A stretch of DNA of 64,000 bases from Planktothrix agardhii NIES-204 (GTDB taxonomy: Bacteria > Cyanobacteriota > Cyanobacteriia > Cyanobacteriales > Microcoleaceae). The notes under the pieces are model-generated. The model made no database searches and was not told the DNA's origin. It was given only the letters and a program-made list of their open reading frames with translations. Below are positions 1 through 64,000 of this stretch, one piece after another (the first letter of the stretch is position 1; each line of letters starts with the position of its first letter). The position numbers and the translations under genes are program-made. The stretch is from contig AP017991.1 in assembly GCA_003609755.1 (NCBI GenBank), positions 4,575,001 to 4,639,000 on the forward strand, given 5' to 3'.

Positions 1-256
1 TATTACAATAGAGTAATAATGTACTATCGGTGGTAATGGTAGCGGCACCTTCTTTCATTTCTTCCACCAGCATTCGATAGGAAGAATCAGCCCCTTGCAG
101 CGTATAAACCTGTTCTCCTTCTAACCCAGCAATTACTAAAGCATCAACTTCTCCATTACCAATCGCTCGTAATGTTTCCTTGGCAATTTCTAATTGGTAA
201 CGAAGATCTTGAACTTCCTGTTCTAATTCTTCTTCTGATTGCTCTAAGTCAACCAT
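1..256 (-). CDS. PAS-domain sensor kinase, N-terminal part (continues beyond window)
   Basis: About 85 residues are readable by translating the minus strand from an ATG at 256; the rest lies off the left edge. The N-terminus is a Glu/Gln-rich coiled coil, followed by RAIGNGEVDALVI and then a segment (GADSSYRMLVEEM, KEGAATI) that looks like the start of a PAS sensor domain. Many cyanobacterial PAS/GAF histidine kinases begin this way. No kinase domain is visible, so the kinase call is inference. It is the third gene of a minus-strand run behind two KaiB-like genes, with only 33 bp between it and the nearer one, which suggests one operon and a signalling partnership with the KaiB-like proteins. 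Confidence 0.6.
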   Translation of the reverse strand, partial: MVDLEQSEEELEQEVQDLRYQLEIAKETLRAIGNGEVDALVIAGLEGEQVYTLQGADSSYRMLVEEMKEGAATITTDSTLLLYCN

Positions 257-289
257 AGTTAACCGTTCATCTAAAAAATAACATTTTTT

Positions 290-613
290 TCAAAAAGATA
301 AATTCAAAGCCATCATAATTTTATCGGTTTGAGATAAATCCCCGATAATTCTTTGTAAAGGCAAGGGAAGAATCCGAATCAAAGTCGGGACAGCGACAAT
401 TTTTTGTCCTTCCGTGAGTTCCGGTTGTTGATATACGTCAATCACTTCTAAATCGTAATTGTCTTTTAAGTAGGTTTCACAAATATACTTGATTGTTTTC
501 AGCGCCAGAATTGATTTAAGATTGGTTCCAGCGATATACAGACGAAAACAATAATATCCCTCCTTTGCCGGGGGCTGCAAGTCCTGTTTGGGGGCAGAGA
601 AATAGGATTTCAT
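290..613 (-). CDS. KaiB-like thioredoxin-fold protein (copy 1)
   Basis: 107 residues, the length of KaiB. The motifs RLYIAGTNLKS, a central LEVIDVYQQPEL and VPTLIRILPLPLQRIIGDLS match the KaiB family, whose best-known member is the fold-switching clock protein that binds KaiC. The N-terminal 20 residues are an extra Pro/Lys-rich stretch. It lies 26 bp downstream of a second KaiB-like gene and 33 bp upstream of a PAS kinase gene. No kaiA or kaiC is in the window, so this is probably a KaiB paralogue used for signalling or stress rather than the core oscillator. Family membership is clear; the function is inferred. Confidence 0.88.
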   Translation of the reverse strand: MKSYFSAPKQDLQPPAKEGYYCFRLYIAGTNLKSILALKTIKYICETYLKDNYDLEVIDVYQQPELTEGQKIVAVPTLIRILPLPLQRIIGDLSQTDKIMMALNLSF

Positions 614-639
614 AAAATAACTTCTCCTCTTATTTTAAA

Positions 640-966
640 TCAAGGATTTTCCCAACCACCTCCTTTGCACAATTCTAACCCCATCAAAATTTTTTCAGGA
701 CTGGACAAGTCCCCAATAATTTGTTTTAAGGGGGGAGGAATTTTACGAACTAAGGCGGGAAGGGCGAAAATGTGATCTTGCTCGGCGAGTCGAGGGTCAT
801 TTAACGCATCAATGATTTCAATTTGATATTCACCCTGAAGATACTGTTCACAAACTTTTTTCAAGTTGATAAATGCTCTGATGGCTTTAGGGGTTTGTCC
901 GGCAATATACAAACGCAATTCCCAGAGTTTAGGATCACTGGGTTTCAAGTATTTTTGATTATCCAT
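640..966 (-). CDS. KaiB-like thioredoxin-fold protein (copy 2)
   Basis: 108 residues with the KaiB signature: [15 protein letters not shown] near the start, [15 protein letters not shown] in the middle, and [20 protein letters not shown] toward the end. It is clearly paralogous to the next gene downstream and divergent enough to be an old duplication. It is the first gene of the minus-strand run KaiB-like, KaiB-like, PAS kinase. The gene upstream encodes a small heat-shock protein rather than the KaiC that often accompanies such pairs. In other cyanobacteria, tandem kaiB-like genes beside a sensor kinase are usually led by a kaiC homologue (family knowledge). Confidence 0.88.
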
Positions 967-1114
967 GGTCGTGGCAGCTTTTCTGGGTTCAAGACATTAA
1001 CTTTCAGAGAAAGATAACTTTTGATTAGCGGTAGTAGTAACAGACAGTAGCAGAGGTTTATGTGGATATCTTACACCATTGATCATTAACTGGTAAGTGT
1101 TTAATTACAAAAAT

Positions 1115-1621
1115 TCACGAATTTTTATAGTTAACTTCCCAAGTTTCAGATAGACGCTGTAAATCCGGTGAACACCTTACAATAATTCCCTGAGTTCGGG
1201 GGGAAACGGTTTTTTCTTTAGGCAATTTCAGCAGTAATAGATTTTGATCTAATTCTGCTGTTACGTTTTCAGGATGGACGGAATAGGGTAAGGGAATCAG
1301 ACATTGAAATTGTTGGGATGGATAGGTAAAATCACAGTACCCTGGCACTTCTACCTGTTCAATTTTTTCCCCGGATAAAAACACAGTTTCTGAGGTAACA
1401 CGAATTGACAAATCCTCGGGGTTGAGGCTGGGAATAGAGACTTTTAAAATAATATGACTTGAGGTTTCTTGCATCTGCACATCCCGAATCGGTGTGATGC
1501 CTTCCTGAGCAACCCAGATGGTTAAGGGGGGATCATTAGAGATGGGTTGATCCTTAATAACTTGCATCCGTTGATACAAATTGTTCAGAAATTGCCAAGG
1601 GTTCAAATTCTCGAAAATCAT
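1115..1621 (-). CDS. Hsp20/alpha-crystallin family small heat-shock protein
   Basis: 168 residues. The first 45 residues are variable; an alpha-crystallin domain then runs from about 48 to 150. It includes SHIILKVSIPSLNPEDLSIRV (strands beta2-beta3), SETVFLSGEKI and the closing LDQNLLLLKLPK, whose L-x-L-x-L-P pattern stands where the family has its conserved G-V-L motif. Such proteins form oligomers that hold unfolding proteins for refolding in the cytoplasm. The C-terminal I-x-I anchor motif is not obvious, so it is a divergent member. A hairpin with T-runs on both sides lies just upstream. It precedes the KaiB-like genes on the same strand with a gap of 148 bp. Confidence 0.8.
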   Translation of the reverse strand: MIFENLNPWQFLNNLYQRMQVIKDQPISNDPPLTIWVAQEGITPIRDVQMQETSSHIILKVSIPSLNPEDLSIRVTSETVFLSGEKIEQVEVPGYCDFTYPSQQFQCLIPLPYSVHPENVTAELDQNLLLLKLPKEKTVSPRTQGIIVRCSPDLQRLSETWEVNYKNS

Positions 1622-1651
1622 AGCTTAATTTTGCTTGAGTTGGTTTAAAAA

Positions 1652-1678
1652 CAGGGCATAAAGCCCTGGGTTTTTATT
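1652..1678. terminator. Hairpin with flanking T-runs upstream of the hsp20 gene
   Basis: CAGGGC (1652-1657) pairs with GCCCTG (1663-1668). On the plus strand the hairpin is followed by GGTTTTTATTT, and on the minus strand by TTTTTAAA, so it could end transcription in either direction. On the minus strand it would sit in the hsp20 leader about 30 bp before the start codon, where it might act as an attenuator. That role is inference. Confidence 0.45.
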
Positions 1679-1743
1679 TGGGATTCTTGCAACTTACCAA
1701 ACAAATTTGAAGAATTTTTGAAGTTAGCTTTATTAAGATTAGA

Positions 1744-1776
1744 GGGAATAGGGAATAGGGAATAGGGAATAGGGAA
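1744..1776. repeat. Tandem heptamer GGGAATA, four copies plus a partial
   Basis: Four perfect tandem copies of GGGAATA followed by GGGAAT lie in the 271-bp gap between hsp20 and clpP. Short heptamer arrays of this kind recur in this window, for example TAATGGG at 30061. No coding or RNA feature overlaps it. Confidence 0.85.
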
Positions 1777-1898
1777 TTGCCGTTGATCTCAAATTATTTT
1801 ATAATGGTGGGTCTGGGTTAGGATTTTGGGGTTTTGAACCGTCCTATCGTTACGTTTCCTCCCCGGTTCTGATTCCACTATTCTTTGATGAGGTGTTT

Positions 1899-2609
1899 AT
1901 GATCTTCTCCCAGTCTTCCGGGTACCGAATTGATAACTATTCCAATTTTGAAGTCACAAGCGATAGTCGGATTGAAACCTTCTCTCCGAGTAATATTGTG
2001 CCGATTGTGATTGAGCAGTCGGGGATGGGGGAAAGGGCTTTCGACCTCTATTCCCGTCTGTTGAGAGAACGGATTATTTTTCTAGGGACTCCGATTGATG
2101 ATGATGTGGCTAATGCCCTGAGCGCCCAACTGTTGTTCCTAGAAGCCGAAGACCCGGAAAAAGATATCCAAATCTATATTAATTCTCCGGGGGGTTCTGT
2201 GACCGCAGGTATGGCGATTCTGGACACCATGCAGCAAATTCGCCCCGATGTGGTCACCATCTGTTATGGCATGGCCGCTAGTATGGGGGCTTTTTTATTA
2301 GCCGCCGGAACCCCTGGAAAACGGATGTCTTTGCCCAGTTCCCGAATTATGATTCATCAACCCCTTGGCGGAGCCCAGGGACAGGCCGTTGATATTGAAA
2401 TCCAAGCCAAAGAAATCCTATATCATAAACGGGTACTAAATGAGTTATTGGCTGAACACACGGGTCAACCGATTGAACGAATTGAGGAAGATACGGAACG
2501 GGACTTCTATATGTCCGCAGAAGATGCTAAAGAATATGGTCTAATAGATAAGGTGATCGACCGCACCCAAAATCTTCCGATTCCCGGAGAATCCGTTTCT
2601 GTAACCTAA
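1899..2609 (+). CDS. clpP: ATP-dependent Clp protease proteolytic subunit
   Basis: The serine peptidase forms the tetradecameric ClpP barrel. Numbered from the upstream GTG at 1893, the catalytic triad is Ser130 (GMAASMGAF), His155 (MIHQPLGG) and Asp204 (DTERDF), with the same spacing as the E. coli enzyme, so it is an active ClpP rather than a ClpR. The ATG at 1899 is preferred because GATGAGG at 1887-1893 is a good ribosome site 5 bp before it. About 30 residues precede the usual VPIVIEQSG start, which may be a processed propeptide. clpX follows after 12 bp with an identical GATGAGG site, so the two form an operon encoding a matched protease and unfoldase. Confidence 0.97.
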
Positions 2610-2621
2610 GATGAGGTAACT

Positions 2622-3971
2622 ATGTCCAAGTACGACTCCCATCTAAAATGTTCTTTCTGTGGTAAGTCCCAGGAGCAAGTTCGCAAGCTCATTGCAGGGC
2701 CAGGTGTTTATATCTGTGATGAATGTGTGGAACTCTGTAATGAAATTTTAGATGAGGAGTTATTCGACAGCAGTTCGGCTACACCCCCCCCAACGTCCCC
2801 CCGTCCCCAAGTCCCCCAAGCTCCCCAACGGCGACAACGGACGGGACGAGTGGGTTTAAATCAAATTCCTAAACCGAGAGAAATTAAATCCTATCTCGAC
2901 TCCCACGTTATTGGCCAAGATGAGGCGAAAAAAGTTCTCTCGGTTGCGGTTTATAACCATTACAAACGGTTAGGGTTTCTACAAACGAAAACTACCGGAC
3001 GTCCGGCTGAAGATAGTAATGTTGAGTTACAAAAATCTAATATTCTATTAATTGGCCCCACCGGATGCGGGAAAACCCTATTGGCGGAAACCTTAGCTAA
3101 AATGTTAGAGGTTCCCTTTGCTGTTGCTGATGCCACAACCCTCACCGAAGCTGGTTATGTGGGGGAAGATGTGGAAAATATTTTATTGCGGTTATTACAG
3201 GTTGCCGATTTTGATGTGGAAGAAGCGCAACGGGGAATTGTTTATATTGATGAAATTGATAAAATTGCCCGCAAAAGTGAAAATCCATCTATTACCAGGG
3301 ATGTATCGGGGGAAGGAGTACAACAGGCTTTATTAAAAATGTTAGAGGGAACCATTGCTAATGTCCCACCCCAGGGCGGACGCAAACATCCCTATCAAGA
3401 TTGTATTCAAATTGATACCAGTAATATTCTATTTGTCTGTGGGGGGGCCTTTGTTGGATTAGATAAATTGGTGGAGCAGAGGACGGGCAAAAAGTCCATG
3501 GGATTTGTCCAACAGGGAGATGTTCAACCGAAAGATAAACGCACCGTTGATGCCCTCAAACAGATGGAACCCGATGATTTGGTCAAATTTGGTCTAATTC
3601 CTGAATTGATCGGTCGGATTCCGATGATAGCGGTCTTAGAACCCTTAGATGAAGCTACCTTGGTCGCCATTTTAACTGAGCCACGCAATGCTTTAGTGAA
3701 ACAATATCAAAAACTATTGCGGATGGATAATGTGCAGTTAGAATTTGATGAAGATGCAATTAAAGCGATCGCTCAAGAAGCCTATCGTCGCAAAACTGGA
3801 GCCCGAGCGTTACGGGGAATTGTGGAGGAATTAATGTTAGATGTCATGTATGAAATTCCCTCTCGCAAAGATGTCAAACGCTGTCGGGTGACGCGAGAAA
3901 TGGTAGAAAAACGCTCCACAGCAGAATTATTATTACATCCATCTTCCTTACCCAAACCCGAATCAGCATAA
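2622..3971 (+). CDS. clpX: ATP-dependent Clp protease ATP-binding subunit ClpX
   Basis: 449 residues, full length. The N-terminal zinc-binding domain has CSFC...CDEC (residues 10-35), followed by a Pro-rich linker. The AAA+ module carries the Walker A motif GPTGCGKT, the pore motif GYVGEDVEN, the Walker B motif IVYIDEIDK and a sensor region ending in [11 protein letters not shown]. ClpX unfolds tagged substrates and feeds them to ClpP. It sits 12 bp behind clpP in the same operon. A CAGTTATC-type repeat begins directly at its stop codon. Confidence 0.98.
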
Positions 3972-4006
3972 TCAGTTATCAGTCAACAGTTATCAGTTAT
4001 CAGTTT
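3971..4006. repeat. CAGTTATC-type repeat array
   Basis: Near-tandem units of CAGTTATCAGT/CAACAGT begin at the clpX stop codon and end about 20 bp before the next gene. The same family appears near 14939, 25395, 25480, 27778, 30121 and 32802, so it is a dispersed genome repeat and not specific to this operon. Confidence 0.8.
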
Positions 4007-4028
4007 AGGAGTTACTAATTATCAATTT

Positions 4029-5471
4029 ATGACATTAAATCTATTAAATTCGGTGCATCTAAAATTCAAAGAATCTCAATTCAAACTGAAAAAACTGATC
4101 CCCGTTTTCGTGGGTTTACTCACGTTATTAAGTATTTTAGGGGTCGGACAATTTCAAGTTTTAGGACAACAACAAAACGATATTACGATTGATTTTGGAG
4201 CTCAAAGAACTGGCTTGAGTTCCGTAAGTGGCTTTTTATATGGGAAAAATGCCACCCAACCGCCAGATAGTATGATTAAGCCCTTAGAACCTAAACTGTG
4301 GCGGACTTCCCAACTGGACTTGTATCCGCGAGTGATTGGACTGGGGGCCCAATTTCAACTGATTTTAAGTGATACTTGGGGCTATGGCTCCCCCAGAGGA
4401 TGGCCCTATAATAATTATGCTAAATGGGAAGAACACGTCCGACAAATCGCCCGCCAACATAAAGATAAAGTCATATTATGGGATGTTTGGAACGAACCCG
4501 ACTTAAAAGAACCCTTTTGGAAAGGAACAAGAGAACAGTTTTTTGAAACCTATAAACGAGCCTATCAAGTATTACGTCAAGAATTAGGCCCAAATGTGAT
4601 GATTGGTGGCCCTAGTATTGCCAAATATGATCAAAATTTTTTTACCGCATTTTTAAATTATTGTAAAGCTAATAATTTAGAAGTTAATTTTTTGTCTTGG
4701 CATGAACTCAATGATCAAGATATTACCTCAATTACGGCTCGAATTAATAATGCTCGTCGGAGTTTTCAACAAAATCCCGATTACCAAAGTTTAAAAATTC
4801 AGAAAATTTATGTTAATGAAATTATCGGCCCTACGGCTCAATATCGTCCGGCGGAAAATTTAGGCTTTTTGTATTACACCGAATTAGGACGGCCCGATGG
4901 TGCGGCTAGAGCCTGTTGGGATCCAATTAATAAAGGCAGTGGAACCAATAATTGTTTTAATAATAGTTTAGATGGTTTAGTTACCCCGGATTTATCTTTA
5001 CCCAGAGCCGTCTGGTGGGTTTATAAAGCCTACACAGATGGGTTTAATTCCCGGGTTGCGAGTCAGTCTAGTAACCCTAAAATTGTTGCCTTAGCTAGTC
5101 GTGCTAATCGAGAAGGAAAGGCTCAAATTCTATTCGGTTATTTTGAACAAGCCTTTTCTGCGCCGACGGCGGGAGTCACATTAATTCTGAAAAATTTACC
5201 TAATTCCAGTGGAAATTCAACCTTCAAAGTCCAAAAAATTCCCGATTCTGGAGAACAAGTAATCAAGGAATTGGTCACAGTCCGACAGGAGAATATTACC
5301 GTAAATAATCAACAGTTAGTCCGGTTAACAATTCCTAATATTCAACTGCATGAAGCCTATATTTTAACTATAGAAAATTCAACAAATTCGCCAGGAATAT
5401 CAGGGAGAAATCCGCCAACAACAACAACAAATACGTCAACTTCAGCAAGAATTAAATGGGTTGATGGCTAA
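4029..5471 (+). CDS. Membrane-anchored or secreted GH39-like glycoside hydrolase
   Basis: 480 residues. A basic N-terminus and a hydrophobic segment (about residues 27-45) form a signal peptide or anchor. The rest resembles clan GH-A (GH39-type) hydrolases: WDVWNEPD gives the likely acid/base Glu at about residue 156, and IYVNEIIGP the likely nucleophile at about 264. WHELNDQ and the C-terminal beta-sandwich also fit. The substrate cannot be read from the sequence. The last about 30 residues, rich in Thr and Asn, are out-of-frame translation of a downstream Spy-like gene, so the natural C-terminus was probably near LHEAYILTIEN. The fusion looks like a deletion scar. Confidence 0.75.
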   Translation: MTLNLLNSVHLKFKESQFKLKKLIPVFVGLLTLLSILGVGQFQVLGQQQNDITIDFGAQRTGLSSVSGFLYGKNATQPPDSMIKPLEPKLWRTSQLDLYPRVIGLGAQFQLILSDTWGYGSPRGWPYNNYAKWEEHVRQIARQHKDKVILWDVWNEPDLKEPFWKGTREQFFETYKRAYQVLRQELGPNVMIGGPSIAKYDQNFFTAFLNYCKANNLEVNFLSWHELNDQDITSITARINNARRSFQQNPDYQSLKIQKIYVNEIIGPTAQYRPAENLGFLYYTELGRPDGAARACWDPINKGSGTNNCFNNSLDGLVTPDLSLPRAVWWVYKAYTDGFNSRVASQSSNPKIVALASRANREGKAQILFGYFEQAFSAPTAGVTLILKNLPNSSGNSTFKVQKIPDSGEQVIKELVTVRQENITVNNQQLVRLTIPNIQLHEAYILTIENSTNSPGISGRNPPTTTTNTSTSARIKWVDG

Positions 5472-5652
5472 AAATGCACCGGAAAGCGAACTGCGCCAAA
5501 AACATGATCAGTTTATGGCCTTAAAACAACAGATGGGAGACATTCAGTTTAATATGATGTTAAAAACCCGAGAAATTTTAACCGCAGAACAACGCACTCA
5601 ACTGGCTAATTTGAGGCAAGAGCGTCGTCAAAGTCCTCGTCGCGATCGCTAA
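5374..5652 (+). pseudogene. Spy/CpxP-like periplasmic protein, 5'-truncated remnant
   Basis: Read in its own frame this segment gives about 92 residues: KIQQIRQEYQGEIR, a Gln-rich helix, then LMAKNAPESELRQK and ILTAEQRTQLANLR, ending in a basic tail. These match the helical C-terminal two-thirds of Spy/CpxP-type LTxxQ proteins, chaperones or metal sensors of the periplasm. A TAG lies just before the homology (5371) and no signal peptide remains. The first 97 bp are translated in a different frame as the tail of the GH39-like gene. An internal TTG/ATG at 5461-5466 could still give a 62-residue peptide, but the gene is evidently broken. Confidence 0.7.
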
Positions 5653-5704
5653 TTTTTTTTAACTTTCCTATCGGTTCAAATCACAGAATCAATCATCGCA
5701 GGAT

Positions 5705-6343
5705 ATGGGAACAAAAACTTATCTTTACTTACATGGTTTTGCTTCTAGTCCTGCTTCTAACAAGGCGGAGTATTTGCGCGATCGCTTTGCATCCTTATCA
5801 ATTAATTTAAACATTCCTGATTTGAACCAAGGAGATTTTTCCCATTTAACTTTAACTCGACAACTCCAACAAATTCCCACAGAATTATCCCCGGATACTT
5901 CTGATATTGTGGTGATTGGTTCAAGTTTTGGTGGTTTAACGGCGGCTAGATTTGCCGAACAAAATTTATCAGTTAAACGGTTAATTTTACTGGCTCCTGC
6001 TTTCAATTTTTTATCAGAATGGTTTCCCAAGTTAGGGGAAGAAAAATTAAATCTATGGAAAACCCAAGGGTATTTTTCTATTTATCATTATGCTGAAAAA
6101 AGGGATTTACCCTTACATTATGATTTTTTAGAAGATTTAGCTCAATACCCCGATGAACAGTTACAGCGTCAAATTCCTACATTAATTTTACATGGAATTA
6201 ATGACGAAGTTATCCCGATTCAAGCCAGCCGAAACTATTTAAAAACCAGACCTTGGGTAAGATTAATTGAACTGAATAGTGATCATGGCTTAGAGAATGT
6301 TTTAGATGTAATTTGGCAAGAAATTAGGGATTTTTTAGGTTGA
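5705..6343 (+). CDS. YqiA/YcfP-family alpha/beta hydrolase (esterase)
   Basis: 212 residues, the usual length of the YqiA family. LYLHGFASSPAS is the oxyanion-hole strand, GSSFGG at about residue 80 holds the nucleophilic Ser, LILHGINDEVIP supplies the acid, and DHGL the catalytic His. YqiA-like enzymes are cytoplasmic esterases with unsettled natural substrates. It stands alone on the plus strand between the Spy remnant and a convergent glycan locus. Confidence 0.85.
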   Translation: MGTKTYLYLHGFASSPASNKAEYLRDRFASLSINLNIPDLNQGDFSHLTLTRQLQQIPTELSPDTSDIVVIGSSFGGLTAARFAEQNLSVKRLILLAPAFNFLSEWFPKLGEEKLNLWKTQGYFSIYHYAEKRDLPLHYDFLEDLAQYPDEQLQRQIPTLILHGINDEVIPIQASRNYLKTRPWVRLIELNSDHGLENVLDVIWQEIRDFLG

Positions 6344-6444
6344 TAAGCTGTTAAGCATTTAAACTGTATTATGAAGCAATGTGTCAAGTGTGGGGTATCT
6401 ATCAGGGATTTGTCGTTATGTAATTGAGATGAAGATTAGCTTAG

Positions 6445-7467
6445 TTAATGTTTGATTTTTTGAATTTTGACTTTCATATTTGTGAATTTTTGTTGGATGA
6501 ATTGCTTGACTTTTGTTAAAGTTTCACTCATCCCAATAGGACGAATAAACTTCTGAGGACGTTGCTCAGGAAAGTTTAAATAACGATAGTATAAAAACAA
6601 ATTTTTATAGGCAATATCCACATCATAACCTTGACAAAGCTCGGTAAATTTGCTAGAGGGAATACTCATATAATGTAGATAGGTCAGCCTTTTGCCGTGA
6701 TCATAAAGAACGTGATCAATGTCCTCAAATTGAGAAGACCAATGATTTCCCGTTGCGTGTTCAACATGATGATAAGCAAAATTATAATAGGGAATTTTAC
6801 TACGAAGAACCATATAATTAAAAAGGGATTGATCCGGCCCAAATAAAGCCATAACATCTGCCTCACCTGATTTTAAACCCTCTAATAGTTGCTCCAATTG
6901 TACATCCAAAAAAACCCCTTTTTTGGATGCAAACCAACCCGCGCAAAAAATATTAGATTTTAGTTCTTCCCCTGGAAAAACTTTGACTAATTGTTCTAAA
7001 GGCTGATCAAAAATATATTTTAGATCTGACTTGTATTGAAAATCATAGGTAACCCAATCATAATCATTCAATTTATCATAAATCAGAGTCAAAGAACCCA
7101 TTAACAAAGTATCTGCATCAAAATAGATAAATTTATCAAAAGGGCCATCAATTCCGCAAAGTTTTCGGTGCATTGCTAAACGATAAACAGGGGGTAAACC
7201 CCTTTGTTTCCAAACTTTTTGCGCTCTTTTATGATATTTCCATGCTTGAGTTGAGAAATTTTCCCAGCGTTCTATTACAGACTTATCTTCAAATAACATT
7301 ACGTTTTTTCTTGTTGAAATTTCAGCTTTAACTTTCTCTAAACGATCATCATAAGGAATCACACAAACGGGAATTTCTTGACCTGCATTCGCTTCAATGC
7401 TATTCAATAAAGCCACTAATTGATCATAAACAACATCATTTGCTAATGTATAAATACCGTTAGTCAT
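6445..7467 (-). CDS. GT-A/GT8-like nucleotide-sugar transferase, paralogue 1 of 3
   Basis: 340 residues. It opens with GIYTLANDVVYDQLVALLNSI, shared in pattern with the next two genes. KFIYFDADTLLMGSL contains the D-x-D metal/nucleotide-sugar motif typical of GT-A folds, and the C-terminus has LTYLHYMSIP. This is a cyanobacterial group often labelled by Nostoc locus names (Npun_R2821/R2823 family, from memory). The donor and acceptor are unknown. It is the last gene of a minus-strand glycan run, 17 bp after paralogue 2. The basic Lys/Gln-rich tail may contact the membrane (inference). Confidence 0.75.
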   Translation of the reverse strand: MTNGIYTLANDVVYDQLVALLNSIEANAGQEIPVCVIPYDDRLEKVKAEISTRKNVMLFEDKSVIERWENFSTQAWKYHKRAQKVWKQRGLPPVYRLAMHRKLCGIDGPFDKFIYFDADTLLMGSLTLIYDKLNDYDWVTYDFQYKSDLKYIFDQPLEQLVKVFPGEELKSNIFCAGWFASKKGVFLDVQLEQLLEGLKSGEADVMALFGPDQSLFNYMVLRSKIPYYNFAYHHVEHATGNHWSSQFEDIDHVLYDHGKRLTYLHYMSIPSSKFTELCQGYDVDIAYKNLFLYYRYLNFPEQRPQKFIRPIGMSETLTKVKQFIQQKFTNMKVKIQKIKH

Positions 7468-7484
7468 CGTTTTTGATCCTTAAT

Positions 7485-8378
7485 TTAGAAGTTACTGGAA
7501 CTGGACAAGAAGGGAAATAAACGAGTTAGTTTTCTTTTCCAAGTGGGTTTTCCTTCATGTAAATAACGATAGTATTCCCAAATATTCCAATAGGAACCTC
7601 CGGGTTTTAAGGGGGTTCCTGCCCAGTGTAAATACTTGAGCCGTTTGCCATTATCATAAAGGATATGATCTTTTTCTTTAAAATGTTTAGAACCTCCCCA
7701 ACTCCCTGGTGCATTTTCTGGGGGTTTTACTAAATTTCCCCGTTTAGAAATTTGTTTAAGAACCAGATAGTTTAAAATGGGCTGATCGGTTACTCCTTGG
7801 CTAAAATCAAAATATTCTCGATGTTGGGAACAGTCTCTTAGGATATCATAAAGTTGTTCTAGGGTAAAAATTCCAGTTCGAGATGCCCAAAATCCACTGT
7901 TAAAAACATCCTCGATTTGTTCATCGCTGAAAATACCTTGTTCTTTAACCAGGGGGGAAAAGATATTGCTGATTTTCTCTCCAACAAAGTGATAATCACA
8001 ACAGAAGAAATCCCATTGTTTCAGGTAATCTAAGTTAGCAACAATATCCTCAAAAACGATAATATCGGTATCAATATATAGAAATTCGTCTAAGGGCCCA
8101 AACCAAACGGCTAATTTCCGCATTTTATTGGGAAGTTTCAGAAAATCTCGATCAAAAATTTCCCCAATTTTCTGAGTTAATTGTTCGAGAAAGTTTAAAT
8201 CTGGAAAGACTTGCACCCCATGTAATTTTCCCAATGTTTCTGCCACTTCTTGGTAATCTTCATTAAATGGGATGAGAAAAATGGGAACCTCTGAGTTATA
8301 ATGGCGAATGCTATTAAGAAGGGCGATTGCATTTTCCATCACCCGGTTATTAGCAACAATATAAATGCCTCGGTTCAT
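7485..8378 (-). CDS. GT-A/GT8-like nucleotide-sugar transferase, paralogue 2 of 3
   Basis: 297 residues, starting GIYIVANNRVMENAIALLNSI, with LDEFLYIDTDIIVFEDI as the D-x-D motif and RLKYLHWAGTP near the end, in the same order as its two neighbours. It is the most divergent of the three and lacks the long C-terminal extension. It sits 9 bp after paralogue 3 and 17 bp before paralogue 1, so the three are probably co-translated and may add successive sugars to one glycan (inference). The reaction is not known from sequence. Confidence 0.75.
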   Translation of the reverse strand: MNRGIYIVANNRVMENAIALLNSIRHYNSEVPIFLIPFNEDYQEVAETLGKLHGVQVFPDLNFLEQLTQKIGEIFDRDFLKLPNKMRKLAVWFGPLDEFLYIDTDIIVFEDIVANLDYLKQWDFFCCDYHFVGEKISNIFSPLVKEQGIFSDEQIEDVFNSGFWASRTGIFTLEQLYDILRDCSQHREYFDFSQGVTDQPILNYLVLKQISKRGNLVKPPENAPGSWGGSKHFKEKDHILYDNGKRLKYLHWAGTPLKPGGSYWNIWEYYRYLHEGKPTWKRKLTRLFPFLSSSSNF

Positions 8379-8387
8379 AACTTCTCC

Positions 8388-9359
8388 TTAACTTAATAAT
8401 TTTAATTTTCTTAAAACTCGTTTTAAGAGATTGGGTTGAGAATTCGGGTAGGGCGATACGGGTGGGGTTGTAAATACAGGACGTTTTTCGGGTTCATGTA
8501 AATAGCGATAATACAAAAACAAATCTCGATAAGGGAAATCCAAATTTTCTCCTGAACAAACCCTGGTCATCATATTGGGCTGAACACCAATATAATGTAA
8601 ATAGGTGAGTTGATTCCCTTTATCATAGAGAATATGTTCCTTTTCCTGAAAGTGTTTAGAGGTTGCACTGCACCCTGTCTTTTCAGTATCCGGTAGGCTA
8701 TAAGCAAAATTATAACTGGGAATGCCTGAGCGCATCACCATGTAGTTAATTAAAGGTTGTTCTCCGGCTCCTTCATAGAGGATTTCTGATTCTCCTGCTT
8801 GTAAATAGCCAATTAACTGATTTCTCACTTCAGCCGAGAATACTCCTTTTTTAGAACCATAAAACCCCGAACAAAAAATTTCAGAATCAATACGTTTTTT
8901 GTCAAAGACTTGGAGCAGTTTAGGCGATTTAAGGTTATAAACTTTGGTTGGATCAAAGAATTGGAAATCATAAACGATCCAATCATAATGTTGTAATTTC
9001 TCAAAAACATGATCTAATGAGTTCATTACTAAGGTATCTGCATCCATGTAAATAAACTCATCAAAAGGGCCATCAAACGCACAAAACCGTCTATGGGCGC
9101 CATACAGTCGGTATTTACGGTTTAACCGTTGGGGTTGAGATTCTAGCATAAACTCATCCCACCGTTGAATTGATTCTAAATCATCATAAATAAAAACATT
9201 GGGACGGTGTTCAACTTCTGCTTTAACCCGTTCTAATCGATCATCAAAGGGAAACACACAAACGGGTGTTTCTGGGCCTAAAATGGCATCAATACTGTTG
9301 AGTAGCGCCAGCAGTTGGTCATAAACTACATCATTGCCAAGAGTACAAATTCCCTGCAT
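8388..9359 (-). CDS. GT-A/GT8-like nucleotide-sugar transferase, paralogue 3 of 3
   Basis: 323 residues. GICTLGNDVVYDQLLALLNSI begins the protein, DEFIYMDADTLVMNSLD is the D-x-D motif, and LTYLHYIGVQPNM lies in the C-terminal part. It is closest to paralogue 1 (6445-7467): both share the VCV-PFDDRLERVKAE block after about 40 residues. This points to tandem duplication followed by divergence. It is first of the three in transcription order, 63 bp downstream of the GT10-like gene. Confidence 0.75.
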   Translation of the reverse strand: MQGICTLGNDVVYDQLLALLNSIDAILGPETPVCVFPFDDRLERVKAEVEHRPNVFIYDDLESIQRWDEFMLESQPQRLNRKYRLYGAHRRFCAFDGPFDEFIYMDADTLVMNSLDHVFEKLQHYDWIVYDFQFFDPTKVYNLKSPKLLQVFDKKRIDSEIFCSGFYGSKKGVFSAEVRNQLIGYLQAGESEILYEGAGEQPLINYMVMRSGIPSYNFAYSLPDTEKTGCSATSKHFQEKEHILYDKGNQLTYLHYIGVQPNMMTRVCSGENLDFPYRDLFLYYRYLHEPEKRPVFTTPPVSPYPNSQPNLLKRVLRKLKLLS

Positions 9360-9422
9360 ACTGACTCCTCTGTTTCTATAGCGTGTTTAGATGGTGCAGC
9401 CGAGCATTCAAGATTGAGCAAA

Positions 9423-10388
9423 TTAGAGACTAGAATTCTCAGCAAACTCAGATAACCAATTCAATAAATTCAGTTTGTGTAAAATAATCTGTCGAGCTTC
9501 TGCGATCGCCGCTTTTGCTTCAAACCAAGCATCAGGACTGCTAATAACCTCCTGAATATAGGATATTCCTTTTTCATCTAAACTCGGTAATCTTAAGAAA
9601 CTGCCTGGAGGCAATAATCGATCTGCTGCTGGCCCTCCATAATAAATCGGGAGACACCAAGCGAGTAAAGAATCCCAAAGTTTTTCAGTAACATACCAAT
9701 CATTATCGGCATAATTTTCAATCGCTAAATTGTAAGAATAAGGAGCCATTCCATACCATTTATTTTTTAATTCTCCCGATGCTTTCACCCAAGTCGGTAA
9801 TCCCCGACCATAAAAATCGATTTGCCCATTTTGAGCTTGTAACGCTTGCAAAAAATCTAATCGTTTCCGATGATTAGCCGTGCGATTAATTCCTGATGTA
9901 ATCCAACTACAAGCTTTCACTTTTTCAGGAGGATTCATTTCATTTAACTCTCGAAAGGAGTTGGAATGATACCAAATCGCAGGCATATAATCGGGTGTTG
10001 GAGCTAAATCATCAGGGCCAGAAATGTAACCACAATACTGTTTCGCTTTTTCATAATTAGTTTGATTAATTTCTACAATTTCTGCTAAGGGGGGTTCTCG
10101 CAATAAATAAATCATCCGGTCTTTGGGAACTCCTCTAAACTTTTCCTGAATATCGGGTTCAGGAGGTTGGGGTTTGAGGGTTTGTTTTAAGCGTTCTTTC
10201 CATGATAATTTTTTAGGAGGTTTAAAAAAATCAAATTGATAAAGTAACAGAAAATCCGGCTGAGGATGATTCGCTTGAATCCTAATATTACCCCACTTGC
10301 CAAAATGATAAGGCGTTTGTTGACAAAGCCAATCACTTTGGTTTACCCCTGGATAGCTGGTGATCATGCCTACAATTTTTTCAGTCAT
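9423..10388 (-). CDS. GT10-family (alpha-1,3/4-fucosyltransferase-like) glycosyltransferase
   Basis: 321 residues. The C-terminal half has the GT10 signature block: YNLAIENYADNDWYVTEK, then LWDSLLAWCLPIYYGG and PPGSFLRLPSLDE. In the family these bind GDP-fucose and place fucose on GlcNAc-type acceptors. The N-terminal acceptor half is variable as expected. There is no signal peptide, so it is cytoplasmic and acts before export. It lies 18 bp downstream of a GT4 gene and upstream of the three GT-A-like paralogues. The specific donor is an inference from the family. Confidence 0.78.
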   Translation of the reverse strand: MTEKIVGMITSYPGVNQSDWLCQQTPYHFGKWGNIRIQANHPQPDFLLLYQFDFFKPPKKLSWKERLKQTLKPQPPEPDIQEKFRGVPKDRMIYLLREPPLAEIVEINQTNYEKAKQYCGYISGPDDLAPTPDYMPAIWYHSNSFRELNEMNPPEKVKACSWITSGINRTANHRKRLDFLQALQAQNGQIDFYGRGLPTWVKASGELKNKWYGMAPYSYNLAIENYADNDWYVTEKLWDSLLAWCLPIYYGGPAADRLLPPGSFLRLPSLDEKGISYIQEVISSPDAWFEAKAAIAEARQIILHKLNLLNWLSEFAENSSL

Positions 10389-10406
10389 CGGTTTATCCTA
10401 ATCTAA

Positions 10407-11615
10407 TTACAAGGCAACGGTGGGACGCATCGGTTCTGGAACGTGAGCTAAAATTTTAGAAATCCGATTTTCCCAAGAAAACTGACGAGCAAATTCTATA
10501 TTTTCTGTATATCCCTCTAGTTGGCGTGGATATTTTTCCAAAACTTGCTCAAGACATTGAGCGAATAAATGGGGCTGATCCGGTTCACACCAACCTGATT
10601 TGATATTAGCAGATTTAAACTCCATCAAAGGGGGAATTTCGGTCGATATGATAGGAGTTCCTGATGCTAAATAATCAAAAAATTTCAGGGGAGAGGTAAA
10701 TGTCGCGGCTTGAGTTAAGCAATGGGGATGAGCTAGAATATCCGCCGCTTGTAATAAACTAGCGAGTTGATTTTGAGGCAGAAATCCTAAAAATTCAACG
10801 TTATCGACCTGTTTTTCTTGCGCTTGGGTTTGATAAGCTTTGACCTGGGATGGATCACCACCTGCAAAAACAAACTGAATTTTAGGTAAGGTTTTAGCCA
10901 CATCTATCAATAGATCAATACCTTTAAAAGAATATAATCCTCCTGAATAAACTACTAAATACTGTCGCTGATTGTGTATAAGTTTTTCTCGCCATTTTTG
11001 GGCATCTTCAGGTTGCCGAAATAGAAAAAAATCATTACAACCGTTGTGGAGGGTAATCACTTTTTCGGGAGGCATTCCATTATTAATAATGCTGTCTCTC
11101 ACGGTATCAGCAATGGTAACAGTAATAGTTAATAAAGGACTATTGACTATTTCAGGTTCAAATTTCCATTTTTCATGATGATGCTGTTCATAAATGGCGG
11201 GAATGCCAGAACGAATAGCTAATTTGGCAAAGCTCCAATCACGAGTATGGACAATTTTTGCAACAGGCTTAATAAAGGCCGGAAAATAATATTTAGAAAT
11301 AATTGTATTCGAGTGAGTCCATTTTCCGCCCCAAGGGCGATCAACAGGCCAGGGCCGAGGTAGGGGAGCCACTTTTAATTTATTTTGGACATTATAAGCT
11401 TGGACGATTTCTGCTTCTGGTGTTTGGGGTGAAAAGGGATGCAACAATTTCTGGGGATTAAAAGAAGTTATTGCTTTCTGAAGATAAACTAAGACCGTTG
11501 AGTAGCCTAAGTTAGCGGCTGCATTGGCAGAATTAACAACCTGTACCAAACTGGCTACATTTGTTTGTGGCAAAACATTCCGAGTGTAAAAAATATAATA
11601 TTTAGGGGGTGACAT
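10407..11615 (-). CDS. GT4-family glycosyltransferase
   Basis: 402 residues with a GT-B fold pattern. The acceptor half contains IVHTRDWSFAKLAIRSGIPAIYE; then come VVYSGGLYSFKGIDLLIDVA and FAGGDP, and in the donor half LEFLGFLP and SPLKFFDYLASGTPIIST, the E-x7-E-like region of GT4 retaining transferases. The donor sugar is not identifiable. It is transcribed after the ABC exporter gene (32-bp gap) and before the GT10-like gene (18 bp), in line with assembly of one exported glycan or glycolipid. Confidence 0.82.
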   Translation of the reverse strand: MSPPKYYIFYTRNVLPQTNVASLVQVVNSANAAANLGYSTVLVYLQKAITSFNPQKLLHPFSPQTPEAEIVQAYNVQNKLKVAPLPRPWPVDRPWGGKWTHSNTIISKYYFPAFIKPVAKIVHTRDWSFAKLAIRSGIPAIYEQHHHEKWKFEPEIVNSPLLTITVTIADTVRDSIINNGMPPEKVITLHNGCNDFFLFRQPEDAQKWREKLIHNQRQYLVVYSGGLYSFKGIDLLIDVAKTLPKIQFVFAGGDPSQVKAYQTQAQEKQVDNVEFLGFLPQNQLASLLQAADILAHPHCLTQAATFTSPLKFFDYLASGTPIISTEIPPLMEFKSANIKSGWCEPDQPHLFAQCLEQVLEKYPRQLEGYTENIEFARQFSWENRISKILAHVPEPMRPTVAL

Positions 11616-11647
11616 AAAATTTATACCTCTGAGTCTATATTGTAGCG

Positions 11648-13657
11648 TTAGGTTTTGCTATTCAAGCGAATTTTTACACTTTGTTCAATAAATTCCAGGC
11701 TATCTAGGATATAAGTTGCTGAACGATAGGACTCATTGAGAAGTTCCTGCCGTTCTTCAGGATCATCGACTAACTCATCTGCAAGTAACTGCAAAAAACC
11801 CATCATGGGGTTGAGACGACTACGGACATCATAGGAACTGCGAATAATGGCTCGATCTCGTGCTGCTTCATCGGCAAATTGTAGGGTGTATAGTTGAGCA
11901 TATTTTTCGCCTTTGGCCAGCAGTTGATCATGGGTTCCCACCTCTGCCACACACCCTTGGTCTAAAACGGCAATTTGATCTGCTTTTTGAATCGTAGATA
12001 AACGGTGGGCAATCACAACTGTTGTGCGATCACGACTGAGTTTTTCAATAGCTTCTTGAACTAATCTTTCTGAAACAGTATCTAAAGCACTGGTAGCTTC
12101 ATCTAAAATCAGAATATCAGGATTTTGTAAGATAGCTCTAGCAATAGAAATGCGTTGACGTTGACCACCGGATAGTAATACACCCCGATCACCAATGGGG
12201 GTCATAAACCCTTCGGGTAAATTGACAATAAATTCCTCGGCATTTGCCTGCTGGGCGGCAAGAATAATTTCTTCATCGGTAACATTGGGTCTGGCATAGG
12301 CGATATTATCTCGAACTGAGGCATTAAACAAGAATGTATCTTGACTAACAATACCCATTGATTTTCGTAGGTTTTGTAAGTCAAAATCGCGTAAATCACA
12401 ACCATCGAGTTGAATACAACCCTCGACTGGATCATAAAATCGAGGCAGAAGATCTGCTAAAGTAGACTTTCCCGCCCCGGAACCTCCTACTAATGCTAAC
12501 GTTGTCCCACACGGAACATATAAATCGATATCCTGAAGGGCAAGTTTGTTATGACCAGGATAGGAAAAAGAAATGTGATCAAAATGAATCCCTTCTTGAA
12601 GTCCTGTAAACGGCATGGAACCGGACTTCATAATCGGTTTATTATCCCGTTTTAAAAACTCGCCGATAATGTTAATCGCGGCTATCCGTTGAGCTAAGTT
12701 ACTACGAGCATTATTCAATTGAGAAATCAGGGGTAAAGTGCGGAATAAGATAAATAGATAGGTGAGTAAAATGGTAGATAATGCTGTGATTTGATCTTGG
12801 GATAAAAAGAATTTTCCGATTACAATCAGCACTAATAACACCAGCATATTCACCACTTCATTGATGGGTGCAATTGCTGCGGTTGCCATTTGAGCTTTAT
12901 AATCTGCCTTTTCTCGTTCTCGAATTAAATGTTTAAGCTGCTCATATTCGGATTTTTCATTAGCAGTGGCTTTGACTAAGCGAATTCCATTCAGGACTTC
13001 CATCTGCTTAATGGAATAATTTCGAGATATTTTTGACAGTAAATTTCCTGATAGTCTAGATTTAGAAATAATATATTGATTTAATAAAGTGACGATAAAC
13101 AGCAAGACGGCTGTTGCTAATGTCAGTTGCCAAGAAATGGACAGGAGAATGATCACAAAGACAAAAATGGTTATGGATGTGGTAAACATTCCCACATAAA
13201 TACTAATAGCACTGGAAGCCCGGCCAATTTCTCCTCCTAATTGGTTAATTAAATCACCAACTTTTGTTTTTGCATAGAAATCTAAATCCACATCCAACAG
13301 TAACTTTAATCCCGCTTCTCTCATGTCAGATGTTAAGGCGCGACTGAGAGAACTGGAAACTAAGCTACTCCAATAGGTTGTTAAATTTTTTAAAATTAAC
13401 GCTAATAAGATTGCCCCTGCCATTAACCCCAAGCGATAGGATTCTGGAACATCACTAAAGGGTATTAATATCTTTTGGATTAAGGGCGGAGCACCCTTCA
13501 TTTCCATTTCTTGGCCTAGTAAATTTAAGACAACAGGAACAATTAAGGTGGTACTGACCCCACTAAAAATTGCTCCAGAGAAACCTAACACAATTGTCAA
13601 GATAATCCTAATCGGATATTGCCGTGCATATTTGACTAAATAGTTTTGATTAAGCAT
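11648..13657 (-). CDS. ABC exporter (permease-ATPase fusion) with C-terminal HisKA-like tail
   Basis: 669 residues. An N-terminal six-helix type-I exporter domain (about 15-330) is followed by the ATPase with GGSGAGKS (Walker A), LSGGQRQ (signature), ILILDEATS (Walker B) and IAHRLST (H-loop). It resembles HepA/MsbA-like exporters that flip lipid-linked glycans, and lies between two GT4 genes, so it probably exports this locus' product. Unusually, residues 607-669 form an extra domain resembling a histidine-kinase dimerisation hairpin (SYDVRSRLNPMMGFLQLL, then DDPEERQELL). The position of the phospho-acceptor His is Tyr609. The exporter call is firm; the substrate and tail function are inference. 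Confidence 0.9.
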   Translation of the reverse strand: MLNQNYLVKYARQYPIRIILTIVLGFSGAIFSGVSTTLIVPVVLNLLGQEMEMKGAPPLIQKILIPFSDVPESYRLGLMAGAILLALILKNLTTYWSSLVSSSLSRALTSDMREAGLKLLLDVDLDFYAKTKVGDLINQLGGEIGRASSAISIYVGMFTTSITIFVFVIILLSISWQLTLATAVLLFIVTLLNQYIISKSRLSGNLLSKISRNYSIKQMEVLNGIRLVKATANEKSEYEQLKHLIREREKADYKAQMATAAIAPINEVVNMLVLLVLIVIGKFFLSQDQITALSTILLTYLFILFRTLPLISQLNNARSNLAQRIAAINIIGEFLKRDNKPIMKSGSMPFTGLQEGIHFDHISFSYPGHNKLALQDIDLYVPCGTTLALVGGSGAGKSTLADLLPRFYDPVEGCIQLDGCDLRDFDLQNLRKSMGIVSQDTFLFNASVRDNIAYARPNVTDEEIILAAQQANAEEFIVNLPEGFMTPIGDRGVLLSGGQRQRISIARAILQNPDILILDEATSALDTVSERLVQEAIEKLSRDRTTVVIAHRLSTIQKADQIAVLDQGCVAEVGTHDQLLAKGEKYAQLYTLQFADEAARDRAIIRSSYDVRSRLNPMMGFLQLLADELVDDPEERQELLNESYRSATYILDSLEFIEQSVKIRLNSKT

Positions 13658-13733
13658 ACTAACGTTTAATAATTTATTGCCTGATAGCCAGGGAATTTAT
13701 TTTACTCTATCCCATCGAGTCTTGACTAAAATT

Positions 13734-14909
13734 CTAACGCAGTTTATTAATAACCTCCTCTAAAATGATCGCCATTGCATCTATACTATAGTTCTCAATA
13801 CATCGTTGGCGAGCTTGCAAACCTTTAGCTTGTGCATCTCCAAAATTATTGAAAATCTCCGTTAGGGTTTGAGCAATTTGTTCGGGTGAACCCGACTCAA
13901 CTAAATATCCTGTTTCACCCAGAATTTCTGGAATATCTCCCACTTTGGTTGCCAGAATCGGTTTTGCCATAGCCATACCATCGGTTAGCTTCAGAGGAAA
14001 TTGAGCTTGCGCTGCGGGAACATCTCGTTGAGGAACCACAACAACATGGGCTGCGGCAACGACTTCAGGCATCATTATAGCTGGAGTTTTTGGTAACTGA
14101 ATAATCCACTTCCCCCATCTTTGGATTAATTGATCGTCATACTCATCATAGGGGCTTCCTCCCACAATTACTAATTTAATATCGTCTTGATTGAGTTGTT
14201 CTAAGGCAATTAGAATATCTTCTAATCCTTTATAGGGTCGTGGAGCTCCAGGAAACATTAAAATTCGATATCCCTTTAACCCATAACGCAGGCGACTTGC
14301 TTCTGGATCATAACGCTGGGGATCAAATAATGTGGTATCTTTTCCATTGGGTAAATAAATTCCTCCAAAGCGTTGCTTTAAAAATTCAGTATGAAGGGTG
14401 ACACAATTGGCTTGAGAAACCAACCGTTCTATCCATTTTAGATAAAGGGGATAGTCGGGTTGTCTTAAAGAACCATCAGATTTGAGAATATCTCTTCCCA
14501 ATTGTTTGAGGGAAGGTTTGTATTGGTATTGTTCTCCCCCATACCAGCTTAATTCCCAATCATCTATGTCCAAAATTACAGGACGATGGGTTTGTGTTCT
14601 TTTTAGGAGAGAGACCCCAAGGCTTGTTGGTTTGAGTTTATAAGCATAGATGATGTCCCCATTAATCTGCTGCAAAAGTTCTTGAGCCGACTTCAGAAAT
14701 TGAGGATAGTAGTTTTGTTTCACCACTGAAACAATCGGAATATCTTTACTAAGGGTTAAGGGTTCATCTGTTGCTTGAATAAAGCCGACCATTTCGACTT
14801 CACAGTTAATTGTCTTCAGGGCTTGAGCTAGTAAAAAGGGTCGGACGGCTCCTCCCCACCTTCCGGCTCCACTACTGGATAGATCGCCAACAACAATTGA
14901 AACTTTCAT
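13734..14909 (-). CDS. GT4-family glycosyltransferase
   Basis: 391 residues. The N-terminus SSSGAGRWGGAVRPFLLA is a Gly-rich loop typical of GT-B acceptor domains. ILMFPGAPRPYKGLEDI and the donor-side block FPLKLTDGMAMAKPILATK, followed by GDIPEILGETGYLVE, are GT4 hallmarks. It is the first gene of the minus-strand glycan run that continues into the ABC exporter after a 76-bp gap. It could start or extend the glycan; donor and acceptor are not readable. A CAGTTATC-type repeat lies just upstream. Confidence 0.83.
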   Translation of the reverse strand: MKVSIVVGDLSSSGAGRWGGAVRPFLLAQALKTINCEVEMVGFIQATDEPLTLSKDIPIVSVVKQNYYPQFLKSAQELLQQINGDIIYAYKLKPTSLGVSLLKRTQTHRPVILDIDDWELSWYGGEQYQYKPSLKQLGRDILKSDGSLRQPDYPLYLKWIERLVSQANCVTLHTEFLKQRFGGIYLPNGKDTTLFDPQRYDPEASRLRYGLKGYRILMFPGAPRPYKGLEDILIALEQLNQDDIKLVIVGGSPYDEYDDQLIQRWGKWIIQLPKTPAIMMPEVVAAAHVVVVPQRDVPAAQAQFPLKLTDGMAMAKPILATKVGDIPEILGETGYLVESGSPEQIAQTLTEIFNNFGDAQAKGLQARQRCIENYSIDAMAIILEEVINKLR

Positions 14910-14938
14910 AATATAATTTGCTAGTTTTTGGGTACAAT

Positions 14939-15010
14939 CAGTTATTAGTAATCAGTGTAAGAGTTAAGAGTTAACGGATAAACTGTCTACTATTCACTGC
15001 TTGACTGATT
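14939..15010. repeat. Degenerate CAGT/AATCAGT-type repeats in a divergent intergenic region
   Basis: Loosely repeated units such as CAGTTATTAGTAATCAGTG, AAGAGTTAAGAGTTAAC and TGACTGATTACTG fill the gap between two divergent genes. They belong to the same dispersed family seen after clpX and in the oxidase operon. Confidence 0.55.
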
Positions 15011-15022
15011 ACTGTTGTTTTT

Positions 15023-15496
15023 ATGACAACAACTTCTCTCCCTCAACCCTATACTCGCCTGAGTGAACTGTTACCCAGTCTAAAAGCGATCGCAATTCTT
15101 TGGATTGTCCTGTATCACATTTGGGCTTATACAAAAGGATATCTCAAATTTTCAGAAATCACGGAGATTTTTACCGGAAATGGTCTTAAAGGGTTGGCGG
15201 AAGGATTTCTTAATTTATTCTGTTCAATGGGAGAACATGGGGTGCATATTTTTCTAATTGCCAGTGGGTTTGGACTAGCAACATCTTGGTGGAGAAGTTA
15301 TCAAAAAACACCCAATAATTCTAATATTATAGCATTAATTCCCTTTTGGATAGGAATGAGTTTTATCTCCTTTTATTGGTTGCGCTTATTTTTGGTAGTA
15401 GCGATCGCCTGTTTTTTGGGAGGATTATTTGATATTGCTGGAAATTGGATAATAAAAAAGGGGTTAAAAAATAGTCTTTTTTCTTCTGCTAAATAA
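15023..15496 (+). pseudogene. Acyltransferase-3 (OafA/YrhL-like) gene with internal deletion
   Basis: 157 residues against roughly 350-400 for the family. The N-terminus is a good match to membrane acyltransferase 3: LKAIAILWIVLYHIW contains the catalytic His, and GVHIFLIASGFGLATS is the second conserved block. After WWRSYQKTPNN the sequence jumps to FWIGMSFISFYWLRLFLVV and a final hydrophobic segment typical of the C-terminal helix. The middle membrane helices are absent while the frame is kept. Such enzymes O-acetylate surface glycans, fitting the location. The product is probably inactive. Confidence 0.65.
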
Positions 15497-15511
15497 CCCC
15501 AAAACCTATAA

Positions 15512-16717
15512 TTACTTAACTTCCGTTACCCGCCAACTCAATTTTAAATTTAGCCAGAAATTCCAAAAAGTCACAATAGCGATCGCAATTACCTTGGCTA
15601 AATAGGCATTCATCCCAAACACATTAAACAGAATATTCACCAATAACACATTTAAAATCAACCCCGATAAACAAATTAAGTTAAACTTCAAAAATCGTTT
15701 AAACCGTTTTCCTGTGCCTTTTTGATGACTAGAAATATCTCCAAATGTCCAAAGATCATTCCAGATAAAATTATTAATAATTGCTACTTCTGCCGAGAAT
15801 ATAGCACTACGAGTTAAAGCTAAACCAACAACGGTATAGAGGAGATAAAACACTCCCATATCGACAAAAACGCCACTAAAACCCACAACTCCAAACCGCA
15901 AAAACCGCGTTACAGGCCATCTAGCTAAACGCAATTTAACTAAATGTTGTAAATATTCAATATATTGTTTCCAAGTGACTTTGCTTTCCCCTTCCAAGCG
16001 TTCTTGGAACACATAACCCACTTCTCCCACCCAACGAATTTGCCCCCGACCTAACACTTCAATTAAGATTTTATAACCAATAGGATCAAGAGTTCTTCCA
16101 GCAATTGCCTCCCTTCTCACCATAAAATAACCACTCATCGGATCAGACACTCTACCAATCACACCAGGTAAAATAATTAATCCTAAAACCTGCGCCCCTC
16201 TCGATAAAAAGCGCCTAATCACACTCCAATCACTAACGCCTCCCCCTTCAACATGGCGACTACCAACCGCTAAATCCGCACCCCGTTCTATTTCAGATAA
16301 AAGTTGTAATAAACTCTCTGGAGGATGTTGTAAATCCGCATCAATTACCCCTAAAATTTCCCCTCTTGCCACTTGCCAACCCCTAATCACCGCAGTTGAT
16401 AATCCCCGTTCTTCCTGACGTCGCATCACCCGCAATTGAAGAAATTCTGGGATTAACTCCGCCGCGAATTTCCAAGTTAAATCCGGGCTATCATCATCAA
16501 CAATAATTAACTCATATTCATTCGGAATTGCTCCGTCTAATAACTGAGTTAATTGTTGAACAATGGGTCTAACATTTTCGCTTTCTTTGTAAGTGGGAAT
16601 GATCAAGGATAATCTAATCGCAAACTCACTAATTTCCGTTAAAATATTGGCTTGTGTGGGAATCTGTAATAGCCCAGTTGGAACCGGAATTAAATTATTG
16701 ACTTCGGGAAAATTCAT
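15512..16717 (-). CDS. GT2 polyprenyl-phosphate mannosyltransferase-like with GtrA domain
   Basis: 401 residues. The catalytic part has SLIIPTYKESENVRPIV, IIVDDDSPD, a GVIDADLQHPPESL D-x-D block and AVGSRHVEGGGVSDWS, the pattern of dolichol/polyprenyl-phosphate mannose synthases. From about residue 275 four membrane helices form a GtrA-like domain (FLRFGVVGFSGVFVDMGVF to FWNFWLNLKLSW). Such fusions transfer a sugar to a polyprenyl carrier and help flip it for outer-surface glycosylation. It lies 30 bp downstream of a small conserved gene and convergent with the acyltransferase remnant. Confidence 0.88.
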   Translation of the reverse strand: MNFPEVNNLIPVPTGLLQIPTQANILTEISEFAIRLSLIIPTYKESENVRPIVQQLTQLLDGAIPNEYELIIVDDDSPDLTWKFAAELIPEFLQLRVMRRQEERGLSTAVIRGWQVARGEILGVIDADLQHPPESLLQLLSEIERGADLAVGSRHVEGGGVSDWSVIRRFLSRGAQVLGLIILPGVIGRVSDPMSGYFMVRREAIAGRTLDPIGYKILIEVLGRGQIRWVGEVGYVFQERLEGESKVTWKQYIEYLQHLVKLRLARWPVTRFLRFGVVGFSGVFVDMGVFYLLYTVVGLALTRSAIFSAEVAIINNFIWNDLWTFGDISSHQKGTGKRFKRFLKFNLICLSGLILNVLLVNILFNVFGMNAYLAKVIAIAIVTFWNFWLNLKLSWRVTEVK

Positions 16718-16747
16718 ATCGGGTTTGACCTCATTAATTGTTACTGT

Positions 16748-16957
16748 TTACATATCATTAAATCTAACACGACCCGTCTGAACATAATCAAATACTCGAT
16801 TAATTTGGTTACGTTCAGATTCGGTAATATCTTTATCAGATAAAATAGCCGACATTAATCTCAAATAATCAGCATGACCCAGTTGACCAGAATTGACAAT
16901 CCGATCCGTCACTTGACTAATTGAGATTTTAGAGCGAGTGGGAAGTGTCCACAACAT
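16748..16957 (-). CDS. Small conserved-looking protein, function unknown
   Basis: 69 residues, helical and soluble: SQVTDRIVNSGQLGHADYLR, then a Glu/Asn-rich helix and a final VFDYVQTGRVRFND. I recall similar short proteins in cyanobacterial genomes but no function. It is followed after 30 bp by the GT2-GtrA gene on the same strand, so co-transcription is likely. No zinc motif, signal peptide or membrane segment is visible. Confidence 0.6.
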   Translation of the reverse strand: MLWTLPTRSKISISQVTDRIVNSGQLGHADYLRLMSAILSDKDITESERNQINRVFDYVQTGRVRFNDM

Positions 16958-17088
16958 TTTAATCTTAACCTCTCTAATTTAACTATTGACTAATTTTGCG
17001 ATAAAATTTGCTAGACTAACGAATTAGGCTCCGCAAAGTCTTAACTATTCTAAACCCTAATCAACTCATTTGGTGGAGATTGCTTTTT

Positions 17089-17862
17089 ATGCAAATTGAA
17101 CGAATTCCAGTCCTCTGTGATAACTATATTTTTTTACTGCATGATCCTGATCGGAAAATTGCCGCCGTTGTTGACCCCGCAGAATCCGATCCCGTTTTAC
17201 AGCATTTACAGAGATTAGACGCCGAATTAGTGGCAATTTTTAACACTCACCATCATAGCGATCATGTTGGGGGAAATACTCAACTAATTAAAGAATATCC
17301 CCATCTTACCGTTTATGGAGGTGAAGAAGATCGAGGCAGAATCCCCGGTCAAATGGTATTTTTAAAACCAGGTGATCAAGTTCAATTCGGCGATCAAATC
17401 GGGCAGGTTTTATTTGTTCCCGGTCATACAAAAGCCCATATTGCCTATTATTTTCCGCCCCAATATCCCTATCAACCGGGGGATTTATTCTGCGGGGATA
17501 CCCTATTTGCCGGGGGCTGTGGCCGTTTATTTGAAGGTACTCCCCAACAAATGTTGATATCTTTAAATCAATTCCGAAATCTCCCAGAAACTACTAGGGT
17601 TTGGTGTGCCCACGAATATACTCTTAATAACCTAAAATTTGCCTTAACGGTTGATGCTGATAATCAAGATTTACAGGATCGTTTTCAAGAAGTTACGGTA
17701 GCCCGCAGTCAAAATCAAGCCACAATTCCCTCCAATATTGGCTTAGAAAAACGCACTAATCCTTTTTTGCGTTGGGATATTCCCAGTCTACAAATGGCGG
17801 TGAATAGCCATGATCCCGTTCAAACCTTTGCTCGTTTACGGGGAATGAAGGATCAATTTTAA
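17089..17862 (+). CDS. gloB: Hydroxyacylglutathione hydrolase (glyoxalase II)
   Basis: 257 residues, the family length. The metallo-beta-lactamase metal site [10 protein letters not shown] starts at about residue 53 and supplies His54, His56, Asp58 and His59. [19 protein letters not shown] and [13 protein letters not shown] give the remaining ligands and substrate loop, and the C-terminal ERKTNPFLR glutathione-binding motif is present as [10 protein letters not shown]. It splits S-lactoylglutathione to lactate and glutathione in methylglyoxal detoxification. A TTG lies in frame 9 bp upstream, but GGTGGAG at 17072-17078 fits the ATG at 17089. Confidence 0.95.
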
Positions 17863-17869
17863 GGTTAAA

Positions 17870-18037
17870 TCAAAGTTCCCAATCTTCAATTTGTAAGTTG
17901 GGAACTCGACTAAATTCTGTGCCACCAATTACCTCCTCAAAAAACCCAGGTTGCCAATTTTCATGTTTCAGGTTTTCACTCTTAGCTTGAAAGATCACAA
18001 TAGCTTCTAAGTCTCTATCTTTAAATTCTGCTGGCAT
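17870..18037 (-). pseudogene. Antitoxin-like gene remnant (orphan, 5' end missing a start)
   Basis: The 55-residue frame begins MPAEFKDRDLEAIVIFQ and contains NWQPGFFEEVIG, matching a common cyanobacterial group of VapB-like antitoxins. In relatives the protein starts about 10 residues earlier. Here that stretch is readable (ASHGILRVQ) but has no ATG, GTG or TTG before an in-frame TAG. No toxin gene follows; gloB ends 8 bp away in the opposite orientation. It may be translated from the internal ATG, but is more likely the relic of a lost toxin-antitoxin pair. Confidence 0.55.
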
Positions 18038-18125
18038 TTGTACTCGTAATATTCCATGACTTGCGATCGCACCCTAATTTTGTTAACATAGAGTGTTTGG
18101 GTTAAAAAAAATATAGGAACTGATC

Positions 18126-18584
18126 ATGGCAAAGCGGACTCAAGTGGTTCTGACCAAAGATGTGATTAAATTGGGAAAAAATGGGGATCTCGTAGAAGTC
18201 GCCCCGGGTTATGCTCGTAACTATTTGATCCCTCAGAGTATAGCAGTTCGGGCTACCCCTGGCATTCTCAGACAGGTAGAACGGCGTCGGGAAGAAGAAC
18301 GTCAACGTCAACTAGAACTGAAACAACAGGCTGAAGGTCAGAAAAAAGCCCTGGAAGCGGTGGGTGTGTTCAAAATTGCCAAACAAGTTGGGGAAGAAAA
18401 CGCAATTTTTGGTACTGTTACCGAAAAAGAATTAGCAGAATTGATTCAACAAGCAACGGGTCAAGAAGTTGATCGTCGGGAAATTACTCTCCCCAGTATC
18501 AGTAAATTAGGAACCTATAAAGCCAATATTAAGTTACATTCTGACGTGACGGCTGATGTGGAAGTTGAAGTGGTTTCTCTGTAA
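18126..18584 (+). CDS. rplI: 50S ribosomal protein L9
   Basis: 152 residues, full length. The rRNA-binding N-domain has [20 protein letters not shown] and [15 protein letters not shown] long charged connecting helix ([19 protein letters not shown]) leads to the C-domain with [13 protein letters not shown] and [14 protein letters not shown]. It binds 23S rRNA at the base of the L1 stalk. The gene is monocistronic here, with its own terminator hairpin downstream. Confidence 0.98.
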
Positions 18585-18612
18585 ATTTCATCAATTTCAA
18601 AGTTTTTTTCCC

Positions 18613-18645
18613 TAAGCCCGAACTTGAGTTCAGGGCTTATTTTTA
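18613..18645 (+). terminator. Rho-independent terminator after rplI
   Basis: TAAGCCC (18613-18619) pairs with GGGCTTA (18633-18639); the inner GAACT and AGTTC can extend the stem. A TTTTT run follows at once. The strand and position fit termination of rplI transcription. Confidence 0.8.
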
Positions 18646-19001
18646 TTCTTGTTCTTTGAAATAAGGTTCTTCATAAACTGATTATTAGGGCTAAAAACCA
18701 CAGTCCAAACAGCCGATGGATGAACAATAGTATTAATTTTCTTACCTTCTAAATCCCAAATTTTTACTGTTTTATCGTCGCTGGCTGATGCAATCATTTT
18801 TTGGTCAGGACTAAAACTGACATTATTAACCGTATCACTATGACCCCTAAACGTCTGTTTTACTTCTCCATTTAAAGTCCATAATACAACAACATGATCA
18901 TTGGTTCTTAAATCTTTGCCAGGAGAAGCAACTAAATCACTATTTTTACCCAAAAAATTACTACTATAATTTAATCGTTTTATCTTCACTTGCAGAAGCA
19001 A
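18630..19001 (-). pseudogene. Detached WD40-repeat 3' part of the broken NTPase gene
   Basis: This frame continues the WD40 region of the gene upstream after a frameshift and a cluster of stops at about 18940-18965. Readable blades are VVVLWTLNGEVKQTFRGH, VNNVSFSPDQKMIASASDD and KTVKIWDLEGKKINTI, then VWTVVFSPNNQ before a Lys/Asn-rich tail. The leading part (FLGKNSDLVASPGKDLRTND) looks like a degraded blade with internal indels. Only about two blades survive, too few to close a propeller. The ORF's nominal start lies inside the overlapping upstream frame. Confidence 0.7.
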
Positions 19002-22000
19002 TCAGTTGATTATCAGGACTAATACTCACACTTAAAACATTATTTTTGTCATGTCCATCTAAAATATTTTCCTCTTGAATCACTTGAACAGCAATACTTA
19101 ATTTGCTCTGAGTTTCTTGCTCAATGGCAGATTTAGGGGTTTGATGAGATAACAACTTTCCGGCGGTGACTAAGGTTAATAAGGCTTCAAGCTGATTATT
19201 TTCTGTGGTTAAAGCTGTGTATTTAGTATTTTCTAAAGCTAAGTTAACTTGTTTATTTTTAACTTCTGAAATTCTTAAAAATCCTAATGCTAAGGTTAAT
19301 AAAAGTGCCATTCCACCACCAATTATCGTCGAACGGGCAAAAAGTTGCCAAAGTTCTTTATTTTTGGCTTCTGCTTGTTGGCGTTTTTTGGTTTCTATCT
19401 CCAACTGTTCTAAAATTACAGAACCACGATTTTGACGAATTAAACCGACTAAATAATCATGTACCAGTTGATACCGTTCCACCGGAATTTCAGGTAAAAG
19501 AAAAACTAAACCAGAGAGGACAAAAATCTTCAGAACCGTATCCAAATTTTGATTAATATTGTCAAAATGGTTGGTTATTTCTTTGATTCCTCGGACTAAA
19601 TCAGCGCGAGTTTTTAAAGGACGAGTATTATTTTCATCCGTTAGTAAATAAAGCACTAACTCCGCTAAACTTTTATTACTTAAACCACAATCTTGAATCA
19701 CTTCATCTAAATAGTCTTCAACTAACTGTTTCTTTTGTCCCGCTTGTTGATATTGTTGTAATGTGTTAATGTTTTGAGCCTGCAACTGAGAACTCACAAC
19801 TTGTAATTCTATTGGTCGAATTTCTCCTAAATCTTCAGCTAAATCTTCAACTAATTTTTCAATTAGAGCAGGTTCAAGGACACATTGAGTTCTTTCTGTT
19901 AAACTTTGAATCACAGATTTAGCTTCTTCTCGTGTAAAGTTCCCAATATATGATAGAATGTTTTTATCTAAAATATTATTCCCAATACTTTCTAAATAGC
20001 CTTGACGACTACATTCTAATAAATAGTGTAAGTAATCTTCTCGTAAGGATAAAACAATTTTTACATAGGGAATATCTAAGCAATCTTTGATGAATTTATA
20101 ACAGGTTTGTCGCTGTTGATTATCTTTGCAAGCAAAGAAAAATTCTTCAAATTGGTCAAAGATAATAATCACCCAGAAATTTTGATTGACTAAAGCTCTA
20201 ATTTCCTCTAAAATTATCTCTTGATTATTGAAAATAGAAGAATCTAACTCAATATTTTTAAACTCCCTAATTCCCTTGGCTAAAGCCCGAGAAAATTCCC
20301 GACTAAAATTGGTATAAACTTGCAGTAATACTGGGATACAGTAACGAGTTTCAATCGTATTTTTTTGTAATTCTGGAATAAATCCCGCTTGCAAAATCGA
20401 ACTTTTACCCACTCCAGACTGTCCATAAATCACTGTTAATCGACAATCATTTCTTCTAATGCGTTCACACAGCCAATTTACCACGGATAAACGACCGGAA
20501 GCACTAATTTCGGGATTAATAATTTTGGGGTAGTTAACTGGGGGTAAACCGGGGTTAGTAATGCTTTGAATATGTCCGAGTCTTCCGGCTCCGATAAACG
20601 CTCTTAATCTAAATTGTTGTTCAATTTCCCGACGTTTTTGTTTGATTTCATAAGCCATTAAATATTCGCCTTTTTGGAAATATAAATCCTGTAAAAGTTG
20701 TAAAATTTTAATATAGAGGTCTGGGTCATAGTGAGGTTTAGTTCGAGCTTTGGCTTTTTCCAGAATATTAATCGCTTCTTGCTGTTGATTCAATTGTTGA
20801 TAGGCGTGAGCTAGGGTAAATAAATACCATCCTTGATGATAGGAGGTTTCCCAGTCTAAAATCGACTGTTGCTCTGATGTTTTAGCCTGATAAGTGGAGC
20901 AGGTTTTAATTAACAAATTTTGAGCTTTTTCTGCTAAATTTCTGGCTTCTGAGGGAGAATTTTGAGCCAAAGAAACTTCTGCCAAAAAATGATAAGCCCG
21001 AGCTTCTCGGAAGGGATAACCGTAAGTCCGATTATAATGAATCGATTCTTTAGCAACGGTTTCTAATTCTTGCCATTGTTTTAATCCAAATAAAATATCA
21101 GCTAAAGCATTAATAAATTTAGCCACTAAATCCCAACGGTCAGCTTGTTTAAACCCTTCGATAGATTGAGTATAATAGGTTTTAGCTTGATGATAAGCAG
21201 ATTCTTTTTGAAATCGATGTAAAATTCCGTAACTGTGCCACCAAAATCCAACATAAAATAATAACTGACTATGGCGAATTAAATGATTAGTTTGTTTCCA
21301 AAGCTGCAAACTTCGTTCATAATGTTGTAAAGCAACTGGATTAAAATGATCAGAAATTCGACCCAATATAAACTCTAAACCAGCCTCTAGTTCAATATCT
21401 AAGGGTTCTCCCCGCTTCTGTAACTCTTGGCGAGCCGATTCTAATTCTAATCTTAAAGGTGAACCAAACTCTAAATTAAAAGAAGAATTCGCCAAAAAAA
21501 TACCAGCACCACTATCTAATACTTTAACAGAAACTTGCTCTGTCATTTGTTTGATAAACTGTAATAAATCCTCCGTACTAATTTCAAAAGAAACTGAGGT
21601 TGACCAACTATGGAAATCAGGAGCCAAGCGAATTAAAGATTGTAAGAGAGAATCTGTAACCCACAATACCAAAGGAAATTCAAATTTCCGGCGAAATTCC
21701 TCTCGCATTTGATTCATAATTTTAATCAAAATTTCCAGTTGTTCGTTAGACTCCAAACCGGATATGATTAAAGCTATCGGGGGATTTTCTTCTGTTTCAA
21801 TGGCTTTAACCAATGTATTATAAAGATTAGTAACATCGGCATCTATGACAATATTTTTAATTAAGTTAGAATGTTGTTCTTCTAATTGTTTAATAAATTT
21901 TTCTCTAACCATTCTATAATTACAATGGGCTAAAATCAGAGAAAAATCGTGATTAAATCTGGTGAAAATTCGATTTAAAGTTTTTAAAGAATTTTGGTTA

Positions 22001-22020
22001 TTTGCTTGTATTGCTTTCAT
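18964..22020 (-). CDS. TPR-STAND NTPase with truncated WD40 region (frameshifted gene)
   Basis: 1018 residues. The first about 230 residues are a domain I do not recognise; TPR-like helices follow (about 230-470). A STAND-type NTPase has Walker A YGQSGVGKSS near residue 536 and VIIIFDQFEEFFF as Walker B near 623. A membrane helix lies near 900 (GGGMALLLTLALGFLRI), and one WD40 blade (LSVSISPDNQLIASASEDKTIKL) runs straight into three stop codons. Related proteins carry a full C-terminal propeller that senses a partner or ligand. Here the rest lies in another frame downstream. The NTPase part could still be made, but the sensor is probably lost. Confidence 0.75.
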   Translation of the reverse strand: MKAIQANNQNSLKTLNRIFTRFNHDFSLILAHCNYRMVREKFIKQLEEQHSNLIKNIVIDADVTNLYNTLVKAIETEENPPIALIISGLESNEQLEILIKIMNQMREEFRRKFEFPLVLWVTDSLLQSLIRLAPDFHSWSTSVSFEISTEDLLQFIKQMTEQVSVKVLDSGAGIFLANSSFNLEFGSPLRLELESARQELQKRGEPLDIELEAGLEFILGRISDHFNPVALQHYERSLQLWKQTNHLIRHSQLLFYVGFWWHSYGILHRFQKESAYHQAKTYYTQSIEGFKQADRWDLVAKFINALADILFGLKQWQELETVAKESIHYNRTYGYPFREARAYHFLAEVSLAQNSPSEARNLAEKAQNLLIKTCSTYQAKTSEQQSILDWETSYHQGWYLFTLAHAYQQLNQQQEAINILEKAKARTKPHYDPDLYIKILQLLQDLYFQKGEYLMAYEIKQKRREIEQQFRLRAFIGAGRLGHIQSITNPGLPPVNYPKIINPEISASGRLSVVNWLCERIRRNDCRLTVIYGQSGVGKSSILQAGFIPELQKNTIETRYCIPVLLQVYTNFSREFSRALAKGIREFKNIELDSSIFNNQEIILEEIRALVNQNFWVIIIFDQFEEFFFACKDNQQRQTCYKFIKDCLDIPYVKIVLSLREDYLHYLLECSRQGYLESIGNNILDKNILSYIGNFTREEAKSVIQSLTERTQCVLEPALIEKLVEDLAEDLGEIRPIELQVVSSQLQAQNINTLQQYQQAGQKKQLVEDYLDEVIQDCGLSNKSLAELVLYLLTDENNTRPLKTRADLVRGIKEITNHFDNINQNLDTVLKIFVLSGLVFLLPEIPVERYQLVHDYLVGLIRQNRGSVILEQLEIETKKRQQAEAKNKELWQLFARSTIIGGGMALLLTLALGFLRISEVKNKQVNLALENTKYTALTTENNQLEALLTLVTAGKLLSHQTPKSAIEQETQSKLSIAVQVIQEENILDGHDKNNVLSVSISPDNQLIASASEDKTIKL

Positions 22021-22265
22021 AAAATTTGGTTGGCTTCCTTTTCCATAAGGCGATAACTGTACTCAAATGTTTAAGTTGATAGGTCGAATCAATCAGTAAA
22101 CGTTTACTAGACCACCCTCACATCTCCCACAAGGATGATTCTTGTCGGTTGATTAATTAATCCCCATCTACTGAGTACGGCAATTGATCATTCAATTCAG
22201 GAATCGGAATGCACCCAATACTGCGATTTTACTTTTACGTTCGCAGTTCTATTGATTTTTCCATG

Positions 22266-22773
22266 TTATAACTTATCCAAACTTTCTACGACAACACGAC
22301 GAAAGATTTCTGTAACTTCCGCCGCCATTCGGGCATCTAATTCCAATGCTTGTTGAGTAAAATCCTCCTTATTATTAATAGGAATTACACCCCTTAAAGT
22401 AATTGCTAGGGTTCGGAATTCCGCAGGTTTTTGATTAGCATTGGGTAGGGGGTCAATAAACTGTACAAATGCCACATAGCAGAGTTCTACCGTTTGCCGA
22501 ACTGTACTATCTCCATAACCCATTTTAGAAAGAATAACTGGAGACGTAATCACCTGTTCAATTCCCAAAGTTTTTAACGCCACATCCACATAACGGGCCG
22601 GGTCTTCACCTAGGGCTTTAATCAAACAATTGAAGTTTTTTTCTGGAAGGTTAGGAAGTTGAGATTGGGCGGGTAAATAATTATGCCATCCAATTAAAGA
22701 AATCAGACGAGTTAAATCATAAGTCGAATACTTGCTGTCTATTTTTGGCTTGTTCTAAACTGTCGCTATTCAT
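22266..22773 (-). pseudogene. Unknown conserved-looking gene with a 5' frameshift
   Basis: An ATG at 22773 starts MNSDSLEQAKNRQQ and reaches a stop after about 17 codons. The neighbouring frame then gives a convincing protein: STYDLTRLISLIGWHNYL, then FNCLIKALGEDPARYVDVAL and on to residue ESLDKL at 22266. The second frame has no good start (a TTG at 22625 is the best), so a single indel at about 22725-22740 is the simplest reading. The protein has no signal or membrane segment. I do not recognise the family. Confidence 0.55.
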
Positions 22774-22813
22774 TGAGCATATTTCCTAAGTTAAAAGAAA
22801 ATTGAGTGCTTCA

Positions 22814-22865
22814 GTAGAGACGTGGCTGAGCGCAGCGATACCGTAGGCTATTGGCACGTCTCTAC
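22814..22865. repeat. Perfect inverted repeat GTAGAGACGTG / CACGTCTCTAC
   Basis: Two perfectly complementary 11-bp arms (22814-22824 and 22855-22865) flank a 30-bp loop. The element lies 7 bp beyond the ctaE stop codon. A sister copy with arms GTAGAGACGTTG / CAACATCTCTAC is at 49233-49260. It could act as a terminator-like or REP-like element. Confidence 0.8.
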
Positions 22866-22871
22866 TTTTAC

Positions 22872-23495
22872 TTACAACAAATACAGCAAAATGAACAGAA
22901 TAATCCAAACTACATCAACGAAGTGCCAATATAATTCAGCCGCTTCTGGGCCAAAATGGGACTCTTTGCTATAATGGTCAGTATTGCGCCCGCGCCAGAG
23001 AACCGCTAAAATTAATACCACTCCAAAGGTCACGTGCAAACCGTGAAACCCGGTTAAAACATAGAAGCAACTGGCGTATAAATTGGTGGTTAATCCAAAC
23101 TCTAACTGGCTGTATTCGTAGGCTTGACCTGCTAAAAAGGCTAACCCCATAATTGCTGTAGCAATAAACCAATTTCGCAACCCCGCAGAGTCATTTTTCT
23201 TAATAGCAATTGCCCCTTGGTTCATGACAAAACTACTAGAAATCAGAACCACAGTGTTAATCGCTGGTAGTAGTAATTCTCGTTCTGTTCCTTCAGGGGG
23301 CCAAACCGGGGACATGGCTCGATAAATTAAATAGGCAGAAAATAACCCCAAAAAGATCATACTTTCCGCCACCAGGAAGACCACCACCCCCAACATTCGC
23401 AAATCGGGATGTTCTTCGTGTTCATGTCCAGAGACAGTTGCCTCCTGTGCATATCCCAGAACAGTTTGAGAATCGTTAATGGCTGAACCTTGCAT
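22872..23495 (-). CDS. ctaE: Cytochrome c oxidase subunit III
   Basis: 207 residues, five membrane helices. EEHPDLRMLGVVVFLVAESM is the first helix region with the conserved Glu, followed by FYVLTGFHGLHVTFGVV and ELYWHFVDVVWIILFILLY, both diagnostic of subunit III. It supports proton uptake and stability of the terminal oxidase in thylakoid or cytoplasmic membranes. It is last in the ctaC-ctaD-ctaE operon, 126 bp after ctaD, a gap that holds a short AATTACGAATT-type repeat. A GTAGAGACG inverted repeat lies just downstream. Confidence 0.96.
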   Translation of the reverse strand: MQGSAINDSQTVLGYAQEATVSGHEHEEHPDLRMLGVVVFLVAESMIFLGLFSAYLIYRAMSPVWPPEGTERELLLPAINTVVLISSSFVMNQGAIAIKKNDSAGLRNWFIATAIMGLAFLAGQAYEYSQLEFGLTTNLYASCFYVLTGFHGLHVTFGVVLILAVLWRGRNTDHYSKESHFGPEAAELYWHFVDVVWIILFILLYLL

Positions 23496-23621
23496 GAATT
23501 AACTCGGTAAAGTTGACAGATAAATAATTACGAATTACAAATTAATAATTACGAGTTATTAGAGACACGCTGCTAGATAGTCTGCACAATAATTCCCAAT
23601 TCGTAATTCGTAATTCGTAAT

Positions 23622-25388
23622 TCATTGATCGTTGGTATCCTTTTCCGCTTCTAACACCGTGGTTGAACCGGAGTCTGTAAATAAAGTCGAAGATTTCGCT
23701 TGAGACATCGGAATCCCAACCTCTTTGGGACGGTCTCCGGTCATTTGTTTTAACCGTTGACGAATAGCCAAGGTTTTGCGACTACCGTAGTCATAGGGCC
23801 CAGTTTTTAATACCGGGGTAACTAAGAAATTTTCAATCGGAGGGGGAGAAGACGTCATCCATTCTAGGGTTAGGGCTTCCCAGGGATTATCGGGGGCTTT
23901 CGGCCCTTTGAACCAACTCCAAGCCGCATTAATTAAGAAAGGGAAGGTAGAAACGGCCAGAATATAACTACCCAGGGTACAGACCTGATTCAGCGTGGTG
24001 AATTGGGGGTCATACATCGCCACCCGACGGGGCATTCCCATTAATCCCAAGGCGTGCATGGGCATAAAGGTTAAGTTCGTACCCACAAAGGTGAGAGCAA
24101 AGTGAACGATTCCCCAGGGTTCATTCATCATCCGTCCGGTCATTTTCGGGAACCAATGATAAATAGCGGCAAACACCCCAAACACCGCCCCACCAAAGAG
24201 AACATAGTGGAAGTGGGCCACGATAAAATAGGTATCGTGAACGTGAATATCAAAGGGAACCGACGCCATCATAATTCCGGTGACACCGCCTATAACGAAG
24301 GTAGCCAGAAACCCCATGGCAAAGAGCATGGCACTATTCAGGCGCAGTTTTCCGCCCCAAATGGTGGCTAACCAGCCAAACACCTTAATTCCAGTCGGTA
24401 CGGCAATGATCATTGTGGTGATCATAAAAAACATCCGTAACCAGCCCGGAGTTCCACTGGTGAACATATGGTGCGCCCAGACAATTAAGCCTAAAAAGCT
24501 AATGGCTAAACTGGAATAGGCGATCGCTTGATAACCAAAAATCGGTTTGCGAGCATGAACCGGAAGCACATCGGAAATCACCCCAAAAAAGGGCAAGACC
24601 ATGATATATACCGCCGGATGGGAATAAAACCAGAATAAGTGCTGATAAACGATCGGATCACCGCCCCCGGTGGGGTTAAAGAAACTGGTTCCGGCAATTA
24701 AATCAAAGGATAGAAGAATTAAAGCTGCTGCTAAAACCGGAGTAGATAACAGCACTAAGGCGGAAGTAGCGATCATGGCCCAACAAAATAGGGGCATATC
24801 GTTCAATCCCATGGTGGGAATCCGCATCTTGAAAATTGTGACGGAGAAATTCACCGCCCCCAAAATCGAAGAAGTTCCCAACAATAAAACGCTGAGAATC
24901 CAAACTTCCTCTCCGAATTGGCCCGATAACAGACTTAAAGGCGGGTAAGATGTCCAACCAGATTGGGGAGCTTCCACCAAGAAACTAGCTAACAGCAAAA
25001 TTCCCCCCGGAGGAATTAACCAAAAACCCACGGTATTCAAACGGGGAAAGGCCATATCCTTCGCCCCTACCATTAAGGGGATCAAATAGTTGGCCAAACC
25101 GCCACCAGCCGGAACGATCCAAAGGAAGATCATCACCGTGCCATGAACCGTGAATAGGCTGTTATAGACTTCAGGAGTCACAAAATCGGGATCGGGGGTT
25201 GCCAGTTCTGTCCGAACGGCCGTGGCCAAGGCTCCACCGACTAAATAAAAGAAAAATGCCGTGACGAGATATTGAATCCCGATGACTTTGTGATCCGTAC
25301 TAAAACCAAAAAAATCTTGCCAACGTCTTTCTTCCTCATGATGAGGTTTAGGAACATTAGCCGTGAGATCAAGTTGTGCTTGTGCCAT
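23622..25388 (-). CDS. ctaD: Cytochrome c oxidase subunit I
   Basis: 588 residues, twelve helices. The CuB/heme a3 site is visible as FWFYSHPAVYIMVLP (His-Tyr region), VWAHHMFTSG (two His) and HDTYFIVAHFHYVLFGG (heme ligands). FSVHGTVMI-like FTVHGTVMIFLW carries the low-spin heme ligand. It reduces O2 to water with electrons from soluble cytochrome c or plastocyanin. The gene follows ctaC after a repeat array and precedes ctaE. The C-terminal about 60 residues form a soluble tail ending LEAEKDTNDQ. Confidence 0.98.
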   Translation of the reverse strand: MAQAQLDLTANVPKPHHEEERRWQDFFGFSTDHKVIGIQYLVTAFFFYLVGGALATAVRTELATPDPDFVTPEVYNSLFTVHGTVMIFLWIVPAGGGLANYLIPLMVGAKDMAFPRLNTVGFWLIPPGGILLLASFLVEAPQSGWTSYPPLSLLSGQFGEEVWILSVLLLGTSSILGAVNFSVTIFKMRIPTMGLNDMPLFCWAMIATSALVLLSTPVLAAALILLSFDLIAGTSFFNPTGGGDPIVYQHLFWFYSHPAVYIMVLPFFGVISDVLPVHARKPIFGYQAIAYSSLAISFLGLIVWAHHMFTSGTPGWLRMFFMITTMIIAVPTGIKVFGWLATIWGGKLRLNSAMLFAMGFLATFVIGGVTGIMMASVPFDIHVHDTYFIVAHFHYVLFGGAVFGVFAAIYHWFPKMTGRMMNEPWGIVHFALTFVGTNLTFMPMHALGLMGMPRRVAMYDPQFTTLNQVCTLGSYILAVSTFPFLINAAWSWFKGPKAPDNPWEALTLEWMTSSPPPIENFLVTPVLKTGPYDYGSRKTLAIRQRLKQMTGDRPKEVGIPMSQAKSSTLFTDSGSTTVLEAEKDTNDQ

Positions 25389-25394
25389 AGGAAT

Positions 25395-25427
25395 TCAGTA
25401 ATCAGTAATCAGTAATCAGTAATCAGT
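25395..25427. repeat. Tandem CAGTAAT repeat overlapping the ctaC stop codon
   Basis: Five tandem CAGTAAT units lie between ctaD and ctaC and provide the last codons and the TGA stop of ctaC (NTDY, stop). A second cluster of related units lies at about 25470-25520, inside the ctaC reading frame. Confidence 0.85.
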
Positions 25428-26486
25428 GTTAGAAACAAAATCAAGATTTTGTTGACTCGAAGCAACAGTCAACTGTCTCATCACTGATAACTGTTCACTG
25501 TTGACTGATAACTGATTTTCGTTGGCATAGGGGGCTAAAAATTCGCCCTCGCTGAGTTCTGCGGGATTAATCGCAACGGCTGTTTGCAGGTCAGGGTTAC
25601 TTGCTACTAAATTTTCTGCAACCCAGGCTTGATAATCCTCTGGGGTATCGACAATCATTTGCGATCGCATCGCCCCATGATAACTACCACACAATTCGGC
25701 GCAGACAATCGGATAGGTTCCTAGTTTGTTAGGGGTAAACCGGAGTTCTGTAATCCGACCGGGGATAGTATCTTGCTTTAACCGTAATTGCGGAATCCAG
25801 AAGGCATGGATCACATCTTGGGCGCTCATATTTAACTGCACTTCTTGACCGATGGGGACATGAAGTTCCCCCGCGTTAATGCCTGTTTCTTTGTAGTTGA
25901 AAAGCCAGGCAAACTGTAACCCGGTAACATCCACATTCACGGCCGCGGCTTTCCCTTCTTGGCTAGGAGATGCCCCAATTCCCAAGGCAATTTGGGTGAG
26001 TTCTGGCTTCCCCCCCACCCCTCGTTCACGGGGGGCTAGGGGGGGCTGACCGTCGATTAAGGGGGCTGCGATCGCCGCTCCATTCATTTTGCCGTGGGCG
26101 TGCATAGAGTGTTGACCCGATGCCATCGGATCAAGTCCCCCCATATTGTTATAGATTTCAAAACTATAAATACCAATTCCCAAAACTACCACCGCCGGAA
26201 TTGCTGTCCAGACGATTTCTAGGGGAATATTCCCGTGAATCGGAGCCGCGTCGGTGTTGTCATCCGGGCGACGACGAAACTTAATTGCCGCGACTACTAG
26301 GACTCCTTCTACCAGAAGCACTAGGCCAAAGCTAATGGTCATCATAATATCAAATAGACCATCGACTTGCGCCGCTTGTTCAGTGGCAGCCACGGGTAAT
26401 AAATTGTGGTTTTGACCATACCAGAGAGATACGAGAGTAATCCCGATCCCCACCAGTAGGGTCAAAATTGAACTCGGAATTTTCAC
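25416..26486 (-). CDS. ctaC: Cytochrome c oxidase subunit II
   Basis: 356 residues. There are an N-terminal membrane helix, two more hydrophobic helices (about 47-68 and 90-108), and a periplasmic/lumenal cupredoxin domain with the CuA motif CAELCGSYHGAM. It accepts electrons from cytochrome c. Two oddities are repeat-derived. Residues about 147-159 (PPLAPRERGVGG) come from a G-rich palindrome inserted in frame in the linker before VNVDVTGLQFAW. The last about 35 residues (QLSVNSEQLSV to NTDY) are translated from CAGTTATC-type arrays. The catalytic core looks intact. It is the first gene of the ctaCDE operon. Confidence 0.96.
   Translation of the reverse strand: MKIPSSILTLLVGIGITLVSLWYGQNHNLLPVAATEQAAQVDGLFDIMMTISFGLVLLVEGVLVVAAIKFRRRPDDNTDAAPIHGNIPLEIVWTAIPAVVVLGIGIYSFEIYNNMGGLDPMASGQHSMHAHGKMNGAAIAAPLIDGQPPLAPRERGVGGKPELTQIALGIGASPSQEGKAAAVNVDVTGLQFAWLFNYKETGINAGELHVPIGQEVQLNMSAQDVIHAFWIPQLRLKQDTIPGRITELRFTPNKLGTYPIVCAELCGSYHGAMRSQMIVDTPEDYQAWVAENLVASNPDLQTAVAINPAELSEGEFLAPYANENQLSVNSEQLSVMRQLTVASSQQNLDFVSNTDY
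26010..26047. repeat. G-rich palindromic repeat inserted in ctaC
   Basis: C7 and CCCC tracts, then TCGTTCACGGGGGG, CTA and GGGGGGG: a copy of the element whose core is CCCCCCGTnnACGGGGGG followed by a second G-run. Its length keeps the ctaC frame open. Other copies are at 29081, 58097, 60662 and 62694. Confidence 0.8.
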
Positions 26487-26866
26487 GTTGATTCCTCCTT
26501 ATTGACCATCCCCAACACCGATATCGGATGGGAAGATACACTTATATACATACACGCTTGTTTAATCTTAATAGCTGGTTGAGAAAATAGCTGGTTGAGA
26601 AATCTGAACATCAGGGTTGATTGTCTATCTAAAATCCCGCCTCTACGGTAAAACAGATCACAAAACTCATAGAACGAGATTGAGTAATATTCACAGATTT
26701 TCTTTAGAATTGGGCTGTCGGGTCAACGGTCAACGCCGAGCGTACTGCCCAAAATCGGAAAACTTATCTTAAGTCTGTTCAACTGCATACCACATTTTCG
26801 ACTGAGATAGGTAGAATTAACCATCATGTTTCAATTAGCATTAGTCCAGTTAAATCGGTAGAACTC
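26487..26866. other. Divergent intergenic region between ctaC and ctaA
   Basis: 380 bp without a gene. It must hold the promoters for the oxidase operon (minus) and for ctaA-ctaB (plus). I see a tandem pair of ATAGCTGGTTGAGAAA (26571-26602) and a repeated GTCAACG pair near 26732, but no clear -35/-10 pair and no known riboswitch. An ATTCCTCC stretch just before ctaC gives its ribosome site on the minus strand (GGAGGAAT). Confidence 0.5.
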
Positions 26867-27826
26867 ATGACCCAGACTCTCCTTCATGATCCCAGTTTAT
26901 CAACCCCCCAGACCCAACAGAACGGCTCTAAAGCCCAGGATAGAATCCGCCGTCTGGTCTGGAAACTGAGTATTGCTACCTTACTATTGATGGCCGTGGG
27001 CAGTGCAACCCGAGTGATGAATGCTGGATTAGCCTGTCCTGACTGGCCCTTGTGTTACGGGAAGTTAGTGCCCACTGCCCAAATGAATCTGCAAGTCTTC
27101 TTGGAATGGTTTCACCGTTTGGATGCGGCTGGGATCGGACTGGGTGCGATCGCCCTAGTGGGATTATCCTGGTGGGATCGACGGGATTTACCTAAATGGT
27201 TGCCTTGGGCTGCTTTATTCGCCCTGGCTTTAATTATATTTCAAGGGGTTTTAGGAGGACTGACGGTGACGCAACTCCTGCGGTTTGATATTGTGACCGC
27301 CCATTTGGGAACCGCCTTGCTATTTTTCACCATTCTGCTGATTATCGGTTGTTTGCTGTTACCCTATCAAGGCGCGGCTGGGGTGGGAAAGCTACCGGAA
27401 ATCAGTCTTACCGCAGCAATTTTAGTCTATTTACAAAGCATTTTAGGAGCCTTAGTGGGTTCTCAATGGGCTTTACATCAATGTTTGGGAACCTCCCAAC
27501 TCTGTACCGTGATGAATAGTCATCTTTTCGGGGTAGTTCCCCCCACCCTGGCCACCCTAATTCTGATTGTCTTGGTTTGGCGAACTTCTGCCTTACATCC
27601 TAAACTCAGAACTTTAGGAAATATCGCCGGAGTTTGTTTAATCGCTCAAATTCTTTTGGGGGTAGCTACCTATAAAATGCGGTTACAGGTGGAACCCTTG
27701 ACTGTTGCTCATCAAGCCATGGGTGCTACACTTCTGGGAACTTTAGTTTGTTTTAGTATTCTCGCCCTACGGGATCGTCAGTCATCAGTTATCAGTTATC
27801 AGTCATCAGTCATCAGTCATCAGTGA
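26867..27826 (+). CDS. ctaA: Heme A synthase (COX15/CtaA family)
   Basis: 319 residues, eight predicted helices. MNAGLACPDWPLCYGK contains the conserved Cys pair of the first loop; LEWFHRLDAAGIG and DIVTAHLGTALLF give heme-ligand His residues, and LHQCLGTSQLC and VAHQAMGATLLG the second half. It oxidises heme O to heme A for the adjacent oxidase. The last about 15 residues ([14 protein letters not shown]) and the stop codon are made from a CAGTTATC-type repeat, so the natural C-terminus has been replaced or extended. ctaB follows on the same strand. Confidence 0.95.
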   Translation: MTQTLLHDPSLSTPQTQQNGSKAQDRIRRLVWKLSIATLLLMAVGSATRVMNAGLACPDWPLCYGKLVPTAQMNLQVFLEWFHRLDAAGIGLGAIALVGLSWWDRRDLPKWLPWAALFALALIIFQGVLGGLTVTQLLRFDIVTAHLGTALLFFTILLIIGCLLLPYQGAAGVGKLPEISLTAAILVYLQSILGALVGSQWALHQCLGTSQLCTVMNSHLFGVVPPTLATLILIVLVWRTSALHPKLRTLGNIAGVCLIAQILLGVATYKMRLQVEPLTVAHQAMGATLLGTLVCFSILALRDRQSSVISYQSSVISHQ

Positions 27827-27850
27827 TGAGTTATCAGTGATGAGTTAATA
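27778..27850. repeat. CAGTCATCAGTTATC repeat array at the ctaA 3' end
   Basis: Seven or more near-tandem CAGT(T/C)AT units overlap the last codons and stop of ctaA and run into the ctaA-ctaB gap. It is the same family as the arrays at 25395 and 32802. Confidence 0.85.
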
Positions 27851-27943
27851 GTTAATAATTGATGACTATTATGTTTACTTATAACTAATTACTTATCGCT
27901 GATTACCGTCAGAAAATCAACAAATTCTATAGGTCATAAATTC

Positions 27944-28909
27944 ATGCAAGAAGTGATTCAAACCCAGGTATCCCGACACCACGAGAATATTTTACAAGTG
28001 CTGCAAAGTTATTATCAACTGACCAAGCCTAGAATTATTCTGTTGTTATTAATTACAACCTCCGCCGGAATGTGGTTAGCCTCAAAAGGAGAAGTTGATC
28101 CCCTATTGTTATTGGTAACATTAACTGGGGGTGCTTTAGCGTCGGGTTCTGCTAACACCATCAACTGTTTGTATGACCGAGATATTGATTATATTATGGA
28201 ACGGACTCGTTGGCGGCCGATTCCTTCGGGTCGAGTTAAACCCATTGATGCTCTAATTTTTGCGATCGCTCTTGCTATTACTTCTTTTACCTTACTGACG
28301 GTTTTTGCTAACTTATTAACAGCTTGTCTCGCCCTATCGGGAATTGTTTTTTATGTCCTGATCTATACCCATTGGTTAAAGCGTCATAGTGTCCAAAATA
28401 TCGTAATTGGGGGAGCCGCTGGAGCGATTCCTCCTTTAGTCGGATGGGCGGCAGTTACCGGGGATTTAAGTTGGGCAGCGTGGCTATTATTTGCGATCAT
28501 TTTCCTCTGGACACCGCCTCATTTTTGGGCTTTAGCCATGATGATCCGAGATGAATATAAGGAAGTTGGGGTTCCGATGTTACCTGTGATTGAAGGGGAT
28601 GAAGTTACAGCTAAACAAATTTGGATTTATAGCTTAATTATGGTTCCCTCAACGTTATTGTTAGTTTATCCCTTACATACCAGTGGTTTTGTTTACGGGG
28701 CGATCGCTCTGATATTAGGGGTGATTTTCCTACAAAAAGCTTGGCAATTATTACAATCTCCCTCGGAACGAGATGTAGCGCGATCGCTGTTTAAATATTC
28801 CATTTTTTATTTAATGCTATTGTGTTTGGCAATGGTAATAGATAGTTTACCCGTTACTAACTCTATGGTGATGGCATTGAGTGAATCTTTGCCCATGGGA
28901 TTGCTATAA
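27944..28909 (+). CDS. ctaB: Protoheme IX farnesyltransferase (heme O synthase)
   Basis: 321 residues of the UbiA superfamily with about nine helices. [14 protein letters not shown] begins the core; [18 protein letters not shown] is the first Asp-rich prenyl-diphosphate motif, and [10 protein letters not shown] follows it as usual. The second motif lies near [17 protein letters not shown]. It attaches farnesyl to heme B to give heme O, the substrate of CtaA encoded just upstream (117-bp gap), so the pair supplies heme A to CtaD. Confidence 0.97.
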
Positions 28910-29080
28910 ACCCAATATTTTTAGGGTGGGTGATACCGGAAAGACAACTTAAATTCTGATGTCACCCACCCACTCTGACACTGCTTCGCAAAAGTATAGC
29001 AGTCGCCAGACCTATTAGGACAAAGAGTGATGCAGCAAAGCTAGACGGTGAAGTCTTTTCCTCCGAGATCCGGCGTTCCC

Positions 29081-29121
29081 TCCCCCCCTAGCCCCCCGTG
29101 CACGGGGGGTTTGGGGGGCTG
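29081..29121. repeat. G-rich palindromic repeat at the truncated end of an M48 peptidase remnant
   Basis: C7, TA, G, then CCCCCCGTGCACGGGGGG (a perfect palindrome at 29092-29109), TTT and GGGGGG. This is the cleanest copy of the element. The M48 remnant becomes readable about 25 bp after it. Confidence 0.85.
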
Positions 29122-29499
29122 TTCCCTCTTCCCTGCTATATCAATTTAATCGTCCGGAATGCTCAACAAGCAGCGATTTTAGCTCAAGCGGTGAATCAAT
29201 TAGTTAATCTTAAGTATGGTCGTAAAGATGAATTAGAAAGCGATCGCTTGGGGTTTGAATTCATGACGAAAGCTGGTTACAGCCCCAAAGGTTTAGTAGA
29301 ACTAATGCAGATTTTAGGGTCTGCTAATTCGGGGGGGTCTCCACCAGAATTTTTGAGTACCCATCCTAACCCCGGTAATGGGGTAGAACTCCTACAGGCT
29401 ATAATTACTAAAACTTATCCTCAAGGGATTCCCCGGAATTTGGAAGAAGGACAAGAGCGCTTTGCTCAAGCGGTTCTCACTAACCACTCAAAAAATTAA
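29098..29499 (+). pseudogene. M48-family metalloprotease, 3' remnant
   Basis: From about 29146 the frame matches the C-terminal third of cyanobacterial M48 peptidases: AAILAQAVNQLVNLKYGR, DELESDRLGFEFM with the third zinc-ligand Glu, GYSPKGLVELMQIL and the STHPNP motif. The H-E-x-x-H helix and everything before it are missing. The nominal GTG start and first about 16 residues are translation of the G-rich palindrome. The protein cannot be an active protease. It sits 6 bp before a DUF456 gene. Confidence 0.8.
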
Positions 29500-29505
29500 C
29501 GCACC

Positions 29506-30051
29506 ATGAACTATTGGATTTTATATTGGATTTTGATTGCTTTTATGATGGTGGGTATTATTGGAATTGTTGTTCCTTTATTACCTGGAACCAGTTTAAT
29601 TTTAGGTGCTATTTTAGTTTGGGGAATTGCCACAAAATTTACGGGAATTGTGGGGCCGATGATTGTGGTAATTTCGATTTTAATTTTAAGTATGGTGATT
29701 GTCTATTTAGCGACAATTTTGGGATTACAACAGTTTGGGGCGAGTAAATGGGCGCAGTTTGGAGCAATTATTGGATTGGTTGTGGGATTATTCGGACTTT
29801 TACCCGCTTTACCCTTTGGAGGGCCGTTATTAGGGGTTTTAATTGGGCCGATTTTGGGTGCTTTTATTGGGGAATTTCTATATCAACGGGATGTTAAATT
29901 AACGGAACGAATCAAGCCAGCTTTTAAGGCTAGTATTGGGGTTTTTATCGGTTCAGTTTTAGGCAATGTGATTGAATTGGTCTTAGGAATTGTTGCCGTT
30001 GGTATTTTTGTTATTAAGACTTGGCCGTTGGTTTCCACATTGCAACCCTAA
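29506..30051 (+). CDS. DUF456 domain membrane protein
   Basis: 181 residues, very hydrophobic, with about five helices. The pattern IGIVVPLLPGTSLILGAIL followed by a Gly-rich second half (LPFGGPLLGVLIGPILGAFIGE) is the DUF456 signature. The function of the family is unknown; it is a small integral membrane protein. It lies 6 bp behind the M48 remnant, hinting that an intact peptidase gene once preceded it in an operon. Confidence 0.8.
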   Translation: MNYWILYWILIAFMMVGIIGIVVPLLPGTSLILGAILVWGIATKFTGIVGPMIVVISILILSMVIVYLATILGLQQFGASKWAQFGAIIGLVVGLFGLLPALPFGGPLLGVLIGPILGAFIGEFLYQRDVKLTERIKPAFKASIGVFIGSVLGNVIELVLGIVAVGIFVIKTWPLVSTLQP

Positions 30052-30060
30052 ATAGTTAGG

Positions 30061-30109
30061 TAATGGGTAATGGGTAATGGGTAATGGGTAATGGGTAATG
30101 GGTAATGGG
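30061..30109. repeat. Tandem heptamer TAATGGG, seven perfect copies
   Basis: Seven exact copies of TAATGGG lie in the gap between the convergent DUF456 and LmeA-like genes. CTGATAACTGATAAC-type units follow up to 30163. Confidence 0.9.
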
Positions 30110-30161
30110 CAATACTGATAACTCTTAAACTGATAACTGATAACTGATGACTGATAACTGA

Positions 30162-31049
30162 TTAGGGATTGATTTTGAGTGTGGCTTGAATTTCAAGTAA
30201 TCCAGGGGATAAAATTAAGTCTTGAATTTTGATATCTGAACCTAGATCAATGATATAATTATCTAGGTGCAGTTCAGTATCAATGTCATAAATTTGGACT
30301 TGGGGCTGAACCAACATCAGTTCACGGAAATTAGCAATTTCCAATCCGGTTTTTAATTGAAAAAATAATAGTTCACCTGAGTCGAAAAGCAGTTGGGCGT
30401 TTAAAATTAGATGACCGGTTTCTAGGGTAATTTGGGGGTTTTGAATCCGTTGAACCGATTGCACCCAAGAGTCATTTTGCTGCTTTTGGAGATCATAAGT
30501 AGACTGGGATGAAGATTGGGTCAAAGCGATCAACAGTGACAAAACAAACTCGTTTAATGCCTGGACTAACATTGGAGCTTGTAGGGATTGATTCAGATCC
30601 AATTGATGTAAGTGTAGATTTCCGGTGACAAAAAAAGGTTCTAACAGGTGTAAAGGTTGACCTTTTAAAATTTGACCCAGATTAAACCGAATATTTGACC
30701 CTTGTAATTGGACTTGAGTTAAATGTAACCCCTGATAGATGGCATTCTCCGCAGCGACAGACACCCCTGGAATATCCCCGGACAGCAGAGAACGATTACT
30801 ACCTTCGATATTGAGTTGTAGGTGATCAATTTTGTCAACTTGCGATCGCAACCAAAGCCCAATTGCCTTTGATAATATACTTCCAATTAAGGGTTTGGCC
30901 CCAGTCTGAATCAATGCCATAGCTACTCCAGAATCACCCATCCCCACATTATTCCACACCAAACTCAGATTGATAGTAGGATTAATTGCGGATTGCTGTA
31001 ATATTTGTACATAGTCTCCCTTGGTTTGAATAGATCTACCATTAGTCAA
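30162..31049 (-). CDS. LmeA-like (DUF2993) phospholipid-binding protein
   Basis: 295 residues. The order [59 protein letters not shown] and the closing long beta stretch fit the DUF2993/LmeA family, beta-rich lipid-binding proteins. The first about 35 residues look unlike the family, and an internal Met at about residue 37 (30941) is a likelier start. That choice would also remove the 45-bp overlap with the divergent pseudouridine synthase ORF and leave room for promoters. It has no clear signal peptide. Confidence 0.72.
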
Positions 31050-31067
31050 GGACAGTTACCGATCAGC

Positions 31068-31862
31068 ATGGATGAAAGGCTACAAAAAATTATGGCTCAA
31101 TGGGGTATTGCCTCCCGCCGTCACGCCGAAGAAATGATTCAAGCGGGACGGGTACGGGTGAATGGCAATTTAGCCCAGTTGGGACAAAAAGCCGATCCGA
31201 ATTGCGATCAAATTGAGGTCGATGGGAAGTCAATTAAACCCAACTACCGACCTGAGCCAGTCTACTTATTACTCCATAAACCGATAGGAGTTGTATCGAC
31301 TTGTTTAGACCCCAACGGACGACCTGCCGTTTTGGATCTACTTCCGCGTAAAATGCGAGTAGGTCAAGGCATTCATCCGGTTGGACGCTTGGATGTCGAT
31401 TCTACAGGGGCATTATTACTGACCAACGATGGAGAATTAACCTTTCGTTTAACTCATCCTCGTCATTTGATTCCTAAAACTTATCAAGTCTGGGTTGCCG
31501 GAAATCCATCGGATTCAATATTACAGGCTTGGCGTCAGGGTGTGCTATTGGCAGGAAGAAAAACATTACCTGCTCAAGTTCGGTGTATTCAACAAAATTC
31601 AGATCACCAGACTTTATTGGAAGTGATTTTATATGAGGGTAGAAAGCGGCAAATTCGCCGAGTTGCCGAACAGTTAGGTTATCCAGTAATTAAATTACAC
31701 CGAACTGCCATTGGCTCAATTCAACTCCAACCTCCTGAAAAATCCCCATTGCCAGAGGGTCAATATCGTTCTCTGAGTGCCTGGGAAATTGAGTTCTTAC
31801 GAAATCCCATTTCATCCCCATTGGTTAGTGTGCCCGTTCACCCTGTAGACATCAAGGAGTAA
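31068..31862 (+). CDS. Pseudouridine synthase, RsuA/RluB family
   Basis: 264 residues from the ATG at 31068. An S4 RNA-binding domain ([20 protein letters not shown], then RVRVNG) leads to the catalytic domain with [18 protein letters not shown], where Asp109 is the nucleophile, and [19 protein letters not shown]. It isomerises a uridine in rRNA, probably 23S. The frame is open 63 bp further upstream, but MDERLQKIM is the family start. Its stop codon abuts the start of the RodZ-like gene, so the two are probably translated together. Confidence 0.92.
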
Positions 31863-32783
31863 ATGATTATGAAAACTGATTTATTTGTCTTACCGTTTAA
31901 AATGGCTAAAAATCCTAGCCCAACCCTTAATTCCTATGATCCTGAACTGATTCAGCGATTAGTAGAAATTGGAGGACAACTCAGAGAAACTCGTCTCGGT
32001 CATTCCCTCTCTTTAGATATGGTAGCGGCTTACACTCGAATCCGTTCCCATTTATTACAATCTTTAGAAGAAGCTAGGACAGAACAACTCCCAGAACCAG
32101 TTTATACTCAAGGGTTAATCCGTACCTATGCTGATGCTTTGGGTTTAAATGGAGTAGAACTGGCTAACTTTTTCCTCCCCGAACCTCAAAAAGTGGGGAT
32201 GAAATCAAAACTTAATTTCTTGACCCTTCCACAATTAAGACCCACCCATCTTTACTTAACTTATATCCTATTAATTATTTGTGCGATTAACGGGGTTTCT
32301 TATCTGAATAAAACCGCTAATTTTGCGAGTGTATCGGGTGAACCCGTTGCCACAACTAACCCACCGGAGGTTAATGCTCAACTGCGTCAGGCGGTAGTTC
32401 AGCCAAAAAAACCATCCACTTCCGCTAGTCAATTCGTTTCTTCTCCCCCATCTTCAACGACCCAAAAGGTAACAACAACCGTTGAAAAAGTATATGAAAC
32501 GGAGTCCCCCGCCCAATCAAAAACTGAAAAGACAGTAGAAGTGGGGATAGTGGCGAAAGATCCCTCCTGGGTAGTTATTGAAGTGGATGGTAAAACCGCA
32601 TTTGAAGGTACCTTAGAAGGGGGAACACAACGCAGTTGGAAAGCGAAAGATAAGGTTGTTGTGTTTACTGGAAATGCTGGAGGAGTTCTCGTAACCGTTA
32701 ATAACGGAGAAGCCAAAAGTCTTGGGGAACCCGGTCAGGTTCAAGAAGTGGTTTTCAAAGCTGAAGATTTATCGAAGTTATAA
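31863..32783 (+). CDS. RodZ-like membrane protein with N-terminal HTH
   Basis: 306 residues. A helix-turn-helix domain (about 30-100; LRETRLGHSLSLDMVAAY, PEPVYTQGLIRTYADALG) is followed by one membrane helix (LYLTYILLIICAINGV, near 130-148), a Thr/Ser/Pro-rich linker and a C-terminal beta domain (DPSWVVIEVDGKTAFEG to VTVNNGEAKSLGEPGQ) resembling DUF4115. RodZ links MreB to the envelope in rod-shaped cells. Its start is directly after the pseudouridine synthase stop. A slightly internal Met at codon 14 (MAKNPSP) may be the true start. Confidence 0.85.
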   Translation: MIMKTDLFVLPFKMAKNPSPTLNSYDPELIQRLVEIGGQLRETRLGHSLSLDMVAAYTRIRSHLLQSLEEARTEQLPEPVYTQGLIRTYADALGLNGVELANFFLPEPQKVGMKSKLNFLTLPQLRPTHLYLTYILLIICAINGVSYLNKTANFASVSGEPVATTNPPEVNAQLRQAVVQPKKPSTSASQFVSSPPSSTTQKVTTTVEKVYETESPAQSKTEKTVEVGIVAKDPSWVVIEVDGKTAFEGTLEGGTQRSWKAKDKVVVFTGNAGGVLVTVNNGEAKSLGEPGQVQEVVFKAEDLSKL

Positions 32784-32801
32784 TTCCCACCTTCCTCCAG
32801 G

Positions 32802-32966
32802 AACAGTTAACAGTCATCAGTTAACAGTTAACAGTTAACAGTCATCAGTTAAGAAGTTTACAGTTAAGAAGTTTACAGTTAAGAAGTTTACAGTTAATTT
32901 ATTAACTCCTGAACTGATAACTGATACCTCTTACACTGTTAACTGATGACTGATCACTGATAACTG
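32802..32966. repeat. Mixed repeat array: CAGTTAACAGT units and a 15-mer in triplicate
   Basis: Between the convergent RodZ-like gene and malQ there are repeated CAGTTAACAGTCATC units, then three perfect tandem copies of AAGAAGTTTACAGTT (32851-32895), then CTGATAAC/CTGATGAC units up to the malQ stop codon. It is entirely repeat-derived spacer. Confidence 0.9.
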
Positions 32967-32968
32967 AT

Positions 32969-34465
32969 TTAACGACCGTAGGTTTCGGTTAGAAACTTGA
33001 GGCGTTCTCCGATTTCTTCGGTTAATACTCCCGGTTGAAAACGCCAAGCCCAGTTACCTTCAGCTTCTCCCGGCATATTCATTTTTGCTTCACTCCCTAA
33101 ACCCAAAATATCCTGTAGGGGGAAAATCGCTTGATTTGCCACACAGGACATGGCTAACCGAATTAAATCCCAGTGAATGCCATAACCGGAGGTGCAGCCC
33201 AAATAGCGGGTGACTCGGGCTTGTTCCTGTAAGCTCCGACGGTTAAACCAACCCACCGTTGTATCGTTGTCATGGGTTCCGGTATAAACCACCCAATTTG
33301 CTGAACCGTAATTATAGGGTAAATAGGGATTACCGGAACCGGAATCAAAGGCAAAATGTAGAATTTTCATCCCGGGTAAACCATATTTATCCCGCAATGC
33401 TTCCACTTCTGGGGTGATAACTCCCAAGTCTTCGGCGATAATTGGTAATTCGCCTAATTTCTCATTTAATAAACTAAAAAAGGCATTTCCCGGTGCGTCT
33501 ACCCATTGACCATTCATAGCGGTTGTTTCCCCTTGAGGAACGGCCCAAAATGATTCTAAACCCCGAAAATGATCAATTCTAACTAAATCTAAATAGCCTA
33601 ATAAAGATTCAATTCGTTGCAGCCACCAATAGAATCCGTCCTGTTGCAAACGTTCCCAATTATAAACTGGATTTCCCCACAATTGACCGGTGTAGCTAAA
33701 ATAATCCGGTGGAACTCCAGCCATTAATGATGCTTCTCCGGTTTCTTCATCTAAACAAAAGATTTCAGGATTTGACCAAACATCGGCACTATCATGGGCA
33801 ACATAAATCGCTAAATCTCCAAAAATTTGGATGCCTTGTTCATTGGCATAATGTTTGAGTTTTGACCATTGTTTGAAGAATTGAAATTGGAGAAATTTAT
33901 GATAATAGATAGGTTTAGCTAACTTTTCTCCCCATTTATGTAAGGATTCCTGTTTTCGCAGGGCAATTCCTGTTTCCCATTCATTCCAACTTTCTCCATT
34001 AAATGCCTCTTTCAATGACATGAAAATGGCGTAATCATCTAACCAATAGTTACTGCGAGAACAAAATCGATTAAATTCTTCTTCCTGTTCTTCTGTGGCA
34101 TTGGCTTGAAAAGTAACACAGGCTTGATGAAACAGTTTCTCTTTAAAGGCTTTAACCGCGTCAAAATTAACAATATGGTTGGGGAAATTCGGCGGATTTG
34201 CTAAGTCTTCATCGGTCAATAATTCATCCTCTTTTAAGATTTCTAAACTAATTAATAAGGGATTTCCCGCAAAAGCAGAATAGGATAAATAAGGAGAATT
34301 GCCAAATCCAGTCGGGCCAAGGGGTAAGACTTGCCAAAGTTTTTGGGCACTTTGTTTTAAAAAGTTAACGAACTGATAGGCAACCGGGCCAATATCTCCA
34401 ACGCCAAAGGGACTCGGTAAGGATGTGGGATGCAGTAAGATACCGCTAGAACGGGGAAATGACAT
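32969..34465 (-). CDS. malQ: 4-alpha-glucanotransferase (amylomaltase)
   Basis: 498 residues, the bacterial GH77 length. SGILLHPTSLPSPFGVGDIG opens the protein; IFGDLAIYVAHDSADVW, VRIDHFRGLESFWAVP (nucleophile Asp), IIAEDLGVITPEVEAL (acid/base Glu) and YTGTHDNDTTVGW are the catalytic blocks in order. It moves glucan chains in glycogen and malto-oligosaccharide turnover. It is monocistronic. Confidence 0.97.
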   Translation of the reverse strand: MSFPRSSGILLHPTSLPSPFGVGDIGPVAYQFVNFLKQSAQKLWQVLPLGPTGFGNSPYLSYSAFAGNPLLISLEILKEDELLTDEDLANPPNFPNHIVNFDAVKAFKEKLFHQACVTFQANATEEQEEEFNRFCSRSNYWLDDYAIFMSLKEAFNGESWNEWETGIALRKQESLHKWGEKLAKPIYYHKFLQFQFFKQWSKLKHYANEQGIQIFGDLAIYVAHDSADVWSNPEIFCLDEETGEASLMAGVPPDYFSYTGQLWGNPVYNWERLQQDGFYWWLQRIESLLGYLDLVRIDHFRGLESFWAVPQGETTAMNGQWVDAPGNAFFSLLNEKLGELPIIAEDLGVITPEVEALRDKYGLPGMKILHFAFDSGSGNPYLPYNYGSANWVVYTGTHDNDTTVGWFNRRSLQEQARVTRYLGCTSGYGIHWDLIRLAMSCVANQAIFPLQDILGLGSEAKMNMPGEAEGNWAWRFQPGVLTEEIGERLKFLTETYGR

Positions 34466-34859
34466 AAGGATTAACGATAGAGGTTATACAAATTTGCCAG
34501 GGATCAAGTCAAGTTGCAATTGAACATCACATCAATGTCTAAGATCCATCTTCTGATCTTACGACTAAGGGGAATATCCGGTTGGATAAATTTTGTCAAG
34601 GAAAGGATGGATTTGTGATGGTTTTAGCCAACTCTAGGGATAAAGGGTTTAAGGATTGAATTTTTAAAAGATGTTTATTAAAATTTTATGGGTTAAATAA
34701 AAATGAATTGATTATGAAAATATTGTGATTCATTTATGAATAAAATCAGAATTTTAAATCTATAAAAATACTTAAATATTCAGGGATTTTCTGATAAACT
34801 AATCACAGCGAAAGCCTAATCCTGTGCTTTTAACTATCCTATTTGTTAATATTGAAATT
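34466..34859. other. Intergenic region, AT-rich in its second half
   Basis: 394 bp between divergent malQ and the TMEM165/Gdt1-family gene. From about 34640 the sequence is strongly AT-rich with many ATTTTTAAA/AAAATTT tracts, which looks like promoter or curved DNA. I looked for a manganese-type riboswitch ahead of the exporter-like gene and saw none. Confidence 0.4.
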
Positions 34860-35495
34860 ATGCTCACTGCTTTTACGGCTGCACTGTTACTGATTACTAT
34901 TTCTGAACTTGGGGATAAAACATTTTTTATCGCGGTTATTTTATCTTTAAAAAATGATAGAAAATTAGTTTTTATCGGGGTAGTAGCTGCCTTGGCAACA
35001 ATGACAGTTCTTTCGGTTTGTGTGGGGCGGATATTTTCTTTCTTACCTCAGATTTATATTCATTATGCCGAGATTGTTCTGTTTGCATTATTTGGATTTA
35101 AGTTATTATATGATGCTAGTAAAATGCCGAAAGGTGCGGGGGTTAGTGATGAACAAGAAGAAGCGTTAGAAGTAGTAGAAAAAGCCGAAAATCAGTTTCC
35201 GAAACGGAAAAGTAAATGGGGGGTTTTATTAGAAGCTTTTGTGTTAACATTTGTGGCAGAATGGGGCGATCGCACCCAAATTGCTACGATTGCATTAGCT
35301 ACATTTCATAACCCTGTAGGGGTGATTATTGGGGGAATTGTTGGACATACAATTTGTACGGCTATTGCGGTATTAGGTGGGAAATTAATTGAGGGGAAAA
35401 TTTCAGAACGGACTATTACGGCTATTGGAGGTTTTCTATTCCTTATTTTTAGTGCGGTGGCATTATTTGAAGGCGTGAGAATTACCGCCGCTTGA
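34860..35495 (+). CDS. TMEM165/Gdt1 (UPF0016) family cation exporter, manganese-exporter-like
   Basis: 211 residues from the ATG at 34860; a GTG at 34824 in frame would add 12 residues. The duplicated family motif is present twice: ITISELGDKTFF near the start and FVAEWGDRTQIAT in the second half. Six to seven helices are separated by a charged loop rich in Glu and Lys (about 90-120). Cyanobacterial members (Mnx type) move manganese out of the cytoplasm, and plant relatives supply manganese and calcium to photosystem II. Substrate assignment rests on the family. Confidence 0.88.
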   Translation: MLTAFTAALLLITISELGDKTFFIAVILSLKNDRKLVFIGVVAALATMTVLSVCVGRIFSFLPQIYIHYAEIVLFALFGFKLLYDASKMPKGAGVSDEQEEALEVVEKAENQFPKRKSKWGVLLEAFVLTFVAEWGDRTQIATIALATFHNPVGVIIGGIVGHTICTAIAVLGGKLIEGKISERTITAIGGFLFLIFSAVALFEGVRITAA

Positions 35496-35502
35496 TATTA
35501 AG

Positions 35503-35554
35503 TGTAGTGTGTTGGCGTAGCCTGTAGTTAGCCAGCGAGGACGCTGGCACTACA
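35503..35554. repeat. Nested inverted-repeat element downstream of the exporter gene
   Basis: Outer arms TGTAGTG (35503-35509) and CACTACA (35548-35554) enclose an inner hairpin CCAGCG/CGCTGG with an AGGA loop (35532-35547). It lies 8 bp after the stop codon and could serve as a terminator. The form suggests a small dispersed repeat. Confidence 0.7.
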
Positions 35555-35610
35555 GATGATCTGATAGAGATGAGTTCTGATCATGATTTTATCCATTACA
35601 ATTAGATAAA

Positions 35611-35907
35611 TTAACGGTTAATCATCAAACCCTTTATTAACTCTAGTTTTTTCATTAACCCTTCCTGATCTATCCAACCCACATAGCCACCGAATTGAAG
35701 TTCATCATCACTATCTAATACATAAACATGATGGACGTTAATAGCATTAACAAATAAATAAATTTTCCCACTTTTATCAGGAAATTTTAAATAAAGATCT
35801 CCCTTTGAAATATTATAGCTATGATATTTGAGTTCAATTCCCATAACTTCAGATATAGGGATCATCCCTTTAACTTGAGATAAATAGAGTTCTTCTGCTG
35901 ATTCCAA
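35611..35907 (-). CDS. Small unknown protein, partner of the serine hydrolase
   Basis: 98 residues, soluble, alpha/beta in pattern (GDLYLKFPDKSGKIYLFV, VHHVYVLDSDDELQFGG). I do not recognise a family. It follows the serine hydrolase gene after 6 bp on the same strand, so it is co-transcribed and possibly translationally coupled. By position it could be an inhibitor, adaptor or immunity factor for the hydrolase, which is inference only. Confidence 0.6.
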   Translation of the reverse strand: MESAEELYLSQVKGMIPISEVMGIELKYHSYNISKGDLYLKFPDKSGKIYLFVNAINVHHVYVLDSDDELQFGGYVGWIDQEGLMKKLELIKGLMINR

Positions 35908-35913
35908 ATATTG

Positions 35914-36843
35914 TTATTCATTGCTCGGTAGAAAACCATTGTCAAGTTGATTCAAAATATTATTAGTAATTAATCTAGCAGTGTGAGGACAATTCCAATA
36001 ACTATTATGGGCATCACTAGAACTCACAGCCATTGCTAAGTCATTTTGACCTAAACTTCTAGCTATTTTTTCAACCCAGTTAGCATCCTCTAATAAATAC
36101 TCATCTTCAAATTTTAGATAACTATTTTCAGCCAGATGTAAATTCGCTTTTAAAGGATAAGCCATTAAGTCGGAACCATGAATTAAATTCAGCCATCTTA
36201 AAGGCTGTTCAGAAGAATAGGAATGAGCAAATTGCTCGACTTTTTCGGGACGTACATCTAACATCGTATTAATAAATAAAATGGGCGAACCTATGAGCGT
36301 GATACTGCTCAAATTAACCTGATGTTTAAGTTTTACATCTGTCTGATTTTGTAATTCTCGAATCATAGCTCGAATAGACAAAGCTGGGTCTTTCGCTGAA
36401 AATCGATCTGAAAATAAAACATCCCATAGAATTACAGTTCCTAACGAATGGGCAACAATATGAATTTCAGAATCATTGGGGTTTTGCTTAATAAAATTAT
36501 GGAGTTGTTGAGAGATTATGTTACGAATTTCTTGACCATTATCAGAATTCATATAGGTAAAGAAATCCCCCATAAATTGAGAAAAGAAACCTTCTCTAAA
36601 CGATCGATATTTCAAAAACTCTTCACTATCACTTTTAGAATATTTCTTTTTAGCGTGTGCTAAATCTTCATCAATCCCATTCCATATTTTCCCCATATCT
36701 GTTAAGGCAGAACCCCAAAAACTAGCATAAAAATGAGGATTTTTTTCTCCCCGTTGACTAAATTCTGTTTTGATAATTTGTTGTAAATTTGATGAGTAGC
36801 AAGCATCTCTTGTGGCGACACCATGAATAAAAAATACAAGCAT
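35914..36843 (-). CDS. Alpha/beta serine hydrolase (lipase/esterase-like)
   Basis: 309 residues. MLVFFIHGVATRDA is the first strand with the oxyanion His-Gly, and IHIVAHSLGTVILWDVL at about residue 131 is the nucleophile elbow (A-H-S-L-G). Later segments SSITLIGSPILF and LNLIHGSDLMAYPL fit the acid strand, and DAHNSYW near the C-terminus could give the catalytic His. No signal peptide is seen, so it is cytoplasmic. It lies 58 bp downstream of mrr and 6 bp before a small unknown gene, inside a cluster of nuclease and ATPase genes. A role as a membrane- or lipid-attacking effector is possible but unproven. Confidence 0.7.
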   Translation of the reverse strand: MLVFFIHGVATRDACYSSNLQQIIKTEFSQRGEKNPHFYASFWGSALTDMGKIWNGIDEDLAHAKKKYSKSDSEEFLKYRSFREGFFSQFMGDFFTYMNSDNGQEIRNIISQQLHNFIKQNPNDSEIHIVAHSLGTVILWDVLFSDRFSAKDPALSIRAMIRELQNQTDVKLKHQVNLSSITLIGSPILFINTMLDVRPEKVEQFAHSYSSEQPLRWLNLIHGSDLMAYPLKANLHLAENSYLKFEDEYLLEDANWVEKIARSLGQNDLAMAVSSSDAHNSYWNCPHTARLITNNILNQLDNGFLPSNE

Positions 36844-36901
36844 AATCGAGAATTGGTAAATTGTTTTGGGGTTGAGTTAGTATTTAATTATAGTATAGAA
36901 A

Positions 36902-37807
36902 TTATAAATGATTAAACCAATTTTGATCAATTTCAACAACTTCAATCATTTTTGTTTCGACTCCTAAATTCAAATCTTTGAGAATTTGACAAAGTTGTTC
37001 CCCATCAATTAAATCCAATACGGGCGCACCGTCACGGGTGGCTTCTTGTTTGGCTGAACTGGTAAAAGTTCCTGTGGTTAGAAATAAACCTTTATCGGTT
37101 CTTCCTACCATAGCACCTCGGAAATCTCGAATTTCAGAAGGGCCAACAGAACCCGTATAACGTTTACATTGAAAGAATACTTGAAAACTCAAAAGGGCAA
37201 TTTTTAAGACTCCAATTCCATCAATTCCTCCATCTCCTTTTCTTCCGGTTACTTCAACTTTAATAAAGCCAGATTCTCTTAAAATTCGTTGACATAATCT
37301 TTCAAAACTATCAGGAGAAATTTGTTGCAAAATTTTCAATAGTTTTTCAATCCAAATATCTGAATTAGCAGGAATTTGATCGTTATCTGAAATAGATTCT
37401 ATTGTTTCAATTGTAGGTTGTGGCAATACATTAAAATCTTGAACAGATTCAGGACTAACCTTTTCAGTTTTATTTCGTGTTGTTTGATTGACAAATCTAT
37501 TAATTTCTTTAGGATTAATAACTTGCAGATTTCTACCTTTCTCCGTGAGTGACCATACTCCTCGTCTTACACTTTCTAAAACTCCATATACTTTTAAATA
37601 AGTTCTCACCCAACCTAAACGATAGTCAATTTCTGTCTGTGGCCCTTGTTTATGTAAAATACTCTGTTGTTGTTCTGAGAAACTTTGAAGTTGACAGACT
37701 TGATCATAAATTTCTTGCACTGTTCCTGACCCTCCTAAAGATTTAAGAGCTTTAATAGTGGGTTCAAATAAATCGCTATGGGAAGGAATATTTAAGGATT
37801 GGTTCAT
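36902..37807 (-). CDS. Mrr-type restriction endonuclease
   Basis: 301 residues. The N-terminal winged-helix domain (DLFEPTIKALKSLGGSGTV, VRRGVWSLTEKG) is joined by a polar linker to the C-terminal PD-(D/E)xK nuclease: FERLCQRILRESGF, TGRKGDGGIDGIG with the catalytic Asp, and FFQCKRYTGSVG as the Q-x-K half. In Mrr enzymes this cuts modified (often methylated) DNA. It is the first gene of a minus-strand run with the serine hydrolase and small protein. Its 5' end and promoter are duplicated at 39554-39668. Confidence 0.88.
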   Translation of the reverse strand: MNQSLNIPSHSDLFEPTIKALKSLGGSGTVQEIYDQVCQLQSFSEQQQSILHKQGPQTEIDYRLGWVRTYLKVYGVLESVRRGVWSLTEKGRNLQVINPKEINRFVNQTTRNKTEKVSPESVQDFNVLPQPTIETIESISDNDQIPANSDIWIEKLLKILQQISPDSFERLCQRILRESGFIKVEVTGRKGDGGIDGIGVLKIALLSFQVFFQCKRYTGSVGPSEIRDFRGAMVGRTDKGLFLTTGTFTSSAKQEATRDGAPVLDLIDGEQLCQILKDLNLGVETKMIEVVEIDQNWFNHL

Positions 37808-37871
37808 TGTTTGAGAAGTTGCGATCGCATCAAATTACTATGTTACACTATAAGTTAGAGACATCTATCCT
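37757..37871. repeat. 115-bp direct repeat, copy 1 (mrr 5' end and divergent promoter)
   Basis: This copy contains the first 17 codons of mrr (reverse) and 64 bp of the mrr/ATPase intergenic region, including TTGCGATCGCATC and TTACACTATAAG. Copy 2 at 39554-39668 is the same length with five mismatches and no gaps by eye (about 96% identical). The two bracket the ATPase-PIN gene pair. Confidence 0.92.
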
Positions 37872-37908
37872 GAATTAGAAAAATAATTAAAATATAAAAA
37901 TATTCCTA

Positions 37909-39015
37909 ATGCTGAAGCAAATTAACTTAAAAAACTGGAAAAGTTTTAAAGAGGCAACCTTATATATTGATCCAATTACTATTTTAATTGGAACCAATTC
38001 TAGTGGCAAGTCTAATATTATTGATGCTTTGGATTTTTTAAGTCGTATTCCCGAAGCAAAATCCTTAGAATCTGCTTTAATTGGTGATAGTCATACCCCA
38101 GGAATTAGAGGGGGGTTAGAATGGGTAGTTAGAAAACCGGAAACTCAGTTTACTTTAGAAGCTGTTGTTAGTGGGAAATATAAACAGGAAGATGAACAAG
38201 TTGAATTTGATTGTCTTTATAGTATTACAGCAGAAATCGAACCTAAAATACAATTAATTAATGAATTTATAAAATTACTTAAATCCAATGATAATGATGG
38301 AATTAATAACTCATCAGAAAATACGGTTTTAGAAGTTCTCAAAAAAATATTTATTATTAACCCCATTCCTCAGAATATGAGAAACTATTCCCCCCTATCA
38401 AAAACTTTAGAACAAGATGGCTCAAATATTGCTGGAGTTTTAGCCGCCATTCCTGAACTAGAAAAAGAAAAAATAGAACAAACTTTACTGAATTATTTAT
38501 CCCAACTTCCTGAAGGAGATTTACAACGGGTTTGGGCTGAACCTGTGGGAAGATTAGGCAGTGATGCGATGTTATATTGTGAAGAGAAATGGGGTAAAAA
38601 TCACGAACCTTTATTAGTCGATGCGAGAGGAATGTCCGATGGAACATTAAGATTTTTAGCCATTTTAACCGCTTTATTAACCCGTCCCGAAGGCAGTTTA
38701 ATTGTGATTGAGGAAGTTGATAATGGTTTACATCCTTCCCGCGCTGGTTTGCTTTTGAAAATGTTAAAGGAAATAGGAAAAAAACGGAATATTGATATTT
38801 TAGTCACAACTCATAACCCGGCTTTAATGGATGAATTAACCCCGGATTTTATTCCTTTTGTCATGGTTGTTTATCGAGATCAAGATACAGGAGAAAGCCA
38901 GTTAATTCCCTTAGATGAAATTGAAAATTTACCGAAATTGATGGCTTCAGGTTCTTTAGGAAAAATCACCCAACAGGGATTATTAGAAAAAAGTTTAGCT
39001 AAACATAACGAATAG
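37909..39015 (+). CDS. RecF/SMC-like AAA (ABC-class) ATPase of an ATPase-PIN pair
   Basis: 368 residues. It opens LKQINLKNWKSFKEATLYI, the standard start of AAA_15/AAA_21 ATPases. Walker A is GTNSSGKS at residues 28-35. The C-terminal half has DARGMSDGTLRFLAIL (signature), LIVIEEVDNGLHP (Walker B with catalytic Glu) and LVTTHNPALMDEL (H-loop). The about 200-residue insertion between them is helical and charged. There is no TOPRIM domain, unlike OLD proteins. The PIN-like gene follows after 5 bp, so the pair should form a sensor ATPase with a nuclease effector. This resembles defence modules in organisation but is not one I can name. Confidence 0.85.
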   Translation: MLKQINLKNWKSFKEATLYIDPITILIGTNSSGKSNIIDALDFLSRIPEAKSLESALIGDSHTPGIRGGLEWVVRKPETQFTLEAVVSGKYKQEDEQVEFDCLYSITAEIEPKIQLINEFIKLLKSNDNDGINNSSENTVLEVLKKIFIINPIPQNMRNYSPLSKTLEQDGSNIAGVLAAIPELEKEKIEQTLLNYLSQLPEGDLQRVWAEPVGRLGSDAMLYCEEKWGKNHEPLLVDARGMSDGTLRFLAILTALLTRPEGSLIVIEEVDNGLHPSRAGLLLKMLKEIGKKRNIDILVTTHNPALMDELTPDFIPFVMVVYRDQDTGESQLIPLDEIENLPKLMASGSLGKITQQGLLEKSLAKHNE

Positions 39016-39020
39016 AATTT

Positions 39021-39530
39021 ATGATAAAAGTATTGATTTTTGATACTTCTATCCTTTGTGTTTGGTTAGGAGTTCCAGGTAAAGAAACCTGTGGTTCAAA
39101 AGAAAATTTTTGGAATAAAGCCAAAGTAGAGAAAATTTTACAACAGGAAGAAAAATTAAAAACAACGTTTGTTTTACCGTTAGCTTCTATTATTGAAACG
39201 GGAAATCATATTGCCCAATCTTCTAATCTACGATATGAAACTGCTCTAAAATTAGCAGAATTAATGAAATTAACGGCTGATAATCAAACCCCTTGGGCTG
39301 CATTTACCCAACAGTCAGAGTTATGGAATTCTGAACAAATTAAACAACTGGCGGATGAATTTCCTCAGTTAGCCACGCAAAAATTATCCCTCGGAGATGC
39401 AAGCATTAAGCGAGTTGCAGATTATTATGCAAAGTCAGGTTATGAAGTAGAAATTCTGACAGGAGATGGAGGATTAAAGTCCTATGAACCTGCAAAACCT
39501 CCCTTAATTCCTCGGCGCAAGCAAAAGTAA
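39021..39530 (+). CDS. PIN-like nuclease paired with the AAA ATPase
   Basis: 169 residues. The four acidic positions of a PIN fold can be placed: Asp8 in LIFDTSILCVWL, Glu59 in LASIIETGNHIA, Asp126 in LSLGDASIKRVAD and Asp149 in ILTGDGGLKSY. Lengths between them fit PIN-like domains somewhat larger than VapC. PIN enzymes cleave RNA, often tRNA or rRNA. It starts 5 bp after the ATPase stop and ends shortly before the second 115-bp direct repeat. No antitoxin-like gene is next to it, so control by the ATPase is likely (inference). Confidence 0.75.
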   Translation: MIKVLIFDTSILCVWLGVPGKETCGSKENFWNKAKVEKILQQEEKLKTTFVLPLASIIETGNHIAQSSNLRYETALKLAELMKLTADNQTPWAAFTQQSELWNSEQIKQLADEFPQLATQKLSLGDASIKRVADYYAKSGYEVEILTGDGGLKSYEPAKPPLIPRRKQK

Positions 39531-39553
39531 CTACTTTCCCTAAACTTGGGATA

Positions 39554-39668
39554 AGTGGGTTCAAATAAATCGCTATTGGAAGGAATATTTAAGGATTGAT
39601 TCATTGTTTTAGAAGTTGCGATCGCATCAAATTACTATGTTACACTATAAGTCACAGACATCTATCCT
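39554..39668. repeat. 115-bp direct repeat, copy 2 (truncated mrr start and promoter)
   Basis: Duplicate of 37757-37871 in the same orientation. Its reverse strand would encode the first 17 residues of Mrr before diverging and reaching a stop. Its plus-strand side leads into the OLD-like gene at 39725, so that gene may have inherited the divergent promoter of mrr. Confidence 0.92.
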
Positions 39669-39724
39669 AAAACCGAGGTAAAACGTTAAACAGTAAAAAC
39701 GATCTACAACTTTACAATAAAAAT

Positions 39725-41674
39725 ATGCACATCAAGGAAATTCAGATTAAAAATTTTAAATCTTTTCAAGATACCAAAATTCAATTAAATTCTGATATCA
39801 ATATTTTTACTGGTAAAAATAATTCCGGTAAAACAACCATTCTGGAAGTCGTTTCTCTGTGGCATGAATGCTTTAATAAATTGATTCGTCAGGCAGGAAG
39901 AAAAACTAAAAACTATAGAAAAGGCGATTACATCTTGGGGAATACTCAGGAAAAATATTTTCCTTTTGAAGAAATTCATAGTGTCTGTAATCCGAATTTT
40001 GAAGATATTTTTAATCAATGTGATAAAAATAAAAAAATAGAAATTGATGCAGAATTAGAACATGAAAATGAACAGATAAAAATAGGATTTAGAATTAGTT
40101 CATCTGGATTAAATTATGTGATTGAACTGATGGATTTTACGACTTATGACTTTGAAAAATTTAATAGATTCTTTAGAAGTTTTCCTTTCCCCATCGGATT
40201 ATATTATGCTTCTCCTGTGTTAGCTATTCGCCAACGCGAGAATTTTGCAACTAATCCTCAAATTCGGGAAGCGATTCAAATGAGAGAGTCGGCAACGGTA
40301 CTGCGTAATCGTTTATATTCTTTATATAAGCAGCAACAAGATTTATCATTATATAATAATTTTATTTCTGATTTGTCTTATATTTTGTTTAATAATCAAG
40401 AACAAATCGAGTTTTTTACTTCCAGCGATATTCAGAAAGATACTAGGGTAATTATCAATTACAAACTCAATAGTAGAGATACTGAAAAAGATATTGCTTT
40501 ATTGGGAAGTGGTACATTACAGATAATAGAAATTTTGTTAAATTTATATTATTATGAACAGAGAACTGATATGAATCTAGTTTTGCTTGATGAACCGGAT
40601 AGTCATATTCACAGGGATATTCAACAGCGTTTACTAGAAATACTGACGAGGTTTTCTAACCAAAATCAATTATTAATCACGACCTATAATGAAACCATCA
40701 TTCGGCATTCATCCCTACATTATTTATTTCATTTAGATCAAAATAGTGCTGAAAATTATTATAAACCCCTGGGTCATACTGAAATCCAGAGGTTGGGCGA
40801 GCGTTTTAAGGGTATTTATCCGATTCCGATAAATCCTATCCTCAGTTCTTTAGGAAGTCCTAATGGTTTAGACTTTATTAATGCCATTGAAGCTAATCAC
40901 TTAATTTTTGTGGAGGGTGAAGATGATGCTAGAGCAATTGATTTGCTTTTGCAAAAAAGTGTATCTCCTAGAAATACGAAAAAATATGTTTTTTTGGTAT
41001 TAAATGGAATTAACAATATTTTTAAAGAAATACTACACTATAAAACGGTTTTTTCCGCTATTAAAAATACTAGAACTCTCTGGGAAAAATCTGTTTTAAT
41101 TATAGATAGGGATTTTTTGATAGATGAAGATCGTGTAAAACTTGCTCAAAAAATGGAAGAAAAACTAAGTTTAAAAACCTATATTCCACAAGCTTATACG
41201 TTTGAAGCGATTTTGCTGACGGATTTAGATTTACTCAGTCGTTTATTAGTAAAATGGGTTAAAAATAGGTATTCCCAGGATATTGTTCAAGAAGAACTGT
41301 TGGACTCTTTGAATACTGCATATCAGAATATAAGACAGAATTTAGTAGAAAAATATTTGAATGATAACTGTCTTAAAGAAACAACGTACAGATATATAGC
41401 GATCCAAGAAAGTCTATATACAATATTCAAATATAAATTTATTAATAAAACTGATGTTGATCTCACTATTTCATGTAAGAATAATATCAATAATACTCTG
41501 AAAAGTGGAGCGTTTTTTAAACTCACTAGAAAAGAAGATGTTAAACAGATATTAGATGAATCTTTACAAGCGTATCATATTTCATTTAATATAGAAAGGG
41601 ATTTTCTGGATTTACTTAAAGCTGTAGATAGATCAGTATGGTTTGATGAGTGGGACTTTTTAAGACAACTTTGA
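39725..41674 (+). CDS. OLD-like ATPase-TOPRIM protein
   Basis: 649 residues. The ATPase begins IKEIQIKNFKSFQDTKIQL, with Walker A GKNNSGKT (30-37), a signature-like LLGSGTLQIIEILL and Walker B LVLLDEPDSHIH. A TOPRIM-like nuclease domain follows from about residue 395, with LIFVEGEDDARAIDLL (catalytic Glu and Asp pair) and SVLIIDRDFL (D-x-D). The C-terminal about 200 residues are unfamiliar. The normal H-loop His is Tyr here (LLITTYNETI). OLD nucleases cleave DNA and act in anti-phage defence. It stands alone downstream of the second 115-bp repeat. Confidence 0.83.
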   Translation: MHIKEIQIKNFKSFQDTKIQLNSDINIFTGKNNSGKTTILEVVSLWHECFNKLIRQAGRKTKNYRKGDYILGNTQEKYFPFEEIHSVCNPNFEDIFNQCDKNKKIEIDAELEHENEQIKIGFRISSSGLNYVIELMDFTTYDFEKFNRFFRSFPFPIGLYYASPVLAIRQRENFATNPQIREAIQMRESATVLRNRLYSLYKQQQDLSLYNNFISDLSYILFNNQEQIEFFTSSDIQKDTRVIINYKLNSRDTEKDIALLGSGTLQIIEILLNLYYYEQRTDMNLVLLDEPDSHIHRDIQQRLLEILTRFSNQNQLLITTYNETIIRHSSLHYLFHLDQNSAENYYKPLGHTEIQRLGERFKGIYPIPINPILSSLGSPNGLDFINAIEANHLIFVEGEDDARAIDLLLQKSVSPRNTKKYVFLVLNGINNIFKEILHYKTVFSAIKNTRTLWEKSVLIIDRDFLIDEDRVKLAQKMEEKLSLKTYIPQAYTFEAILLTDLDLLSRLLVKWVKNRYSQDIVQEELLDSLNTAYQNIRQNLVEKYLNDNCLKETTYRYIAIQESLYTIFKYKFINKTDVDLTISCKNNINNTLKSGAFFKLTRKEDVKQILDESLQAYHISFNIERDFLDLLKAVDRSVWFDEWDFLRQL

Positions 41675-41799
41675 AATGTCAACCGTTGGAGGATATTAAA
41701 GACAGTCTTAGTCTTGCAAAGCTAAAACTATCTGTGATTTAATAACAAATTAATCACGAAGACACAAAGGGTTTTATTGTTAACTTTTTATACTTGAAT

Positions 41800-41832
41800 A
41801 TCTAGTCCCCTGTTCATGAAAGGAGACTAGAT
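41800..41832. repeat. Inverted repeat ATCTAGTC / GACTAGAT
   Basis: Eight-base complementary arms (41800-41807 and 41825-41832) lie between the convergent OLD-like and gcvP genes; the inner CCCT and AGG can extend the stem. Weak T-runs follow, so it may end transcription. Confidence 0.55.
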
Positions 41833-41886
41833 ATGTTGCATTTTTTGAATGATTTGGAATTACATTGCCCGGAAAAAAACTAACTT

Positions 41887-44805
41887 TTATTCATAGGCAT
41901 CCATGGGTAAGCAGGAACAGACAAAATTGCGATCGCCAAAAGCATTATCAATTCGTCCCACAGACGGCCAGAATTTATGTTCTTTTGTCCAGGGGGCGGG
42001 ATAGGCGGCTTGTTCACGGGAATAGGGATGATTCCATTCGCCACAAAGCAGGGAAATTGCCGTATGGGGCGCGTTTTTCAACATATTATTAGTGGCATCC
42101 ATCGCCCCCGATTCTATCTGGGAAATCTCCTGATAAATGGCAATCATCGCATCACAAAACCGATCTAATTCCGGTTTAGATTCGCTTTCAGTTGGTTCTA
42201 CCATCATGGTTCCAGCTACTGGCCAAGAAACCGTGGGGGCATGGAATCCATAGTCCATTAATCGTTTAGCAATATCATCAACTTCAATACCCGCAGATTT
42301 CTTCACGCCCCGCAAATCTAAAATACATTCATGGGCAACAAATCCCTGATTTCCCTTGTACAAAATCGGGTAATATTTATCTAAACGACTGGCAATATAA
42401 TTCGCATTTAAAATTGCCAGTTTTGTCGCTTCTGTTAATCCCTTTGGCCCCATCATGGCAATATACATCCAAGAAATCACCAGGATACTCGCACTCCCCC
42501 AAGGGGCGGCGGAAACGGCCCCGGTTTGACTTCCTGAGATATCTACGACCCCATGACCGGGGAGAAAGGGAACTAAATGGGCAGCAACCCCAATCGGCCC
42601 CATTCCTGGCCCACCGCCCCCGTGGGGAATACAGAAGGTTTTATGCAGGTTGAGGTGGCAGACATCGGCGCCAAAATCCCCAGGGCGACATAACCCGACT
42701 TGGGCGTTCATATTTGCCCCATCCATATAAACCTGTCCGCCATTGCTGTGAATGATATTACAAATGTCTTCAATTCCGGTTTCAAATACGCCGTGAGTTG
42801 AGGGATAGGTAATCATTAATGCAGCTAAATTTTCGTGATATTTTTCGGCCTTAGCTTGCAAGTCATTAATATTAATATTTCCTTGATCATCACAGGCAAC
42901 AGAAACTACTTTAAACCCGCACATCACCGCACTAGCAGGGTTTGTACCGTGGGCAGATTCGGGAATTAAACAGATATTTCGGTTTATCTCTCCCCGACTT
43001 TCATGGTAGTGACGAATTACTAATAATCCGGCATATTCCCCCTGGGAACCTGCATTTGGTTGTAAAGAAATCCCGGAAAATCCTGTTATTTCTGCTAACC
43101 AATTTTCTAATTGTTCAAACAGAATTTGATAGCCTTGGGTTTGCTCTTTTGGGGCGAAGGGATGGAGTTTTCCCAATTCTGGCCAAGTTACCGGAATCAT
43201 CTCCGCCGTGGCATTCAATTTCATTGTACAGGAACCCAAAGGAATCATGGAAGTAGTTAAGGATAAATCCTTAGTTTCTAAACGATGAATATAGCGTAGA
43301 AGTTCGGTTTCTGAATGGTAACTGTTGAAAACCGGATGGGTTAAATAGGCAGATTTTCGGATAAATGGGGTAAGATTTTCTGATGGGTTTAAGACATCTT
43401 CAACCGTAAACTTTAATTCAGATTCGGCAAAGATTTCCCATAAATCAATGATATCATTAATTGTGGTAGTTTCATCTAAACTAATACCAACGGTTTCGGA
43501 ATCAATCACTCGGAGATTAATTTCTTTGGTTTGGGATGCTAACAGAATTTCCGTTAAGGATTTTTGCCCTAATTCTACTTTAATTGTATCAAAAAATGGT
43601 TCTGTTCCCATTGCGTAGCCTAACCGTTTTAAGCCTTCTGCTAAGGTTAGGGTTAACTGATGAATATTTTGGGCGATTTCTTGAAGTCCAGATGGCCCAT
43701 GATATACCGCATACAAACTCGCAATTACCGCTAATAATACCTGGGCTGTACAAATATTACTGGTAGCTTTATCACGGCGAATATGTTGCTCACGGGTTTG
43801 TAATGCTAACCGTAACGCCGGGTTTCCTTGAGCATCTTTAGACACACCCACCATCCGACCCGGAACGTTGCGTTTATAGGTTTCTTTGGTAGCAAAATAG
43901 GCTGCATGGGGGCCGCCATAACCCAAGGGAACCCCCAACCGTTGGGTACTTCCGACGGCAATATCTGCTCCTAATTCCCCTGGAGGTGTTAATAGGGTTA
44001 AACTTAAAATATCCGCCGCCACGGTGACTAAAGCGTTATGTTTGTGGGCGGTTTCTATAAAGTTTCGATAGTCATAAATTGTTCCATCAGTAGTAGGATA
44101 TTGCAGTAGACATCCAAAGATAGATGTGCTAAAATCAAAGGTATGATGATCTCCAATAATAATCTCAATGCCTAGGGGAATTGCCCTGGTTTTAACTACA
44201 TCAATAGTTTGAGGGTGACAATCTTGGGAGACAAAAAATCCCGTAGCTTTGGTTTTAAAAACCGCATAACTTAGACTCATGGCTTCGGCGGCGGCTGTAG
44301 CTTCATCGAGTAGGGAAGCGTTAGCTATTTCTAATCCAGTTAAGTCAATAATTAGGGTTTGAAAGTTTAGTAATGCTTCTAAACGACCTTGGGCAATTTC
44401 CGCTTGATAGGGGGTATAAGCCGTATACCAACCGGGATTTTCTAGGATATTTCTTTGAATCACTCCGGGTGTGATACAATCGGAGTATCCCATGCCAATA
44501 AAAGAACGATAGACTTGATTTTGAGAGGCGATCGCTTTTAATTGATTTAAAGCCGCATATTCGGTTTGAGCTTCTGGTAATTTTAAGCTATAATTGAGGC
44601 GAATAGTTGAGGGAATTGTTTGATCAATTAAAGTTTCTAAACTAGAAACCCCTAACAATTCTAACATTTGTTGAATCTCAACAGGATTGGGGCCTAGATG
44701 CCGTTTGGCAAACCCCTGGAATTGAGGAGCTTTTTCGTTACCCTTGGGGGCGGAAGATACTATGGTTTCCATCTGGGTGCTCGCTGAGGAAGTAATCTCT
44801 AACAT
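41887..44805 (-). CDS. gcvP: Glycine dehydrogenase (decarboxylating), P-protein
   Basis: 972 residues, full length. The two homologous halves are both present. The PLP Lys is at about residue 722 in [18 protein letters not shown]; other hallmarks are [48 protein letters not shown] and [15 protein letters not shown]. It releases CO2 from glycine and passes the aminomethyl group to the H-protein, which is essential in photorespiration. The other gcv genes are not in the window. No glycine riboswitch is visible upstream. Confidence 0.98.
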
Positions 44806-44893
44806 GAAACTCCGAATGATTCAACTATTTACTTTTCCTAAAATTAGTTTAGCAAAGTTTGAAGAAAAGAGATAGGAATAGTCGATAAATTCT

Positions 44894-45008
44894 CTGTGTC
44901 TTTGTGTCTTCGTGGTTAAATTAATCTTGATCCTCGCTCCTACTTTTGAATCATTAATTTATAGCCTTGAGGATCAATTTAACCACCAAGACACCAAGAC
45001 ACAAAGGA
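44894..45008. repeat. Dispersed repeat pair in inverted orientation (GTGTCTTnGTGGTTAAATT)
   Basis: Arms of about 40 bp (44894-44933 and 44969-45008) carry TGTGTCTTCGTGGTTAAATT and its near-complement AATTTAACCACCAAGACACC. The family has other members at about 41750-41770 and 53060-53102. The loop contains the stop and last codons of a gene tail reading DPQGYKLMIQK on the minus strand, resembling the end of the TPR-methyltransferase at 50638. Confidence 0.75.
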
Positions 45009-45030
45009 ATTGTTAATAATAACCTGCTTA

Positions 45031-45531
45031 TTATCTATATTCTGGTTGGTGAAAGTGTTCAGAAGGTTCTCCTGGGAAAAAGTTAGTGTCTAAAACTTGG
45101 TCTAGGGTATAGGGACATTCCGTGGGAAAATCCTGATCATTCAGGGAGGTTTCGCGTACAGCTAAGTCAATGCCACTTTGATAACCTTTGTGTAATGCTT
45201 CAGGAAGATAGGGTTTTAAACTGGGATTTTCTGTTAATAAATAGCCAATCTCTCGGCGTTGTTCGCGCAGGGTCACAAACCAACTTTTAGAGCGTTTATT
45301 GGGTTGAAACTGCCACTTGAGTAAATGACCGAGTAAAATTCCTAAACGGTTTTTTAACTCCTGGCGTTGTTGCTTTCCCAAAGATTGAATCTCCTCAGCC
45401 AAATTGATAATATCAAGGTGATCTAATGCGCCTTCCCGTAACAGTTTGGCTTGTTGCTGTGTCCATCCATAAAAGTCTTGTTCATAAAGAGAGAAACCTG
45501 TTTGAAAGGATGCGCTCTGTTTTGTATCCAT
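45031..45531 (-). CDS. DUF29 family protein
   Basis: 166 residues. LYEQDFYGWTQQQAKLLREG followed by LDIINLAEEIQSLGKQQRQEL and LLGHLLKWQFQPNKRSKSW is the DUF29 pattern, common and multi-copy in cyanobacteria. The protein is helical and cytoplasmic; the function is unknown. It is monocistronic and ends within a repeat-rich spacer. Confidence 0.88.
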   Translation of the reverse strand: MDTKQSASFQTGFSLYEQDFYGWTQQQAKLLREGALDHLDIINLAEEIQSLGKQQRQELKNRLGILLGHLLKWQFQPNKRSKSWFVTLREQRREIGYLLTENPSLKPYLPEALHKGYQSGIDLAVRETSLNDQDFPTECPYTLDQVLDTNFFPGEPSEHFHQPEYR

Positions 45532-45719
45532 AATATTAATTCAGAGGATAGTAGGAATTATATTGTTTTTTAAAATAGGTGTCAAATTGTGCGATCGCAA
45601 CTTCAACAAAAAAGCAAGCACATCTTTCTTCCGGCTTCGGGATATTACCAGAGAATAAAAAGTACGAGGAGAAAATATAAATTTTCTGCTATAATGGGTA
45701 AATAATGGCGTTCCACTAG

Positions 45720-45950
45720 ATGGCTATGTCTTCCATAGAAATTACACAGGCAATTTCACAAATTTCGGAATTATTTGATTTAGCTTTAAATGGAGAAGAA
45801 ATTATTATTACAGAAAATAAAAAACCTTTGTTGAAATTGGTTTTATTTCGGCAAAAACAATCTCAACGTCCGGCTTTATTTGGAACAGATAAAGGAATTA
45901 TTTCTATTACTGATGATTTTGATGATCCTTTAGAAGAATTTCAAGATTAG
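45720..45950 (+). CDS. Type II antitoxin (Phd/YefM-like)
   Basis: 76 residues. The N-terminal half (EITQAISQISELFDLALN, then GEEIIITENKKPLLKLV) is the Phd/YefM DNA-binding fold, and the acidic C-terminus (ITDDFDDPLEEFQD) is the usual toxin-neutralising tail. The toxin gene follows after 2 bp, so the two are coupled. The antitoxin would repress its own promoter; TATAATGGG lies about 30 bp upstream. Confidence 0.88.
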   Translation: MAMSSIEITQAISQISELFDLALNGEEIIITENKKPLLKLVLFRQKQSQRPALFGTDKGIISITDDFDDPLEEFQD

Positions 45951-45952
45951 AA

Positions 45953-46339
45953 ATGCAAGTTTTATTAGATACTCATGCACTGATTTGGTTTTTCTCAGGG
46001 AATGAAAAACTCAATGGGACGGCGCGAAATTTAATTGAAGATATAAACAACATCAAATATATTAGTGTGGCAAGCGTTTGGGAGATGGCAATTAAGCAAA
46101 GTCAAGGAAAACTAACTTTATCGGTATCATTAGAGCACTATATAGCAGAAAAACTCCAGCTAGAAGATTTTAATTTACTACAAATTAAACTGAGTCATTT
46201 AAACTTGGTTTGTCAATTACCTTTTTATCATAAAGATCCCTTTGATCGATTGTTAATTGCACAAAGTATCGTTGAAAATATTTATATTATTAGTCAAGAT
46301 TCTATATTTAATTTATACCCAATTCACAGAATAGAGTAA
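45953..46339 (+). CDS. PIN-domain toxin (VapC-like)
   Basis: 128 residues, standard for the family. VLLDTHALIWFF holds the first Asp, SVASVWEMAIK the Glu, and DPFDRLLIAQSI the next Asp pair; SQDSIF near the end carries the fourth acidic position. It is an RNase toxin neutralised by the protein encoded 2 bp upstream. It is well preserved, unlike the orphan antitoxin at 17870. Confidence 0.92.
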   Translation: MQVLLDTHALIWFFSGNEKLNGTARNLIEDINNIKYISVASVWEMAIKQSQGKLTLSVSLEHYIAEKLQLEDFNLLQIKLSHLNLVCQLPFYHKDPFDRLLIAQSIVENIYIISQDSIFNLYPIHRIE

Positions 46340-46651
46340 GTGTTTGTGCATAGTGATCGCTCCGTTTCATTCTACTCTTATTTCTAAGTAGAAGTACGGG
46401 AGATCGGATTAATTTAACCACCAGAAACCCTCAGAAACCGGGTTTCTTCAACTATCTTTTGATGATTCAACAAAGCTGATGACAGAAACCCGGTTTCTGC
46501 CTTAAAAACCTTTATAAGTGGGTTTCCTGGCGTTAGTGGGACTAGGACTATTTAGTTGACTTGTACCACACACCGACTAAAATACTACTTTAACGATTAT
46601 AATTAACCTGGGATTGCTATATTTTTGACATCAACTCAAAAAATCCTGAAT
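46340..46651. other. Intergenic region with paired AGAAACC palindromes
   Basis: 312 bp before the kinase gene. It holds two palindromes, AGAAACCGGGTTTCT (46433-46447) and AGAAACCCGGTTTCT (46484-46498), 36 bp apart, preceded by another AGAAACC half. Similar words occur widely in cyanobacterial spacers. I see no gene and no certain promoter. Confidence 0.6.
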
Positions 46652-48685
46652 ATGAATATCTATTGCACTCGTCCCGGTTGCCCTAACCCTCATAACCATT
46701 TCCCCGACTTCCAATATAATATAACCCCAGAAAGGCAACTGTTTTGTCGTACTTGTGGGATGCCCTTAATCTTAACTGCAAAGGGACGACATTATCAACC
46801 CTTCCAAGCCTTGGGAAAAGGAGGATTTGGAGCCACTTTTGTATCCGTTGATTTAGATTCAATTAATCAACGGTACTGTGTAGTAAAGCGATTAGAAATT
46901 CAACCGCGTTACACACCGAAAGAGGTTGAAGGTATTAAAAAAGCTTTTGAACGGGAAGCTAAAGCTTTGGCAGAATTACATGGAAATCACCTGCAAATTC
47001 CTGACCTCTACGATTATTTTATATTGAGAGCACCCCAACTTAATTCCTATATTTCACAAGATTGCAATTATTTAGTTCAGCAATATATTAAAGGTCAAAA
47101 TTTAAGTCAGGAATTAGAGAAACAAGGTCGTTTTTCAGAAACCCAGATTTTAGAAATCTTGGAGCAAATTTTACCGACATTAGAGTTTATTCACAATCAA
47201 AAACTAATTCACCGGGATATTAAACCGAGTAATATTATTCGCCGTCAGGATAATCAAAAGCTTTATTTAATTGATTTTGGTGCAGTTAAACAAGTCACCC
47301 GAGGAGTAATATCTCCAGAAAAATCTCTAGTGTTTGGGTGTGAGGGATATGCGCCACCAGAACAAAAACCTGGACAACAAGTTTATCCATCCAGTGATTT
47401 ATACGCACTGGCGGCTTCTTGTGTTCAATTACTGACTAATCAACATCCACAAAATTTACGCGATACTTATACTCTCAAATGGAATTGGAGATCTATATCT
47501 CCTGGCGTTAATCAGGATTTAGCTAATATTTTAGATAAAATGCTCAAACCTGATCCTAGTCATCGGTTTCAGTCGGCAAGGGATGTGATAACTGCTCTAA
47601 ATAATAAAAATCAGGCTCCAACACCTAATGGTTATTCTAGGAATAAGAATGCTAAGACAACAAGAATTATCAGTCAATCCCAACCTCGAACTTTATTAAT
47701 TTTAGCAATTGTTTTAACAATTATTGTAATTGTAATTACTCAAATAACACCGCCACCCACAACAACATCCCCCAACCCCGCAGCCCAAATTTCCTGGCAA
47801 AACCCCACCCTGGTTTCGAGTCTCAACGGACATTCAGATGATGTCGAGTTTGTAGCCTTCAGTCCCGATGGTCGGACGTTAGCCAGTGGGAGTTCGGACA
47901 CGACGATTAAATTGTGGGATGTGCAGAGCCAAGAGCAAATTGCTACTCTCACCGGACATTCAGATGATGTCGAGTTTGTAGCCTTCAGTCCCGATGGTCG
48001 GACATTAGCCAGTGGGAGTTCGGACAAGACGATTAAATTGTGGGATGTGCAGAGCCAACGGCAAATTGCTACTCTCACCGGACATTCAGATGTAGTCTAT
48101 TCTGTAGCCTTCAGTCCCGATGGTCGGACATTAGCCAGTGGGAGTTCGGACACGACGATTAAATTGTGGGATGTACACAGCCAAGGGGAAATTGCTACTC
48201 TCACCGGACATTCATTGTATATCAACTCTGTAGCCTTCAGTCCCGATGGTCGGACATTAGCCAGTGGGAGTTGGGACACGACGATTAAATTGTGGGATGT
48301 ACACAGCCAAGGGGAAATTGCTACTCTCACCGGACATTCAGATTTTGTCAGGTCTGTAGCCTTCAGTCCCGATGGTCGGACATTAGCCAGTGGGAGTGAT
48401 GACACGACGATTAAATTGTGGGATGTGCAGGGCCAAGGGCAAATTGCTACTCTCACCGGACATTCACATTTTGTCAGGTCTGTAGCCTTCAGTCCCGATG
48501 GTCGGACATTAGCCAGTGGGAGTTTGGACACGACGATTAAATTGTGGGATGTGCAGAGCCAAGGGCAAATTGCCACTCTCACCGGACATTCAGATGTAGT
48601 CTATTCTGTAGCCTTCAGTCCCGATGGTCGGACATTAGCCAGTGGGAGTTGGGACACCACGATTAAATTGTGGAAAAGACAGTAG
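46652..48685 (+). CDS. Ser/Thr protein kinase with seven-blade WD40 propeller
   Basis: 677 residues from the ATG at 46652 (the frame opens at a TTG 27 bp earlier). A Cys4 zinc ribbon (CTRPGCPNPHNHF, FCRTCG) precedes the kinase domain: LGKGGFGATFVSV, the Lys in VVKRLE, the catalytic loop IHRDIKPSNII and IDFGAVKQV. A membrane helix (LLILAIVLTIIVIVIT, near 345-360) places the C-terminal propeller outside. Seven WD40 repeats of exactly 42 residues are nearly identical except at a few positions per blade. This is a signalling kinase with a recently homogenised sensor. Confidence 0.93.
   Translation: MNIYCTRPGCPNPHNHFPDFQYNITPERQLFCRTCGMPLILTAKGRHYQPFQALGKGGFGATFVSVDLDSINQRYCVVKRLEIQPRYTPKEVEGIKKAFEREAKALAELHGNHLQIPDLYDYFILRAPQLNSYISQDCNYLVQQYIKGQNLSQELEKQGRFSETQILEILEQILPTLEFIHNQKLIHRDIKPSNIIRRQDNQKLYLIDFGAVKQVTRGVISPEKSLVFGCEGYAPPEQKPGQQVYPSSDLYALAASCVQLLTNQHPQNLRDTYTLKWNWRSISPGVNQDLANILDKMLKPDPSHRFQSARDVITALNNKNQAPTPNGYSRNKNAKTTRIISQSQPRTLLILAIVLTIIVIVITQITPPPTTTSPNPAAQISWQNPTLVSSLNGHSDDVEFVAFSPDGRTLASGSSDTTIKLWDVQSQEQIATLTGHSDDVEFVAFSPDGRTLASGSSDKTIKLWDVQSQRQIATLTGHSDVVYSVAFSPDGRTLASGSSDTTIKLWDVHSQGEIATLTGHSLYINSVAFSPDGRTLASGSWDTTIKLWDVHSQGEIATLTGHSDFVRSVAFSPDGRTLASGSDDTTIKLWDVQGQGQIATLTGHSHFVRSVAFSPDGRTLASGSLDTTIKLWDVQSQGQIATLTGHSDVVYSVAFSPDGRTLASGSWDTTIKLWKRQ
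47804..48685 (+). repeat. Seven tandem 126-bp coding repeats (WD40 blades)
   Basis: GGACATT recurs at 47828, 47954, 48080, 48206, 48332, 48458 and 48584, exactly 126 bp apart. Most of each unit is identical at the DNA level. Differences cluster in two short windows: after GHS (DDVEFV, DVVYSV, LYINSV, DFVRSV, HFVRSV) and in SGSxDxT. The antisense ORFs here are shadows of this array. Confidence 0.95.
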
Positions 48686-48693
48686 GGGTAGAT

Positions 48694-49164
48694 TTATTTA
48701 CTTTGAATTTCCTTAATTTTCCAGGCATTCGGGTCAATGGGTGCGGTATAACCTTGACTCACCGCCCAAGCACAAAAACCTCCATATTGAGGAACGTATT
48801 TTTCAGGATTTTGAACAAATAAATCTCGATTTTCTGCCGTAGAAAATTGCCAATTAACATTCCCCCATTGATAATTAAAGTTAGGATTCCCCGGAATCGC
48901 TTGCTCTTGTTGAAAATAGGCAACAACATCAAACCCTTTCAAAGCTATGGAATTTTCGGCATAAAATACTCCCGAAATCCGATCAGATGGCGTAGAATTT
49001 GGAGTATTTTGGGGTGGGGGTGGGGTTAAATTAGAATTTGAATTAACCGCAGGTTGAGGACTGGAAATAACAGTTTCCACGTTAAGATTAGAACTACAAC
49101 TAACTGTTAATCCCAGTATTAATATTGAAGATGTGATTAAAATTGTAAGAGTTGGGTAATTCAT
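48694..49164 (-). CDS. YHS-domain lipoprotein
   Basis: 156 residues. The signal peptide ends in the lipobox LGLTVSC, so Cys23 is lipidated. A Pro/Asn/Ser-rich linker follows, then a YHS-like domain: IALKGFDVVAYF, NFNYQWGNVNWQFSTAENRD and FVQNPEKYVPQYGGFCAWAV. This class may bind metal or heme at the envelope; the function is unsettled. It is convergent with the kinase gene 8 bp away. Confidence 0.85.
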   Translation of the reverse strand: MNYPTLTILITSSILILGLTVSCSSNLNVETVISSPQPAVNSNSNLTPPPPQNTPNSTPSDRISGVFYAENSIALKGFDVVAYFQQEQAIPGNPNFNYQWGNVNWQFSTAENRDLFVQNPEKYVPQYGGFCAWAVSQGYTAPIDPNAWKIKEIQSK

Positions 49165-49197
49165 CGTTTTATTAATTAGAAATTTATTGGTGTTAAC

Positions 49198-50496
49198 TTA
49201 AGTCATAATGCCCTGAACGCGCATTTCGGGCTGTAGAGACGTTGCATACAACATCTCTACTTTTTTAACCCTTTTTAACTGGTTTGAGCTTTTAGCCCGA
49301 AATTTATTTCCGGGCGCTGTGTGACTGGGGTTGAGTGCAATAAAACCCAACCTACGTTGGTTAAATTGGCCATTTTCCCATCCATTCTCCCCCCGAAACC
49401 GCCAACGGGGAAATAATAACCGCATTATCACCCAAGCGGATAAATAAACCGCCAACCACACTAAACCATAATGTTTAATGAAGGTAATTAAATCAAATTC
49501 AGTTTTAGGAATATTGGGTAAACCGATATTTGCAATTAATAAAGCTAAAACTAATCCCTCCACAACTCCGGCATAAAATTGGAATATTCCTGGCCAATCA
49601 TGATCCCAAAAATATTTTTGCAGAAAATCATATAATACATCCCAAGCTATTCCCAATAAACCCACATAAAACACAATCCAAAAATAAACAAAATCAGACT
49701 TAACGCCTAAATATCCCCAAGAAAAAGGCAAATAAACTAAAATTCCCACCGTTGCTAATAGAAAAATTCGCGTTTGCCAGCGTCCGAATAAAGTTGGAGT
49801 CATGATCATTAATAATACAGTGATCTCAAGTTCTAAACCTTGATTATTGCGTTCTAATTTTTTCACTAAACCATAACAAATTTTATACCAATTTTGGGAT
49901 TTTCCTTGCTCAACAATGCGTCGCCATTTCTTCCGACTAGCTGTTGTTGTTCCACCCCAAGCCTGCAATAATTCCCGTCGTCCCAAGGGATCTGCCGCCT
50001 CTAACATAGCCCGCATATCACCGCCCCAAGTCCCTTTAGGCCAGTTAAAAGGTTGAAATTCCCAATCATGTTCAACCTGGCGTTGGGCTGACTCAAATTG
50101 GTTGCCCTTGCGAGGTTCTCGGTTTAAATGAATTACGGTAATATTACGCTGGATTTTATGGGCTTCATACAACCGTTCAAATATTTGTGATGCCACAATT
50201 CCCGATCCTCGAATCACAACCGTGCCGCCATTTTTTTCTAACTTCTGATAAATATAATCATGGGATTCATAACCTTGAACTACTGTTTTTTGTTCTCCAG
50301 ATTCTTCAGGATGTTCTCGATGATATTGTTCCAGATCAGTTAACAGTTTAATGGCTGGATAACCCGTACTGAGATGAATATATTTAGCTAATAAAAATTG
50401 GTAATTATCCTGACCCGATGACGAGCGACAATAGGCAATACAATAGCGACCGTCTTCTGTTTTCCGAATGCTGCGAATACTACCATATTCAAGCAT
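49198..50496 (-). CDS. Chimeric ORF: FAD/NAD(P)-binding protein fragment fused to a membrane protein
   Basis: 432 residues that look like two genes. Residues 1 to about 225 match the interior of an FAD/NAD(P)-dependent oxidoreductase (LSTGYPAIKLL, VVIRGSGIVASQIFERL, NWPKGTWGGDMRAML) but lack the N-terminal FAD-binding loop and the C-terminus. From MIMTPTLFGRWQTRIF an unrelated protein with about five helices begins at what looks like its own ATG. The last about 60 residues come from repeats (RRLGFIALNPS and the GTAGAGACG hairpin). A deletion probably joined them. The oxidoreductase is surely inactive; the membrane part could still be made separately. Confidence 0.6.
   Translation of the reverse strand: MLEYGSIRSIRKTEDGRYCIAYCRSSSGQDNYQFLLAKYIHLSTGYPAIKLLTDLEQYHREHPEESGEQKTVVQGYESHDYIYQKLEKNGGTVVIRGSGIVASQIFERLYEAHKIQRNITVIHLNREPRKGNQFESAQRQVEHDWEFQPFNWPKGTWGGDMRAMLEAADPLGRRELLQAWGGTTTASRKKWRRIVEQGKSQNWYKICYGLVKKLERNNQGLELEITVLLMIMTPTLFGRWQTRIFLLATVGILVYLPFSWGYLGVKSDFVYFWIVFYVGLLGIAWDVLYDFLQKYFWDHDWPGIFQFYAGVVEGLVLALLIANIGLPNIPKTEFDLITFIKHYGLVWLAVYLSAWVIMRLLFPRWRFRGENGWENGQFNQRRLGFIALNPSHTAPGNKFRAKSSNQLKRVKKVEMLYATSLQPEMRVQGIMT
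49233..49260. repeat. Inverted repeat GTAGAGACGTTG / CAACATCTCTAC
   Basis: Twelve-base arms with one mismatch around a CATA loop. It is the second copy of the hairpin family at 22814-22865. It lies inside the last codons of the chimeric ORF and supplies part of its C-terminus. Confidence 0.75.
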
Positions 50497-50637
50497 TTTA
50501 TCCCAACTAATGCGATCGCCTTCTCGATTCTACACGCTCACGTCTGATTATTTTACTGTGAAATTTCTGAACCAACTGGACTTTAAAAAACAATTAAATC
50601 TAAAATCAATACAAAGTCAATAGGATTTGAGATTAGT

Positions 50638-52257
50638 TCATTTCTGAATCATTAATTGATAGCCTTGATATATAATTTTTACAGGCTCAGATACGGTTTG
50701 AATAAATTGATCAATTCCTTTACGAGTATCTTCTTCTGGATGTTCAGGATCTCGATATTCATAATCATCAAAAATTATAATTCCCCCCGGTTTTAGTAAA
50801 TTCCAAGATAGTAACGCATCCTGTAATACCACTGAGGCTAAATGACAGCCATCAATATAAACAAAATTGTAGGTATTAGGAGTAAGAGTTGATAATATTT
50901 CTTGGGAATATCCTTCTAATTTGGTTACTTTTTCAGCTACTCCGGTTTTAGCAATATTCCCATCAAATTCTGGCTTAAAACTTAAATCAATACAGGTTAT
51001 TTTTGCCGTAGGATGGGTTAAAATATGATCCAGTAACCAACAAGCCGACATCCCTTGAAAACTACCAATTTCTAAGCCTTGAATTTCAGGAATACTCGCG
51101 AAAGAATATAATGCTTTTTCCCAATTGAGAATATTAACACTAAACCAATCTTTGGTAAAATGATAATCTTTTTCCAAACTAGCATTCCATCCCCTTAAGT
51201 AATGGGATTTTTGATGGGCTTGGATGGCGGTTTCTAATTCCCCAATTTCCGATACAAAGTTCCCTAAATGGGTATGAGCATGGGGTAAATCAGGACTTAA
51301 TAGGAGGGCTTTTTGAGAAGCTGCGATCGCTTCTTCCCATTGTTTTTGATAACTATAAGCTCGACTTAAAGATAAATAGATAAATGGATTTTTATCTTCT
51401 ACTTTCAGCGCATCTTGATAACCAGCGATCGCCTGATCCCATTGTTGTAATTTAAACTTAATTTCCGCAATTTGAAAATAGGGTAGATAGGCGGTGGGAT
51501 TTAATTCTATAACTCGTTGATAACAATGAATGGCATTTTCCCATTTTCTTAATTGTTTATTAGCATTTCCCAAACCCATATAAGAAGGAAACTGTTGATT
51601 ATTCCTTTCAACAGCTTGACTATAGGCTTGAGCCGCATTTTCCCACTGTTGGAGTTGAAAATAAACTTCCCCTAAATTGTGATAGGCTTCATAAGCATTA
51701 GGGTTGGCTTGAATCGCATTTTGATAACAAAAAATTGCTGGGTTAATTTTGCGTTTTTGAAATAGTCGATTTCCCAGGTTTAAATATTCAGTAAATGTTC
51801 CTAAACTTGGTTCTAATTGTAAGGCTTTATACCAGAGTTCTTCCCCTTCATCCTGTTGATCAATTTTGATTAAAACCTTGGCTAAATTCCGATAAATTAC
51901 TGCTAAATTAGGATTACATTCAATCGCTTTTCGATAATTAAAAACAGCCGTTTCCCAGTCCTGTTTTTGACTATAAATATCTCCTAAATTCCCATAAACT
52001 TCTGCATAATTCGGCTGTAATTTCAGGGCTTTCTGATACCAAAATTCCGCCTGTTCAAAATCCTCTTGAACTTGCCAAATTACCCCTAAAGTTTTAGAAA
52101 TAGGTGCATAGTCTGGATCTAAATTAAGAGCTGCTAAACAAACAGAAAGAGCTTGATCAACCTGTTGATGGACTAAATGATAATTAGCCTGTTGATATAA
52201 ATATTTAACAAAAGTCTTGGGATTTAAAGATGAGTCCATGGGGTAATTTGTAGTCAA
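50638..52257 (-). CDS. TPR-repeat protein with C-terminal class I methyltransferase
   Basis: 539 residues. Residues about 15-335 are some nine TPR units (PNYAEVYGNLGDIYSQKQ, PNAYEAYHNLGEVYFQLQ). The C-terminal domain has EIQGLEIGSFQGMSACWLL (SAM-binding loop), ITCIDLSFK, YNFVYIDGCHLASVVLQD and LKPGGIIIFDDYEY, matching Methyltransf_24-type enzymes. The substrate is unknown; in cyanobacteria such fusions are often near glycan or secondary-metabolite genes. It stands alone. The ending YQGYQLMIQK recurs as a stray fragment at about 44945-44970. Confidence 0.85.
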   Translation of the reverse strand: MTTNYPMDSSLNPKTFVKYLYQQANYHLVHQQVDQALSVCLAALNLDPDYAPISKTLGVIWQVQEDFEQAEFWYQKALKLQPNYAEVYGNLGDIYSQKQDWETAVFNYRKAIECNPNLAVIYRNLAKVLIKIDQQDEGEELWYKALQLEPSLGTFTEYLNLGNRLFQKRKINPAIFCYQNAIQANPNAYEAYHNLGEVYFQLQQWENAAQAYSQAVERNNQQFPSYMGLGNANKQLRKWENAIHCYQRVIELNPTAYLPYFQIAEIKFKLQQWDQAIAGYQDALKVEDKNPFIYLSLSRAYSYQKQWEEAIAASQKALLLSPDLPHAHTHLGNFVSEIGELETAIQAHQKSHYLRGWNASLEKDYHFTKDWFSVNILNWEKALYSFASIPEIQGLEIGSFQGMSACWLLDHILTHPTAKITCIDLSFKPEFDGNIAKTGVAEKVTKLEGYSQEILSTLTPNTYNFVYIDGCHLASVVLQDALLSWNLLKPGGIIIFDDYEYRDPEHPEEDTRKGIDQFIQTVSEPVKIIYQGYQLMIQK

Positions 52258-52322
52258 GGGGTGAGGGTTTCGGTTAAGGTAAAAAGATTAAGCCTCAACC
52301 GTAAACCCTATCTATTTTTAAA

Positions 52323-52964
52323 TCAACCTAAACGGTGATTACTTTCCATTTGAACAGTGCTTTCTTCGGGGGAAGGAGAGGTTAATAAAGGACTGTTCTT
52401 CGGTTTTAATACCGCTTGAATGGTTCTTAAAAAACGATTGGGTTTAGGTACTTGACCATTTAACAATTGACGTTCTTTTACTTTTTTTGCCAGATGACGC
52501 ATGACGGATAAATCTAATTCATCAATGAAATGATCAGCAATTCTTTCCCCCATGAATTCAATCGCTTCAGAATACTGTTCCATCAAAGATTCTACGGCTT
52601 GGGAAGCATCCGTTGTGATCTGATCAGAAACGGGATTTTGATCAATAATAGGTGGTTGAACTTCTACGGTAGTTTGGACTCGATTTAGGCGATGATTTAA
52701 GAAACTTTGATATTCGTCAACGGTCATCCCCAAATTATAAATATGATGATGAACATGATCAATTAAGTCAACTTCCGCCGGGACAAATAGATCATTTTGT
52801 TGACAAATTCCATGCAAACTCGCCCAAGTTTTGAGGGTATTAGCATCATGGAGTTGATAGCGGTCTAACAGTTGAGTGGTTGTCATATTGGTTTCGGGAG
52901 TTGGCTTAAAATCACTCATAGACTTGTCCTCATTTACAGCTATATCTGACAGTTTGTTTAACAC
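52323..52964 (-). CDS. Unknown protein, probably DNA- or partner-binding
   Basis: 213 residues. The N-terminal half has a helix-turn-helix-like stretch (TTQLLDRYQLHDANTLKTWA, then VHHHIYNLGMTVDEYQSFL), an acidic linker follows, and another helical part (QAVESLMEQYSEAIEFMGERI, VMRHLAKKVKERQLL) ends in a Ser/Pro-rich tail. The second half hints at a self-association region. I do not recognise the family. MSDFKPTPE at codon 16 may be the real start. Confidence 0.6.
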   Translation of the reverse strand: MLNKLSDIAVNEDKSMSDFKPTPETNMTTTQLLDRYQLHDANTLKTWASLHGICQQNDLFVPAEVDLIDHVHHHIYNLGMTVDEYQSFLNHRLNRVQTTVEVQPPIIDQNPVSDQITTDASQAVESLMEQYSEAIEFMGERIADHFIDELDLSVMRHLAKKVKERQLLNGQVPKPNRFLRTIQAVLKPKNSPLLTSPSPEESTVQMESNHRLG

Positions 52965-53313
52965 TTTTAATTACATTTAATTTAGCATAATAAGTACCAA
53001 AAAACCAAATATTTTGATCTGATTTTCCCTGAGATGTTCAAGGATATAGCAATGAGCAGGTTATTGTTCACAACAACTTCCGTGTCTTTGTGGTTAAATT
53101 AAGTCTTCCCGTTGTCAACATAGCCACAATAACTGCTATAGCATCCCGTTGAGTCAATTACCTAAAATTATCACCTCAACTTTTGTATTATCACCGATTT
53201 TGGCAAAATTGTATCCGGTTTTCTTTCCCCTTCCCATTTCCTAAAACTTTGGATAAAATTATCCATAATCGGGATCACACCAATTTGCCATTATTGAAAT
53301 CCAACCCTTTGCT
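52965..53313. other. Intergenic region with a dispersed-repeat copy
   Basis: 349 bp between two divergent genes. At 53060-53102 lies AGCAGGTTATTGTTCACAAC followed by CGTGTCTTTGTGGTTAAATT, a member of the family also found at 44969-45040 (reverse). The stretch from 53160 to 53313 is plain AT-rich promoter-like sequence. No gene is visible. Confidence 0.6.
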
Positions 53314-53583
53314 ATGCCAATCTACGATTATTTCTGTCCCAGCAACAACCAAACCATAGAAGTTATGCACTCCTATACCCACGAGATTACCACCTGGGGC
53401 GAGGTTTGTCAGTTAGCCAACTGTGACCTCGGAGATACTCCTAAAGATGCTCTAGTGCGTCGGGTGGTGAGTGCACCGATGCTATCTATTCCTACTTCTA
53501 ATGCCGATTACAAAAACGCCGGATTTACGAAGTTAGTCAAACGAGATCAAGGAGTTTATGAAAATGTCACGGATTCGGATTAA
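53314..53583 (+). CDS. FmdB-like small zinc-ribbon-related protein
   Basis: 89 residues. MPIYDYFCPSNNQTIEVMH matches the start of the FmdB/CxxC_CxxC regulatory family, and VRRVVSAPMLSIP matches its later part. The Cys-x-x-Cys pairs are incomplete: one Cys at residue 8, then EVCQLANC. Metal binding is therefore uncertain. The gene ends overlapping by 17 bp with the convergent unknown gene. The function is unknown. Confidence 0.6.
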   Translation: MPIYDYFCPSNNQTIEVMHSYTHEITTWGEVCQLANCDLGDTPKDALVRRVVSAPMLSIPTSNADYKNAGFTKLVKRDQGVYENVTDSD

Positions 53584-54118
53584 CTGAACTAGATTGATGT
53601 TTAGCTTTTTCTTTTTTTGGATCACCCATAAATCCCTTTAACTTCTGGTGAAAATCAGGATGTTTTAGGGATAATTTATCGGTTTGACTTGCTTCTAATC
53701 CTTGGCTTTCTGGGGTTTTATCTGTTATTAATTTATCTTTGTTTTGACTTTCTAATAACAAGTTTTGGGGAAACCTATTACAAATTAAACGTTCAAATTC
53801 TGAAGTAAAATGATAAATTTTTTTCCCTCGCCGTTGCCAAGATATTAAGATATATTCCACAGAAATCGCTTTATAGCGTCCCTGATATAAAGATTCCAAA
53901 ATAGCGGGTAGAAACCAATCTGGATCATATTGTTTTTCCCAGCGCTTAATAATTTGTTCTGGGGTCTGGTCTGCTAATTCAAAACCATAATATTTGAGCA
54001 GATCAGAGGGATTTACCGAACTAGAAATGCTCCTAGGATCTTCCCGAGTCGGTGCTGCGAGATATTTACGGTGTTCTTCATCGTTAAAAGGAAATTCTAA
54101 AGCAAACAGAAAAATCAC
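53567..54118 (-). CDS. Unknown soluble protein
   Basis: 183 residues. The first half is ordered (SDLLKYYGFELADQTPEQII, WFLPAILESLYQGRYKAISV, YILISWQRRGKKIYHF), followed by ERLICNRFPQNL and a low-complexity Lys/Ser/Pro tail from about 125. Proteins of this kind occur in cyanobacteria without assigned function (from memory, uncertain). It overlaps the FmdB-like gene tail-to-tail and is 32 bp downstream of the DUF3769 gene on the same strand. Confidence 0.65.
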   Translation of the reverse strand: MIFLFALEFPFNDEEHRKYLAAPTREDPRSISSSVNPSDLLKYYGFELADQTPEQIIKRWEKQYDPDWFLPAILESLYQGRYKAISVEYILISWQRRGKKIYHFTSEFERLICNRFPQNLLLESQNKDKLITDKTPESQGLEASQTDKLSLKHPDFHQKLKGFMGDPKKEKAKHQSSSVNPNP

Positions 54119-54150
54119 CTCCTTGGCATTATGATCATAAATCTTACACC

Positions 54151-56367
54151 CTAATTTTCTATTTCAGGAGTAGAACCAAAATAGGGGTCTGGAGTTCCGA
54201 TCCAGTTAAAATCACTAATTCTGAGATTAATACTGCCAATCCGACGCACCGGATTAATCCTCAGCATCACCCCATAGGTACGGCGACTATATTCTAAGGT
54301 TAATTCATTATTTAATGATAAACCACTATCCAAATTAACTGCCGATTCAATCCCAGCCCTTAACCCCCCATAAAGTTGTTGAACTAATCCCATACTTAAT
54401 ACTCGTTGATCGACTAAACGATCAAACAAAAAGGGCGATTGTCCATCCAATATCACTTGAGTATAAAATAGGCTAAACCCCGTATAGTCTAAAAAGTCTT
54501 TAGAAAAATGACCCAATTGTCCTTGCACCCCGACGGAGGTACTCAGATAGGATTGGGAATAATCTTGACTATATTGGGTGGTGACTCCTCGGGCAATTAA
54601 GGCTAATTGTACAAAGGGAATCACGGGTCGAGGGGTATAACGTAAACCTTCGGTAGCCGTTGGTGGTAAGCCTTCTCCCCGCCATAATAATACCGGATAA
54701 ATTAAAGTTCCCAACGCCTCATAACGATCTAAAGTGACTCGATTATTCAGACGAGTGGGTTTAAGTAATTCCGGGCGATCGCTATCAGCATTTACCGATT
54801 GATAGGATGTTTGAAAGCTAAAGGTAGCCCCCTGGTCATTTAAAGCAATCTTAGGAGAAGTCAGCACCGTCCCTAAACTACTCCAAACGGTACGATACCC
54901 CAAAGTTCCGTTAAACAAACGGTTACGGTAACTATATTCTCCATTCAGGGCAAACCCAGCCCCCAATTGTTGGCGGACTCGGATACTACCGCGAAGGGCT
55001 TTTTCATTCAGATCGGGGAAATTTTCTAAGGTATTTATGGATAAAAACCCACTTAATGCCGTAGTTGGGGTAATTGATCCCGAAATCCTTGCTTCTAACC
55101 CCAAGGTTTTCGGATCGAAGGGGGTGACATGATCTTGAAAAGCCCGTTGGATTAATAATCTAGGCGCCACTTGCAGGGTCAACGGGCCAAGGGGAACCGA
55201 AGGTAGATTACCTTGAATATAATATCCCCCAAAGTCCCTGAGATCATAACCAAAGGAAAAGGGTAGGGGTTCTTTTTGGCTTCGATCAATGACGGTACGT
55301 TCTCGAAATAACGGTAGGTTAAAGGATTGATCCAGCACCAGTCGGGATTTGGTGGTGATCAGTTCATCCCGTAGGGGTGAAACTCGGTTAAATCGGGCGG
55401 TATCGGCTCTTAATTCTAGTTCCGGGGGGGAAAAGGGATCATTGGTCAGTCGCACCTGTTGGGCTTCCCATCCCCCATCCCCAAACAGATCAATCCGTTC
55501 GGCGGCAAATCTCAAGCGATTCACACTGCCTTTTACCCCAAAGGTTTCCCCCCCTCCGACCGAGACTCCGGCGTTAAGCCCCCCATCAGCTTTGACTTTG
55601 GCTAAGGGTTGGGCGGCGGTAATTCGGTCGCTGATCGGGGCATTTAGTAGGGGAGTAACCCCTGGAGTTAGGGGGTCAACTACGGTTAAATCGGTGTCGG
55701 CGGAGGGGGTATAAACAACGCCGTTGGCTTGGTAAACTGACCCGGTACCGACAACGAAGTTATAGTCCATGCGATCGCCCCGAATCACTTGATTTCCCCG
55801 GGTTAGGGCCACATTCCCTTGGGCAACCACTTGACGGGTATTTAGGTTAACTTGGGCCTGCTCCGCATTAATTAAGGACTGGCGAAACCTCACCATCACG
55901 TTCCCTTGGGCGGTGACGATTTGCCTTTGTTGATCATATTCTTGCCGATCGGCGGTGATTTCGACTATATCTGCGGGGGTGGGAACTGGAATAACGGTCG
56001 ATTCTTGGGTGGGAGTTTTAGGGGGGGTGACAACTATTCTGTTACAAGGACTCTGACAGGAATTATCGCTATTGGTAAAGGAAAAGGAGGCATCAAACCG
56101 ATATTGATTCTCGGTTAAAGGTGGGGCGGTTTCTATGGTGACGGCCGACCCCAGTAGTTCTGCGGATACAGGGTCGGATGCCTGAATCTGATCTTCAGGT
56201 AAAGGATAGCTGATGGTTCTTGGGGTTTTTACCCAGGAAGATATTTGTGGTTCTAATCCGATTATCCCCGTTTCCGTGGTCTGTGGTTGGGGAAGATGAC
56301 GAATAATTGGGGGTGGTTCAGGTGGTGGTAACGGATAGGGCATACTTGCTGTAACGGAATTCCACAA
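54151..56367 (-). CDS. DUF3769 protein (LptD/OstA-like outer-membrane protein)
   Basis: 738 residues. A Pro-rich start leads to an OstA/LptA-type beta-jellyroll region (about 130-215: VEITADRQEYDQQRQIVTA, VQVNLNTRQVVAQGNVALTRG-like repeats). A long beta-barrel-like domain of alternating strands then ends NLRISDFNWIGTPDPYF. DUF3769 proteins are the cyanobacterial counterpart of LptD that insert lipopolysaccharide at the outer membrane (family knowledge). No signal peptide is obvious at the N-terminus as called; MPYPLPPPEPP at codon 9 may be the start, or a missing upstream exon-like region hints at truncation. Confidence 0.8.
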   Translation of the reverse strand: MWNSVTASMPYPLPPPEPPPIIRHLPQPQTTETGIIGLEPQISSWVKTPRTISYPLPEDQIQASDPVSAELLGSAVTIETAPPLTENQYRFDASFSFTNSDNSCQSPCNRIVVTPPKTPTQESTVIPVPTPADIVEITADRQEYDQQRQIVTAQGNVMVRFRQSLINAEQAQVNLNTRQVVAQGNVALTRGNQVIRGDRMDYNFVVGTGSVYQANGVVYTPSADTDLTVVDPLTPGVTPLLNAPISDRITAAQPLAKVKADGGLNAGVSVGGGETFGVKGSVNRLRFAAERIDLFGDGGWEAQQVRLTNDPFSPPELELRADTARFNRVSPLRDELITTKSRLVLDQSFNLPLFRERTVIDRSQKEPLPFSFGYDLRDFGGYYIQGNLPSVPLGPLTLQVAPRLLIQRAFQDHVTPFDPKTLGLEARISGSITPTTALSGFLSINTLENFPDLNEKALRGSIRVRQQLGAGFALNGEYSYRNRLFNGTLGYRTVWSSLGTVLTSPKIALNDQGATFSFQTSYQSVNADSDRPELLKPTRLNNRVTLDRYEALGTLIYPVLLWRGEGLPPTATEGLRYTPRPVIPFVQLALIARGVTTQYSQDYSQSYLSTSVGVQGQLGHFSKDFLDYTGFSLFYTQVILDGQSPFLFDRLVDQRVLSMGLVQQLYGGLRAGIESAVNLDSGLSLNNELTLEYSRRTYGVMLRINPVRRIGSINLRISDFNWIGTPDPYFGSTPEIEN

Positions 56368-56552
56368 AATAGCCAGAACTCAGCCCCTTTAGGGAATAGG
56401 CTAAAACAATGTCATTAGCTATCAGCCCATCGGGATGATCGCTAATGACACTCCATTTTTTTATCATATCAGGGATTTTGTTCACAGAGGTTGTCGGCAT
56501 CTGGTTTTGATGTTCAAGCCCCAACTTCTGTTGAGACAACTTCCATGTTTTT

Positions 56553-56669
56553 CTACTCTAAGTCTCTGCGTTTGGGGTTCCGGGCTGGGTCATTGGACAA
56601 GAATCCAAACACGAATAAACTAAAGAAGAACAGAACTACGATATTAACAACGATTTTTAGGGTCAGCAT
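56553..56669 (-). CDS. psbI: Photosystem II reaction centre protein I
   Basis: 38 residues, the exact PsbI length. It starts [16 protein letters not shown], continues through one membrane helix and ends [17 protein letters not shown], the strongly conserved PsbI C-terminus. The usual Tyr after IVV is Asn here (VVNIVV). It is a single-helix subunit next to D1 and CP43. AGAAATTC precedes the start as a weak ribosome site. The gene is on the minus strand, about 185 bp before the DUF3769 gene. Confidence 0.95.
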
Positions 56670-56782
56670 TTGTGAATTTCTCCGAGGCTGCAAGAGTTTA
56701 TTTATAGCTGTTATGCCGTAAGCACAACTTTACCATCATATCCCAAAATACCCACTGCTTTAAGGATTCTTTTTCTACCCCC

Positions 56783-56810
56783 TTGACACAAGTTCATTTT
56801 GTGTTATTAT
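56783..56810 (+). promoter_or_regulatory. Strong sigma70-type promoter
   Basis: TTGACA (56783-56788) and TATTAT (56805-56810) with a 16-bp spacer form a near-consensus promoter on the plus strand. It points away from psbI, toward a 34-codon frame and then the 3' end of the convergent 475-residue gene. Confidence 0.55.
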
Positions 56811-56825
56811 TATCGTGGGGGATCT

Positions 56826-56930
56826 ATGCTCGCCTATAAAGTATTTTTTCGGTTTCGGCATCTGCCAAAAGGGTTAGAACAATTACGTTACAGTATTCTT
56901 CCGATTACCCATTCCCCATCACGGATTTAA
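56826..56930 (+). CDS. Possible 34-residue peptide gene downstream of a strong promoter
   Basis: ATG at 56826 is preceded by GTGGGGGATCT, a plausible ribosome site, and by the promoter at 56783. The peptide (MLAYKVFFRFRHLPKGLEQL and 14 more residues) is basic with no membrane helix. Its last codons run into an inverted repeat, so it may be a truncated gene. I do not recognise it. Confidence 0.25.
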   Translation: MLAYKVFFRFRHLPKGLEQLRYSILPITHSPSRI

Positions 56931-56993
56931 GAGGATAACGCAGATTAACACAGATTAAAATCCGTGAAATCCTCCTAAATCCGTGATCCCTAT
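56916..56993. repeat. Inverted repeat ATCACGGATTTAAGAGGAT / ATCCTCCTAAATCCGTGAT
   Basis: Arms of about 19 bp with one mismatch and one size change flank AACGCAGATTAACACAG-type sequence and an inner ATCCGTGA. It looks like a small mobile hairpin element, next to TTACCCATT and TATTACCCC words near the end of the 475-residue gene. Confidence 0.75.
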
Positions 56994-57000
56994 TACCCCA

Positions 57001-58428
57001 TTACTCATAATGGGTAAACCAATACCAAGTTTTAGCGATCGCCTCCTCAACTTTAACCATAACCTGATCTAACCATCCTAAAATCTTCTCTAGGGGATGT
57101 TGAATATATCCGGTTGATGTCACCTGAGCTTCTAGCCAGTCGGGGGAATCGGTCGCAGTTGCGGTTTTCTTGGATTCTGTAACACAGTTTTGCGTTTTTG
57201 TCAAGGGGTTTTGAGAATTTTCAGAAATTAAACCGATATTTTCCGGGGTCGTTTTTGTGGGGAAACGGTTTAAGGAAGATTGAAGTTTCTGAAAAATCCG
57301 ATTATTTTCGATAGGGTTATTTTGGGTCTTAGGTTTTTTGAGTTTGGATAAAATATTATTTGTCCGAGTATCAATAGTTGACCAGGGGTCTTCTAGGGAA
57401 GAAGATTTTGAATTGGAAATTACCCCGGAATATTCTTCGGGGATATGCTCAGAATTAATAGTATGCTGATGGTCTTTGAAGAAATAATCTATCGCGGCAA
57501 AAATCAAGGACTGAACTTGATAAAAATATTGATCAAAACCCGTTTCTAAGGAAGATGCTGATTTTACAGATAAATGGGGATGTTGGCAAGTTTGAATTAC
57601 GGTTTTTCCCAGGGTTTGACTTTGTTGGACTAAGCTATGGGTAGCTTGAGAGATGGGAATAATAGAATAATCTTCGACTTGCGCGATCGCAAAATCTAAG
57701 TTATGAATAAATTCAGGAGAAGGCTGGGGGAGAGAAACCGACTCAACAAAATTAGATTCTCCAAAACAATTAATTTTGACTGCTACAGGACTGGTTTGTA
57801 CCCAACATAGGACTTGCCAAAATCCTCGAATGGCAGATACAACATTAATAGGATGGCTAAAAGGTTGTAACTGGGGTTGGAAAGGTTTGGGATGTTGTGC
57901 TGAATTTCGATAATAATAGTGATAGTCTGCGACTTCTAAACTAATCCGTTGTTGAAGTTGATATTGTTGTTCAACGGTGAGACTATCTAAAATTTGATTA
58001 TCTTTTTGAACTAATACTAAGGTTTGGGAATCAATTTTACTAGCTACCCCTTGAATTTCTCCTGCTGCGGGTTGGGAAATTATCGAATTTTCAAAGCCTC
58101 CCGTGTACGGGGGGTTTGGGGGAGCGGTTTCGGTGGTAACCGTATTTAGAATATGAATAATAGGAGTATCAACATTAGGAGGTTGGGACTTGACCTCAGA
58201 ATTGAGTTGGGGTAAATGCTGTTTAATCGCCGTCCCTAATTTTTGGGTAGTGACTCGAACGGTTTGCAGGATAAAATAAACTGGGTATAGTGCTGTTTGC
58301 AGGGTAATCTCGGTGGCGAACTTAAAATAGCGCCAACTGCGACTGCCCTCATCGGTAAATTTCTGTGCCGTCTGAGAGATAAAATTAAAGAATCGACTTT
58401 TGTATGGCCCGGATTCAGCAACAGACAT
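57001..58428 (-). CDS. Unknown cytoplasmic protein containing an in-frame repeat
   Basis: 475 residues, no recognised domain. The N-terminal about 75 residues (FFNFISQTAQKFTDEGSRSW, ITLQTALYPVYFILQTVRV) and the C-terminus (IQHPLEKILGWLDQVMVKVE, KTWYWFTHYE) look conserved and amphipathic, suggesting membrane contact. The middle is Gln/Ser/Thr-rich and low in complexity. Residues about 100-112 (ETAPPNPPYTGGFEN) derive from a G-rich palindrome at 58097. It is convergent with the 56826 peptide frame and next to a tnpB element. Confidence 0.65.
   Translation of the reverse strand: MSVAESGPYKSRFFNFISQTAQKFTDEGSRSWRYFKFATEITLQTALYPVYFILQTVRVTTQKLGTAIKQHLPQLNSEVKSQPPNVDTPIIHILNTVTTETAPPNPPYTGGFENSIISQPAAGEIQGVASKIDSQTLVLVQKDNQILDSLTVEQQYQLQQRISLEVADYHYYYRNSAQHPKPFQPQLQPFSHPINVVSAIRGFWQVLCWVQTSPVAVKINCFGESNFVESVSLPQPSPEFIHNLDFAIAQVEDYSIIPISQATHSLVQQSQTLGKTVIQTCQHPHLSVKSASSLETGFDQYFYQVQSLIFAAIDYFFKDHQHTINSEHIPEEYSGVISNSKSSSLEDPWSTIDTRTNNILSKLKKPKTQNNPIENNRIFQKLQSSLNRFPTKTTPENIGLISENSQNPLTKTQNCVTESKKTATATDSPDWLEAQVTSTGYIQHPLEKILGWLDQVMVKVEEAIAKTWYWFTHYE
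58097..58124. repeat. G-rich palindromic repeat inside the 475-residue gene
   Basis: CCTCCCGTGTACGGGGGG, TTT and GGGGGAG: the shared core with a slightly degraded left arm. The reading frame stays open through it. Confidence 0.75.
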
Positions 58429-58481
58429 GGTTACACCAAGTTTGATCTATATTCTCCCCTATTAACTATAACATTGACATA

Positions 58482-58504
58482 CTCCCCACGCATAAATGCG
58501 GGAG
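58482..58504 (-). ncRNA. Right-end hairpin of the tnpB element (3' end of a former guide RNA)
   Basis: On the minus strand CTCCCGCAT-TT-ATGCGTGGGGAG folds as a stem 16 bp after the tnpB stop codon. In IS605-type elements the 3' part of the tnpB transcript ending at this hairpin forms the guide (omega) RNA. Here the cognate nuclease is broken. Confidence 0.5.
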
Positions 58505-58519
58505 ATTCTTGTTCATGGT

Positions 58520-58993
58520 TCACAGAAATCCACTTGCTATCTCTGGTTTCCCATCAATAGTAGAGGCGGTCTTCTCCCCATGCTTTCCCGATTGCTCGGC
58601 AGATCCCTTTTGCCCAAAGGTACTGTTTTGCCATTCTATCCCCAGAATTCCCATACCCTTTTTAAGAATATTAATTGCTGCATTTGTATCACGACAAATC
58701 TCTGTTCCACAATTAGGACAGGAATGGGTTCTGGTACTCAATGACTTTTTCGCCCGATAACCGCAACTAGAACAATCTTGAGAGGTATAGTTAGGCGAAA
58801 CCGCCACAACTGCCTTATCCCAGATCTTTCCGTAATAATCTAGCCATTGGGTGAATTGATACCAACTAGCATCGGAAATCGACTTAGTCAAGTGGTGATT
58901 CTTGACCATATTCGACACCTTTAAATCTTCATAGACAATCACATCGTTAGAGTGAACTACGCACCGAGCTTGCTTAATCGCCCAGTCTTTACG
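58520..58993 (-). pseudogene. tnpB: TnpB C-terminal part
   Basis: Homology is readable from an Arg codon at 58991-58993 (RKDWAIKQARCVVHSNDVIV) through YEDLKVSNMVKNHHL and SISDASWYQFTQWLDYYG to the zinc ribbon CSSCGYRAKKSLSTR...CPNCG and the RuvC-III CRDTNAAINIL. It ends with an unrelated Ser/Gly-rich tail at 58520. A TAG stands directly before the Arg codon, where the insert begins. An ATG at 58942 could start a 140-residue fragment, which would lack the first catalytic Asp. Confidence 0.85.
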
Positions 58994-59006
58994 CTATAAT
59001 ATTATT

Positions 59007-59603
59007 ATGGAAATAATAAATAGAAAACGTGCAATAGAGTTAGGGCTAACAATCTATTTTACTGGTAAACCGTGTAAAAATGGGCATACCTGTGAGAGAT
59101 TTGTAGCCAATAAAACCTGCAAAGAATGCCTTAGATTGTTAAGTGCAAACAGAAGAGAAAATACCCAATTTATAGATGACCATAAAGTATATATGGACAA
59201 ATACAATAGGGAAAATAGAGAGTCAATACTTCAAAATAGGAGAGACAAACTAAGCCACGACGAAGAGTATAGGCAGAAGGAAAAAAGCAGACAGGCAAGT
59301 TGGGCTAAAGAAAACAAGAAGAAAGCGTTAGAGATAAAGGCGCGGTACAGAACATCAAAGGCTAATGCCCCTACAATAGAGGGTAACAAGCAACTAACTA
59401 AACAATTCTATTTAGATTGTCCTAGAGATAAAACTGTTGACCACATTATACCTATTTCAAAAGGAGGGGCGCACGATATAGGCAACCTGCAATACCTATC
59501 GCCATCACAAAATTCTTCAAAAAAAGATGGTCAGAATATAGCTATTAATGGAATATACTGCATTTCTACGTGGCATATTCTACAGAGCGACAATGTTTTT
59601 TAA
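59007..59603 (+). CDS. HNH endonuclease (homing-type) nested in tnpB
   Basis: 198 residues. The N-terminus IYFTGKPCKNGHTCERFVAN with KTCKECL is a zinc-ribbon motif typical of phage-type HNH proteins. A long Lys/Glu/Arg-rich helix region follows, and the nuclease core is DKTVDHIIPISKGGAHDIGN with LQYLSPSQNSSKKD (H...N...N pattern). It lies antisense to the surrounding tnpB. The last about 11 codons (WHILQSDNVF) run into tnpB sequence, so its stop is borrowed from the host gene. A TATAATATTATT stretch just before the ATG may be its promoter. Confidence 0.85.
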   Translation: MEIINRKRAIELGLTIYFTGKPCKNGHTCERFVANKTCKECLRLLSANRRENTQFIDDHKVYMDKYNRENRESILQNRRDKLSHDEEYRQKEKSRQASWAKENKKKALEIKARYRTSKANAPTIEGNKQLTKQFYLDCPRDKTVDHIIPISKGGAHDIGNLQYLSPSQNSSKKDGQNIAINGIYCISTWHILQSDNVF

Positions 59604-59900
59604 ACTTGGGGTAGCCCTTTTTCTTTTCTTTTTTCTACAACGACTGTAGAAACTAGAAATAGAAGCCCATGCTCTTTCTGCACTAGCTTGACGAGCCGCC
59701 GAATTTAACTTTTTGGCAAAAGGAAATAATGCGGCTAAGTCTTTGCATAGCGCATACAAACCAGCCTTACTTACCCCTTGATTATCCATCCAGTACCGAA
59801 CACATTTGTTTCTGATAAATTGTGCGGTACGAATGGCTTCATCAAGAGCTAGGTATTGCTCCTTGGTTCCGTGCAGTAGTTTGGCTTCTCTAACTATCAT
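59569..59900 (-). pseudogene. tnpB: TnpB N-terminal part (frameshifted)
   Basis: From an ATG at 59900 it reads VREAKLLHGTKEQYLALDEA, IRTAQFIRNKCVRYWMDNQ and AARQASAERAWASISSFYSR, the usual TnpB N-terminal domain. In the AAAAGAAAAG run at about 59612-59636 the frame slips. The correct continuation (KKKGYPKFKKHCRSVEYAT) is in the next frame and stops at the insert edge near 59569, while the called frame ends with SLKNIVAL. About 150 residues of the middle of TnpB are missing between this and the C-terminal part. Confidence 0.85.
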
Positions 59901-59962
59901 GATTCTATTTTATCATAAGGTATTGCAGATAAAGCTATTTTTGTGACAAACTTCTTCAAGGT

Positions 59963-60031
59963 GGCTAAAGGCTCTCCTGAGCGTAGTCGAAGGGCCACCA
60001 CCGTGTTCATCCCCACGCCTAAAGTCGGGGG
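59963..60031. repeat. Repeat GGCTCTCCTGAGCGTAG... and a right-end-like hairpin
   Basis: GGCTCTCCTGAGCGTAGTCG with AAGGGCC (59968-59995) is a dispersed-repeat word. CCCCACGCCTAAAGTCGGGG (60011-60030) resembles the right end of another IS605-type element, in the same orientation as the tnpB upstream flank. It ends 23 bp before the mannosidase ATG. Confidence 0.6.
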
Positions 60032-60053
60032 CTTTCCACTCGCTTTTTGGTAA

Positions 60054-63000
60054 ATGTCTTTTTCTACCCCTACCCTGCAATTAAAGATTTCGGAAGTTGC
60101 TCAACGGTTACGTCTGTTGACTCAAATTAATCTGCAACCCCATTGGCAGGTTATCAACCCTGGGGAGTCTGATCACCCAGTTGAAATCAATGAAAAAGAA
60201 CATATTCCTTGGGCGGCGGGAAAACAGGTTTTGAAATTAAGACAAAAAATTATAGTTCCCAGGGAGTTACAGGGTTATCCGTTAATAGGTTTAACTTTAA
60301 GATTAGTCTTAAGTTGGTGGGCACAGGATGCTCAAATCTATATTAATAACCAGTTTGTACAAGCCGGAGACTTGTTTGATAGTTATACCCGAATTTTATT
60401 AAGTTCATCAGTACAGCCTGGGGATGAATTTGAAATAGAGTTATCTTTGATTAGTCCGGGACACGACCGAGGAGCATTAGTTAATTCCTGCTGTTGGTAT
60501 GAACTTTCCGACTCCTCAAAAATTGATCCTAGTTTCTTAGCTGACGAGTTAGAAATTTTAGGGATATTTTTAGCATCGGAAAATCACCAACCCGACCTAG
60601 AAACCGACTTAACTTCCCTAGGGAAGATTTTAGATATCATTTCTGGCTATATCCTCCCAAAAGTCCCCCGTACACGGGGGGTTTGGGGGGGACAAAATCT
60701 AACTGAATTTGAAAATAGCCTGACCCAAGTTCGTCAGATATTAAAATCAGTTATTCCTAAATTAGACTCCTACAAAATTAGCTTACTCGGTCACGCCCAT
60801 TTAGACTTAGCTTGGTTATGGCCGATAACAGAAACCTGGATAGTCGCGCAAAAAACCTTTGAGTCAGTTTTGCAATTACAAACAGACTTTCCCGAATTAA
60901 TCTTCTGTCATTCCTCCCCTATTCTTTATGAATGGATAGAAAAACATCGTCCCGATTTATTTAGTCAAATTCAAGATAATATTCAAAAAGGAATCTGGGA
61001 AATCGCCGCCGGACTCTGGGTAGAACCAGAATTGAATATTATTAATGGAGAATCTATCGTCCGTCAGGTATTATACGGACAACGATATGTTTTAGAAAAA
61101 ATGGGTCAACTTTCCACCGTTGCTTGGCTACCAGATACCTTTGGTTTTTGTTGGCAATTACCCCAAATTTTCCAACAAGGAGGTATTGATTATTTTATTA
61201 CCCAAAAACTGCGTTGGAATGACACAACTAAATTTCCCTACGGGTTGTTTGAATGGCAAGGGTTAGATGGAACTAAAATTATTAGTTTTATGACCGCTTT
61301 AATTGGGGAACGAGTTGACCCGGTAAAGATGTTTAAATATGCTCTGGAATGGAAAACCCAAACCGGATTAAATCAGAGTTTATGGTTGCCCGGAGTTGGT
61401 GATCATGGGGGCGGGCCGACCCGTGATATGTTAGAAATAACTAGACGCTGGAATCAATCTGCTATTTTTCCAGAGTTTAAGTTTCAAAAGGTGACAGACT
61501 ATTTAACAGAAGTCCTGAATAATGCCCCCGCACCCCTTCCGATCTGGCAGGATGAATTATATTTAGAATTCCATCGCGGTTGCTATACTACCCACGCAGA
61601 TCAAAAACGGTTTAATCGTCGGGGGGAAACCCTATTATATGAAGCAGAACTATTTGCAACTATAGCCACCCTTTACTCCGGTTCTATTTATCCCCAGCAG
61701 GAAATAGAAACTGCTTGGAAGCAAATTTTGTTAAACCAATTTCACGATATCCTGCCCGGAACTGCCATTACTGAAGTCTACCAGCAGGCAAATCAAGACT
61801 GGGAAACCGCTATCAAAACCGCCGAGGAAATTCTCCACCAGTCCTTTGATGCCATTGTTGCCTCTATTTCTGTTAACTTCCCCTCCCAACTCAACGCGCA
61901 ACCGATTTTTATCTTTAATTCCCTAAATTGGTCACGCTCAGAAGTCGTGGCTGTGCCTATTCCTAATTCCGATAGCTGTTGGCAAATTTATGATTACCAG
62001 GGAATACCCCAAACCGCCCAAACACGGGGGGAAAGGTCGGAAAAACCGCAACTGCTATTCCTGGCAAAAAATGTTCCGAGTCTGGGATATCAGGTCTATT
62101 GGTTGGGGCGCAAACAGGCTGAAACCCTTGAAATCTCGCAGAAAAACCCCGATATATCCTATATGGGCAGACATATTGCTGATTATACTGAAAGTATAGC
62201 AGAAAAAAACGGGGTTGTCAAATATTATCAGTTAGAACCTCAAAAGATTAGCTTTGAAAACGATATTTTGCGGGTAATTGTAGATACGGAAACCGGAAAT
62301 TTAGAACAGGTTTTCGACTTAATTAATCAAAGAAATATCCTCCAACCAGGACTGGGAAATCAATTACAAGTCTTTGCAGATTCAGGACAATATTGGGATG
62401 GGTGGAATATTAACCCCAATTATCAACAATATCCCCTAAATTCACCGCAATTAGAATCAATTGAATGGATAGAATCAGGGCCGATAGTTTGGCGGTTGAG
62501 AATTATTAAACGATTAAATCAATCAGAGTTTTGCCAGAATTATATTTTAGAACAAGGTTCACCCCTATTAAAAATAGAAACCACCGTTAATTGGCAAGAA
62601 CGTCATACTTTAATTAAAGTCGCTTTTCCCCTAACTATTAAGGCGGATTTTGCTAGTTATGAAATTCCCTGTGGAGTGATTCAAAGACCTACTAACCCCC
62701 AAACCCCCCCAAGCCCTCCGCCCCCCCTGCCCCCCGTCTACGGGGGGTTTCCGGGGGGGAAAGCTAAATGGGAAGTTCCGGCTATTCATTGGGCAGATAT
62801 TAGTACACCTGATTATGGAATTAGTATATTAAATGATAGTAAATATGGTTATGATGCTCAAAGCGATCAACTGCGATTAACATTATTAAGAGGTTCAACC
62901 TGGCCCGACCCAGAAGCCGATTTAGGATGGCATCAATTTAGTTATGCAGTTTATCCCCATGCAGGAGATTGGAAACAAGCAAAAACTGTTCAAAAGGGCT

Positions 63001-63326
63001 ATGAATTTAATCGACCGTTACAGGTTAAAATCTATCCGCCTATATCCGCAACCGCTAATTTAGAATCATCGAGTTGCCAGAGTTTCCTAGAGTTGGGTTC
63101 GGAACATTTAATTTTAATGGCATTTAAACAGTCAGAAACTAAGTCCAAACAATGGATATTAAGATGTTATGAATGTCAGGGAGAAGAAACTAGGTTAGAA
63201 TTACAGAATAATCTGGGATTAACTATAGACTATTCTGTAAATATATTAGAACAACCCCAGGAAACAACTGCTTTTATATCTGCTTGGAAAATAGTTAGTT
63301 TTGCTCTAACTTCTAGGGAGAGCTAG
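60054..63326 (+). CDS. GH38 alpha-mannosidase
   Basis: 1090 residues. After an N-terminal beta domain comes the GH38 core: LLGHAHLDLAWLWPITET (zinc ligands His and Asp, near 244-260), AAGLWVEPELNI, WLPDTFGFCWQLPQI with the nucleophile Asp at about 361, and LNQFHDILPGTAI. C-terminal beta-sandwich domains follow. It removes alpha-mannose from glycans; cytoplasmic, no signal peptide. Two G-rich palindromes are translated in frame: PKVPRTRGVWGG at about residues 203-214 and a Pro/Gly-rich insert at about 881-903. They fall in loops outside the core. A transposon remnant sits directly upstream of the ATG. Confidence 0.93.
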   Translation: MSFSTPTLQLKISEVAQRLRLLTQINLQPHWQVINPGESDHPVEINEKEHIPWAAGKQVLKLRQKIIVPRELQGYPLIGLTLRLVLSWWAQDAQIYINNQFVQAGDLFDSYTRILLSSSVQPGDEFEIELSLISPGHDRGALVNSCCWYELSDSSKIDPSFLADELEILGIFLASENHQPDLETDLTSLGKILDIISGYILPKVPRTRGVWGGQNLTEFENSLTQVRQILKSVIPKLDSYKISLLGHAHLDLAWLWPITETWIVAQKTFESVLQLQTDFPELIFCHSSPILYEWIEKHRPDLFSQIQDNIQKGIWEIAAGLWVEPELNIINGESIVRQVLYGQRYVLEKMGQLSTVAWLPDTFGFCWQLPQIFQQGGIDYFITQKLRWNDTTKFPYGLFEWQGLDGTKIISFMTALIGERVDPVKMFKYALEWKTQTGLNQSLWLPGVGDHGGGPTRDMLEITRRWNQSAIFPEFKFQKVTDYLTEVLNNAPAPLPIWQDELYLEFHRGCYTTHADQKRFNRRGETLLYEAELFATIATLYSGSIYPQQEIETAWKQILLNQFHDILPGTAITEVYQQANQDWETAIKTAEEILHQSFDAIVASISVNFPSQLNAQPIFIFNSLNWSRSEVVAVPIPNSDSCWQIYDYQGIPQTAQTRGERSEKPQLLFLAKNVPSLGYQVYWLGRKQAETLEISQKNPDISYMGRHIADYTESIAEKNGVVKYYQLEPQKISFENDILRVIVDTETGNLEQVFDLINQRNILQPGLGNQLQVFADSGQYWDGWNINPNYQQYPLNSPQLESIEWIESGPIVWRLRIIKRLNQSEFCQNYILEQGSPLLKIETTVNWQERHTLIKVAFPLTIKADFASYEIPCGVIQRPTNPQTPPSPPPPLPPVYGGFPGGKAKWEVPAIHWADISTPDYGISILNDSKYGYDAQSDQLRLTLLRGSTWPDPEADLGWHQFSYAVYPHAGDWKQAKTVQKGYEFNRPLQVKIYPPISATANLESSSCQSFLELGSEHLILMAFKQSETKSKQWILRCYECQGEETRLELQNNLGLTIDYSVNILEQPQETTAFISAWKIVSFALTSRES
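60662..60692. repeat. G-rich palindromic repeat in the mannosidase gene (copy A)
   Basis: AGTCCCCCGTACACGGGGGG, TTT and GGGGGGG. The frame remains open. The core matches the copies at 29081 and 58097. Confidence 0.8.
62694..62760. repeat. G-rich palindromic repeat in the mannosidase gene (copy B, expanded)
   Basis: CCCCCAAACCCCCCC, a Pro-coding C-rich run and CCCCCCGTCTACGGGGGG-like core, then TTTCCGGGGGGG. This copy is longer and carries extra C-tracts on its left side; it encodes a Pro run followed by VYGGFPGG. Confidence 0.8.
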
Positions 63327-63512
63327 ATATAATATAGCAATCCTAAATAGGTTGTAATATTTTAATAGGGAATAGAGAATATAGAATAGAGAATGATTGT
63401 TTCTTAGATGTCTTGAGTTTGGATTCTGAATTTTGTGCTTTCAGCTACGTTTCTATCCTAAACCCCAAATATCCCAAAAAACTGAAACTTAGCACAGGGT
63501 GAATTTTAACCA

Positions 63513-63911
63513 ATGTCAGATATAACTAATGTTTTAGCGATTGCCGTTGGGGCAGTTCCTGGTGCATTATCTCGGTATCAAATTACCGAATGGACAAAAG
63601 CCAAATTTGGAGCCAAATTTCCCTACGGAACATTTATTATTAATTTAACTGGATGTTTGGCTATGGGTTTCTTCTTCACTATTTCCAAAGGAATTACAGG
63701 CTATCCCAAAGAGTTAGATTTACTGATTAGAACTGGATTTTTAGGTTCTTATACCACATTTTCAACCTATGGCTTTGACACCCTAAGTTTATGGCGGAAT
63801 AAAGAAACCTTTCTCACAGCTTTTTATTGGGCTGGGAGTGCAATTTTAGGACTAGGAGTAGTGATGATAGGCGTGACGCTCGCCAATGCTGTTGTCCCCC
63901 CTTCATCATAA
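63513..63911 (+). CDS. crcB: Fluoride exporter (CrcB/Fluc)
   Basis: 132 residues, four membrane helices. VGAVPGALSRYQI, YGTFIINLTGCLAMGFFF and RTGFLGSYTTFSTYGFD are the Fluc family signatures, including the Asn and the Phe residues lining the ion path. The protein works as an antiparallel dimer that exports fluoride. No fluoride riboswitch is recognisable in the 186 bp upstream. Confidence 0.94.
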   Translation: MSDITNVLAIAVGAVPGALSRYQITEWTKAKFGAKFPYGTFIINLTGCLAMGFFFTISKGITGYPKELDLLIRTGFLGSYTTFSTYGFDTLSLWRNKETFLTAFYWAGSAILGLGVVMIGVTLANAVVPPSS

Positions 63912-63972
63912 AAAACAGTTGAGATCTAGCTGACAAAAAACCACAAATAATCAATATTTTAGGTAAAACACA

Positions 63973-64000
63973 ATGGAATTTTTGAAAGGACGTTATTCCC
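63973..64000 (+). CDS. Start of a further gene (runs off window)
   Basis: Only nine codons are visible (MEFLKGRYS). The ATG follows the crcB stop by 61 bp on the same strand. GGTAAAACACA gives no strong ribosome site. In some genomes a second crcB follows the first, but these residues do not resemble CrcB, so no call can be made. Confidence 0.3.

Follow-up and report, generated by a model that had tools for sequence, protein, structure and literature searches.

Two adjacent genes of the bloom-forming cyanobacterium Planktothrix, here called A and B, encode an OLD/RecF-type ABC ATPase and a PIN-fold putative endoribonuclease, and belong to a catalogued family of phage defense candidates. A defense role of the pair is likely. 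We consider that the two genes probably constitute an abortive-infection module, in which A would restrain B and sense phage and B would be an RNA-cutting PIN effector. The pair was studied within a 64,000-nucleotide stretch of DNA (the window), and positions given without a locus name refer to it.

Gene layout and protein features

Gene A (368 amino acids [aa]; positions 37909 to 39015) was identified by open reading frame (ORF) call, Pfam, PADLOC (PDC-M07A), and motifs. Gene B (169 aa; 39021 to 39530) was identified by PADLOC (PDC-M07B), weak profile matches, and predicted fold. The ORF coordinates place A before B, both on the forward strand, with a gap of 5 bp, the spacing given in the original prediction. 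The flanking genes were also as described there, i.e., a Mrr-type (type IV) restriction endonuclease on the reverse strand (36902 to 37807; Pfam Mrr_cat, E = 2e-30; PADLOC) and a 649-aa OLD-like ATPase on the forward strand (39725 to 41674; Pfam AAA_15, 4e-20; PADLOC) with a weak DUF3226 tail (8.5e-4). PADLOC did not assign the OLD-like ATPase confidently to any single system.

Gene A matched AAA_21 (6e-33), AAA_15 (1.5e-21), and SMC_N (4e-15) in Pfam, and none of its eight matches at E ≤ 1 was a nuclease or TOPRIM model. Together with an alignment of 115 A proteins, these matches bear out the claim that A carries the ABC/SMC ATPase motifs and lacks a nuclease domain. Walker A (residues 28 to 35, GTNSSGKS; 37990 to 38013, forward strand, like the other motifs) was conserved at G28, G33, K34, and S35 in 112 rows, the other three being gapped at that column. 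Conservation was complete (115/115) for the core of the ABC signature (S243-D244-G245; 38635 to 38643), E268, H275, and the H-loop His302 (38812 to 38814). Within the Walker B region ending at D271 (LIVIEEVD; 38698 to 38721), position 269 was E in 106 rows, D in 8, and K in 1, and position 271 was D in 113 and E in 2.

The same alignment located a length-variable insert at residues 112 to 147 of A (38242 to 38349, forward strand). Between these two positions there were 34 residues in the window protein (median of the 115 rows, 89; range, 25 to 143); about 60 residues of the insert, present in most relatives, are missing from it. This short form (368 aa) was common to the genomes G000, G255, and G262, and the long copies in G387 and G157 had about 60 extra residues at this site. 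The dN/dS values between Planktothrix copies were 0.07 to 0.19 for A and 0.02 to 0.18 for B. Among the A copies, the short form (0.07 to 0.10; three copies) is constrained at least as much as the long form (0.17; two copies). With these insert residues missing, sensing by the window protein might be altered or lost, although its dN/dS is low.

Sequence profiles gave little for B. Pfam called no PIN family for the window protein (its sole match, T_hemolysin at 0.0072, was below that family's cut-off), NCBIfam had no family for it, and a sequence search of the PDB returned nothing significant (three rows; best E, 0.48). Weak PIN-type Pfam matches were found among 18 relatives of B, with PIN_12 in seven (best, 2.5e-4), PIN_4 in three, and PIN in three. 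The AlphaFold2 model of B (pLDDT, 92.3; pTM, 0.85) had a VapC/PIN-like fold. Among the 50 matches listed to solved chains, ranks 1 to 23 were toxin-antitoxin or PIN-type proteins; the closest were mostly VapC-type toxins, the best being titled as a sarcin-ricin-loop cutter. The archaeal entries among the top matches we take to be PIN proteins.

Four acidic residues of B were located by alignment and predicted fold, namely, Asp8, a putative catalytic acid just after strand 1 (39042 to 39044), Glu59 in an ETGNHIAQ motif (39195 to 39197), Asp126 (39396 to 39398), and Asp149 (39465 to 39467), all on the forward strand. They were invariant in 53 of 53 rows of one alignment, and all four were retained in 111 of 115 rows of a larger one, the exceptions being three shortened ORFs (L062, L066, and L034) and a frameshifted one (L033). 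Both parts of the claim that B is a PIN-fold protein with these four acids hold, the acids by conservation and the fold by the model, and the contrary outcome, no PIN fold on structure prediction, is excluded. On its predicted structure, B is confirmed as a PIN-superfamily protein and a putative RNase.

Linkage and distribution of the pair

Linkage of the two genes was obligate in the loci surveyed. In all 30 cyanobacterial loci of a first set (window included) and all 85 loci of a second, A immediately preceded B on the same strand. The second set comprises the 80 best of 343 relatives, four of nine plasmid records, and one viral contig; it overlaps the first, being drawn partly from the same genomes. 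Rare adjacency of the homologues, which the original prediction had named as evidence against itself, is excluded by these counts. The commonest arrangement was a 4-bp overlap (31/85 loci), and the larger gaps (156 and 236 in the 85-locus set; 219 in the 30-locus set) came from the shortened B starts in L062, L066, and L034. Distances among A proteins and among B proteins were correlated (r = 0.85 over 111 pairs; maximum of 500 shuffles, 0.19), which is evidence of common descent and not of contact.

Among cyanobacterial genomes, 35 of 386 had a match to the B family and 37 of 373 to A (E ≤ 1e-60); 14 control genomes gave no B match. Nine A places had no intact adjoining B match. Four were inspected: A stood alone in L169, L170, and L179, with no B within 1.5 kb downstream, and the A place in G320 was beside a broken B. 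The other five were in G087 (where A has an internal stop), G103, G193, G346, and G262. The B places without an A match were at a contig edge (G078), cut at the N terminus of B (G278), or in frameshifted pieces (G116); a further weak B match in G149 spanned 32 positions (1.4e-4). The copy in G320 (L187; contig C213, approximately 2554 to 2914) is decayed: A residues 327 to 363 occur as three copies spaced 125 bp apart and lying in different frames, and the B after them is frameshifted.

Viral contigs held one copy of the pair (L115, an IMG/VR contig), and a phage collection gave no match to it. A diverged pair was seen on the Acinetobacter plasmid p10FS3-1-10 (L119; 9.1 kb, mobilizable) beside a RelE/ParE-type pair and an SMR efflux gene.

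Catalogue status and closest known systems

The best PADLOC match of A was PDC-M07A (PDLC04391; E = 9e-163; 540 bits), the next other family being HEC-01A (5e-43). For B it was PDC-M07B (PDLC04394; 2.4e-51), and all six models listed at E ≤ 1 were PDC-M07B. PDC-M07 denotes "phage-defence candidate, multi-gene 07" in PADLOC-DB 2.0.0, and its adjacency feature is present in the window, where A and B are 5 bp apart. PDC-M07 is thus by far the best match for both proteins, the window A differing by its missing insert residues. According to the available parts of PMC12988326, which cites a 2024 preprint by Payne et al., PDCs are candidates derived by "guilt-by-embedding," and validation is pending for most; the definition was also traced through excerpts of PMC11514479.

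OLD-ABC ATPases with HNH, REase, or PIN nuclease partners have been reported for BREX and related loci of 594 taxa, and such pairs are proposed there as a PARIS-like backup layer (PMC12839542, 2026; available portion). The PADLOC matches and this report make the locus a member of a catalogued family of a described kind, so that the original designation of the pair as undescribed does not stand. As to whether the pair is already a named system, it is so only in part, i.e., as the candidate PDC-M07A/B and as a general kind. Literature searches found no paper naming PDC-M07 and no experimental test of the pair, and the accessible text of PMC10853773 holds nothing on it. The BREX-associated modules have the same pairing of ATPase and PIN RNase, seen here between pglX and pglZ in L052, L102, and L103. 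The window pair, however, lies outside any BREX locus, and PMC12839542, in its available portion, pools HNH, REase, and PIN partners; we liken the two by description.

The pair resembles PARIS in combining an ABC ATPase with a separate small effector nuclease, and A matches the AriA model (7e-34). In PARIS, the tRNA-cutting AriB is held by AriA until binding of a phage protein, for example, Ocr (available sections of PMC12409363). The effector of the window pair is of the PIN and not the TOPRIM type, the match of A to AriA is far behind that to PDC-M07A, and no AriB model was listed for B in the PADLOC scan. Septu (PtuAB) differs in its HNH partner PtuB, which is missing here; B has no HNH match in Pfam or PADLOC and has a PIN fold instead. 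Against the MADS family, A scored 85.7 bits with NCBIfam MAD3 (NF047739), whose cut-off is 420. Type I restriction loci can hold PrrC-like tRNA nucleases, and PrrC carries its own NTPase. The pair has a comparable location within hsd operons of Vibrio (L116), Anoxybacillus (L097, L098, and L107), and Thiothrix (L099), but its ATPase and nuclease are separate proteins and the nuclease is of the PIN type. PrrC is a HEPN protein (available sections of PMC12409363). Of the PIN systems from DefensePredictor, DS-3 and DS-5, one is described in the accessible text of PMC13092281 as a single-protein system and the other as a pair with a different partner.

The likeness to VapBC lies in the VapC-like PIN fold of B. 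There is no small VapB-like antitoxin beside B, and the upstream gene encodes a 368-aa ABC ATPase. Elsewhere in the window, we noted a probable VapBC-type pair (45720 to 46339), comprising a 76-aa ORF and, 2 bp later, a 128-aa PIN protein (Pfam PIN, 4.6e-12); P. rubescens PCC7821 (L037) has the toxin gene with 99.7% identity. Positions 46625 to 48685 of the window hold a Ser/Thr kinase-like ORF and, after it, near-identical WD40-type repeats, seen by eye in the translation.

Genomic context in relatives

We grouped 993 neighbor genes of the 85 loci by similarity and scanned the recurrent and adjacent ones with PADLOC. Outside cyanobacteria, 21 of 47 loci had defense genes in the stretch retrieved around the pair (type I restriction-modification [RM], 13; BREX, 5; SNF2-helicase, 3); these context counts are descriptive, without an enrichment test, as they depend on similarity to representatives picked for recurrence and include related genomes that are not independent (three Anoxybacillus, two Thiothrix, and two Chlorobiaceae). 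The 21 exclude L066, whose only match was Schlafen-like, and include six loci (L059, L076, L084, L088, L100, and L108) in which every RM or BREX gene was >1 kb from the pair. A defense gene was within 200 bp of the pair in 14 of the 47, excluding L112, in which a Schlafen-like gene was within 200 bp and hsdM was 2.1 kb away. L096 was left out of the counts despite a PglX-like gene 114 bp upstream.

Several relatives carried the pair inside a defense operon. The order pglX-A-B-pglZ, with genes overlapping or ≤16 bp apart, was found in L052 and L103, and L102 had one extra gene before pglZ. Type I arrangements were hsdM-A-B-hsdS in L097, L098, and L107 (Anoxybacillus), A-B-hsdR in L069 and L099 (Thiothrix), and hsdM-hsdS-A-B-hsdR on a Vibrio campbellii plasmid (L116). 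A 210-aa gene (PDC-S10) was directly upstream of A in the hsd loci of the two Thiothrix genomes (L069, 301 to 930; L099, 4349 to 4978).

Such defense genes were present in only one of 38 cyanobacterial loci (L045), 5.5 kb away. Similarity to one representative had suggested four Hma loci. PADLOC upheld HmaA for L090 (E = 0), L073 and L081 proved to have SNF2/HKD-type helicases (best, C3a139), and the fourth was the cyanobacterial L045, with its gene 5.5 kb from the pair. For 42 of the 47 noncyanobacterial loci, PADLOC was run on 79 nearest-neighbor genes and on 73 lying >6 kb away; 165 families were matched near the pair and 92 far from it, with defense matches in both sets among the first 25 families listed, and we do not use this tally as proof of defense enrichment.

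The 82 A proteins compared were placed in a tree by a quick method with midpoint rooting, and some branches were long. In it, the cyanobacterial rows were grouped to one side of a branch with an SH-aLRT of 94. Pseudomonadota needed seven changes on this tree and Thermodesulfobacteriota five, more than one change being no proof of transfer. Given this branch and the single cyanobacterial locus with such genes, the evidence from embedding comes from sister clades and not from the window's own.

Gain and loss beside gcvP

Ten genomes of the genus, including the window's own, were surveyed, and the stretches beside gcvP were compared in eight (G262 and G388 being the other two). The order was hydrolase-mrr-repeat-A-B-repeat-OLD-gcvP in the own genome. 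In G255, which is labeled as the same species, a doubled hydrolase was followed by mrr-repeat-A-B, 1.6 kb with a transposase gene, and gcvP. G387 had hydrolase-repeat-A-B-gcvP, and G390 had hydrolase-repeat-OLD (99%)-gcvP, with the pair and mrr absent. In G386, hydrolase and mrr were followed by a truncated repeat joined to 73 bp from the 3′ part of A, and then by gcvP; this junction is a deletion scar. None of these modules was in the stretch compared beside gcvP in G389, G391, or G157, the last of which has hydrolase-mrr-repeat-A-B on another contig. The pair is gained and lost in this hotspot in Planktothrix, and its presence and absence among relatives justify the earlier description of it as a cassette. 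An alpha/beta-hydrolase-like gene (35914 to 36843; ORF call and Pfam) and a 98-aa gene (35611 to 35907; ORF call), both on the reverse strand, recur in the hotspot and together span 35611 to 36843; neither matched a PADLOC model.

The pair is flanked by a 118-bp direct repeat with 95% identity between copies. Copy 1 (37757 to 37874) is the first 51 bp of mrr plus the region upstream of mrr, and copy 2 (39554 to 39671), between B and the OLD-like gene, is a remnant of the mrr 5′ end. A target-site duplication or recombinase site was rejected, the repeat being the mrr 5′ end and its upstream region. In other genomes, related copies precede mrr, the pair, or the OLD-like gene, and G390, G387, and G262 have one shortened 90-bp form in common. 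ARAGORN detected no tRNA in the window, and there was no integrase-like ORF between the hydrolase gene and gcvP. The repeat would fit recombination between hotspot variants.

Proposed mechanism and alternatives

In the abortive-infection module that we propose, A would keep B inactive, and its ATPase head, probably along with the length-variable insert, would sense a signal of infection. Once triggered, A would release or activate B, a VapC-like PIN endoribonuclease, which would cut an essential RNA (tRNA or rRNA), stop both cell and phage, and so confer phage protection. The pair would act like PARIS (AriA/AriB), with a PIN RNase replacing the TOPRIM tRNase. Its spread would be that of a cassette, which in other genomes is often inserted into restriction or BREX operons and would serve there as a second line. 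The near absence of such embedding from the window's clade (1/38 loci, at 5.5 kb) counts against this mechanism.

A more specific version, in which the pair is an anti-anti-restriction trap, is possible but doubtful. A would read phage proteins or damage that disable type I restriction or BREX, as with PARIS and Ocr, and free the PIN RNase; the hypervariable insert (25 to 143 residues) would read the trigger, and the Planktothrix version would have been trimmed, retargeted, and made stand-alone. Type I restriction is inhibited by Ocr. BREX is as well (PMC12839542, in its available portion). Insertion into two Ocr-inhibited systems makes the trap attractive for the embedded relatives, and less so for the stand-alone cyanobacterial copies.

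There are three alternatives. The pair might be a toxin-antitoxin or plasmid-addiction module, with B a VapC-like toxin, A an unusual ATPase antitoxin, and defense incidental to postsegregational killing. The VapC-like fold of B, the carriage of the pair on plasmids, and the finding that A is sometimes alone while no demonstrably intact B occurs without A are consistent with this. We nevertheless consider it unlikely, as B is partnered by a complete ABC ATPase whose catalytic motifs are conserved, not by a small DNA-binding antitoxin, and as insertion between pglX and pglZ or among hsd genes points to cooperation with defense. Those DNA-modification neighbors, and the resemblance of A to RecF, SMC, and PtuA ATPases, would suit a DNA-directed complex of the Septu (PtuAB) or OLD type, in which A would bind or scan DNA and the substrate cut by B would be phage DNA instead of RNA. 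This appears less probable still, since the solved chains nearest to B among the matches listed are mostly VapC-type toxins, led by the sarcin-ricin-loop cutter, and VapC toxins cut RNA (available sections of PMC12409363).

A nondefense housekeeping pair for DNA repair or RNA processing would be compatible with the RecF/SMC similarity of A and with the tree, in which a branch sets the cyanobacterial rows apart, so that they may descend from one arrival. It is nonetheless very improbable in view of the patchy distribution (B in 35 of 386 cyanobacterial genomes), the differences in presence among close strains, G386 bearing a deletion scar, the plasmid carriage, and the defense-type neighbors in relatives.

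With the abortive-infection module as the preferred reading, a catalogued candidate gains a concrete proposed mechanism: its effector is assigned to the PIN RNases from its fold and is obligately partnered by an ATPase, the pair has repeatedly entered modification-based defense operons, and a variable insert is the candidate sensor. If this is true, PIN RNA cutting would join the ATPase-nuclease defense pairs, alongside TOPRIM in PARIS and HNH in Septu, and the defense hotspot beside gcvP would swap modules among close Planktothrix strains.
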